Origin: a bacterium
GTDB lineage: Bacteria > JAHJDO01
Direction: 5' to 3'
Length of the DNA stretch: 40,798 nucleotides
NCBI GenBank assembly: GCA_018812485.1
Contig: JAHJDO010000071.1
Coordinates: forward strand, 1 to 40,798
The number at the start of each line of letters is the position of its first letter. Position 1 is the first letter of the stretch. The notes beneath the pieces were generated by a model. That model searched no databases. It was not told the origin of the DNA and saw only the letters and a program-made list of their open reading frames with translations. Both the position numbers and the translations under genes were made by a program. This document shows positions 1-40,798 of this stretch, piece after piece.

Positions 1-1059
1 GATGAGATAGATAATGCGCCTGAGGAGCAAGAGAGAGGAGTAACGATAAATGTACATCATGCAGAATATGAGACAGAGAATAGGCACTATGCGCATGTAG
101 ATTGTCCAGGGCATGCAGATTATATAAAGAATATGATAACAGGTGCAGCACAGATGGACGGAGCAGTGTTAGTAGTAAGCGCAGCAGATGGACCAATGCC
201 GCAGACAAGAGAGCACATATTATTAGCAAGGCAGGTAGGAGTGCCGTCACTGGTGGTATTTTTAAATAAGGTGGATCAGGTAGATGATAAGGAACTGTTG
301 GAATTAGTAGAGCTAGAGGTAAGGGAGTTATTGACGAAGTATGAATTTCCTGGGGATGATATACCAGTGGTAATGGGTTCGGCATTAGCGGCAATGGATT
401 GTGGATGCGGGAAAGAAGAGTGCGAGAAATGCAAACCAGTGCTAGAGTTATTAAAGCAGATGGACGAATATATACCGTTACCAAAGAGAGAGATAGAAAA
501 GCCATTTCTAATGGCAATAGAGGATGTATTCACGATAACAGGAAGAGGGACAGTAGGGACAGGAAGAGTAGAGAGAGGAGTAGTAAAGGTAGGAGAGAGC
601 GTAGAGATAGTAGGGTTACGAGAGACGAAGAAGACTGTGGTAACAGGAGTAGAGATGTTTAGGAAGCTGTTGGATCAGGGACAGGCAGGAGATAATGTAG
701 GAGTATTGTTGAGAGGAATAGAGAGAGCAGATATAGAGAGAGGACAAGTATTGGCGGCTCCTGGGACAATAACACCGCATACACAGTTTAAAGCAAAGGT
801 GTATATATTGAAGAAAGAAGAAGGAGGAAGGCATACGCCATTTTTCAAGGGATACAGGCCGCAGTTTTATTTTCGGACAACAGATGTAACAGGAACTGCA
901 AAGTTAGCTCAAGGGGTAGAGATGGTAATGCCAGGAGACAATGTAGATTTAGAGATAGAGTTAATAGCGCCGATAGCAATGGAAGATGGTTTAAGATTTG
1001 CGATAAGAGAGGGAGGTAAGACGGTAGGTGCTGGTGTTGTATCTAAAATTATTAAGTGA
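1..1059 (+). CDS. tuf: Translation elongation factor EF-Tu (5' partial)
   Basis: GTPase that delivers aminoacyl-tRNA to the ribosomal A site. The reading frame is open from base 1, so the true start lies upstream. Visible motifs are the switch I region (RGVTIN), DCPGHAD (G3) and NKVDQ (G4, NKxD), followed by domains 2 and 3 ending [11 protein letters not shown] Cys-rich stretch at 400-432 (C-x-C-x4-C-x2-C) sits in the G-domain after the SAL motif (G5 region), where most bacterial EF-Tu proteins have a different, Cys-free segment. Codon use is unlike the next genes: Val is nearly all GTA/GTG and Ile all ATA until the last few codons. Position before rpsJ is the classical str-S10 junction. Identification is certain; the meaning of the Cys cluster is unknown. 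Confidence 0.98.
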
Positions 1060-1094
1060 ACTAAGTAGATAGGCAGTACTTATAGGATAACAAA

Positions 1095-1403
1095 ATGCCA
1101 AAGGAAAAGATAAGGGTAAGTTTGAAGGCTAATGACCACAGATTGCTTGACCAATCTGTTAAGGAGATAGTTAAAACAGTTGAGAAAACAGGTGCTGTTG
1201 TTATAGGACCTATTCCATTACCAACAAGAAAGGAAAGATTTACAGTATTAAGATCCCCTCATGTTGATAAAAAATCACGTGAACAGTTTGAAATAAGAAC
1301 ACATAAAAGACTGATAGATATTATAGAGCCAACTCCTAAGACTGTGGATGCATTGATGAAGCTTGACTTACCGTCTGGGGTTGATGTTGAGGTTAAATTG
1401 TAG
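1095..1403 (+). CDS. rpsJ: 30S ribosomal protein S10
   Basis: Small-subunit head protein, also the NusB partner (NusE) in transcription antitermination. The 102 aa length is normal. The sequence contains the conserved [22 protein letters not shown] core and THKRLIDI. It starts at ATG after an AGGA-containing leader and opens the S10 operon 35 bp after tuf. Val codons are mostly GTT, in sharp contrast to the tuf gene before it. Confidence 0.98.
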
Positions 1404-1417
1404 GAAATGGAATTATA

Positions 1418-2050
1418 ATGTTCTCTGGTCTAATAGGTAGAAAAGTAGGCATGACACAGATTTTTGGGGAGAAGGGAGAAGTTATACCTGTTACTTTGAT
1501 TGAAGCTGGACCATGTGTTGTTTTGCAAAAAAAAGCATCAGATCAAGAAGGATATGAGGCTATTCAGTTAGGATATGAGGATATAGCGGAAAAGAAATTA
1601 ACAAAATCCTTGAAGGCTAAGTTTATTAAGATAAAAGTAAACCCTAAAAGATATATAAGGGAATTCAGGGTGAATAATCTTAACGATTATGAAGTAGGAC
1701 AGGAACTGAAGGTTGATATTTTCGAGGAAGGAAGCTTTGTTGATGTATGTGGAACTTCCAAAGGGAAGGGGTTTGCGGGTGTAATAAAGAGATGGGGATT
1801 TAAAGGAGGACCTGCGTCTCATGGCTCAAGATTTCACAGAGCTCCTGGATCCATAGGTGCTAGTTCTTCTCCTTCGCGTGTATTTAAAGGGCAAAAGTTG
1901 CCGGGGCATATGGGAAACAAGAAAGTTACTATACAAAGTCTTGAAATTGTGCGGTTGGATAAGGAGAAAAATTTATTAGTTATAAGGGGAGCTGTCCCTG
2001 GAGCGAGTAGAGGAATTGTGATAGTGGAAAAGGCTAAAAAGAAGGGTTAA
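1418..2050 (+). CDS. rplC: 50S ribosomal protein L3
   Basis: Early-assembly large-subunit protein whose loop approaches the peptidyl-transferase centre. The 210 aa product starts [16 protein letters not shown], as L3 does, and carries the conserved [12 protein letters not shown] and PGHMGNK segments near residues 130-170. It lies 14 bp after rpsJ and 5 bp before rplD, in the canonical S10-operon order. Confidence 0.98.
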
Positions 2051-2055
2051 TTACT

Positions 2056-2688
2056 GTGGCAACTATTAAAGTATATAGCATTGATAAAAAAGAATCAGAA
2101 GAGCTTAAGCTAGATAATAAAATATTTGATAAAAAGGTTAATGAATCGGTTTTGCAACAAGCAGTGAGAATGTATCTGGCAAATAAGAGGAAGGGTTCTG
2201 CTAATACGAAGACAAGGGCTGAAGTTAGAGGAGGAGGTGCGAAACCTTGGAAACAAAAAGGAACAGGTAGAGCACGCGCAGGGAGTAATTCCTCTCCTTT
2301 ATGGAGAAAAGGCGGCGTTACTTTTGGTCCGAAGCCAAGAGACTTTCATTACTCTATCCCGCAAAAAGTAAAGGATTTGGCCCTAAAGTCTGCAGTGAAT
2401 GTTAAGTATAAGGATAATCAAATAATGCTGATAGATAGCCTTGTTGTTAAAAGCGGAAAGACAAAGGATGCAGCCGGCATTTTTTCTAAGTTTTGTCCTG
2501 GGAAAAGAGTTTTGGTTATAAAAGATAAAATAGACGAGAGTACAGCCAGGTCTATGAGGAATTTGCAGGATATAAGAGTTATAAGTTCAGCGAGTGTTAA
2601 TACGTATGATATTTTGGCGCATGATATTTTATTTTGCGACAGAGATAGCTTTGCTAATTTCTCAAATAGGATGATGCATAAAGAATGA
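2056..2688 (+). CDS. rplD: 50S ribosomal protein L4
   Basis: Large-subunit protein lining the exit tunnel. The 210 aa product has the diagnostic RGGGAKPWKQKGTGRAR loop around residues 58-74 and the GGVTFGPKPRDF segment. It starts at GTG (2056), because the ATG alternatives lie well inside the conserved protein. Its stop codon overlaps the rplW start (ATGA), implying translational coupling. In E. coli, L4 represses its own operon; no such leader can be shown here. Confidence 0.97.
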   Translation: MATIKVYSIDKKESEELKLDNKIFDKKVNESVLQQAVRMYLANKRKGSANTKTRAEVRGGGAKPWKQKGTGRARAGSNSSPLWRKGGVTFGPKPRDFHYSIPQKVKDLALKSAVNVKYKDNQIMLIDSLVVKSGKTKDAAGIFSKFCPGKRVLVIKDKIDESTARSMRNLQDIRVISSASVNTYDILAHDILFCDRDSFANFSNRMMHKE

Positions 2689-2966
2689 AAAGTATATATG
2701 AAATTATAAAAGGTCCGCTGATTACGGAAAAGAGCACAGATATTGGCGAGAAGCAGAACAAATATGTTTTCAAAGTAGGTTGTAATGCAAATAAAATTGA
2801 GATCAGGAACGCAATAGAGAAGATATTTAACGTAAAGATAGAGAAAGTTAATACTATAAAACTACAGGGTAAAAAGAAAAGGGTTAGGAAAGTTGAGGGA
2901 AAAACGCCTGATTGGAAGAAGGCTGTTATAACACTTAAGGAAGGCAATAAAATAGAATTTATTTAG
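2685..2966 (+). CDS. rplW: 50S ribosomal protein L23
   Basis: Exit-tunnel rim protein that docks trigger factor and SRP. The 93 aa product has the L23 signature (IIKGPLITEKST at the N-terminus, NKIEIRNAIEKIFNVKI mid-protein). The start overlaps the rplD stop by 4 nt. It sits in the standard order between L4 and L2. Confidence 0.97.
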   Translation: MKSIYEIIKGPLITEKSTDIGEKQNKYVFKVGCNANKIEIRNAIEKIFNVKIEKVNTIKLQGKKKRVRKVEGKTPDWKKAVITLKEGNKIEFI

Positions 2967-2975
2967 CGAGTAATT

Positions 2976-3806
2976 ATGGCAATAAAAAAGCATAAACCAA
3001 CAACTCCAAGTAGAAGATTTGCGGAGCTGCCTGCATTTGATGAGCTTACAAAAAGCAAGTCTGAAAAGAGTCTCACTGTATCATTGAATAAAAAGAGTGG
3101 GCGTAATGTTAGAGGCAAGATTACTGTAAGGCACAGAGGCGGCGGGCATAAACGAAAATACCGTATTATTGATTTTATGAGAAGCAAGAAAGATATAGAG
3201 GGGAAAATAGTTTCAATTGAGTATGACCCAAACAGAACGAGCAGAATTGCTCTAACGCAGTATCTTGACGGTGAAAAGAAATATATAATCGCGCCGGCAG
3301 AAATTAGAGTGGGTGACAAAATTATATCTGGGAAAACGGTAGAAATAAAAGCAGGTAATAGTCTGCCTTTAAGAAATATCCCTGCAGGTACTTTAATTCA
3401 TAACGTGCAATTATATAAAAATAAGGGTGGCCAATTAGCGCGTAGCGCTGGAGCAAGTGCTCAGTTAATGTCAAAAGAGGGGAACTATGCGCATGTAAGA
3501 CTTCCATCAGGGGAGGTTAGAGCTGTTTTCCTAGATTGCATGGCTACTATTGGGCAGGTTGGTAATATTGACCATAACAGCATATCAAGTGGTAAAGCAG
3601 GTCGAAGCCGCTGGTTAGGTAAACGTCCAAAGGTGCGAGGTGTGGCTATGAATCCTGTTGACCATCCTCTTGGAGGCGGAGAGGGAAAGAGTTCAGGAGG
3701 AAGACATCCTGTTTCCCCGTGGGGACAGCCTACTAAAGGATTTAAAACAAGGAAAAAACGTAAAGAATCGGATAAATACATAATAAAACATAGGAATAAA
3801 GCATAA
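2976..3806 (+). CDS. rplB: 50S ribosomal protein L2
   Basis: Large-subunit protein needed for subunit association and peptidyl-transferase activity. The 276 aa length is typical. It carries the [13 protein letters not shown]-like block ([13 protein letters not shown]) near residue 50 and the C-terminal [21 protein letters not shown] block with the conserved His. It lies 9 bp after rplW and 2 bp before rpsS. Confidence 0.98.
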
Positions 3807-3808
3807 AA

Positions 3809-4105
3809 ATGTCTAGATCAATTAAAAAAGGACCATATTTAGACCAAAAGCTGGTAAAGAAAATGGAAGAAGCTAAAAGATCCGGTAATAAAAAGATTAT
3901 TCAGACGTGGTCGCGTAGTTGTACTATTATACCTGATTTTGTTGGTCAGAGCATTGGTGTACATAACGGGATGAAATTTATACCAGTGTACATAACAGAA
4001 AATATGGTTGGACACAAACTGGGCGAATTTTCCCATACACGCACATTTCGCGCACATAGTGGGCAGAAGTCTAAAGTAGAAGAAAAAGGATCGAAAAAGG
4101 AGTAA
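3809..4105 (+). CDS. rpsS: 30S ribosomal protein S19
   Basis: Small-subunit head protein that partners S13 at the A-site finger. The 98 aa product starts with the diagnostic [15 protein letters not shown] and contains [11 protein letters not shown] and [14 protein letters not shown] Lys/Glu-rich tail follows. It is packed 2 bp after rplB. Confidence 0.98.
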
Positions 4106-4115
4106 TAAAGACGTC

Positions 4116-4574
4116 ATGTATGCAAGAGCAAAAGCACGATTTATCCATGCATCTCCAAGGAAGTTAAGGGATGTGGTAAATCTTATTAGAGGCAGAGACG
4201 TAACTAAAGCGCTCAATATTCTTAAACTTGTCTCGAGAACATCTATTCCTGTTGAAAAAGTTTTGCGCTCAGCAGTAGCAAATGCTGCACAACTAGCAAA
4301 TATAAATGAGCAAGATTTATATATCTCCAAGATTACAGTTGATATAGGACCTGTTATGAAGAGATTTAGGGCTGCAGCAAAGGGACGGGCGGTTAAAATA
4401 AGAAAAAGGACGAGTCATATTAATATAGTGTTGCAGGATAAAATTAAAAAGAAAGTATCGGTATTACAGAATAAGCAATCTAGGGAAGAGGGATCTTCTG
4501 ATAAAATATTAAAAACTGAAGAGTCAGAAAAAGGGACACAGAATGGGACAAAAGGTTCATCCAGTAGGGTTTAG
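4116..4574 (+). CDS. rplV: 50S ribosomal protein L22 with C-terminal extension
   Basis: Exit-tunnel constriction protein. Residues 1-112 are an ordinary L22 (RFIHASPRKLRDVVNLIRG, GPVMKRFRAAAKGRA, KRTSHINIVL). About 40 further charged and Ser-rich residues extend the protein to 152 aa, against the usual ~110-115. The extension reads 32 nt into rpsC, whose start at 4543 is fixed by its conserved N-terminus. The tail may be disordered and its role is unknown. The overlap implies coupled translation of L22 and S3. Confidence 0.96.
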   Translation: MYARAKARFIHASPRKLRDVVNLIRGRDVTKALNILKLVSRTSIPVEKVLRSAVANAAQLANINEQDLYISKITVDIGPVMKRFRAAAKGRAVKIRKRTSHINIVLQDKIKKKVSVLQNKQSREEGSSDKILKTEESEKGTQNGTKGSSSRV

Positions 4575-5166
4575 ATTAGGGGGAATAAAAACCTCTCAGT
4601 CATGTTGGATTGCGAAGAAGGATTATGCATCCCTTATTTTAGAGGATGTACATATTCGTGAATATATTAACAAGAATTTAGAACATGCAGGTGTAGCTGA
4701 TATAGAAATTCGCCGGTCATTAGGAAAGGCAACTATAAATCTTCACACTGCAAGACCAGGAGTTATTATTGGTAGAAAAGGTACGGAAATTGATCGATTA
4801 AGAGAAAGCTTGGAAAAGATGACAAACAAGCAGATTGTTATAAATATTGTGGAAATTGAAAACCCAGCTATAAATGCGCAATTGGTTGCAAAGGGCATAG
4901 GAGCGCAGTTGATAAAAAGAGTTCCATTTAGAAGAGCAATGAAAAAAGCTGTCAGCTTAGCAATGCAATCTGGAGCGCAAGGCATGAAAATAGTTTGTTC
5001 CGGGCGTCTTGGAGGAGTTGAGATAGCACGAAGGGAAACGGCAAAGGATGGAAAGATACCTCTGCATACTTTAAGGGCTGATATAGATTACGGTTTTGCG
5101 GAAGCACATACTACGTACGGGATAATAGGTGTAAAGGTGTGGGTGTGCAAAGGGGAGATTATATAA
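4543..5166 (+). CDS. rpsC: 30S ribosomal protein S3
   Basis: Small-subunit head protein at the mRNA entry tunnel. The 207 aa product starts [13 protein letters not shown], the canonical S3 N-terminus, so the ATG inside the rplV 3' end is the right start. A KH domain with the GRKG loop ([13 protein letters not shown]) lies near residues 75-88. The C-terminal half has [15 protein letters not shown]. It is slightly shorter at the C-terminus than many homologues. Confidence 0.98.
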
Positions 5167-5167
5167 G

Positions 5168-5596
5168 ATGGCATTAATTCCCAAACGCGTTAAACATAGA
5201 AAGATGCAGAGAGGACGTATGAAGGGAATCTCCAGCAGAGGGCATAATACAAGTTTTGGAGAATATGGTTTGAAAGCTTTAGAATGTGCGTGGATAACTA
5301 GCCGTCAGCTTGAAGCTGCAAGAGTTGCAATGACAAGATATATTAAACGAGGTGGCAAGGTTTGGATAAGAGTAGTTGCTGATAAGCCTGTAACAAAAAA
5401 GCCAGCTGAGACTAGGATGGGAAAGGGGAAAGGAGCCCCTGAGTACTGGGTTTCAGTTATCAAGCCGGGTAGAGTCTTGTTTGAGCTAGGCGGTATTCCA
5501 GAAGATTTAGCACGAGAGGCTATGAAACTTGCAGCAACAAAACTGCCTATAAAGACACGATTCATAGTCAGAGGAAAATTGGGTGTGACATCATAA
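5168..5596 (+). CDS. rplP: 50S ribosomal protein L16
   Basis: Large-subunit protein near the A-site tRNA elbow. The 142 aa product has [16 protein letters not shown] at the N-terminus, the [25 protein letters not shown]-type block and [13 protein letters not shown]. It begins 1 nt after the rpsC stop, and its TAA overlaps the rpmC ATG by one base. Confidence 0.98.
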
Positions 5597-5823
5597 TGAA
5601 GGTTAGTAAGTTTAGAGATATGACAAATATAGAATTGGATCAAGAGCTTGTTAATTTAAAACAGGAAATATTTAATTTGAATGTTCGTTCATCTACGGGG
5701 CAATTGGAGGATACAAAAAGGACTGGACGATTAAAAAAGGATATAGCAAGAATTAAGACTGTCTTGCGAGAGAGACAGATAGAGGAAGAGAAAAGTGAGA
5801 AGGATTCAAATAACAAAGACTAA
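5596..5823 (+). CDS. rpmC: 50S ribosomal protein L29
   Basis: Small helical hairpin protein of the large subunit next to L23 at the tunnel exit. The 75 aa product has the L29 pattern ([18 protein letters not shown], then [22 protein letters not shown]). A Glu/Lys-rich tail runs into the rpsQ gene: the two frames overlap by 29 nt. Confidence 0.95.
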
Positions 5824-6055
5824 AGCAGGCGTTGTTGTTAGTGATAAGATGGATAAGACGGTTGTCGTTTTAGTAGAAAGGCTGGTTTTACATTCAGTCT
5901 ATAAAAAAAGAGTGAGAAGATTCAGCAGGTTTAAAGCGCACGATAAAGATAACTCTGCGCATATAGGCGATAGAGTGGAAATTAAGGAAACCAGACCGCT
6001 AAGTAAAGATAAAAGATGGTATATTTCGAGGATTATAGAAAGGGCTAATAGCTAA
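5795..6055 (+). CDS. rpsQ: 30S ribosomal protein S17
   Basis: Primary 16S rRNA-binding protein with an OB fold. The 86 aa product shows [17 protein letters not shown] and [19 protein letters not shown], both diagnostic. The GTG at 5795 is the start that supplies the usual basic N-terminal arm, and it lies inside the rpmC 3' end. A shorter protein from a later codon would lose part of the fold. Confidence 0.95.
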
Positions 6056-6057
6056 AT

Positions 6058-6426
6058 ATGATACAAGCGCAAACCATTCTCAACGTGGCTGATAATTCAG
6101 GAGCAAAAAAGTTGATGTGCTTCAAGGTATTAGGAGGCACACGCAGAAGATATGCCCGAATAGGCGATATTGTAGTAGCGTCTGTAAAAGAGTCAACTCC
6201 TGAGGGTGCTGTTAAAAAAGGGGAGGTAGTAAAAGTTGTTATTGTGCGAACAAGAAAGGAAATTAGAAGAGAAGATGGTTCATATATAAAGTTTGATAAA
6301 AATGCTGGTGTTATAATTGATGCTCAGAAGAATCCGATTGGAACGAGGATTTTTGGACCAGTTGCCAGAGAATTGCGGGATAAGGAGTTTACTAAAATTA
6401 TTTCATTAGCTCCTGAGGTTATTTAA
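6058..6426 (+). CDS. rplN: 50S ribosomal protein L14
   Basis: Large-subunit protein at the intersubunit face. The 122 aa product is a textbook L14: [18 protein letters not shown] at the start, then [13 protein letters not shown]-like and [15 protein letters not shown] near the end. It follows rpsQ by 2 bp and opens the spc part of the superoperon. Confidence 0.98.
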
Positions 6427-6446
6427 AAGAAAAAGTGAAGAGTTAA

Positions 6447-6779
6447 ATGGCTAAAGAACATAATTATATTAAAAAAGGTGATCAAGTTGTGGTTATATCA
6501 GGGAAGGAGAAGGGCAAGACAGGGCGTGTTTTGCGTGTATTTCCGAAGAAACAGAGAGCTATTGTAGAGAGAGTGAATTTTGTTAAGAAACACACAAAAC
6601 CTTCACAGAAGAATCGACAAGGGGGGATAGTAGAAAAAGAGACATCTCTGCATGTGTCTAATTTATTGTTATATTGCGTGCGATGTGAAAAAGGGTCGAG
6701 AATCGGATTCAAAATATTGGAAAATAAAAACAAAGTGAGATATTGCAAACGTTGCAATGAGTTAATTGACAAGAGTTAA
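6447..6779 (+). CDS. rplX: 50S ribosomal protein L24, zinc-ribbon form
   Basis: Assembly initiator protein with a KOW motif ([23 protein letters not shown]) at residues 10-32. The C-terminal third has two Cys pairs (CVRC and CKRC), an apparent zinc ribbon found in the longer form of bacterial L24. 110 aa. It starts 20 bp after rplN and ends 2 bp before rplE. Confidence 0.97.
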
Positions 6780-6781
6780 AG

Positions 6782-7330
6782 ATGACGCGGTTAGAAAAAA
6801 AATATAAAGAAGAAGTAGTATCCAAAATGATGAAGAAATTTGGGTATAAAAATAAACTACAGGTCCCGAAATTGGAAAAGATTGTGCTTAACACATGTCT
6901 AAAAGAGGCTATAGAGAATAAGAAGGTTTTGGATGGTGCATGTTTAGAACTGGGAGCAATAACAGGGCAAAAACCAGTTATTACAAAAGCAAAGAAGTCT
7001 ATAGCAGGATTTAAGCTCAGGGCTGAAATGCCAATAGGTGCTAAAGTAACCCTACGGCGAAGTAAAATGCATGAATTTCTTGATCGCTTGTTAAATATAA
7101 CTCTGCCACGTATAAGGGATTTTAGAGGAGTTTCTCCGAAATCTTTTGATGTTAGAGGAAACTATACATTGGGTATTAAGGAACAAATTATATTTCCAGA
7201 GATAGATGTTGATAAAACAGAGAAAGTCCATGGTTTAGATGTTACAATTGTCACTAGTGCAAAAACTCCTGACGAAGGAAGAGAGTTGTTAAGATTGTTA
7301 GGTATGCCTTTTACTAGAGATGATACATAG
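6782..7330 (+). CDS. rplE: 50S ribosomal protein L5
   Basis: 5S rRNA-binding protein of the central protuberance. The 182 aa product contains the L5 hallmarks [30 protein letters not shown] and [16 protein letters not shown]. It starts 2 bp after rplX. A 49-bp spacer with repeat-like sequence separates it from rpsN, unusually long for this operon. Confidence 0.98.
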
Positions 7331-7333
7331 TTT

Positions 7334-7372
7334 GTTTCGAGTTTCAATATTAGAATTTAGAATTTGAGGAAG
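7334..7372 (+). repeat. Degenerate TTCGAGTTTC/AGAATTT spacer repeat
   Basis: The rplE-rpsN spacer holds a 12-mer (GTTTCGAGTTTC, 7334-7345) that recurs exactly at 22096-22107 inside the larger inverted-repeat element. It is followed by tandem-like TAGAATTTAGAATTTG words. It looks like a decayed copy or end fragment of the same dispersed repeat. Assignment as one family is an inference. Confidence 0.5.
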
Positions 7373-7379
7373 GGAAGGT

Positions 7380-7565
7380 ATGGCAAAAAAAGCGCTTATA
7401 GCAAAAGCCAAAAGAGAGCCAAAATATAAAGTGCGAAAGTACAATAGGTGTAATTTGTGCGGAAGACCGCGAGGATATCTAAGAAAATTCGGATTATGTA
7501 GAATGTGCTTTAGAAAATTAGCTCTGAGTGGAAAACTTCCTGGAGTTATAAAAGCTAGTTGGTAA
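7380..7565 (+). CDS. rpsN: 30S ribosomal protein S14, zinc-binding (type Z)
   Basis: Small-subunit head protein. 61 aa with the [21 protein letters not shown] zinc-binding pattern (CxxC...CxxC) and the C-terminal LPGVIKASW, which mark the short C+ form of S14. A strong GAGGAAGGG-type ribosome-binding site lies just upstream. Confidence 0.98.
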
Positions 7566-7580
7566 TTTAGGAGGATAAAG

Positions 7581-7976
7581 ATGCCTGTAACAGATCCAAT
7601 ATCGGATATGCTTACGTCGATTAGAAATGCTTATATGGTTAATAAGAGCCATTTATCTGTATCAGCCTCCACATTGAAGGCTGATATAATAGAGATTCTA
7701 AAAAAAGAGGGGTTCGTTCAGGATTATAAAGTTGAGGCTAATAATAGCCATAAAATCATAGAAATAGATTTGCGCTATGATAAAAAAGAACCTATGGTAA
7801 GAGGTTTAGAAAGAGTAAGTAAACCAGGTCTACGTATATATGTACCTGCTTCTAAAATCCCCAGAGTAAAGAGAGGCTCAGGAATAGCCATCTTATCTAC
7901 TTCAGAAGGAATAATGACTGATAAAGAATGTCGAAGGAAGAAAATTGGAGGCGAGGTTATTTGCTATGCATGGTAG
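7581..7976 (+). CDS. rpsH: 30S ribosomal protein S8
   Basis: Central-domain 16S rRNA-binding protein. The 131 aa product starts MPVTDPISDMLTSIRNA and ends with the conserved GIAILSTSEGIMTDKEC...GGEVICYAW block. The ribosome-binding site is TAGGAGGA. In E. coli S8 is the spc-operon repressor; no matching mRNA structure could be recognised by eye. Confidence 0.98.
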   Translation: MPVTDPISDMLTSIRNAYMVNKSHLSVSASTLKADIIEILKKEGFVQDYKVEANNSHKIIEIDLRYDKKEPMVRGLERVSKPGLRIYVPASKIPRVKRGSGIAILSTSEGIMTDKECRRKKIGGEVICYAW

Positions 7977-7982
7977 GAGGAA

Positions 7983-8537
7983 ATGGTGTCTAGGATAGGA
8001 AAAATGCCAATAGATATTCCGGATGGTGTTAAGGTGCAAATAGATGGGAATCTAATTAAGATTAGCGGACCTAAAGGCGCTCTGGAACATAAGTTAGACG
8101 CAGAGGTATCTGCAATTGTAGAGGATAACAAGATTATTGTAAAGAGAGGATCAGATAGAAAATCAGCAAGGGCAAAACATGGATTACACAGAGCTTTAAT
8201 CTCCAATATGGTGATAGGAATAACTACGGGGTTTGAAAAAATTCTGGAAATCAAAGGGGTGGGGTATAGAGCTCAAGTCCAGGGGCAGAAGTTGCAGCTG
8301 CAATTGGGATTTTCACATCCAATAGTATATGAGGTTCCGTTAAATATAGAAATCGAAGTAAGGAAAAACAATCAGATTGTGGTGAAAGGGATTGATAAAC
8401 AGTTGGTAGGCGAGGTAGCTGTCACAATTAGGAATATGAGAAAGCCAGAGCCATATAAAGGAAAGGGGATTCGCTACTTAGGCGAGTACGTTAGACATAA
8501 GGTTGGTAAGACAGCTACAGCTGATGCGAAGGCATAA
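7983..8537 (+). CDS. rplF: 50S ribosomal protein L6
   Basis: Large-subunit protein near the factor-binding stalk, with two duplicated domains. The 184 aa product has SRIGKMPIDIPDGV at the start and the C-terminal KPEPYKGKGIRYLGE signature. ATG at 7983 lies 4 nt after TAGGAGGAA-like sequence; a GTG at the next codon is a possible alternative start. Confidence 0.98.
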   Translation: MVSRIGKMPIDIPDGVKVQIDGNLIKISGPKGALEHKLDAEVSAIVEDNKIIVKRGSDRKSARAKHGLHRALISNMVIGITTGFEKILEIKGVGYRAQVQGQKLQLQLGFSHPIVYEVPLNIEIEVRKNNQIVVKGIDKQLVGEVAVTIRNMRKPEPYKGKGIRYLGEYVRHKVGKTATADAKA

Positions 8538-8549
8538 AGGATACTGCTG

Positions 8550-8903
8550 ATGAAATTAGAAGGTAGAGCTAGAAGACATAAAAGAGTAAGAAAAAAAGTT
8601 ATTGGTACAGCTCAAAGGCCAAGGTTGAGTGTCTTTAGAAGTTTGGGGCATATATATGTTCAATTGATTGATGATGGGAATAGTAAGACAATGCTTTCAG
8701 TATCAACTCGTTCAAAAGACTGTAGGGGGGAAATAAAGTACGGAGGAAACATACTAGCAGCAAAAGCTGTGGGAAAGATGCTGGGGGAGAAGGCGTTAAA
8801 TAATAAGATTACAGATGTTGTCTTTGATAGGGGAGGATATTTATATCATGGTCGCATAAAGGCTTTAGCGGACGCGGCCAGAGAAGCTGGGCTTAAGTTT
8901 TAG
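8550..8903 (+). CDS. rplR: 50S ribosomal protein L18
   Basis: 5S rRNA-binding protein of the central protuberance. The 117 aa product has [32 protein letters not shown] and the terminal [24 protein letters not shown], all typical. It lies 12 bp after rplF. Confidence 0.98.
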
Positions 8904-8921
8904 CGTGAGGAGGATACTAGT

Positions 8922-9413
8922 TTGAGAGAAAATAGAATAAAAGAGGCGTCAGAGGAGCAGGAGCTAATAGAGCGGATTGTGCATGTAAATAGGGTTGGTA
9001 AGGTTGTAAAAGGTGGAAGGAAGTTCGGTTTTAGCAGTCTGGCTGTAGTAGGTGATGGAAATGGAAGAGTAGGATATGGCATAGGTAAGGCAAATGCAGT
9101 GCCTGAGTCAATAAAAAAGGCTGTCCAATCAGCAAAGAAGAATATGATAGATGTTTTAATTGTAGATACGACAATCCCATTTGAAATAGTAGGCCATTAT
9201 GATGCAGCAAGAATTATGTTAAAACCTGCTTCAAAGGGAACAGGTGTAATTGCAGGAAGCGCGGTTAGGGCTGTATTGGAAGCTGTTGGTATTCAAAATG
9301 CTCTGACAAAATGTTTGGGATCCAATAACCCGATAAATGTTGTTAGAGCAACAATAGAAGGCTTGAGAAATATATCAGAGATTTATGAGTTATCAAAGAA
9401 AAGGCACAGATAA
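8922..9413 (+). CDS. rpsE: 30S ribosomal protein S5 (TTG start)
   Basis: Small-subunit protein that governs decoding accuracy. The 163 aa product has the double-stranded RNA-binding-like N-domain ([32 protein letters not shown]) and the C-domain [18 protein letters not shown]. The TTG at 8922 follows a strong GTGAGGAGG ribosome-binding site at 8905-8913. Its stop codon abuts the rplO ATG directly, so no rpmD (L30) lies between them, where it sits in many bacteria. Confidence 0.97.
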
Positions 9414-9854
9414 ATGATATTAGGCAATTTGAAAGTTCCTAGGGGTGCTAATAAGAGAAAGAAAGTAGTTGGACGTGGTAATGGTTCTGGCCATGGGAAA
9501 ACTGCTTGTAAGGGAAATAAGGGCCAGAAAGCAAGATCTGGTGGCAAAGTTCGCCGTGGTTTTGAAGGCGGACAAATGCCTCTCTATCGGAGAGTACCAA
9601 AAAGAGGATTTACAAGTCGCTCAAGGGAGAAAATAGTAGTTATAAATATAGGGAAACTAAATTGTTTTAATGACGGTTCAGTTGTGAATCTTGAGCATCT
9701 TATAGAGAAAGGGCTGCTAAAGTCTCAGAATGTTTTAGTCAAAATTTTAGGTATGGGAGAGTTAAAGAAAAAGTTAAACATAAGAGCGCATAGCTTTAGT
9801 AAGAGTGCTATTAAGAAGATTAGAGACGCTAAAGGAACTGCAGAGGTTATATAA
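9414..9854 (+). CDS. rplO: 50S ribosomal protein L15
   Basis: Late-assembly large-subunit protein with a long extended N-terminus. The 146 aa product has the Gly/Arg-rich [22 protein letters not shown] and [17 protein letters not shown] segments. It begins immediately after the rpsE stop and its TAA overlaps the secY ATG by one base. Confidence 0.98.
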
Positions 9855-11167
9855 TGCTTTCAGGATTTCGAGATATATTTAGAATACCAGAATTAAAGAA
9901 AAGGGTTTTGTTTACTTTGGCTATTATAGCTGTTTTTAGAATAGGTGCTTTTGTCCCAACGCCAGGTATAGATACTAGTGCGTTAGTTGACTATTTTGCT
10001 AGAATGCAGGGCACTCTCTTTGGAATGGCAGATCTATTTTCAGGAGGAGCGTTACGAAAACTGTCCATATTTGCCTTGGGCATAATGCCGTATATCAGCG
10101 CTTCAATCATAATGCAGTTATTGACTCCGGTTATCCCTTATTTAGAAAAATTGTCAAAAGAAGGAGATTTTGGACGAAAGAAGATAACTCAGTATACCAG
10201 GTACGGAACAATAGTAGTGAGTATAATTCAATCCACCGGTATTAGCTTATGGTTGTCTAACCCGCATAGTTTTGGGGGATTAAAAATAGTTCCTAATCCA
10301 GGTCTCTATTTTCACTTCATAGTTGTAATGACTCTTACCACAGGAACGGTGTTCATTATGTGGCTGGGAGAACAGATAACTGAACGCGGGATAGGCAATG
10401 GAATATCACTTATAATTTTCGCAGGAATCGTTGCTGGAATGCCTGGAGATCTACGCAGGACTTGGGGGTTACTTGATACTGGGCAGATGAGGTTCTTTAC
10501 ATTAATATTTCTCGTGGCAATTATGATTGTAGTTATTGCAGCAGTGGTCTTAATTACGCAAGGGTACAGGAAGATACCTGTTCAATATGCGAAGCGTATT
10601 GTTGGAAGGAAAATGTACGGAGGACAGAATACGCATATCCCTTTACGTGTAAACCAGGCAGGAGTGATCCCGATTATATTTGCAGTTTCTATTATGATGT
10701 TTCCACAGACAATAATGACCTTTTTGCCAGGTAAAAGTTCAATAATTGGAACCATTGTTTCTTATTTTTCGATGAACCAATGGCCCGGTATGATAATGTA
10801 TGTTGTTTTAATTATATTATTCACATACTTTTACACAGCTATTACTTTTAATCCTGTAGAAATGGCTGATAATATGAAGAAGTATGGTGGATTTGTTCCT
10901 GGTATAAGACCCGGCAAACCAACTGCTGAATATTTTGATAGGATAATGACAAAAATTGCTTTTGCAGGAGGTATATTTTTAGGAGCTATAGCAATCTTAC
11001 CAACCTTGTTGACAAAGTGGCTGAATATTCCATTTTATTTTGGAGGAACTTCGCTTTTAATAGTTGTTGGAGTTGCTCTGGATACAATGAAACAGGTAGA
11101 ATCACACCTGTTAATGAGACATTATGAAGGGTTTATGAAAAAAGGAAGATTGAGAGCGCGGTATTGA
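9854..11167 (+). CDS. secY: Protein translocase subunit SecY
   Basis: Channel subunit of the Sec translocon in the inner membrane. The 437 aa product has about ten hydrophobic segments and the family motifs FALGIMPYISASIIMQLL (TM2 region), GEQITERGIGNGISLIIF, and KRIVGRKMYGG in a cytoplasmic loop. Length is normal. It overlaps rplO by 1 nt, in the standard spc order. secE/secG are not in the window. Confidence 0.98.
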   Translation: MLSGFRDIFRIPELKKRVLFTLAIIAVFRIGAFVPTPGIDTSALVDYFARMQGTLFGMADLFSGGALRKLSIFALGIMPYISASIIMQLLTPVIPYLEKLSKEGDFGRKKITQYTRYGTIVVSIIQSTGISLWLSNPHSFGGLKIVPNPGLYFHFIVVMTLTTGTVFIMWLGEQITERGIGNGISLIIFAGIVAGMPGDLRRTWGLLDTGQMRFFTLIFLVAIMIVVIAAVVLITQGYRKIPVQYAKRIVGRKMYGGQNTHIPLRVNQAGVIPIIFAVSIMMFPQTIMTFLPGKSSIIGTIVSYFSMNQWPGMIMYVVLIILFTYFYTAITFNPVEMADNMKKYGGFVPGIRPGKPTAEYFDRIMTKIAFAGGIFLGAIAILPTLLTKWLNIPFYFGGTSLLIVVGVALDTMKQVESHLLMRHYEGFMKKGRLRARY

Positions 11168-11182
11168 GCGAGGAATAACAGT

Positions 11183-11210
11183 GTTTAGAATTTTGAAGAT
11201 TAGGATTTTA
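11183..11210 (+). repeat. Degenerate GTTTAGAATTTT spacer repeat
   Basis: The secY-adk spacer contains GTTTAGAATTTT (11183-11194), an exact 12-mer also present at 22056-22067 in the large repeat, followed by GAAGATTAGGATTTT. The adk gene starts shortly after, without a strong ribosome-binding site. It is likely a relic of the same dispersed repeat. Confidence 0.45.
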
Positions 11211-11218
11211 TCTCAATT

Positions 11219-11878
11219 ATGTATATAATTCTATTAGGGGCTCCAGGAGTAGGTAAGGGAACACTAGCTGAGATGATTGCGAGAAAATTTGGTATATTTC
11301 ATCTATCTACAGGGGATATTCTTAGAGATAATGTCAATAATGAAACTTATGTGGGAAATCAAGCCAGAGAGTATATGGATAATGGGAAACTGGTTCCTGA
11401 TGATATTATGATACAAATGGTAGAAGGAAGAGTTCTCGAAGAAGATTGTAAAACTGGTTTTATATTGGATGGGTTCCCCAGGACTATAAAACAAGCCGAG
11501 GCATTGGAATTGATATTCGATGAGCTTAATATAGTTGTTGACGCGATTCTTAATTTAAAAGCATCTCAGGAGATAATTATAGAAAGACTTTCTGGGAGAA
11601 GGACGTGTAAGAATTGCGGGGAAATTTATCATATTAAGAATATTCCTCCTAAGGTTGAGGATAAGTGTGACAAGTGTGCTGATAGGTTGTATCAGCGCGA
11701 CGATGATAAAAAAGATGTTGTGAAAGAGAGATTGATGGTGTATAAGACACAAACAAAAAAATTAATCTCATATTATAAAAAGCAAGATTCGTTCTGTGAA
11801 ATTAATGCCAATAAAAAAGCTGATGAAATGTTTGTGGAAGTCTATAACTGCTTAGGAAGAGTGAGTAAAAGTGGGTAA
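11219..11878 (+). CDS. adk: Adenylate kinase, zinc-LID form
   Basis: Cytoplasmic enzyme that interconverts ATP + AMP and 2 ADP. The 219 aa product has the P-loop GAPGVGKGT at residues 7-15, the AMP-binding STGDILRD and the [11 protein letters not shown] signature. The LID domain carries two Cys pairs (CKNC and CDKC), the zinc-binding long form. The usual map gene after adk is missing. The 3' end overlaps infA by 8 nt. Confidence 0.97.
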
Positions 11879-12089
11879 AGAAGAAGCAATAGAAGTAAGG
11901 GGCAAAGTAGTGGATACATTACCCAATGCAATGTTTAGAGTAGAGTTAGAAAACGGGCATAAAGTGCTGGCTCATCTCGGCGGTAAGATGAGAATGCGAT
12001 ATATAAAAATTCTTTCAGGGGATGAAGTAAGTGTTGAGCCTTCTCCTTATGATTTAACAAGAGGGCGAATCGTATACAGGTTTAAATAA
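11871..12089 (+). CDS. infA: Translation initiation factor IF-1 (GTG start)
   Basis: OB-fold factor that blocks the A site during initiation. The 72 aa product has [19 protein letters not shown] and the C-terminal [15 protein letters not shown], diagnostic of IF-1. The GTG at 11871 gives the usual M-x-KEEAIEV N-terminus and overlaps the adk 3' end, suggesting translational coupling. Confidence 0.97.
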
Positions 12090-12091
12090 TT

Positions 12092-12205
12092 ATGAAAGTA
12101 AGAGTTTCAGTTAAGAAAATATGTGATCAGTGTAAGGTGGTAAAAAGGGGTCGTGTTCTTAGGATTATTTGTAAGAATCCAAAACATAAGCAAAGACAGA
12201 AGTAG
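12092..12205 (+). CDS. rpmJ: 50S ribosomal protein L36
   Basis: Smallest large-subunit protein, 37 aa, starting [11 protein letters not shown]. The zinc ligands C11, C14, C27 and H32 are all present (CDQC, then C and KH), so this is the C+ form. It lies 2 bp after infA and 20 bp before rpsM, its standard place in the alpha operon. Confidence 0.96.
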
Positions 12206-12225
12206 AAAGCATAGATAGGAATAAA

Positions 12226-12609
12226 ATGGCTAGAATTCATGGTGTAGATTTACCAAAAGATAAGAGAGTCGTAATAGGGTTAACATATATTTACGGTATA
12301 GGTAGAGCGTTATCCATAAAGATTCTAAAGATTGTGAATGTTTCTCCAGACAAGCGAGTGAAAGATTTAACAGAAGATGAAATAAGTAAGATTGCCTCTA
12401 TAATGCAGGAAGGTTATGAAATAGAAGGTTCCTTGCGTCGTAATGTGGTTTCTCATATTAGAAGGTTGATTGATATAGGCTCGTATAGAGGGACTAGACA
12501 TCGTAAAAATTTGCCGCTTAGAGGGCAAAGAACGAGGACCAATGCAAGAACTAGAAAGGGGCCAAGAAAGATAGTAATGAGAGCTAGGCAGAAAGAGAGT
12601 AAAGAATAA
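12226..12609 (+). CDS. rpsM: 30S ribosomal protein S13
   Basis: Head protein that contacts the P-site tRNA and bridges to L5. The 127 aa product starts [13 protein letters not shown], has the helix-hairpin [13 protein letters not shown], and ends in the basic [14 protein letters not shown] tail. Its TAA overlaps the rpsK ATG by 1 nt. Confidence 0.98.
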
Positions 12610-13007
12610 TGACTAAAGTGAAGAAAAAAACTAAGAAATCGGTCAGGAAAGTAACTAAAAATGTTCCTTCTGGTGTTGTTTATATCCAGGCAACATTTAA
12701 TAATACAATAGTTACTATAACGGACCTTTCAGGTAATGTTATATCATGGGCAAGCGCTGGTAACAGTGGCTTTTCAGGTTCAAGAAAAAGCACGCCGTTT
12801 GCAGCGCAAGTAACTGCTGGAACAGCTGCGCAGAAGGCTATTGCGTGTGGAATGAGACAAGTTGAGGTTTATGTAAAAGGACCTGGAAGTGGTAGAGAAA
12901 CAGCAATAAGGGCTCTCCAGTCAGCAGGATTAGGAATAAATTTGATAAAGGATGTAACGCCTGTACCACATAATGGGTGCAGGCCGCCTAAGAGAAGAAG
13001 AGTCTAA
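12609..13007 (+). CDS. rpsK: 30S ribosomal protein S11
   Basis: Platform protein near the E-site mRNA. The 132 aa product has [24 protein letters not shown], then [20 protein letters not shown], and ends in the basic [13 protein letters not shown]. It has an ordinary size and position. Confidence 0.98.
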
Positions 13008-13026
13008 TTAGCGGGAGGTTATAAAC

Positions 13027-13653
13027 TTGGGTAGATATATTGGGCCGGTTTGTAGATTGTGTAGGAGAGATGGAGAAAAGTTGTTTTTGAAAGGCAGGGT
13101 TTGCAATACTGAAAAATGTGCATTGGAGAAAAGAAATGCTGCTCTAGGTAAGCGCGTTCAGAGAAAACGAAAGATGTCAGATTTCGGCTTAAGGTTAAGA
13201 GAAAAACAAAAAGCAAAGAGAATATACGGTATTTTAGAGAAGCAATTCAAGGGATATTATAAAATAGCTGCTAAGAGCAAGGGCGTAACAGGAGATATAT
13301 TGTTAGAGTTATTAGAGAGGCGTTTAGATAATGTTGTTTTTCGCTGTAGTTTTGCAACGACTAGAAGAGAGTCCAGGCAATTGATAAGACATGGTCACTT
13401 TCTTGTAAATGGAAGAGTGGTAGATATTCCCTCATATTTAGTAAATCCGAATGAAAAAGTACAGATAAAAGCGAAAGATAAAGAATGTGATTTTTTTAAA
13501 GATATAATTGAGATAACAAAGGAAAAGGAGATTCCTCCTTGGCTGGAAGTTGATAAGAAAGATCTCACAGGGAAGATACTCAGGGTTCCATCTCGTGAGG
13601 AAATGGGAGTGTCCTTAAAAGAACAACTGATTGTTGAATTGTATTCAAAATAA
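13027..13653 (+). CDS. rpsD: 30S ribosomal protein S4, zinc-binding form (TTG start)
   Basis: Primary 16S assembly protein. The 208 aa product starts MGRYIGPVCRLCRR and carries four N-terminal Cys (CxxC, then C-x5-C), the C+ form. The S4 RNA-binding domain (LDNVVFRCSFATTRRESRQLIRHGHFLVNG) lies at residues ~97-130. The start is TTG at 13027, preceded by GCGGGAGGT. In E. coli S4 represses the alpha operon. Confidence 0.97.
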   Translation: MGRYIGPVCRLCRRDGEKLFLKGRVCNTEKCALEKRNAALGKRVQRKRKMSDFGLRLREKQKAKRIYGILEKQFKGYYKIAAKSKGVTGDILLELLERRLDNVVFRCSFATTRRESRQLIRHGHFLVNGRVVDIPSYLVNPNEKVQIKAKDKECDFFKDIIEITKEKEIPPWLEVDKKDLTGKILRVPSREEMGVSLKEQLIVELYSK

Positions 13654-13708
13654 GTTCCAGTTTCAATAACTGTTATTACGATTGAAGATTTAAAAATAGG
13701 AGAAGGAT

Positions 13709-14737
13709 ATGTCTTTAAAGTTAAAAAATTTCGAGATGCCCCAAAAAGTGAAATGTGATGATAAGGTGTCTAATAATACATTTGGGAAATTTACAATAGA
13801 GCCTTTTGAGCGTGGTTTTGGTACAACCATAGGTAATGCGCTTCGTAGAGTTATGCTTTCTTCGTTAGAAGGTACGGCTGTTAAAGCTGTTAGAATAAAA
13901 AATGTTCTTCATGAATTTTCTACAATAAAGGATGTAAAAGAGGATGTTGTTGAGATAATTTTGAATTTAAAACAGTTAATTGTAAAGAGTTCGGGGGATT
14001 CTCCCAAGGTACTGGCTCTTAAGGTAAAAGGCGCTAAAGAGGTAAAAGCATCTAATATTAAAGTAAGCAGCGGAGTAGCGATTATTAATCCGGATTTACA
14101 CATAGCTACACTCAATAAAAATGCTGAGTTGGATATGGAGATTCATGTTGGCAAAGGAAGAGGATACATAACTGCAGAAGAAAATAAAGAGAAAAAGCAG
14201 CCAGTTGATTTAATAAGTATTGATTCATTCTTTTCCCCGGTAAGACGAGTGAGTTATACTGTAGAAGATGCAAGAGTTGGACAGCGGACGAATTATGATA
14301 GACTAATCTTGGAAGTACGGACAGATGGAACTGTTTCTCCATATGATGCTATTGTTTCTGCTGCAGAGATTATTAATGAACATTTGATGTTATTTATAGC
14401 TCCTGAAAAGATAAAAACTGAGGAAGTAGAGCAGGTTAGTGAAGAGGAGAAAAAAAGAGAGGGGTATTTAAAGCAGAACATAAACGAGTTAGAATTATCT
14501 GTTAGAGCGTCCAATTGTCTGAGGGCAGCAAATATTAAAACAATTGGAGAACTTGTACAAAAAACAGAAGCTAACATGCTCAAATATAGAAATTTTGGGA
14601 AGAAATCTTTGAATGAAATAAGGGAAATTTTGAGTAAAATGGGATTAGATTTTAAAGGCAAGTCAGAAGCCTCAAAGGATTTGAAAGAAGAGAAAAAAGA
14701 AGAAAAATTAAAAACGCAAACCAAAAAGAAGAAGTAA
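13709..14737 (+). CDS. rpoA: DNA-directed RNA polymerase subunit alpha
   Basis: Polymerase assembly platform. The 342 aa product has the N-terminal domain (EPFERGFGTTIGNALRRVMLSSLEG) used for dimerisation and beta/beta' binding, and a C-terminal domain (LELSVRASNCLRAANIKTIGELVQKTE, KSLNEI) that contacts UP elements and activators. A Lys/Glu-rich tail after residue ~318 makes it slightly longer than usual. An AGGAGAAGGA ribosome-binding site precedes the ATG. rplQ follows by 3 bp. Confidence 0.98.
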   Translation: MSLKLKNFEMPQKVKCDDKVSNNTFGKFTIEPFERGFGTTIGNALRRVMLSSLEGTAVKAVRIKNVLHEFSTIKDVKEDVVEIILNLKQLIVKSSGDSPKVLALKVKGAKEVKASNIKVSSGVAIINPDLHIATLNKNAELDMEIHVGKGRGYITAEENKEKKQPVDLISIDSFFSPVRRVSYTVEDARVGQRTNYDRLILEVRTDGTVSPYDAIVSAAEIINEHLMLFIAPEKIKTEEVEQVSEEEKKREGYLKQNINELELSVRASNCLRAANIKTIGELVQKTEANMLKYRNFGKKSLNEIREILSKMGLDFKGKSEASKDLKEEKKEEKLKTQTKKKK

Positions 14738-14740
14738 AGA

Positions 14741-15094
14741 ATGCGGCATAGAAAAGCGGGTAGAAAACTGGGCAGGACCTCAAGCCATAGGCAAGCTTTG
14801 TTTATGAATTTATTATGTGCTCTATTTGAGCATGAAAAGATTAAAACAACAGAGGCAAAAGGTAAAGAGATTAAAAGATTAGGTGATAAATTAATCAGTT
14901 TAGCAAAAAGAGGGGATTTACACGCCAGGCGCATAGCAGCAGCTACAATTGTTAACAAAAAAATATTAACAAAGTTATTTAATAAAATCGCTCCTGAGCT
15001 TAAGGATAGGCAAGGTGGATATATACGTTTGATAAAGATAGGTGCACGGCTCGGAGACGCTGCTCCACAGGTTATTGTAGAAATTGTTAAGTAA
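14741..15094 (+). CDS. rplQ: 50S ribosomal protein L17
   Basis: Large-subunit protein beside the tunnel exit. The 117 aa product starts MRHRKAGRKLGRTSSHRQALFMNL and ends GDAAPQVIVEIV, both typical. It is the last ribosomal gene of the superoperon, and an inverted repeat overlaps its stop codon. Confidence 0.98.
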   Translation: MRHRKAGRKLGRTSSHRQALFMNLLCALFEHEKIKTTEAKGKEIKRLGDKLISLAKRGDLHARRIAAATIVNKKILTKLFNKIAPELKDRQGGYIRLIKIGARLGDAAPQVIVEIVK

Positions 15095-15113
15095 AGAGTT
15101 TTAACTCTTTTTA
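15093..15113 (+). terminator. Candidate intrinsic terminator after rplQ
   Basis: AAAGAGTT (15093-15100) and AACTCTTT (15103-15110) form an AT-rich inverted repeat overlapping the rplQ stop codon and followed by more T residues. It can fold as a 7-bp stem with a 4-nt loop. The stem is weak (two G:C pairs), so it may only attenuate read-through into etfA. Confidence 0.4.
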
Positions 15114-15140
15114 AGTATTATTTCAGAGGTTAATCAAGCA

Positions 15141-16328
15141 ATGCCAATAAAAATTATTCTTAACAAATGCACAGGTTGCAGAAAATGCATCCCTGTCTGT
15201 CCATTTTCTGCTATAGAGGTAGTAGAGAAAAAAGCTAAAATTCTGGATAATTGCACATTATGCGGAGCATGTGTGGATGCATGCAGATTTGATGCAATAG
15301 TTTTGGACAAAGAAGAGAAAAAAATATCAACTGATGAATATAAAGGTATATTGGTTTTTGCAGAACAAAGACATGATGAACTTCAGACTGTAACACTGGA
15401 ACTATTGAATGAGGCAAGGAAATTAGCGGATATATTAAAGGAAGAATTATCAGTAGTTTTGCTTGGGAATAAAGTTGATAAAATTGCCAAGGAGCTGCTA
15501 TTCTTTGGCGCAGACAGGGTATATCTGGCAAGTGATCCTAAATTAGAATCTTATAAGAATAGTGTGTATACGGACGTTCTAGCGCATGTAATTAATAAAT
15601 ATAAACCGGAGATTTTTCTCATTGGCGCAACAACAATAGGCAGGTCTTTGGCTCCAAGAGTAGCTGTGAGGATTCAGACTGGTCTAACAGCGGATTGTAC
15701 AGGGCTAAGTATTGACATGGACAAGAGACTGTTATTGCAAACCAGACCTGCATTTGGCGGTAATATTATGGCAACAATTATATGCCCTCAGCATCGTCCT
15801 CAGATGGCAACAGTTAGACCTAAGGTTTTTAAAAAGCCAGAGAGAAATCCTGATAGAAAAGGAGAGATAGTAAAAATAGGGTTTGAGCTAAAGATTGATG
15901 ATTTAGTTGCAAAGATTGTAGATACAATAGTAGTGGAATCGCAAGTAGTTGATCTACAAGAGGCGGAAATTATTGTCTCTGGTGGACGAGGCTTAGGTAA
16001 AGCGGAGAATTTTAACTTAATAAAAGACCTTGCCAATAGTATTGGCGCAGCAGTGGGTGCGTCGAGAGCGACAGTTGATGCAGGATGGATCCCTTCTTAT
16101 CATCAAGTAGGCCAGACAGGGAAGACAGTTCAACCTAGATTGTATATCGCATGTGGAATATCTGGAGCAGTTCAACATTTAGTTGGCATGCGTTCGTCTG
16201 ATATAATTGTAGCTATTAACAAAGATCCAGATGCACCCATATTCCAAGTTGCAACTTATGGAATTGTCGCAGATCTGTTTGATATAGTTCCAGCTCTTAC
16301 TAGTAAACTAAAACAAGTTTTATCTTGA
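15141..16328 (+). CDS. etfA: Electron transfer flavoprotein alpha subunit with N-terminal ferredoxin domain
   Basis: FAD-binding EtfA, 395 aa. Residues 1-60 are a 2x[4Fe-4S] ferredoxin (C10, C13, C16, C20 and C38, C41, C44, C48). The ETF N-domain follows, and from ~275 the FAD domain with GRGLGKAENF, HQVGQTGKTV and CGISGAVQHL. Ferredoxin-fused EtfA proteins are known from electron-transfer and bifurcating systems such as caffeyl-CoA reductase. Oddly, no etfB or acyl-CoA dehydrogenase is adjacent: rplQ lies upstream and ftsY overlaps downstream by 4 nt. The partner must be elsewhere or unusual. Confidence 0.94.
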   Translation: MPIKIILNKCTGCRKCIPVCPFSAIEVVEKKAKILDNCTLCGACVDACRFDAIVLDKEEKKISTDEYKGILVFAEQRHDELQTVTLELLNEARKLADILKEELSVVLLGNKVDKIAKELLFFGADRVYLASDPKLESYKNSVYTDVLAHVINKYKPEIFLIGATTIGRSLAPRVAVRIQTGLTADCTGLSIDMDKRLLLQTRPAFGGNIMATIICPQHRPQMATVRPKVFKKPERNPDRKGEIVKIGFELKIDDLVAKIVDTIVVESQVVDLQEAEIIVSGGRGLGKAENFNLIKDLANSIGAAVGASRATVDAGWIPSYHQVGQTGKTVQPRLYIACGISGAVQHLVGMRSSDIIVAINKDPDAPIFQVATYGIVADLFDIVPALTSKLKQVLS

Positions 16329-17257
16329 AACATAATCTAAATAACGCACTTTTCAAAACGAGATCTCGTATACTCTCAGGATTAAAGAAAATAAAGAGTG
16401 TTTTGGGACCACATCTAGAACATGAGATTCTGGAGAAATTGGAAGAGATCTTGATAACAGCTGATATTGGAGTTAGGACAACCCATAAGATCATAAATAA
16501 TTTAGAAAGCTCAATACATAATACTGATAAAAATGATTTTCAGGCTATTTTGTGTGCATTAGAAAGAGAATTACTAAAGGTTTTTGAAAGAAATAATCAG
16601 AGAGAAATTCTTCCACAACACCAGTTGACTGGATGTAAGATGCCTTTGAAAGTTATATTAGCTGTTGGTGTAAATGGGGTTGGCAAAACAACCAGTATTG
16701 TAAAGATTGCACATAGATATAAAAAGCAGGGAAAAGAGGTTTTACTTGTTGCAACAGACACATTTAGAGCAGCAGCAAACGAGCAGATAGAGATATTGGC
16801 TGACAGGGCAAATTTGGAACTTATAAAATCTCGATATGGAGCTGACCCTGCTTCTGTTTTGTATGATGGAATGATATCAGCAGAAAAAACCAGAAAGGAT
16901 ATTGTGTTAATTGATACAGCTGGTAGATTACACACAAAAATAAATCTAATGGAAGAAATGAAAAAGATGAACAGGGTAATATGCAAAAATATACAACCAT
17001 CTAATATTGAAGTGTTATTAATAATAGACTCTACAGCAGGACATAATGCTGTGTATCAGACAAAGATTTTTTTAGAGAATCTGGGAGTTACAGGCATAAT
17101 GTTAACAAAGTTGGATGGTACAGCAAAAGGAGGCATAGTTATTGCTATTGAGGACGAATTAGGAATACCTGTGAAAGTTGTTGGTATAGGAGAGGGAATA
17201 GATGATATAGAAAATTTTGTGCCTGCTGACTTTGTAAAGGCAATATTATATGAATAA
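16325..17257 (+). CDS. ftsY: Signal recognition particle receptor FtsY (TTG start)
   Basis: SRP-receptor GTPase that docks ribosome-SRP complexes at the inner membrane. The 310 aa product consists of the N and G domains only: GVNGVGKTT (P-loop), DTFRAAANEQ, DTAGRLH and TKLDGTAKGG are all visible, and these distinguish FtsY from Ffh together with the lack of an M domain. The acidic A domain of E. coli FtsY is absent, as in many bacteria. TTG at 16325 overlaps the etfA stop by 4 nt. Confidence 0.95.
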   Translation: MKHNLNNALFKTRSRILSGLKKIKSVLGPHLEHEILEKLEEILITADIGVRTTHKIINNLESSIHNTDKNDFQAILCALERELLKVFERNNQREILPQHQLTGCKMPLKVILAVGVNGVGKTTSIVKIAHRYKKQGKEVLLVATDTFRAAANEQIEILADRANLELIKSRYGADPASVLYDGMISAEKTRKDIVLIDTAGRLHTKINLMEEMKKMNRVICKNIQPSNIEVLLIIDSTAGHNAVYQTKIFLENLGVTGIMLTKLDGTAKGGIVIAIEDELGIPVKVVGIGEGIDDIENFVPADFVKAILYE

Positions 17258-17483
17258 AAAAGCAAGCAGATATATTGAAACAATACTGATATTTCTAGCA
17301 ATATTTAGTGTATGGCCGGCTATTTTTAGAATAGATAATATTTATTTTAAAGTCGTAATGTATGTGTTTTTGGTTATTATGGCAATTATTTTTTTTAAAA
17401 GAATAAGAAGAATTAGAACATATATGAAGGACTATTCGGATTTTAAAAAGAAAAAAGTAAGACATTCAGAGAAAAGCGATTGA
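17250..17483 (+). CDS. Small two-helix membrane protein of unknown function
   Basis: 77 aa, not recognised. It has two hydrophobic segments (about residues 10-26 and 31-48) and a strongly basic C-terminal tail (KRIRRIRTY, KKKKVRH), so both ends are probably cytoplasmic by the positive-inside rule. Its start overlaps ftsY by 8 nt, suggesting coupled translation. A role in membrane insertion is only a guess from that context. Confidence 0.7.
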   Translation: MNKKASRYIETILIFLAIFSVWPAIFRIDNIYFKVVMYVFLVIMAIIFFKRIRRIRTYMKDYSDFKKKKVRHSEKSD

Positions 17484-17534
17484 CTAGTGTTTAAAATATA
17501 TGTTAGTATTTTTTGTGTTTATGGAGCAATTAAA

Positions 17535-20500
17535 TTGAATAAGTTCAGAGTCTTGAAGTCAGTATTCTTTTTTCTATGTTGTACAAGTTTGCTAGTTGGA
17601 ATATCTTTCTCTCTTATATATGGCGATATAAACTTGTCTAAAGTCGCTCAAGAAGTAGATGGACAATATATAAAGACTATAGTTTCTGATTTATCTAATC
17701 TTGGATCTAGGGTTTCTGGTTATCAAGGTAATGAGAAAGCTTCGGAATATATAGAAAATATTTTTCGAAAAATTGGCCTTGAGAATGTAAAAAGGGAAAG
17801 TTTCCCAGTCACGGTTCCAGTGGATAAAGGAGCCTCTCTAGTTATTTCCAATACCAAGAAAGAACTTTCGCTGTATTGTTTATGGCCAAATCTTATCAGA
17901 ACTCCCACTCTTCCATCAGTTGGCATGAGAAGCCAAATAATTGATGGGAAAACAGGAAGTCTTGAGGATCTTAACGGCAGGACTATTCAGGATAAGGTTG
18001 TCTTGCTTGATTTTAACTGTGGAAATAGATGGCTTGATATTTCAATGCTTGGAGCCAAGGCTTTTATTTTTATAGAGCCAGGGGATACAACGCGTGTTGA
18101 AGCTGAGAAGAAGTATCTTAATCTGCCATTAAATATACCAAGATATTGGATATCCAGGCAGGATGGGCTTTATCTCAGAAAATTAATAAAAGAAAGTGAT
18201 GAGAAGCTAGATGTTCATCTTAAGGCAAAGATGGACTGGGAAAGAAAGATTACTAAAAATGTGTTTGGATGGATTTCTGGAAGCGATTCTGAACTCAAGA
18301 AGGAAGTTATAGTTATAGAGGCATATTATGACAGTATCTCTATCGTACCTTCTATAGCACCTGGAGCGGATAGCGCGTGCAGTATAGCCGCTCTTATTCA
18401 AATAGCGAAGATTCTCCGTAACAACCCTCCTTCAAGAACAGTTCTATTTTTAGCTACATCTGGACATTTCTTAGAGCGGCGCGGAATAGATGCCTTTTTA
18501 CAGGCCCACTGTAGATGGGAAGAGCCGTTTAAAAGCAAGATTGCAGACCCAATGGATATAAAGCTTTTCTTGTGTATAGATTTGTCGAGTCATAATAATG
18601 AGCTGGTAATATATCATCATGATACAAAGGAAAATCTTGGGTATTTTGCTAGTTTTGGGAAAACATTTATGTCTTTTGCGTCTGAAATTGGGAGAATATT
18701 TAATAAATCCAGAGACACTGTTCTAATCAATGGCATTAGCCCGGAAAAGGGACTGAATATAGATTCAATAACTGCCGGGAAGATTAGTACAGACGCAGGC
18801 ATAATAGGAGCTTGTGGAATTCCTGCGCTTTCTTTTATAACTGCACATGACAGCAGAAGATTGGTAGATACTCCATTGGATAGACTGGAAACTGTTGATT
18901 TCAAAAATCTCCTTACTCAGGTTAATCATATTACTTGTCTATTCCATATGGCATTGAATAAACAGGAATTTTTCCCTGATGTTAGGGCTAAGTTTAAGGA
19001 TGATTTACGTACTTTGAAAGGTAGAATAGTAACTTTTGACCCTAGAAAAAGCTTTGTGCCTGATCATCCTGTTTCAGGAGGATTAGCTGTTTTGAAAGTA
19101 CTTGATAGACCTGCAGAAGTTCTTAGAGGCGTGAGACCAGAGTTGATAGAACTTGCAGATGAGAATGGTTCATTCGAAATATCTAGGATAATACCAATAG
19201 GAACAACAAATTCCCGATTAGAAGCATACTCTTTGGAGCCTGAATCCGGGGATATAGTTTATGCTCCGGATATGGGTGTTTATGGAGATGAAATGTATCC
19301 AATGGAATTTGAAATAGATTGGTTACTTATCGAACATACTATTGTTCTGTTTCCATGTATAGCCACTAGTGTTTATGAATTATTAGATCCAAGGTATTTG
19401 GCACAGCTTGATAATATTGATGTATTTGACGAGGGGAACAGTATTCCTTCTTCATATGGGTATTCATTTATAAAAGTAAAACCTTGGGATTGGACGTCTT
19501 CTATAGAAACATATGGGGTGGTTTATTCCTCTCCAAATGCACGTATAAAGCTTGCTTTTGGAGCAGGCCCTCTTGGAATGCGATTACTGTTGTTAAACTC
19601 AAAAGACGCAAAAAGCAAAATTCATTCTGAAGGCGATGGATTTTTGATATCTAGAGACGGAACAATCGGAAATACTTCATTCCAGGCAGCAAAGGATATG
19701 TTGCTTTTAAACCAGTTTAGAATGGAGAACCTAGCAAAATATGGGATATCGAATGATAGGCTTTGGGATTTACATAAGAAAGCTGAACAGGCTCTGCAAA
19801 AAGCTACTAAGGCTAAAGAGAATAAAAAATGGGATGAATTTATAAAGTATTCAAGAAGAGCAGTTGGAATAGAATCCAGGGCATATCCAGATGTAAAGGC
19901 TACAGCAAATGATATAATAAAAGGTATTATATTCTATCTTGCACTTCTTATCCCATTTGCTTACTTTATGGAGCGGTTGCTATTTGGATTTGTAGATATC
20001 AAAAAGCAAATTGGCGGAATAGCAGGCATATTTATCGCGATATATATGATTATGCGTTTTGTTCATCCTGCATTTAAGTTGACAAATGCCCCAGAAATAA
20101 TTCTTCTTGCATTCATTATAATGATGCTTTCTGTGATTGTTTTATTGATAATAAGCTCTAAATTTGAAGAGCGGATGCAGAATTTAAAGCGGAAAATGAC
20201 AAGGTCTTATGAAAGCGACGTTAGCAGAGCAAGTGCATCAGCTGCTGCATTTTCCTTGGGTATTTCTAATATGAAAAAGCGTAAGATTAGAACTTTCTTA
20301 ACCTCTACAACGCTTATTCTTCTCACATTTACAGTGCTTTCATTCACGTCAGTAAAGTCATTTATGAAGTTTAATCAAGTTCCTAGGGATAATAAGCCTC
20401 TTTATGAAGGAGCCATGATAAGAGATCGGACTTGGAATCCGATAGAAGAGACTGCTTTTGAATATATAAAAGCTGAATTCAAGGATATAGCTGATGTGTC

Positions 20501-22013
20501 TCCAAGGGCATGGTATATTCCTAATAAGGATTTTACTACAGGTAAGAGCTACATTAAGGTGAAGAATGGGGATAAATCTGCTTATGTACTTGGATTAATT
20601 GGTTTACCTCCTCAAGAAGAAAGGATTACAGGTATTAGTAAGTATCTTAAGGATGGAGAGTGGTTTAATGATAGAGATAAGGATGTATGTATTATTTCGG
20701 ATAAGTTGGCAGACTTAATATCAGTATCTTCGGAGGATGTAGGAAAAAGATATATCCAGATGTTTGGAAACAAACTATTGGTTAAGGGAATATTTAATGC
20801 GTCAGATATGTTTGATCTCAATGACCTTGACGATGAGAGGTTGACTCCTGTTAATTTTATGATTACAGATCCTGAAGCAATAAAGAAGTTTAAACAGCCA
20901 AAAGCTGAAAGGATGAGTATTGGGGGAGGAGGCACATTAGAATCATTTAATCATTTAGAATATGAAAATGTTATTATGGTTCCGTACAAACTAGTGCAAG
21001 AGCTGGGAGGGACCATACAATCAGTCGCGATTAAGTTTAATGAAGGTGTAGATGTTAAAAAAAGCATAGAGAATTTTATATCCAGATTGGCGGTTACTCT
21101 TTTTGCAGGAATTGATGGAAAGGTTGCAATATATAGTTCATTAGGACTTAGCTCATTGTCAGGTATGGGGAATTTGTTTATACCAATTCTTATTGCTTCT
21201 CTGATAGTCCTTAACACTATGATGGGATCTGTATATGAGAGATTTAAAGAGATTGGAATTTATTCCTCAGTTGGTCTGGCTCCTGTTCATATTTCAGCCT
21301 TATTTATAGCAGAATCATGTGTATATGCCGTCTTGGGAGCTGTAGCAGGTTATTTGCTTGGACAGGTAGTAGCAAAGGTTTTAACTGTTTTTGACTTATT
21401 AGGGGGATTAACTCTAAATTATTCCTCTACCTCAGCAGTAGCTTCTACATTAATTGTAATGGCAACAGTGATTTTGTCTACTGTCTATCCTGCTAGAAAG
21501 GCAGCAGAGCTCGCTGTCCCTGATGTAACTAGAAAATGGGAAATTCCCGAACCAATAGGAGATAATTGGGAATTTGATTTTCCATTTACAGTAAGCGGCA
21601 CAGAAATTCTGGGGTTGAATGTGTTTTTGAAGGATTATTTTGCATCCTACGAAGAGGAGTCTGTAGGAGATTTCTATACAAATGGAGCAAATTTGTATGC
21701 TTTCAAGGAGAAAGAAGAAACAGGATATGCATTAAAAACAAGAACATGGTTAGCTCCATTTGATCTAGGAGTAAGTCAGGATTTTCAGTTAAAAGCAATT
21801 CCTGCAGGAGAATACAATGTGTATAATATAAAGTTGTTGATTGTGAGACTAAGCGGAGAAACGCGTGCGTGGAAGAGATTAAACAGGCATTTTCTGGACA
21901 CATTAAGAAAACAGTTTCTTGTGTGGAGAACCATTAGCCCAGAAATAAAGAATGAATACAAAGAACAAGGAGAGAAGACGGAGCTAAAATCCGAAGTACG
22001 GAGCACAAAATAG
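17535..22013 (+). CDS. Giant FtsX/MacB-like ABC permease with degenerate M28 peptidase-like domain
   Basis: About 1492 aa. The TTG at 17535 is preferred (GGAG 8-12 nt upstream); the frame opens at GTG 17487 without a clear ribosome-binding site. Order: TM helix (~10-28); periplasmic M28-like region (~45-475) with a PA-like insert; a helical stretch; three TM segments (~793-873); TM with a MacB-type periplasmic domain (~918-1205); the FtsX TM bundle (~1213-1320) containing YERFKEIGIYSSVG; and a C-terminal domain. The M28 metal/catalytic pattern is broken: AHYD reads AYYD, GEE reads GHF, and the final His motif is not recognisable, although Asp in PGAD is kept. The domain is probably a binding module. 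The ATPase is likely the one at 25168. The last codons lie in a repeat element. Confidence 0.85.
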   Translation: MNKFRVLKSVFFFLCCTSLLVGISFSLIYGDINLSKVAQEVDGQYIKTIVSDLSNLGSRVSGYQGNEKASEYIENIFRKIGLENVKRESFPVTVPVDKGASLVISNTKKELSLYCLWPNLIRTPTLPSVGMRSQIIDGKTGSLEDLNGRTIQDKVVLLDFNCGNRWLDISMLGAKAFIFIEPGDTTRVEAEKKYLNLPLNIPRYWISRQDGLYLRKLIKESDEKLDVHLKAKMDWERKITKNVFGWISGSDSELKKEVIVIEAYYDSISIVPSIAPGADSACSIAALIQIAKILRNNPPSRTVLFLATSGHFLERRGIDAFLQAHCRWEEPFKSKIADPMDIKLFLCIDLSSHNNELVIYHHDTKENLGYFASFGKTFMSFASEIGRIFNKSRDTVLINGISPEKGLNIDSITAGKISTDAGIIGACGIPALSFITAHDSRRLVDTPLDRLETVDFKNLLTQVNHITCLFHMALNKQEFFPDVRAKFKDDLRTLKGRIVTFDPRKSFVPDHPVSGGLAVLKVLDRPAEVLRGVRPELIELADENGSFEISRIIPIGTTNSRLEAYSLEPESGDIVYAPDMGVYGDEMYPMEFEIDWLLIEHTIVLFPCIATSVYELLDPRYLAQLDNIDVFDEGNSIPSSYGYSFIKVKPWDWTSSIETYGVVYSSPNARIKLAFGAGPLGMRLLLLNSKDAKSKIHSEGDGFLISRDGTIGNTSFQAAKDMLLLNQFRMENLAKYGISNDRLWDLHKKAEQALQKATKAKENKKWDEFIKYSRRAVGIESRAYPDVKATANDIIKGIIFYLALLIPFAYFMERLLFGFVDIKKQIGGIAGIFIAIYMIMRFVHPAFKLTNAPEIILLAFIIMMLSVIVLLIISSKFEERMQNLKRKMTRSYESDVSRASASAAAFSLGISNMKKRKIRTFLTSTTLILLTFTVLSFTSVKSFMKFNQVPRDNKPLYEGAMIRDRTWNPIEETAFEYIKAEFKDIADVSPRAWYIPNKDFTTGKSYIKVKNGDKSAYVLGLIGLPPQEERITGISKYLKDGEWFNDRDKDVCIISDKLADLISVSSEDVGKRYIQMFGNKLLVKGIFNASDMFDLNDLDDERLTPVNFMITDPEAIKKFKQPKAERMSIGGGGTLESFNHLEYENVIMVPYKLVQELGGTIQSVAIKFNEGVDVKKSIENFISRLAVTLFAGIDGKVAIYSSLGLSSLSGMGNLFIPILIASLIVLNTMMGSVYERFKEIGIYSSVGLAPVHISALFIAESCVYAVLGAVAGYLLGQVVAKVLTVFDLLGGLTLNYSSTSAVASTLIVMATVILSTVYPARKAAELAVPDVTRKWEIPEPIGDNWEFDFPFTVSGTEILGLNVFLKDYFASYEEESVGDFYTNGANLYAFKEKEETGYALKTRTWLAPFDLGVSQDFQLKAIPAGEYNVYNIKLLIVRLSGETRAWKRLNRHFLDTLRKQFLVWRTISPEIKNEYKEQGEKTELKSEVRSTK

Positions 22014-22121
22014 GAAACAATATCAAATGACAAAAATACAAATGCTCAAAACAATGTTTAGAATTTTAAAAATTGAGATTTTGAATTTGCTTGCGGTTTC
22101 GAGTTTCGAATTTCGGATTTT
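21986..22121. repeat. 136-bp inverted-repeat element of the TTCGAATTTCG type
   Basis: The element is bounded by perfect 10-bp terminal inverted repeats: AAAATCCGAA (21986-21995) and TTCGGATTTT (22112-22121). The arms continue with imperfect complementarity (CCGAAGTACGGAGCACAAAA against GTTTCGAGTTTCGAATTTCGG). The centre holds AAATGACAAAAATAC and GTTTAGAATTTT words. It supplies the last codons and stop of the upstream permease gene. Related words occur at 7334, 11183 and 30514. No transposase is present, so it is a non-autonomous or palindromic dispersed repeat. Confidence 0.75.
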
Positions 22122-22141
22122 TAGAACGAAGTGAGGTAGGT

Positions 22142-24133
22142 ATGGATAAAGAATTTGAACCTGAAGTAAAACAGGAATCAGAAGAATTTCTAGACGGATT
22201 TAATGTAAGAACCGTAATTGCTGGTGTTTTTATCGGTCTTATAATGTTACCGGGATCTATTTATCTTGGCTTAATTACAGGTGGTATTATCCCAACTATG
22301 TGGGTGACCATGATCTTGTTTGTTGAAATAGCGAAGAGGTCATTTATTAAGCTAAAAAAGCAGGAAATATATATAATTGGATATGTAGCAGCAACCTTGG
22401 TTGCTGCCGGCATGACAATGGGCGCAGCCAGTCTTGTTCTTCAAGGCGGTATATTTAGTGAAAAGATATGGCAGCAGTATTTTATAAGAACTCCGCAAGC
22501 GCACTATTTCGGAATTGACAAATTAATTCCTTCATGGGTAGTCCCGTCTCCTGATTCAGGAGTTTTGGTGAAAAGGACATTTTTAGACTCTGTGTGGATA
22601 GTTCCATTACTGGTTCTTGTTGGAAGCAATATCTTGTTCAGGTTAACTCAGTTTGGTCTTGGATACGCCTTATTCAGAGTAACTAATGATGTTGAAAAAC
22701 TAAAATTTCCAATGGCTCCGGTTATATCAGAAGGAGTTATGGCTCTTGAGGATATGAGCGCAAAAAAAGACAGCTGGCGCATGCAGGTATTTACTATTGC
22801 GAGTATGATAGGCATAATCTATGGAGCAATTTATATTGTGATCCCGACTCTAACGGGACTTATTGCGGCAAAGCCTTTGATGTTGATTCCTATTCCATGG
22901 GTTGATGCAACAGCGAAGATAAGCGGCATTCTTCCGGGCGCTATATTGGGATCAATGACAGATCTGGGATTCCTCTTTCTTGGCTTTGTTTTGCCATTTT
23001 GGGTAATGGTAGGAGGTTTTGTAGGCTCTATTTTAGCTAATGTTGTTGGAAATCCCATACTCCACAAATTTGGATTAATTCCACATTGGACATCAGGTAT
23101 GGATGTCCGGCAAACAGTTATAGCGACACAAATGGATTTCTGGATAAGCGTTATCATAGGGCTCGGTATTGTAGTAGCCGTTATAGGTATAGGTGGGTTA
23201 GTAATAAGTTCAATAAAGAAGAAAAGAAATCGGGGAGTTAATAAAGCAGTAGTGGATGATTACAGTCCTCCAAAGGGCAGAGGAGATATTCCTATATGGG
23301 CGGCTCTGGGTGTCTGGATATTTGCAACCATGGGATACATTTTGCTTTGTCATAAACTTGTTCCTAGCTTTCCAGTATTATTATTAGTATTGTTTGGCTT
23401 TATTATGACACCGCTTCTCTCATATATATCGGCAAGGCTTGTCGGCATAGCAGGCATGCCGAGTGGTGTTTCATTCCCGTATCTTAGAGAGGGGATATTC
23501 ATTAAAAGCGGATTTTCCGGAGTGGCTATATGGTTTGCGCCGATACCCTTTTTTAATGTAGGTGCATATACGCAAAAGTTTAAAGAGCTTGAATTAACAA
23601 GAACAAAGCTGAGCAGTCTGATAAAGGCTGAGCTGTTCTCTTTTGTTATTATGGCATTTTGCAGTTTTCTTTTTTGGGAAGTAATATGGCGGATGGGACC
23701 GATTCCTGCTGCAGCTTATGCATATGTAAATAAAATGTGGCCTCTTACAGCAACGTTTCAGGCATTATGGGTTTCTACAACAATTAAAGGAGGGAGTCCA
23801 TGGATGCTGGAAGCTATTAAATCATCCCGTATTATATGGAGTACAGTAGCTGGGTTGGGAATATTCGGTTTAATAAGTATTTTAAAATTACCTGTTGCAA
23901 TTTTTTATGGAATGATTGCAGGAGTAACTGGCTGGTGGCCGCATCATATAATTCCCATGTTTATTGGCGCACTTTTAGGCAGGTTCTATTTTGCTAAGAA
24001 ATTTGGCAAGAAAAGATGGAGGTCATTTGGGCCATTATTATATGCAGGTTATGCTTGCGGAGTTGGATTAATAGCTATGATATCAATAGCCATTGCGCTT
24101 ATTTTTAAATCAGTATCACAGATTATATTTTGA
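22142..24133 (+). CDS. OPT-like polytopic membrane transporter, uncertain substrate
   Basis: 663 aa, roughly 14-16 hydrophobic segments. The sequence style (LKFPMAPVISEG after a TM pair, Gly-rich helices, GMPSGVSFPYLREG) recalls the oligopeptide transporter (OPT) superfamily and the related uncharacterised membrane proteins of PVC-type genomes. No catalytic motif is seen. The ATG at 22142 with GTGAGGTAGG just upstream is preferred; an in-frame TTG at 22091 would start inside the repeat element. It sits between an M28/FtsX permease and a PqqD-like gene, so a role in peptide handling is plausible but unproved. Confidence 0.7.
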   Translation: MDKEFEPEVKQESEEFLDGFNVRTVIAGVFIGLIMLPGSIYLGLITGGIIPTMWVTMILFVEIAKRSFIKLKKQEIYIIGYVAATLVAAGMTMGAASLVLQGGIFSEKIWQQYFIRTPQAHYFGIDKLIPSWVVPSPDSGVLVKRTFLDSVWIVPLLVLVGSNILFRLTQFGLGYALFRVTNDVEKLKFPMAPVISEGVMALEDMSAKKDSWRMQVFTIASMIGIIYGAIYIVIPTLTGLIAAKPLMLIPIPWVDATAKISGILPGAILGSMTDLGFLFLGFVLPFWVMVGGFVGSILANVVGNPILHKFGLIPHWTSGMDVRQTVIATQMDFWISVIIGLGIVVAVIGIGGLVISSIKKKRNRGVNKAVVDDYSPPKGRGDIPIWAALGVWIFATMGYILLCHKLVPSFPVLLLVLFGFIMTPLLSYISARLVGIAGMPSGVSFPYLREGIFIKSGFSGVAIWFAPIPFFNVGAYTQKFKELELTRTKLSSLIKAELFSFVIMAFCSFLFWEVIWRMGPIPAAAYAYVNKMWPLTATFQALWVSTTIKGGSPWMLEAIKSSRIIWSTVAGLGIFGLISILKLPVAIFYGMIAGVTGWWPHHIIPMFIGALLGRFYFAKKFGKKRWRSFGPLLYAGYACGVGLIAMISIAIALIFKSVSQIIF

Positions 24134-24166
24134 ATGAGAGCAATGTCGAAGAAGGGAAGACTTTTA

Positions 24167-24490
24167 ATGTCAAGACCAATCAGGAATGAGGCGGTAAGTG
24201 TGAAAAAATTCGACAATGATGAATTAGAAATTACTATATATAGAAAGAAGACAAAATTAGTGATTTTATTATCGAAGCTGTTTAAACTGCCTGAAACCAG
24301 AAAGATTATTTTAGATAAAATAGGCGCTTGTGTGTGGACATTGTGTGATGGAAGCAAAACCGTAAATGATATAATAAAAGTATTTAGTAAGAAGTATAGC
24401 TTAGGCAGAGAAAAAGCAGAAAGATCACTCTTGGTATATTTAGAGCAGTTAGTACGTAGAGGACTTATAGCAATCGCAGCGCCTAAATAG
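24167..24490 (+). CDS. PqqD-like (RRE-fold) protein
   Basis: About 107 aa from the ATG at 24167, which has AAGGGA 8 nt upstream; the same frame is also open from an ATG at 24134 that abuts the previous stop. The C-terminal ~70 residues match the PqqD pattern: LDKIGACVWTLCDGSKTV, then a helix with YSLGREKAERSLLVYLEQLVRRGLI. PqqD-fold domains bind leader peptides of ribosomally made natural products, but stand-alone copies also occur near transport genes. No precursor peptide or radical SAM enzyme is visible nearby. Confidence 0.75.
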   Translation: MSRPIRNEAVSVKKFDNDELEITIYRKKTKLVILLSKLFKLPETRKIILDKIGACVWTLCDGSKTVNDIIKVFSKKYSLGREKAERSLLVYLEQLVRRGLIAIAAPK

Positions 24491-24501
24491 GAGAAAATCT
24501 A

Positions 24502-25149
24502 ATGACAGACCAAAAAGAGAAGATTGGAAAGCAGGTAATTCTTCCGCTAAGTAAAGCGGTTGAAATAAGTGTGAAGAGTATAAAAACAAGGCTGGGACGT
24601 TCTATGATAACAGCAAGCGGTATAGTTCTGGCAATAGCGTTTTTAATGTCTATTTTTGTGTCTGGTTCTATAAATAAGGCATTGCTTGAGAAAGGTTCTG
24701 TGGAAGTCAGGGTTCAATTACAGAACCTGGGTGGCGAAGAAGAACAGGGTAAGCAAATATGGCTTGTGGTATTATCACTCATGGTTTGTGTTGTTGGAAT
24801 CGCAAATGCAATGTTAATGTCAGTTACTGAGAGATACAAGGAAATAGGAACAATGAAGTGTCTCGGAGCGCTGGATATATTTATTATTAAATTGTTTCTG
24901 CTGGAGTCAGGTTTTATGGGATTATTTGGCTCAATTGCAGGCGCATTATTAGGTGGTTTGCTTATGACTATTGTATCAAGTATAAATTATGGATTAGAGG
25001 TTATTACTAAGTTTCCAATAGTTAGTTTTCTATATTATTTTGTAATTGCGGTAATTTTGGGCACGGTATTAGCTGTTATAGGAGCTATATATCCTGCTTA
25101 TACTGCTGCTAGGATGGTCCCTGCCGATGCAATGCGCTCGGAGATATAA
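24502..25149 (+). CDS. Minimal FtsX-type ABC permease
   Basis: 215 aa, inner membrane. TM1 (~residues 34-54), a short loop of only about 30 residues, then the FtsX core: TM2 (~85-103), the coupling segment SVTERYKEIGTMKCLGA, TM3 and TM4, ending YPAYTAARMVPADAMR. The large periplasmic domain usual for MacB/LolC is missing, so substrate contact probably depends on a partner such as the giant permease at 17535. The ATPase gene follows by 18 bp behind a TAAGGAGG ribosome-binding site. Confidence 0.88.
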   Translation: MTDQKEKIGKQVILPLSKAVEISVKSIKTRLGRSMITASGIVLAIAFLMSIFVSGSINKALLEKGSVEVRVQLQNLGGEEEQGKQIWLVVLSLMVCVVGIANAMLMSVTERYKEIGTMKCLGALDIFIIKLFLLESGFMGLFGSIAGALLGGLLMTIVSSINYGLEVITKFPIVSFLYYFVIAVILGTVLAVIGAIYPAYTAARMVPADAMRSEI

Positions 25150-25167
25150 TTAAGGAGGTAGATTATA

Positions 25168-25899
25168 ATGGATGAAGCAAATGTTGTGAGAACAAGGAAT
25201 GTGAAAAAGGTTTTTATGATGGGCAATGTTTCTTTAGAGGCGTTAAAAGGGATTAATCTGGAGATAAAAAGAGGCGAATACATCTCTATAATGGGTCCTT
25301 CAGGCTCAGGTAAGTCCACCTTATTCAATATGATAGGAGGACTTGATAAGCCAAGTGAGGGAAAGGTGTATATAGATGAGGTGGATGTTGCTCAATTAGA
25401 TGCATATGAATTAGCATGGCTTAGGTGTCGAAAGATAGGGTATATATTTCAAACCTTTAATTTGATTCCTGTTATGACATCTTTAGAGAATGTTACTTTG
25501 CCAATGACTTTTGCAGGAATGTCAACAGATGAGTCAATAGATAAGGGAATAAGACTTCTTACAATGGTAGGATTAGGAGATAGAATTCAGCACAAACCAA
25601 TTGAATTATCAGGCGGACAGCAGCAAAGAGTGGCTGTAGCCAGAGCCTTGGCAAATGACCCTGCTATTGTTCTAGCAGATGAACCAACAGGGAATTTGGA
25701 TTTAAAAACAGGGAAAGAGATCATAGACCTTCTGCGCAAGATGAACAAAGAGAAAGAAGTTACTATTATTTCTGCTACCCATGATTTAAAGATGCTGGAT
25801 GTTTCTGATAGAGTTTTCTGGATTCGTGACGGGAAAGTAGAAAGAGTTGAAAGGCGTGCTGATCTTGATCTTAATATTGGTACTGTTGAGGGAGAGTAG
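25168..25899 (+). CDS. ABC transporter ATPase, LolD/MacB type
   Basis: 243 aa cytoplasmic nucleotide-binding subunit. Walker A is GPSGSGKST, the Q-loop FQTFNLIPVMTSLENV is typical of the MacB/LolD/FtsE group, the signature is LSGGQQQRVAVARA, Walker B plus D-loop is LADEPTGNLD, and the H-loop is SATHD. All catalytic residues are present. It is likely to energise the short FtsX permease immediately upstream and perhaps the giant permease at 17535. Confidence 0.95.
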   Translation: MDEANVVRTRNVKKVFMMGNVSLEALKGINLEIKRGEYISIMGPSGSGKSTLFNMIGGLDKPSEGKVYIDEVDVAQLDAYELAWLRCRKIGYIFQTFNLIPVMTSLENVTLPMTFAGMSTDESIDKGIRLLTMVGLGDRIQHKPIELSGGQQQRVAVARALANDPAIVLADEPTGNLDLKTGKEIIDLLRKMNKEKEVTIISATHDLKMLDVSDRVFWIRDGKVERVERRADLDLNIGTVEGE

Positions 25900-25914
25900 C
25901 AAATTAATACTTTC

Positions 25915-27018
25915 GTGATATTCGGGATTATATTGTTAACTGTTGTTCTTATATGGCATGTTTCCTATACGAATTTGCACAAGAGGCTGACAGACTTGCG
26001 TCGCGAGCATGAAAAATTGGAGCTGCTTTTAATGGATAGCCGCAGGCAGTCATACATCTTGAATGTTATAAAGCAAGCTATAGATGTATTTGGAGAGGAG
26101 CAAAATTTAGAACAAGTATTAAGAAGAATAGTAGATGCTGTAGCTAAGATATTACAGGTAGATGTAATTATTCTACAACTATATAGTGATGAACAACAAG
26201 ATTTCTTTATGCGGGTTATAAAAGGAAGAAAAGAATTGACTCTTGGAGAGCAGATAAAAGAAGATGTAATAAATAAGGGGCAGTCACATCTGATAAATGA
26301 TTTATCATCTTTTCCCAAATATAAGTTTTTGAGTGATCAGGGCATAAAGTCTTTGATTGTTGCGCCTTTGCGAAGGAGAAAAAAAGTTATAGGATTAATA
26401 GGAGGATTAGCAGATAAGCCGCGTGATTTTACAGGGGAAGAGCTGGATCTTCTAACAACTGTTGCAAGCCAGGCAGGGTTATTAGCAGAAAATGCTCAGC
26501 TATTAGAAAAAACAAAGTTGCTTTCAATTACAGATGGATTAACTAATTTATATAATCATCGCCATTTTCAGGAGAAACTAATGGTTGAAGTAAAGAGAGC
26601 AAAAGAGGAGAAGAAGCCTCTTTCACTTATAATGGGAGATGTTGATGACTTTAAGCATTATAATGATACTAATGGTCATCCTGCCGGTGATGAAGTGCTG
26701 CGACAGATTGGAAGGATATTAAAAAATAATACTAAAAGAGGGGATATTGTTGCCCGTTATGGCGGGGAAGAGTTTGTTATAATCCTTCCGGATACCTCAG
26801 GAAAGAGCGCTAAAATTGTAGCAGAAAAGTTGAGAAAATCTGTTCAAGAATATAAGTTTGTTAACGAAGAAAGTCAGCCAGGCGGTAAAGTTACAATAAC
26901 TTTTGGACTTGCAGATTATCCTGAAGACGCAGATTCAGCAAGAGGGGTTATGAAGAAAGCAGATAATGCTCTATATATGGGCAAAGAGTCCGGTAAAAAT
27001 CAGGTTGTTGTTGCCTAA
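25915..27018 (+). CDS. Membrane-anchored GAF-GGDEF diguanylate cyclase
   Basis: 367 aa, predicted to make cyclic di-GMP from two GTP. An N-terminal TM helix (~residues 2-17) and a short coiled region precede a GAF domain (~60-195). The GGDEF domain (~205-365) has DGLTNLYNHRHF, the metal Asp in GDVDDFK (D242) and an intact GGEEF at 283-287. The inhibitory I-site RxxD is not kept (KRGD at the equivalent position), so product inhibition may be weak. The GTG start at 25915 lacks a strong ribosome-binding site. It converges on lptG with only 3 bp between stops. Confidence 0.92.
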   Translation: MIFGIILLTVVLIWHVSYTNLHKRLTDLRREHEKLELLLMDSRRQSYILNVIKQAIDVFGEEQNLEQVLRRIVDAVAKILQVDVIILQLYSDEQQDFFMRVIKGRKELTLGEQIKEDVINKGQSHLINDLSSFPKYKFLSDQGIKSLIVAPLRRRKKVIGLIGGLADKPRDFTGEELDLLTTVASQAGLLAENAQLLEKTKLLSITDGLTNLYNHRHFQEKLMVEVKRAKEEKKPLSLIMGDVDDFKHYNDTNGHPAGDEVLRQIGRILKNNTKRGDIVARYGGEEFVIILPDTSGKSAKIVAEKLRKSVQEYKFVNEESQPGGKVTITFGLADYPEDADSARGVMKKADNALYMGKESGKNQVVVA

Positions 27019-27021
27019 AAC

Positions 27022-28107
27022 TTATTTTCTTGCCTTAATTAGTATTCCCAGGTGAAGAAGTGCAAAAATAATATTAGCCAGCCAGGCCGCAAGCCATGGA
27101 TTAAGAGCTCCATCTCTTCCAATCGCTAATATAATAGGAATTGCTATACCATAATAGATAAATCCAATACTCAGAGCAATTCCAATGCTTTCCTTTTTCC
27201 CCTTTTTGCCCATAACTAGCATTATAGAAAAAGCGATAATTATCATTACAAGATTTGAGAATGGAAGCGATATTCTTGAATGCAGCTCTGTCAATTCCCT
27301 ATATGGGTAGCATTTAATTTTTATTAAACTTTTAATGCGGCGTTTTAGAAGCTTTATGTCTAGATGCGGTAATTCAGCTTGTTTAATCAAAAGATCACGA
27401 GGTGTTTCTGTAATGTCAGATTCTAATTGTTCAAAATTTTCGGTTTTAATAATAGAGCCTTCCACATCAAATACACGGACTAGTCCATCAAAAAGTATCC
27501 ATTTTTTATCTATCCATTTTGTCTCTTTAGCATTGATTGTATTTTTAATATTATAATTTTTATCATACTGAGTTATTTTAATATTATTCATATATTTATC
27601 TTTAGCATTAAAAAGACCCACGTGGACAATTCTGTTTTTTACATCTAAAAATGCGAAATCAGTCCATACTTTCTTTTTAAGTTGGTATTGTTTGCCAATA
27701 TTAACTTTCCATATATAGCGCGCTTTTGACATTGATTTAGGAGCGATATTCATACTTACAGGTATAGATGCTAAACTTATAATTGCAGAAACCAACAAAA
27801 ATGGCATTAGAATTTTTGTAGAGCTTACTCCACTAGCCCACAATGCTGTTAGCTCATTATATTTATTAAGATAGTTTAAGGTTATTATTATGCCTATAAG
27901 AGTTGAGATGGGCATAATTTTTATATATATATCTGGCAACAGGTTTCTGTAATAGCTTACAATATCGGTGAATTTTGCGCCTTCTGATACAAATTCGTTT
28001 GTATTGCTTATCAGATCTATTATCAGATAGAGACATATAAATGCTGTTAGGCAGTAGAATAATGAACACAAAAAACTTTTTATAAGATAGCGATCTATAA
28101 CCTTCAT
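27022..28107 (-). CDS. lptG: LptF/LptG family LPS-export permease (LptG-like)
   Basis: 361 aa inner-membrane permease of the YjgP/YjgQ family, which with LptB extracts lipopolysaccharide for transport to the outer membrane. TM helices lie near the N-terminus (~10-32, ~60-80, ~97-118) and a C-terminal cluster (~280-355), with a beta-jellyroll periplasmic domain between them; KYNELTALWASGVS is the family coupling motif. It is last in the mla-lpt operon, 10 bp after lptF. Which copy is F or G is assigned only by order. lptB is not in the window. Confidence 0.88.
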   Translation of the reverse strand: MKVIDRYLIKSFLCSLFYCLTAFICLYLIIDLISNTNEFVSEGAKFTDIVSYYRNLLPDIYIKIMPISTLIGIIITLNYLNKYNELTALWASGVSSTKILMPFLLVSAIISLASIPVSMNIAPKSMSKARYIWKVNIGKQYQLKKKVWTDFAFLDVKNRIVHVGLFNAKDKYMNNIKITQYDKNYNIKNTINAKETKWIDKKWILFDGLVRVFDVEGSIIKTENFEQLESDITETPRDLLIKQAELPHLDIKLLKRRIKSLIKIKCYPYRELTELHSRISLPFSNLVMIIIAFSIMLVMGKKGKKESIGIALSIGFIYYGIAIPIILAIGRDGALNPWLAAWLANIIFALLHLGILIKARK

Positions 28108-28117
28108 TTATAAAATT

Positions 28118-29206
28118 CTAACATAGATAGCGTGTTTTATGAATTAAGTATATACCTGTTGTTCCAATTATAATATTTGGTAGCCACATTGCTACAGCAG
28201 GTGGCATGTAGCCTTTTTGCGCTATTATTGATCCTGATATCATTAATAAGTAGTGAAGAAGAATAACAGGCATACCTATTCCTATAGCTGCAAATTTGCT
28301 GCTGCGATGATATCTAATACTCAAGGAAATGCCGATTAGGATAAATGGAATAAATGAAAAAGAAAGAGAAGCTTTTCTGTATAATTCCACATATAATTTA
28401 TTTGTATTAGCCTTTGCATTTATAATTTTGTTTTTCAAATCACTAGAAGTCATTTCAATAGTGCTCTTTTCTAACTTAATCGTATCATAAGCAATAGATC
28501 CAAAATCTATAGGGTAAATCTTAAAAGAGCCTTTGAAATATTCGTTTGGATTTTTGGGGTTGAACTCTTCAGTAAACACATCCTCTAATTTGAGTACTAG
28601 ACTTTGGTCTTTTGGATTAGATATAAAACGTCCTTGTTTTGCAGTTATTGTTCTTACAGAAAAGTCTGCTTTTAACTGGTGAATTATAACATTGTATAGA
28701 ATATTATTTCTAATTTTATCCGCATAAAAAGTATATCCTTTGAATATCTTCATCGGCTTTTTTTCTTCCAGAAGAGCTGAGGGATTCAAAATGCCGATTT
28801 CTTTGAAGAATTTTTTTGAAGAGAAGTTTGCCTTAGGAGCAATTGTATTATTTAACGGCAAAGAAACTATGCACAATATTATACCAACAGCAAGGATTGG
28901 AGGCATGATTATTCTGTAAGGATTTATCCCATTTGCCTTCATGGCAGTTATTTCATTGTCAGAAGAGAGCCTGCCAATAGAGGTAAGAGTAGCCACCAGT
29001 ATTGCCATTGGTAAGGTGTAGGTCAGGATAAAAGGGAGAAGATATACAACTAGTTTTAATATGCTAAGCACACTAATTCGCTCTTTAACCAGCATATTTG
29101 CCAGTCTAAACATGTTTCCCAGAAATAGAATAAATGTAAAGACACACAGGCTTGAGAAGAAAGGGTCTATAAATTCTCTTAGAATATAGCGGGTTAATAT
29201 TCGCAT
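28118..29206 (-). CDS. lptF: LptF/LptG family LPS-export permease (LptF-like)
   Basis: 362 aa, same family as the next gene. N-terminal TMs are followed by LSSDNEITAMKANGINPYRI, the characteristic cytoplasmic coupling motif, then a periplasmic beta domain (~130-270) and three C-terminal TMs. It is located 17 bp after the MCE-domain gene, so outer-membrane LPS export and phospholipid trafficking are encoded in one transcription unit. It implies a diderm envelope. Confidence 0.88.
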   Translation of the reverse strand: MRILTRYILREFIDPFFSSLCVFTFILFLGNMFRLANMLVKERISVLSILKLVVYLLPFILTYTLPMAILVATLTSIGRLSSDNEITAMKANGINPYRIIMPPILAVGIILCIVSLPLNNTIAPKANFSSKKFFKEIGILNPSALLEEKKPMKIFKGYTFYADKIRNNILYNVIIHQLKADFSVRTITAKQGRFISNPKDQSLVLKLEDVFTEEFNPKNPNEYFKGSFKIYPIDFGSIAYDTIKLEKSTIEMTSSDLKNKIINAKANTNKLYVELYRKASLSFSFIPFILIGISLSIRYHRSSKFAAIGIGMPVILLHYLLMISGSIIAQKGYMPPAVAMWLPNIIIGTTGIYLIHKTRYLC

Positions 29207-29223
29207 AGGAAAAAATAGGACTG

Positions 29224-30480
29224 TTATCTTGCTGCGCCCATTAAGCCAACAAGGTATTTAAGATCCTGGTCATTATATTCTATTTTTATACCTGCTATAA
29301 ATGAAGGTCTGTCCAAAATATCTTCTGCTCCAGCAACTATATAGTAGCTTTTATCTTCCCATATTTTATAGCTCAGACTTGTTCTAAGAAAGAATGGAGA
29401 GCTGTAAACAGCACTGTGCCCTTCAATTGTGATACTGGTTTTTTTATCGGGAAGTATATAGTCAGCTCCCAGCCCTGCGCCTGAGTTTATCAGACCACCC
29501 CTGACTGTTAAATTATTGTCAAAGAATTTTAATGCAAGCTGCACATCATATTCAATTTCGCGTCTCTCATCTTTTGAATTACTTGTGCCCAGCTTGCTTG
29601 CTCCTACAAGATAATATTTATCATCAGCAGTTTCAATTCTTATATAACCTTTATTTCTACAAGCTCTCTCTCTAGCAGAATATACACTTTCGCCTCCTAA
29701 CCAAGTTTTTATTTCTCTCATTTTGCCCAGTATATCTTTTGCGTCTTCAGAGGCAGCTTTTGCTGATTTAATAGTTTTTCTAGCGTCATTATACAACTCC
29801 TCGTCATAAATTAGTTTCCCAACAGTGCCTTCTCCTTTATCAATTTTTTTTACAATTTCCTTAATTGTTTTAACTGTCTCTTTTGCTTCTGTCCCAATTC
29901 CCTCAAATTCATCAATAATTTTTTGCGCTTTATCAGATGTTTCTTTTGCAGACTTCATAAACTCAGCAGTATTCTTATAAAGTTCTTCGTCAGTTAAGAG
30001 TTTTCCTGCTGTTCCCTCTCCCTTTTCAATTTTCTCCACAAGTTTCCCAATACTATCTGATATTTCCCCTGCTTTAGTAAAGAGCTGATCCAGTTGATAG
30101 GAATCTCTACCATCAACAATACTCCCGGGCTTTAGAACAGAGCTATCTGTAGTTCCCATTGTAATGCCAACATATTTGCCTCCCATGAGACTTACATCGT
30201 TAATGCTGAATATAGAGTTTTGCCTGAGTATTGTTTCTTTTTTTATCCACAAAGAAACCTGTATTTTATTATCTTTTATATCAAAGCCTTCAACACGTCC
30301 TACCTTCATTCCAGCCAGTGTTACCGTATCTCCTCCTTTGAGCCCGCCTATCTGGCTAAAGTTAGCTTTTATTATATATCCATTTTCAAACAATCTGATT
30401 TTCCCTATCCAAAAGGTTAGAGCCATAAGCAGTACGATGCCTACAAAAAATGCTATACCGACCTTCTTTTCAATATTCAA
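29224..30480 (-). CDS. mlaD: MlaD-like MCE protein with beta-rich C-terminal domain
   Basis: 418 aa periplasmic substrate-binding subunit anchored by a TM helix (~7-27). The MCE domain (~33-110) includes GLKGGDTVTLAGMKVGRV and SLMGGKYVGI. A helical stretch (~130-260) contains two copies of a KGEGTxGKLxxDEELY unit (152-168, 214-230). Residues ~275-418 alternate polar and hydrophobic in short predicted strands, as in an outer-membrane barrel or lipocalin-like domain, unlike the short E. coli MlaD. It is separated from pilZ-mlaF by a repeat-containing 94-bp spacer and has a GGAGG ribosome-binding site. Confidence 0.9.
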   Translation of the reverse strand: MNIEKKVGIAFFVGIVLLMALTFWIGKIRLFENGYIIKANFSQIGGLKGGDTVTLAGMKVGRVEGFDIKDNKIQVSLWIKKETILRQNSIFSINDVSLMGGKYVGITMGTTDSSVLKPGSIVDGRDSYQLDQLFTKAGEISDSIGKLVEKIEKGEGTAGKLLTDEELYKNTAEFMKSAKETSDKAQKIIDEFEGIGTEAKETVKTIKEIVKKIDKGEGTVGKLIYDEELYNDARKTIKSAKAASEDAKDILGKMREIKTWLGGESVYSARERACRNKGYIRIETADDKYYLVGASKLGTSNSKDERREIEYDVQLALKFFDNNLTVRGGLINSGAGLGADYILPDKKTSITIEGHSAVYSSPFFLRTSLSYKIWEDKSYYIVAGAEDILDRPSFIAGIKIEYNDQDLKYLVGLMGAAR

Positions 30481-30513
30481 AACATACCTCCATATTTTAC
30501 TGTAATTCAGATA

Positions 30514-30566
30514 TCGTTTCGTATTTCGTGTTTTGTGCTTCGAATTTAATCTTCTTTGTCATTTTC
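30514..30566 (-). repeat. Dispersed TTCGAATTT-type repeat between mlaF and mlaD
   Basis: On the minus strand the spacer reads AAAATGACAAAG, then TTCGAAGCACAAAACACGAAA and TACGAAAC. The words AGCACAAAA and AAATGACAAA recur at 22002-22010 and 22025-22034 in the large inverted-repeat element. It lies inside the mla-lpt operon, so it would be transcribed. Confidence 0.5.
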
Positions 30567-30574
30567 TTTATCAG

Positions 30575-31708
30575 TTAAGTTATGGGACCCACATTACTTC
30601 CTGTAACAAACTGTTTGACAATGAGATTGTCCGTATTTTTAATTTCCTGAACAGTTCCCACCTGAATAATTATGCCATTATATAACATTGCTATTCGATC
30701 TGCAATCTGATATGTGCTAACCATGTCATGAGTTATTACTATTGATGTGGTATTTAGTGTATTCTCAAGCTCTAAAATAAGTTTATTGATAGAAGCTGAT
30801 CTGACTGGATCAAGTCCCGTTGTAGGTTCATCGTAGAGTATAATTTCTGGATCCATACTAATTGCCCTTGCAAGCCCAACTCTCTTTCTCATGCCTCCAC
30901 TCAAATCAGCAGGTTTTAATTTTTGAGAACCATCCAATCCAACTATCTCAAGCTTGTTTTTGACTATTTTATCCATCTCTTCTTCGCTCAGGTTCGTGTG
31001 CTCTTGCAATCCCAGTTTTATGTTTTCTTCAACAGTAAGAGAAGCAAGTAATGCAGCAGATTGAAAAAGCATACCGAATTTTCTTCTAATCTTATCAAGT
31101 TCATTATCCGAAATTTTCGCAATATCAACCCCGTCCACCTCTACTATACCGGAATCGGGTTTTATAAGGCCAATTATATGTCTTAAAAGCACGGTCTTGC
31201 CGCATCCGCTACATCCAATAATAACAATTGTTTCTCCGCGCCTAATTTTAAGATTAACGCCATTTAATATTTTTTTACCTCCAAAACTTTTGTGTAAATC
31301 AGTAATATTAATTATTATTTCTTTAGTTTTTACAAATTCAATAATTCTTTGCTTTGCGTTTTTCTCTATTTGCGTAAATTCAAGACCTGTTTCATAGTAT
31401 TTTTCCCCATTTGAAATCACTATTGCTCTCTGCCATTTCACAACACAACTTGCAGATATTTCTTCTTTACTGCTATCAGGAAGAGAGAACCTTGAATACA
31501 TCAGAGAATTAATTTTCATCTGTTTTTTAGTCTTAAAACAGATGCCTCCACCGCTTATATCTTTGGCTTTTCTTTCTTCCTGCTGTGAAAAGGCTGTATG
31601 TTCAGGAGGCTCAGTGCCTATTAATACATCTACTTCAATTGGCAAACGAGAATATCTTCTGCGTTCATGAAAACTAATTTTTTCATCCAGCTTATCTATT
31701 TCTATCAT
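30575..31708 (-). CDS. mlaF: PilZ-MlaF fusion: c-di-GMP-binding lipid-transport ATPase
   Basis: 377 aa. Residues ~13-128 form a PilZ domain with both ligand motifs present: RxxxR (R17-R21, in HERRRYSR) and DxSxxG (D50-G55). Residues ~130-365 are a MlaF-type ABC ATPase: Walker A GCSGCGKT (165-172), Q-loop LFQSAAL, signature LSGGM (269-273), Walker B LYDEPTTGLD and H-loop H327. E. coli MlaF has no PilZ domain. Flanked by mlaE (4 bp) and mlaD, it is the motor of the phospholipid transporter. Inference: c-di-GMP binding modulates ATPase activity or assembly. Confidence 0.93.
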   Translation of the reverse strand: MIEIDKLDEKISFHERRRYSRLPIEVDVLIGTEPPEHTAFSQQEERKAKDISGGGICFKTKKQMKINSLMYSRFSLPDSSKEEISASCVVKWQRAIVISNGEKYYETGLEFTQIEKNAKQRIIEFVKTKEIIINITDLHKSFGGKKILNGVNLKIRRGETIVIIGCSGCGKTVLLRHIIGLIKPDSGIVEVDGVDIAKISDNELDKIRRKFGMLFQSAALLASLTVEENIKLGLQEHTNLSEEEMDKIVKNKLEIVGLDGSQKLKPADLSGGMRKRVGLARAISMDPEIILYDEPTTGLDPVRSASINKLILELENTLNTTSIVITHDMVSTYQIADRIAMLYNGIIIQVGTVQEIKNTDNLIVKQFVTGSNVGPIT

Positions 31709-31712
31709 TTTA

Positions 31713-32483
31713 TTAACTCTTTTGAAAAAACATTCTGGTTAAGAAGTAATCAGAAATTATAATCAATAGAAATGAGATAACAACAGAGGCAGTAGTTGAT
31801 TTACCAACGCCTTCAGCTCCGCCTCTGGTTCTAAATCCCTGATGACAGGATATTATTGAAACAACTATGCCAAAGACAAATGCCTTTACTAATCCGCTAT
31901 ATATGTCTCTTAATGTTAAGAAGTTTTTAATGCTGTCTAAATATGTACTGGTGTCTACGCCTATCTGGAATCTAGATACAATAAATCCTCCTGCCATGCC
32001 TACGCAATCTGAGTATACAACCAGAATTGGAAGCATAATTATACATGCCAGAAATCTTGGCATTACCAGGTATCTGATAGGGTTTATTGCTAATGTTTTA
32101 AGCGCATCTATCTCCTCAGATACCTGCATTGTTCCAAGTTCTGCTGTCATTGATGCGCCAACTCTTCCTGCAACTATGAGTCCAGTAAGAACGGGGCCCA
32201 TCTCCCTGCACATAGATGCTGATACTATTGATCCTATCAGGTGCTGGATATGATACTTTGAAAGTTCAGTTCCTGTCTGGAGTGCGAGCACCATTCCTGT
32301 GAAAATCGACATTAAGGATGTGATAGGAAGTGTATAAACGCCTATTTCCAGCATTTGCTTTGCAATAGGTTTTAGATTTTTAAATGCTGATTTACACCAA
32401 TATACAGTTTTTGTTAGTAGTATTAAGACTTCCCCTGTATAATCCAGAGCATCTGTAATTTTGCTATATATACTTGGTTTCAC
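31713..32483 (-). CDS. mlaE: MlaE-family lipid ABC permease (GTG start)
   Basis: 256 aa inner-membrane permease. It shows an amphipathic N-terminal helix and about five TM segments. The conserved block REMGPVLTGLIVAGRVGASMTAELGTM lies near residues 100-125, with EIDALKTLAINPIRYLVMPR after it. The GTG start at 32483 has AAGGA 6 nt upstream. Only 11 nt separate it from the 3' end of tRNA-Arg, so tRNA maturation could create the mRNA 5' end. Confidence 0.94.
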   Translation of the reverse strand: MKPSIYSKITDALDYTGEVLILLTKTVYWCKSAFKNLKPIAKQMLEIGVYTLPITSLMSIFTGMVLALQTGTELSKYHIQHLIGSIVSASMCREMGPVLTGLIVAGRVGASMTAELGTMQVSEEIDALKTLAINPIRYLVMPRFLACIIMLPILVVYSDCVGMAGGFIVSRFQIGVDTSTYLDSIKNFLTLRDIYSGLVKAFVFGIVVSIISCHQGFRTRGGAEGVGKSTTASVVISFLLIIISDYFLTRMFFQKS

Positions 32484-32494
32484 TTTTTCCTTAG

Positions 32495-32568
32495 TACGCC
32501 TGGCCCGATTCGAACGGGCGACCTTCAGATTCGAAGTCTGCCGCTCTATCCAGCTGAGCTACAGGCGC
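32495..32568 (-). tRNA. tRNA-Arg (anticodon TCG)
   Basis: Cloverleaf on the minus strand: acceptor GCGCCTG/CAGGCGT with discriminator A, D-arm GCTCAGCTGGATAGAGC, anticodon loop CTTCGAA (TCG), T-arm GCCCG TTCGAAT CGGGC. CCA is not encoded. It reads CGA codons and is followed at once by mlaE. Confidence 0.95.
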
Positions 32569-32572
32569 AGGT

Positions 32573-32650
32573 TGGGGTGAGTGACGGGAGTCGAACCCGC
32601 GACTTCCAGAACCACAATCTGGCGCTCTAACCAACTGAGCTACACCCACC
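32573..32650 (-). tRNA. tRNA-His (anticodon GTG)
   Basis: Minus-strand cloverleaf: acceptor GTGGGTG/CACTCAC, an extra 5' G (position -1) opposite discriminator C73 as expected for His, D-arm GCTCAGTTGGTTAGAGC, anticodon stem-loop CCAGA TTGTGGT TCTGG, T-arm CGGG TTCGACT CCCG. A CCA appears to be encoded, unlike in the neighbouring tRNA-Arg 4 bp downstream. Confidence 0.95.
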
Positions 32651-32663
32651 ACGATGCTGAATA

Positions 32664-32692
32664 ATACTAATATATAGGGTTGCAAAAAGCAA
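32664..32692 (-). promoter_or_regulatory. Candidate sigma-70 promoter for tRNA-His/tRNA-Arg and mla operon
   Basis: On the minus strand: -35 TTGCTT (32687-32692), 17-bp spacer, -10 TAGTAT (32664-32669). The predicted start falls just upstream of tRNA-His. It would drive both tRNAs and, by read-through, mlaE onwards. Similarity is 4/6 and 5/6 to consensus, so this is moderate evidence only. Confidence 0.45.
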
Positions 32693-32717
32693 GAGTATTA
32701 ATTTGGCGTCAGTGAAG

Positions 32718-33278
32718 CTACATTTTGGATTTCGCCTCAATTGCAAATATTGTTCCTGGATAATCAGTGATTATTTGTCTGTAAAGTTTATCTGCTTCTG
32801 AGGAATTTCCTGTAGCCCTGTAGCAATGAGCAAGGAATAATTTGGCTTCTTGGAGTATTGTGCTTTCAGGATTGATTTTTATCAACATATTTAGCTCTTT
32901 TATTGCTTCTGAATAGCATTGCGTATAGTAATAACACTCAGCTTTATATAACGAACTATATCCTAGTTTACTCAGAGGATACTGATCTTCCCATTTTTTT
33001 ATTTTTTCCATAGCATCATTGATCTTTTTTCTTTTTATATAGTTTGAGATTGTATGCATATAGTAACCTTGCATATAAATATCTTTCTTACTGGATGCAC
33101 TAATGTAGTATTTAGCTGCATTATTACTGTCACCCAGAGCTTTATAAGAATCTCCAAGATTAATGAGAATTTGCTTTGTTTCCTCATTTTTTTTATTTTC
33201 ATATTCTTTCAGGATATCTTTATATTCAATAATAGCATTGTCATAGTTTTTAAAGTCAAAGGCTGCTATATCTGTCAT
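32718..33278 (-). CDS. TPR protein segment, downstream part of a frameshifted gene
   Basis: 186 aa from ATG 33278, with tetratricopeptide-like helix pairs (NYDNAIIEYKDILKEYE, YKALGDSNNAAKYYISA, YSEAIKELNMLIKINPES, YRATGNSSEADKLYRQI). It lacks a signal peptide and a ribosome-binding site of its own. The same frame is open further upstream to the A10 tract at 33361-33370, where it reads NPKQAFETYKKVLHISNEKNA, a sensible TPR continuation of the gene at 33275-34900. It is best viewed as the C-terminal quarter of that gene, joined by a -1 shift. Confidence 0.75.
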   Translation of the reverse strand: MTDIAAFDFKNYDNAIIEYKDILKEYENKKNEETKQILINLGDSYKALGDSNNAAKYYISASSKKDIYMQGYYMHTISNYIKRKKINDAMEKIKKWEDQYPLSKLGYSSLYKAECYYYTQCYSEAIKELNMLIKINPESTILQEAKLFLAHCYRATGNSSEADKLYRQIITDYPGTIFAIEAKSKM

Positions 33279-34900
33279 TTTCCGCTTTGCAAGTAAAACA
33301 GCATTTTTCTCATTAGAAATGTGTAAAACTTTTTTATATGTTTCAAAAGCTTGTTTGGGATTTTTTTTTTGTTTTTGTAAAAGTCACCCAAGATTATATA
33401 CACTTTGGCAATTTGAATTGGATCCAAGCTGCTAAACTGTTCTATAAACAAGTTACATGCCTTAGCAGTAAGGGAATCCTCTCCAACTTGCAAAAAGAAG
33501 TTTATGCTTGCCATGAGTGTTTTTGGAGAATCGCATTTATTTAAATATTCTGAGATAATCTTAGTATATTTTCTAGAGCGGTTTTTATAGTCTTCGTCCT
33601 TATTAAAAAACACATCCACGGTTCTTATATTTTGGCTGGTAGTGTCTGATATGTCTTTTTCTATTGACCGAACCTCTTTAGCTGGGAATAAACATGTTCC
33701 ATTTGGGATTTCAATTTCAAGAGCAGGAGAGATGCTTTTAATTTGTCCTCTGATTTCTCTAGCATCTTTAAGAATTACTTTATCTGCCATTATTTTTAGT
33801 TTAACTTTATATTCTCCAGGTTGAAGGTAGACATGTAGAGGATTTGTCTTTTTACTTGTTGTCCCGTCTCCAAAGTCCCAGATGCAGAGACCTCCAAGTT
33901 TTTGATCTCCTGATAGATTATAAAATTGTAAGCATGAGTAAATATTTTTATCTATTTGATAATTGCTTATTTGCTCCCATGTAAAGTCAGCCGCTATAGA
34001 ATTATCATACTTCTCAAAATTTGTTACTTTAGTATGAATGGGTGATAAAAACACTTGTGCAGGTATAAGTTCAAAGTATTTATCTTTGGGTTTCTTCCAT
34101 CCTGCTACAGCAGTGGTAACACCGCTGAATTGAGTATGGTAGTAATCTATCTTGTGTATGCCCGCCTTAAGATTGATTTCCCCTCTGTATTTGCCATAGA
34201 CTCCTCCTGATGCCCCATGACCTCCAGGCCACTGTGTAACAAGTCTATTATCTATGAATAAGAAAGAGGCATCATCAGAAGCAGTTGCAAACCAGTACAC
34301 ACCTGTTTGGGCGCAGTATATATATCCACTGTAGATACTAAGAAATCTTTCAGATGGACCAAATAGATTATAGCCCTGAAAAATATTAGGAACATATCCT
34401 TTCCCATATATCTGTTCATTCCTATCTAGTAGTCTTTTCATTTGGTGCCAATTCTTGCAGTATCCTGAGCCAAGTTTTCTGGTTTCCAATAAAAGTCCTG
34501 TATGTAGAGGATCCCAGTTATGTTTCGCAGGTTGTGCGTTTGGATTATTGAAGTAAATATAGTAATTTTCAAAACTGGTTTTATCCTCAAATATGATCTT
34601 TGTCTTACCAAACGGGTCACAATGTATCAATTTATGCGGCACAATATTGCCAGAATTATCTATTACTCTTATATCAGAACCATTATCATTTATAAGACCA
34701 CCAGTAGTAAAGATTGTGTATACTGTGCCGGAGGATTGTTGGGTCTTTTCCCATAAAAGCGGATAAACAGTCTTTCTGCATTTAAAATCAGAGTTCCACC
34801 ATTGGATATTAGAAGGATAAGCAGGCAGCGGTGAAGCAAAAGGAGAGAAAACAGAAAAGAAAAGAGTAGATAATGCAAAGATAATGGATTTACATTTCAT
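33275..34900 (-). CDS. Secreted DUF2341/PA14/PKD-domain protein, frameshifted before its TPR tail
   Basis: 541 aa as read. Signal peptide ~1-28; DUF2341-like region (~35-130: NGSDIRVIDNSG, YYIYFNNPNA); PA14 domain (~150-290: GVYWFATASDDASFLFIDN, GIHKIDYYH); PKD domain (~345-385: CIWDFGDGTTS, LQPGEYKVKLKI); then helical TPR sequence. After LGDFYKNKKK the frame continues with 29 unconvincing residues and stops at 33275, while the -1 frame carries on as TPR to 32718. A 727 aa full-length product would result. Role probably periplasmic or outer surface, perhaps glycan binding. The next upstream gene is another TPR plus carbohydrate-binding protein. Confidence 0.8.
   Translation of the reverse strand: MKCKSIIFALSTLFFSVFSPFASPLPAYPSNIQWWNSDFKCRKTVYPLLWEKTQQSSGTVYTIFTTGGLINDNGSDIRVIDNSGNIVPHKLIHCDPFGKTKIIFEDKTSFENYYIYFNNPNAQPAKHNWDPLHTGLLLETRKLGSGYCKNWHQMKRLLDRNEQIYGKGYVPNIFQGYNLFGPSERFLSIYSGYIYCAQTGVYWFATASDDASFLFIDNRLVTQWPGGHGASGGVYGKYRGEINLKAGIHKIDYYHTQFSGVTTAVAGWKKPKDKYFELIPAQVFLSPIHTKVTNFEKYDNSIAADFTWEQISNYQIDKNIYSCLQFYNLSGDQKLGGLCIWDFGDGTTSKKTNPLHVYLQPGEYKVKLKIMADKVILKDAREIRGQIKSISPALEIEIPNGTCLFPAKEVRSIEKDISDTTSQNIRTVDVFFNKDEDYKNRSRKYTKIISEYLNKCDSPKTLMASINFFLQVGEDSLTAKACNLFIEQFSSLDPIQIAKVYIILGDFYKNKKKIPNKLLKHIKKFYTFLMRKMLFYLQSGK
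33361..33370 (-). other. A10 homopolymer slippage/frameshift site
   Basis: Ten T residues on the plus strand (A10 in the mRNA) mark the exact point where the two halves of the PA14-TPR gene change frame. One extra A, or a -1 slip, restores one open frame across both halves. It may be a true mutation, programmed transcriptional slippage, or a base-call error. Confidence 0.75.
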
Positions 34901-34904
34901 GTTG

Positions 34905-36569
34905 CTATTCGAATACTAAATATCCAAACCTTTCGGGTACATGAAAGGATTTTAATGTAAGTGACCAGCAGCTGAGTTCGGTTTTATCAGCTCTGCGAGC
35001 TCTATTAAAATTTATTCCCCAGGCTTCACTACAAGTAGGAAATTTTACATTAAGAGAAGAATAGTCAATGCTTGCCTCACCTGTCCAATAATCTTTTGAA
35101 CTCTGAATCCTGGCTTTGCCGTTCCATGTTCCATTCCAAGCGGCTGAATAAGACTCATATCCACCAGGTGTGGATCCATCGTAAAAAACTCCCTTTGGAT
35201 TCATGATAAAATGGTAGTAACTATAATAATCTCTTTTGGTATCCAGAAAAAGTTCCAGGCAGTCATCACCCCAAACCGCACTATCTCTGGTTTTGGCTTT
35301 AATGAGTAGCTTTGATAGATTTTCTTCATATAAAATAAATCCAAAGTATATTTTTTTATCATCATAAGTAACCATAGCTACACTTTGCAGAGAAGCCTGT
35401 TTATCGGTTGTGTATTCAACATAGTCAGTAGCTTTCTGGGCTTTGGTCCAGCATGCATCAGATAAGTATCCATCTATTTTAGGTGGAGAAGAAGTTCTTT
35501 TTGCAATATATACTTGTTTAGGACATTTGAGAGAGCGGTCACGTACCCAGAGCTCTCCCATTGCATTTTTTGCCCAAATTGCATCTGGATTATTAGTTAT
35601 GATATCGTTATATATCTCTGTTGCAGTGCCTGATTTACCTAAACGTTCTTCTAGCCTGGCGATATGAAAATACCTACCTAAATATTTTGGGTCTTTTTTG
35701 ACAATGTTTTTATAGATTTCTAAGGATTTCTGGTAATTACCCATAGATTCGTTGATTAAGGCTATTTGTTCTAAAATCTGTGTCTTATCTGCTTCAAGTG
35801 TAGATGTTGATAAAATCTTATTGCAGACATCAATTGCTTCTGAATATTTCCCCTGAGAAGAGAGAATGTTAGCTTTTGATAGAGATATTTCCACAATATC
35901 TTTTGCTGTTGCTATATCATGAGACTCCTTAAGTATCTTATTATAGATTTCAAGCGTTTTTTGGTTATCTCCTGATGTAAAATATGCTTTTGCAGACTTT
36001 TTTAGAATGTTTAGTTGTTCCTTCCTTGAGGCATATTTTGCAGCTATTTCATAGAATTTAAGAGCTTCTTCTTTTTGTTTTCTCTCCTCCAGCATTTTAG
36101 CATATTCCTTGTATACATCTGCCATACGCCTATCATCAGGAAATCTTTTACTCACATCCCGATAAACTTTAAACAAAGCTGATTTTTTATCTTTAAGTGA
36201 ATCCACAAGAAGCAGGTAGATTTTTATGATCTCAGGATTATCTCCTTCTTTTCGAATGGCAGATTTATATGTCCAATATGCTTCTCGTCTTGATTTTATT
36301 TGCTCGAAAATTTTACCAAGCTCGATATATTTATTTATTACTTCGGGAGTATGTGGATGCTTTTTAATGAATTTCCTCAGCTCTTTTATTTGCTCCCGTT
36401 TGGACATGTATGGCTGCAAGTAACCCTCTGTTCCTTTTTGGCTGGTTTCTATAAGCAGCGCAAATTCAAATTTTTTTGATAAATAATTGTTAATAACAAT
36501 CAGGCAGAAGACCAATATAAGCAGTGTTGCAAGAATGGACAGATTCCCTTTATCCCTAAAATTGATCAT
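34905..36569 (-). CDS. Membrane-anchored TPR protein with CBM9/DOMON-like C-terminal domain
   Basis: 554 aa. A TM/signal anchor (~12-30) is followed by about eight TPR-like units (~50-345, e.g. KQKEEALKFYEIAAKYA, QGKYSEAIDVCNKILS, MGNYQKSLEIYKNIVKKDP). Residues ~365-554 match family-9 carbohydrate-binding-like domains: PPKIDGYLSDACWTKA, WGDDCLELFLDT, YWTGEASIDYSSL. It starts 16 bp after the upstream sugar-enzyme gene and ends 4 bp before the PA14 gene, so the three form an operon. Inference: an envelope protein binding surface glycans. No enzyme motif is seen. Confidence 0.82.
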   Translation of the reverse strand: MINFRDKGNLSILATLLILVFCLIVINNYLSKKFEFALLIETSQKGTEGYLQPYMSKREQIKELRKFIKKHPHTPEVINKYIELGKIFEQIKSRREAYWTYKSAIRKEGDNPEIIKIYLLLVDSLKDKKSALFKVYRDVSKRFPDDRRMADVYKEYAKMLEERKQKEEALKFYEIAAKYASRKEQLNILKKSAKAYFTSGDNQKTLEIYNKILKESHDIATAKDIVEISLSKANILSSQGKYSEAIDVCNKILSTSTLEADKTQILEQIALINESMGNYQKSLEIYKNIVKKDPKYLGRYFHIARLEERLGKSGTATEIYNDIITNNPDAIWAKNAMGELWVRDRSLKCPKQVYIAKRTSSPPKIDGYLSDACWTKAQKATDYVEYTTDKQASLQSVAMVTYDDKKIYFGFILYEENLSKLLIKAKTRDSAVWGDDCLELFLDTKRDYYSYYHFIMNPKGVFYDGSTPGGYESYSAAWNGTWNGKARIQSSKDYWTGEASIDYSSLNVKFPTCSEAWGINFNRARRADKTELSCWSLTLKSFHVPERFGYLVFE

Positions 36570-36585
36570 TTTTGATACTTGGCAT

Positions 36586-38070
36586 CTAATCCTTATCTAG
36601 TGATTCGAGAGAATCAATTCCCTGAGGGAGAGGAAGAATATATTTTACTTTTTGTATGCTACCATCTTTTCTTATTGTTCTGCATACGCGCTGCTTTATA
36701 AGAACAGAATGTTCGATCCAGTTGTCTTTTTCTATTATTGACCCAAAGATATAACTAGTTCCTTTGATCAGACAATTATCATTAATACGTGTAGGAAATT
36801 CGTCACTGCCTGTTATATTGACACTGGATTCAATCCTAACATTTTTCCCAATAGCAGTATTCCCTTTAATAATATCTCCCTGCAGGATTCGGGAGTTTTC
36901 TCCAATTTTTAGTGTTTGATCTGAATATGTTGAAATGTAGACATTTTTATCAATCCATGAGTTTTCTCCAAGCACAATATTTCCATCAATTACAGTGTGC
37001 TTACCTATAACAACTCCCCTGTTTAACTTAACACCACTCGAAATATAAGCATCTTCTCCTATTGAAATATCCAAAGGCCCATATTTTTTATCCTGTTTAA
37101 TAATATCTTTTATTACCTGTTCATGTATGAAAAATTTTTCTTCGTCCTGAATAGTTATTAGGTTCTTTAATTGCTCGTAATATTTTTTCCTTAGAATTGA
37201 TTCCATATATTTAAGAACAGTTTTGTTGTTGAAAGCAATGATTAAATCTTTATTCTCTATTTTAAAACCGTCTACGGAAAGCCCTGATCTGTTATAAATT
37301 TTTACCATATCAGTGAGATATCTCTCTTTTTTTACATTAGCTGTCCCTATCTTATTAATATGTTTAATGAGTTCATTTATTCTGAAAGCATACATTCCTG
37401 AGTTGAATTCGCTGTTCTGGAGAAGTTTCTCTTTTGAAAAAGAATATTTCCTGTTTTTATATTCAATCTCATGCTTCTGGCTATTTGTAAGTTTAAGTAT
37501 ATCTTTGTATTCGATAAGGTCTATTATCCTATAATTTTGCGAATCGTCAGGAACTCTTAGTATTCTGCCATAATAATTTAACTCGGGAGGTCCAGTATAG
37601 ATGCCAGTAGCAAGCATCATATCTGAGTTCAGGAACTCAAAGTATTTGGCGAATCTTCTGATTGTGTCCGAGTCCATAAGACACATATCTCCGGGGAATA
37701 TAAACACGCTGCCTTCAAACTTATTTTTCAATGCATCAAGAGCTATTTTAACAGCATGGCCTGTTCCTTTTTGTTCATTCTGATAAACAAAAACTGTATT
37801 TTTGATCTTGCCTATTGTATCAATTACTTCAATAGCCTTATGCCCAACAACAATGATCTGATTTTTACATGCAAGACCTTGCTTAGCAGATTCTGCTATC
37901 CTTTTTATAGAAGGGATTCCCCATACTTTATGTAATACTTTCTGCGATTCTGTTTTAAGCCTTTTCCCATGACCAGCTGCAAGAATTATTGAAACAATGT
38001 TCTTTGAATAATCAATGTTATCCGAATATTCTGATATTTTTTTTTGTATTTCTTTATTATTATTAACCAT
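36586..38070 (-). CDS. GlmU-like sugar nucleotidyltransferase with left-handed beta-helix domain
   Basis: 494 aa. Residues ~24-290 are a nucleotidyltransferase: SIILAAGHGKRLKTESQKVLH (pyrophosphorylase signature), NEQKGTGHAV and FPGDMCLMD. Residues ~330-460 have hexapeptide repeats (IGEDAYISSGVKLNRGVVIG, IGENSRILQGDIIKG) of a left-handed beta-helix. The usual GlmU acetyltransferase segment with its catalytic His is not recognised and the C-terminus differs, so it is probably a UDP- or other NDP-sugar pyrophosphorylase and not a true bifunctional GlmU. It begins the minus-strand envelope operon behind a good promoter. Confidence 0.82.
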   Translation of the reverse strand: MVNNNKEIQKKISEYSDNIDYSKNIVSIILAAGHGKRLKTESQKVLHKVWGIPSIKRIAESAKQGLACKNQIIVVGHKAIEVIDTIGKIKNTVFVYQNEQKGTGHAVKIALDALKNKFEGSVFIFPGDMCLMDSDTIRRFAKYFEFLNSDMMLATGIYTGPPELNYYGRILRVPDDSQNYRIIDLIEYKDILKLTNSQKHEIEYKNRKYSFSKEKLLQNSEFNSGMYAFRINELIKHINKIGTANVKKERYLTDMVKIYNRSGLSVDGFKIENKDLIIAFNNKTVLKYMESILRKKYYEQLKNLITIQDEEKFFIHEQVIKDIIKQDKKYGPLDISIGEDAYISSGVKLNRGVVIGKHTVIDGNIVLGENSWIDKNVYISTYSDQTLKIGENSRILQGDIIKGNTAIGKNVRIESSVNITGSDEFPTRINDNCLIKGTSYIFGSIIEKDNWIEHSVLIKQRVCRTIRKDGSIQKVKYILPLPQGIDSLESLDKD

Positions 38071-38103
38071 AACTAAACTTATTGCTAACTATATGCTTAG
38101 CGA

Positions 38104-38132
38104 ATTATAATACATATAGATATTAGTGTCCA
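38104..38132 (-). promoter_or_regulatory. Sigma-70-type promoter, leftward
   Basis: Minus strand: -35 TGGACA (38127-38132, 5/6), 17-bp spacer, -10 TATAAT (38104-38109, 6/6). It points at the nucleotidyltransferase gene starting at 38070, with a leader of about 27 nt. It lies back to back with the rightward promoter at 38145-38173. Confidence 0.7.
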
Positions 38133-38144
38133 ATTAAAATTACT

Positions 38145-38173
38145 TTGTCATTTATCCCTTTCTGACTTATAAT
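38145..38173 (+). promoter_or_regulatory. Sigma-70-type promoter, rightward
   Basis: Plus strand: -35 TTGTCA (38145-38150, 5/6), 17-bp spacer, -10 TATAAT (38168-38173, 6/6). The expected start near 38180 leaves only about 10 nt before the ATG at 38190, just enough for the AAGG at 38180-38183. Strong consensus for a single-gene unit. Confidence 0.7.
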
Positions 38174-38189
38174 CAAAAAAAGGTTGATT

Positions 38190-38927
38190 ATGAATATAAG
38201 ACTAAAGGATGTCTCAAAAGTATTAAAAGGGAGAAACGGAGTTGAGAAAGTTCTCCTTGATAAGGTTAATCTTGAAATTAATGAAGGAGAAATTGCATGT
38301 ATTATGGGTCCTTCAGAGTCAGGAAAAACGTACCTATTAAAAGTACTCGCTGGTTTAAAACCCTTTGATAGTGGAGACATATTTATTGATAACATTCACG
38401 TGGATCATCTTCCTAAAGATAAATGGCCTATTTGCACAGTATATGAGGATTATTTTTCCTATAAAAAGTGGAGAAAACGTAAATTCTCACTCCCTTATTT
38501 TCTAGCCATTAGGAAATGGAGAAAAAACACAATACCTGAGAGGATAAAAACTGTTACAAATCTTATGTGTATTAATAAAATGGAACTATTAGACAAAATG
38601 CCGCATAAACTATCTAAAGGCGAGCAACAGAAGTTAGATATTTCAAGATATTTGATAACAAAACATCATGCCTATTTATTTGACAACCCTCTTGCCGCGC
38701 TTGATACAAGGACAAAACTTGAAGTACAACGGCAGTTAAGACAGATTATAAAGACTCTGAATGTTCCAAGTGCGTATGTCAGTTATATGCTGGATGAAGC
38801 CAAGGCTCTGAGTGATAAGATTATCATAATGAATGAAGGCAAAATCGAACAGACAGGAAAATACGCCGAAGTCATTTCACATCCTGCCAATCACTTTGTA
38901 TCTGATTTTATTGGATGTCTTTTCTGA
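38190..38927 (+). CDS. Orphan ABC ATPase with substituted catalytic residues
   Basis: 245 aa from ATG 38190 (AAGG upstream; a TTG at 38184 is possible). Overall MalK/PotA-like order, but key positions are altered. Walker A GPSESGKT is intact (40-47). The Q-loop Gln is Glu (TVYEDY, residue 86). The signature reads LSKGE instead of LSGGQ (141-145). Walker B ends FDN, with Asn for the catalytic Glu (166; codon 38685-38687). The H-loop His is Tyr (VSY, 199; codon 38784-38786). The C-terminal TOBE domain is absent. It may bind but not hydrolyse ATP. No permease is adjacent; it stands alone on the plus strand, with 7 bp to the convergent TPR gene. Confidence 0.85.
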   Translation: MNIRLKDVSKVLKGRNGVEKVLLDKVNLEINEGEIACIMGPSESGKTYLLKVLAGLKPFDSGDIFIDNIHVDHLPKDKWPICTVYEDYFSYKKWRKRKFSLPYFLAIRKWRKNTIPERIKTVTNLMCINKMELLDKMPHKLSKGEQQKLDISRYLITKHHAYLFDNPLAALDTRTKLEVQRQLRQIIKTLNVPSAYVSYMLDEAKALSDKIIIMNEGKIEQTGKYAEVISHPANHFVSDFIGCLF

Positions 38928-38934
38928 TTGATTT

Positions 38935-39633
38935 TTACAGAATTCCTTTTATTACTCTATCAGCTTTATTTCTTAATTTGTTATCAGTTGAAGTCTTAAG
39001 TATTTCTGCAGCAACTCGAACCAGTTCTCTTCCCGCTATTTGCACACTAGCCGAATCTGAGGAGTTATATAATGATTCCCACAGTATCAAAGCAGTGCCT
39101 AGATCCCCTGCTCGGGCTTTTGCTAAAGCTTGCATTCTTTTTAAAAACATTGGACTGTCTTTCACTTCTGAGGCAAGAGCAAAGTACTTAGCGGATTTAT
39201 CATAATTTTTCATATTATGCATACTTATAACCCCTGCGAACATAGGTATACGCCAGCCTATATTGGGATTGTGAGCAATAGCTTTATCAAATAGTATTAA
39301 GGATTTTGCAGGAGTCGTATGTGATATTGCCAATCCGCCAAATGTATATGCTGTAGTAAACAAAGGATCCAGATCTGTTACTCTTTCGAACATTTGATAG
39401 ATGATATCAGATGATTCAACGTCCGCTTTTTTTACACCCGCCATATACTGTATTGTTTTAATCCATAATACGTCTGAAGCAATATTATCAAAACCCAATG
39501 CAGGTCGCTGAATAAACCTGTCCGCTAACCCAGCATCCTCTTTTATGTCATTTAGAATATTTCCCAGCGGCATTAACCCAACAAGTAACATAATTGCTAT
39601 GATTATCTGAATTGAGACTTTTGAAGACTTCAT
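38935..39633 (-). CDS. TPR-like membrane-anchored protein linked to an ABC-2 transporter
   Basis: 232 aa. An N-terminal TM (~8-27) is followed by a helical-repeat region (DLDPLFTTAYTFGGLAIS, PAKSLILFDKAIAHNP, YDKSAKYFALASEV, GDLGTALILWESLYN). It would face the periplasm. It lies 24 bp after the ABC-2 permease in the same orientation, suggesting an accessory subunit of that transporter. Exact function not recognised. Confidence 0.75.
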   Translation of the reverse strand: MKSSKVSIQIIIAIMLLVGLMPLGNILNDIKEDAGLADRFIQRPALGFDNIASDVLWIKTIQYMAGVKKADVESSDIIYQMFERVTDLDPLFTTAYTFGGLAISHTTPAKSLILFDKAIAHNPNIGWRIPMFAGVISMHNMKNYDKSAKYFALASEVKDSPMFLKRMQALAKARAGDLGTALILWESLYNSSDSASVQIAGRELVRVAAEILKTSTDNKLRNKADRVIKGIL

Positions 39634-39657
39634 AATTATTCCTCCTTATTTTTTTGT

Positions 39658-40425
39658 TTATGCAAAATCTTTATTCTTAAATATTGCGAGTGAAACCAGC
39701 AACATTACCGCAGTATATACAGCTCCATACAGAATAACACCAAAGATCAATCCCCATGGAACATAAATTCCATGAGCGACTGGAGCCTTTACATTGAAGT
39801 ACTGAAAGTTCGGTAATGCGTAGTAAAGAACTAGGCCTGCGAATTTAGTTACTACGTTACCCGCTTTTTCTACTAGAAATGGTATCTGATATGACAGATG
39901 CCCAGCTATATAAACCACTATAGCTAATATGGAACTTACCATGGATGAACAAAAAGTAGAAAAAAGCACAGACACTGCTACCAGAATTATGGCTTCAAAA
40001 CAGATAAGTATTAATGGCTTAAACATAACTAAATTTAAGGCGTGAGTTTTTATAGCTAGGATTGTTATAAACCCTACAGCCATTATAGCTATTGAAAGTA
40101 ATGCAACGTATACTGCTCCCAGGAATTGTCCAAGGATAAATTCGTGTTTTCTTACAGGTTTTGATATTAATGTTTGAATCGTTCTTGATTCCATCTCCGT
40201 TGGAATAGCTGTAGAACCTACCATAATTGATATCAGCATTGCTGCTACAGCAATACCCGCCAGTCCAATATCTTTCATAAGCTTTGTCTCTTCACCTGCT
40301 GTGACTGCACTATATAATGTGGAATACGCTATAGCAAACAAACAAAAAACGACTATTACATAGAGAATTCTACTCTTTATCACCCTTTGATATACACCTT
40401 GTGCAATCGTTAAGATAATGTTCAT
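39658..40425 (-). CDS. ABC-2 type permease
   Basis: 255 aa inner-membrane protein with about six TM segments. The stretch PTEMESRTIQTLISKPVRKHEFILGQFLGA (~residues 75-105) is characteristic of ABC-2/NosY-type permeases. The start overlaps the upstream ATPase stop by 4 nt. Its ATPase has been cut by an insertion sequence, so the transporter may be inactive or need another ATPase. Confidence 0.88.
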   Translation of the reverse strand: MNIILTIAQGVYQRVIKSRILYVIVVFCLFAIAYSTLYSAVTAGEETKLMKDIGLAGIAVAAMLISIMVGSTAIPTEMESRTIQTLISKPVRKHEFILGQFLGAVYVALLSIAIMAVGFITILAIKTHALNLVMFKPLILICFEAIILVAVSVLFSTFCSSMVSSILAIVVYIAGHLSYQIPFLVEKAGNVVTKFAGLVLYYALPNFQYFNVKAPVAHGIYVPWGLIFGVILYGAVYTAVMLLVSLAIFKNKDFA

Positions 40426-40658
40426 GCTTTCTCCCCTCCCTTTTTTTCTATTGATTTCAAAAAATACTCCTCTAATGATTCCTTGTGTGGCGTTACAGAA
40501 ATTCTTTTCCCATTATTAGCCTCCATTATATCCTCAATCTCCGAAACCTGCTTTTCGTCATTAACAGTAACAGTCACCATATCTCCATCAACTCTAAATC
40601 CATCCGCTTTTCCTTTTACCATATCAAGCCCTTTCTTGTCAAGCTTTTCTACAGATAT
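40422..40658 (-). pseudogene. ABC transporter ATPase, C-terminal remnant truncated by IS
   Basis: Only the C-terminal regulatory part remains (about 78 residues: VEKLDKKGLDMVKG, DGDMVTVTVNDEKQVSEI, VTPHKESLEEYF), the domain that follows the nucleotide-binding fold in ABC-2 ATPases. Upstream the frame runs into insertion-sequence DNA and meets a TAA. Walker and signature motifs are lost from this copy; the 5' part may lie beyond the element. An internal ATG at 40622 could still start a 66 aa peptide. Confidence 0.8.
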
Positions 40659-40670
40659 TGTCAGATAAAA

Positions 40671-40717
40671 TTTAAAAGTGCACAGTTTTTAAGCGATTTA
40701 AGTTTTAAAAGTGCACA
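40671..40717. repeat. Subterminal 14-bp direct repeats of the IS end
   Basis: TTTAAAAGTGCACA occurs exactly at 40671-40684 and 40704-40717, 33 bp apart start to start, about three helical turns. It is probably a pair of transposase-binding sites. Confidence 0.75.
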
Positions 40718-40720
40718 CCT

Positions 40721-40742
40721 AAAAAGCCCCCAAGAATGGGGG
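40721..40742 (-). terminator. Intrinsic terminator of the IS transposase operon
   Basis: On the minus strand CCCCC (40738-40742) and GGGGG (40727-40731) flank a 6-nt loop and are followed by CTTTTT (40721-40726). It lies about 27 bp downstream of the stop codon of the truncated leftward ORF. Confidence 0.65.
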
Positions 40743-40768
40743 TTTGGGGGCATACGTGTTAAGTTAAG

Positions 40769-40798
40769 CTAATAAGTTTTCTCGCCGATGTGGTTGAC
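40769..40798 (-). CDS. 3' end of an IS-encoded ORF (possibly IstB)
   Basis: Nine residues (VNHIGEKTY) and a TAG stop enter from the right edge. The ending resembles the VN-x-x-GESY type C-termini of IS21 helper ATPases, but nine residues cannot prove it. Its position just inside an IS terminus, before a terminator, is what makes it a likely transposition gene. Confidence 0.35.
   Translation of the reverse strand, partial: VNHIGEKTY

Follow-up and report, generated by a model that had tools for sequence, protein, structure and literature searches.

Why should the ATPase of a transporter that moves phospholipids between membranes carry a domain of the kind that senses a second messenger? This question is raised by one gene in a stretch of bacterial DNA of 40,798 nucleotides (contig JAHJDO010000071.1 of GenBank assembly GCA_018812485.1; the whole stretch is hereafter called the window), in which a PilZ domain is fused to an ATPase of the Mla type. 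Cyclic di-GMP (c-di-GMP) is the messenger by which bacteria are set to a motile or a sessile way of life. A first-pass annotation of the window had proposed that this messenger gates phospholipid traffic directly through the fused domain. If so, phospholipid traffic would join the outputs of c-di-GMP, and PilZ would join the sensors carried by ABC ATPases; in addition, the covalent fusion offers a direct, testable handle on post-translational control of Mla-type lipid transport. The explanation that we favour for the locus, and to which we assign a probability of roughly 0.6, is that c-di-GMP directly controls a lipid transporter of the minimal MlaEFD kind.

The fusion gene and its two domains

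The gene lies at 30575..31708 on the minus strand, where it forms a single frame of 377 codons with an ATG start, encoding 377 aa; the coordinates, strand, and frame had been given correctly in the first-pass annotation. The N-terminal PilZ domain claimed there (residues 15-126; 31331..31666, minus strand, as are all features of the gene) is borne out by Pfam PF07238, which aligns over profile positions 1-100 of 102 with an E value of 1.5e-10 and a score of 41.7 bits, well over its gathering score (22.5 bits). A scan of the window genome itself placed the domain identically, residues 1-130 alone score 44.7 bits, and the predicted fold (below) agrees. The Pfam and fold matches of the PilZ part are far beyond chance. 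Both motifs for c-di-GMP contact can be read from the sequence as had been claimed: RxxxR from R17 to R21 (31646..31660) and DxSxxG, with D50, S52, and G55, from D50 to G55 (31544..31561). A very short linker, residues 127-131 (31316..31330), separates the Pfam PilZ match, which ends at residue 126, from the MlaF alignment, which begins at residue 131-132.

The remainder of the protein, residues 132-377 (30578..31315), is an MlaF-type ABC ATPase by its Pfam, NCBIfam, and PDB sequence matches. ABC_tran of Pfam covers residues 148-297 (E 1.6e-33), and the ATPase is intact, as had been stated: it retains Walker A, GCSGCGKT, from G165 to T172 (residues 165-172; 31193..31216), Q216, the ABC signature LSGGM at residues 269-273 (30890..30904), Walker B at residues 289-294 with D293/E294 (30827..30844), and H327. 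The best PDB sequence matches of this half are 8fed, 7d06, and 6z5u, which we take to be Mce/Mla complexes, and 7ch8 and 6xbd, both labelled MlaF, match at E 1.5e-56 and 3.6e-50; the alignment with the Mla/Mce ATPases of the PDB runs from residue 131-132 to the end of the protein. In NCBIfam the best model is the MlaF equivalog NF008809, at 213.4 bits and thus below its curated cut-off of 441, which argues for an Mla-type ATPase that is not the E. coli-like equivalog. An M in place of Q in LSGGM is described for Mla/TGD-like MCE ATPases in the report of the MlaFB structure (PMC7367683). The matches obtained with PADLOC look like generic ATPase matches.

Conservation and selection

The comparison set consisted of the window genome and four species of its genus, none of the other genomes available for comparison being closer than domain level. 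The full-length fusion is present in 5/5 species, is 84-90% identical to the window protein, and contains no in-frame stop; consequently, an accident of frame or assembly, or an assembly join, was dropped as an explanation. The PilZ-MlaF fusion is a real, conserved, genus-level domain architecture.

Loss of the RxxxR and DxSxxG residues in close relatives, which the first-pass annotation had set against its own proposal, is not seen: R17, R21, D50, S52, and G55 are invariant in all five species. However, since 65 of the 115 positions of the PilZ part are invariant among the five sequences (50 are variable), any five given positions would be conserved by chance at about 6%, and the invariance of the motifs alone is weak evidence. 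Among the species the PilZ part is 69-89% identical and the ATPase part 87-93%. The ratio dN/dS (Nei-Gojobori, 10 pairs) ranges over 0.16-0.63 in PilZ and over 0.07-0.20 in the ATPase, and it lies below 1 in 10/10 pairs for both. Thus, both domains are under purifying selection, with PilZ less constrained than the ATPase. In 8 of the 10 pairs the PilZ part also has a lower dS than the ATPase part, perhaps because of recombination or small-sample noise.

A probable minimal Mla transporter

The gene order mlaE-mlaF-mlaD, which the first-pass annotation had suggested should be looked for, is found at 5/5 loci, with mlaE directly upstream of the fusion gene and mlaD directly downstream. In the window the mlaE permease gene (31713..32483, minus strand; PF02405, 1e-83; TIGR00056 over cut-off) is separated from the fusion gene by 4 bases. 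In each of the five genomes a single MlaE match exceeds the cut-off; G003 has an extra one, at 19.9 bits, that stays under the cut-off and lies inside lptF. The mlaD gene (29224..30480, minus strand; PF02470, 1.1e-15) encodes an elongated protein of 418 aa, with an MCE domain at residues 33-109 followed by a long C-terminal part, for which we infer, by analogy and by eye, a putative C-terminal beta-barrel. MlaC and MlaA were each found in 0/5 genomes, whose completeness is 62-96%, by searches whose controls were positive in E. coli and Caulobacter. The fusion gene is also the sole MlaF-like ATPase seen in the genus among the matches listed: no second MlaF is among those for the five genomes, and the next ABC match listed in any of them has an E value of 1.1e-35 (G002). 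For comparison, the best match listed reaches 1e-50 or lower in 39/54 other genomes.

With its elongated MlaD, and with neither MlaA nor MlaC found, the transporter resembles, by these sequence matches, the minimal MlaE-MlaF-MlaD type. Such a minimal MlaEFD, with an elongated MlaD, has been described in Veillonella parvula and proposed as ancestral (PMC10665443). As in that system, mlaE, mlaF, and mlaD lie together, MlaA and MlaC were not found, and MlaD is elongated; unlike in that system, genes for LptF and LptG follow in the window, and the C-terminal outer-membrane beta-barrel that goes with this type of MlaD is putative in the window protein. The main text of the Veillonella paper has 0 occurrences each of "PilZ" and "c-di-GMP".

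The gene for the LptF-like permease (28118..29206, minus strand; PF03739, 2.4e-76) follows and adjoins mlaD in 5/5 loci. That for the LptG-like permease (27022..28107, minus strand; PF03739, 5.6e-69) is present in 4/5 loci: it lies directly after lptF in G000, G001, and G002 and about 4 kb away in G003, and there is none in the stretch of G004 read at the locus. In G003 the interval between lptF and lptG (L074:3071-6868) holds a fused protein of 1061 aa that by eye is restriction-methyltransferase-like, together with a gene of 179 aa. Beyond lptG and convergent with it in the window is a gene for a GAF-GGDEF diguanylate cyclase with a GGEEF motif (25915..27018, plus strand; PF00990, 2e-48). 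This gene adjoins lptG, and is convergent to the operon, in 4/5 loci (G000-G003, the G001 copy being cut by the contig end); the contig of the G004 locus also has a GGDEF match, about 13 kb past lptF. Overall, the five genus genomes have 2-7 GGDEF matches each.

Directly upstream of mlaE and on its strand are genes for tRNA-Arg(tcg) and tRNA-His(gtg) (32494-32649); since tRNA-Arg ends 10 bases before the mlaE start, the tRNAs and mlaE may share a transcript. A scan for promoters and terminators did no better than with shuffled sequences (promoter-like, 24 vs 26.9 expected; terminator-like, 1 vs 3.7).

Predicted fold of the PilZ half

The first-pass annotation had called for a fold prediction of residues 1-130 and its comparison with PilZ structures, including complexes with c-di-GMP. 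The AlphaFold2 model of these residues, made from four sequences, has a mean pLDDT of 62 and a pTM of 0.54, with residues 51-120 at about 64-82 by block. The pLDDT is below 50 for residues 1-23, which hold RxxxR, and for residues 37-45, and the candidate binding site is consequently without a confident model. With Foldseek, the best PDB matches are PilZ proteins, namely MotI/DgrA (E 1.4e-4) and MrkH (E 2.8e-4). With VIA-align 2, the best match is again MotI/DgrA (Z 11.5, 103 residues aligned, rmsd 2.9), and 4xrn, a PilZ protein with c-di-GMP, has a Z of 10.1, MrkH 10.1, and Alg44 with c-di-GMP 9.5. By title or recall, 27 of the first 28 VIA-align 2 rows are PilZ-containing chains; the exception is 4qxz, a hypothetical protein. 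The comparison thus came out as proposed, and the isolated domain is predicted with modest confidence, given the mean pLDDT of 62, to fold as PilZ. The fold-match rows also include the PilZ-like XC1028, which has "trivial c-di-GMP binding activity"; weak binders thus exist.

A PDB sequence search with the PilZ part as a single sequence gave no match, and one with its profile gave just three unrelated rows (E 0.16-0.5). The AlphaFold2 model of the full-length protein from four sequences (mean pLDDT 35) yielded no usable placement of PilZ on the ATPase.

Distribution and origin of the fusion

It had also been asked whether the architecture recurs across genomes and always within mlaE-mlaF-mlaD operons. 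Within the genus the order is mlaE-fusion-mlaD in 5/5 loci; outside the genus, no PilZ-MlaF was found among the matches listed. Among the matches listed for 59 genomes, only those of the five genus members align across the PilZ part without stops, and those outside the genus begin at query residue 103 or later, with the exception of one (G026:C5) that has 11 stops inside. No alignment to the PilZ part was obtained for the long frames that precede MlaF in some other genomes (e.g., L019, L033, and L042). A profile search with residues 1-165 covered 385 genomes, 5 of them genus members; among the matches listed, a stop-free match from the PilZ part through residue 165 occurs in the five genus genomes and in G123 only. 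This last protein is a divergent fusion, and its detection near the bottom of the list demonstrates the reach of the search. In 132 genomes of further phyla no PilZ-MlaF was found (8 matches listed, none beyond residue 131), nor was one found in another 24 genomes (one match) or in a large phylum represented by 395 genomes; a match at E <= 1e-6 is present in 66 of these and starts in every case at residue 104 or later. A scan of contigs with very specific patterns returned 30 loci, of which 3 are the genus species and 27 match the ATPase part only, from residue 106 on. PilZ was confirmed in 0/46 stretches from viral contigs. In a tblastn search of plasmids, 5000 records were counted, and >=80% of the query is covered in 119 of them; the two records examined, whose matches seemed to span the PilZ part, were both rejected, one because it runs through stop codons and the other because it starts upstream of the annotated MetN start. 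PilZ-MlaF is therefore known from one genus, within a survey that is a sample and not proof of absence.

The G123 protein (G123:C108:51623-52876; L108:6624-7877) has an N-terminal PilZ domain with an ABC ATPase close behind and, by eye, both c-di-GMP motifs. It shares these features with the window fusion and differs in its partner, a gene for an ABC-2-type permease, not Mla, lying directly downstream. PilZ-ABC fusions are present in 3/7 genomes of its phylum (G123, also L136 and L139; the permease neighbour was checked in G123). The PilZ domains of the G123 and window fusions are 28% identical. The G123-type fusion is independent of PilZ-MlaF, and its presence in another phylum suggests that PilZ-ABC fusions arose at least twice. 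Two other candidates were rejected, one in the phylum of G013, in which PilZ is joined to a PilT-like ATPase and not to an ABC ATPase, and one (L148) with no ABC motif by eye. At L143:1411-2922 (genome G487), PilZ precedes a secretion ATPase that is PilT-like (Pfam T2SSE).

The window genome contains at least 14 PilZ domains (13 in one genome scan, including the fusion, and one more in contig C91). By Pfam, PilZ is fused there to PTS EIIA (L001), to FHA (L110 and L111), and to a flavodoxin-like domain (L112); in L002 it accompanies, by eye, a protein-kinase-like sequence. Outside the MlaF orthologs, the top PilZ among the matches listed is an FHA-PilZ protein of this same genome (52.7 bits, 30% identity), and the PilZ domain of the fusion may, on this similarity, derive by shuffling from PilZ domains already present in the lineage.

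How might c-di-GMP act on the transporter?

A model for direct control can be stated as follows. The PilZ domain would have been gained at the N terminus of the ATPase and would serve there as an integral sensor of c-di-GMP. The nucleotide would be held by the RxxxR segment, flexible and N-terminal, on one side and by the barrel edge with DxSxxG on the other, and would thereby clamp the RxxxR segment onto the barrel. This clamping would move PilZ relative to the ATPase domain via the linker of about 5 residues; the shift, in turn, would alter closure of the ATPase dimer or coupling to MlaE and so change ATP turnover, and lipid flow would then follow c-di-GMP. The individual parts of this proposal differ in strength. 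The PilZ domain quite probably binds c-di-GMP, and the odds are somewhat in favour of c-di-GMP controlling the ATPase as well. We would give even odds to the fuller picture, in which c-di-GMP binds directly to the ATPase of a minimal, perhaps envelope-spanning transporter and gates phospholipid flow between the membranes, so that the lipid composition of the outer membrane would be set post-translationally, as a direct output of the messenger.

Counted in favour of direct control are the near-complete match to the PilZ profile, the fold, the kept motifs, dN/dS below 1 in both domains, the gene order, the single MlaF seen, and the presence of c-di-GMP enzymes, together with, by analogy, the independent PilZ-ABC fusion elsewhere and the precedent of OpuA. 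Counted against it are the faster evolution of the PilZ half, the poorly modelled motif segments, the existence of PilZ-like proteins that bind weakly, and the restriction to a single genus.

In OpuA, transport is deactivated when c-di-AMP binds to CBS domains of the ATPase subunit (PMC10710835). Like the window protein, OpuA thus has a cyclic-dinucleotide sensor-type domain inside an ABC ATPase subunit; the two differ in the domain (CBS vs PilZ), the nucleotide, and the transporter family. The CBS position in OpuA is C-terminal, as opposed to the N-terminal PilZ of the window protein. Because binding deactivates OpuA, we lean slightly, on this analogy, toward c-di-GMP acting as a brake on the pump.

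The main rival, which we regard as unlikely, is that PilZ is a scaffold and not a sensor, having replaced MlaB and the C-terminal extension of MlaF in stabilising the dimer and holding it on MlaE, with c-di-GMP unimportant. E. coli MlaFEDB is similar to the window system in its LSGGM ATPase, its MlaE and MlaD partners, and the presence of a regulatory domain on the ATPase; in E. coli, however, that domain is a protein of its own, the STAS protein MlaB, whereas in the window it is a covalent N-terminal PilZ (PMC7367683). According to the same report, E. coli MlaF requires MlaB and is stabilised by its own C-terminal extension. The window protein ends earlier (its residue 376 of 377 aligns to chain residue 252 of 269 in 6xbd), so that most of this extension is absent, and a scan of five operon proteins revealed no STAS domain. 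Given this dependence of E. coli MlaF on parts largely missing here, PilZ may also stabilise. However, unfused MlaF-like proteins in several other genomes likewise end early (244-257 aa from the match start) and lack PilZ, indicating that a short C-terminus does not call for PilZ, and a role without c-di-GMP is at odds with the intact state of both motifs in 5/5 species.

Somewhat less probable is a switch in docking or localisation, in which PilZ binds c-di-GMP and recruits a partner, or tethers the transporter to a signalling complex, with no allostery of the ATPase. PilZ proteins often work via protein partners, e.g., MapZ-CheR1, and the genome encodes FHA-PilZ proteins, the PilZ protein that by eye is kinase-like, and diguanylate cyclases; however, a linker of only about five residues favours mechanical coupling, and the operon indicates no partner. 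Finally, a recent and nearly neutral fusion of little function would suit a lineage that freely shuffles PilZ onto several unrelated proteins and the higher dN/dS of the PilZ half, but it is highly improbable given dN/dS below 1 in every pair, no stop or loss in five species, and the kept motifs.

Relation to known c-di-GMP outputs

The PilZ fold is shared with BcsA, YcgR, MrkH, and MotI, whose output parts are of the synthase, flagellar-brake, and DNA-binding kinds. None of these outputs is a lipid-transport ATPase, unlike that of the window protein. In BcsA, a flexible linker carries RxxxR, and DxSxxG sits on the barrel (PMC12564702); the phrase "ABC transporter" is absent from this same source, a 2025 review of c-di-GMP effectors. 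The statement in the first-pass annotation that no c-di-GMP control of Mla had been described agrees with the open-licence PMC literature, in which no direct control was found and in which, by title and abstract start, nothing relevant joins PilZ with MlaF. A connection between c-di-GMP and Mla is nevertheless not fully new, because a bvgR mutant of Bordetella bronchiseptica is reported to have a "maintenance of lipid asymmetry" cluster with raised transcripts, along with c-di-GMP genes (PMC11537037), a link that is transcriptional and not direct control. For E. coli, the control of the level of active MlaB is called an open question in the report of the MlaFB structure (PMC7367683). What is new here, then, is PilZ on an Mla ATPase; a sensor domain fused to an ABC ATPase is of a known kind.

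A minor observation concerns the convergent GAF-GGDEF protein (25915-27018). RxxD is the inhibitory-site motif of GGDEF proteins, and in this protein, by eye, K stands in place of R at the RxxD position; product inhibition may therefore be weak.
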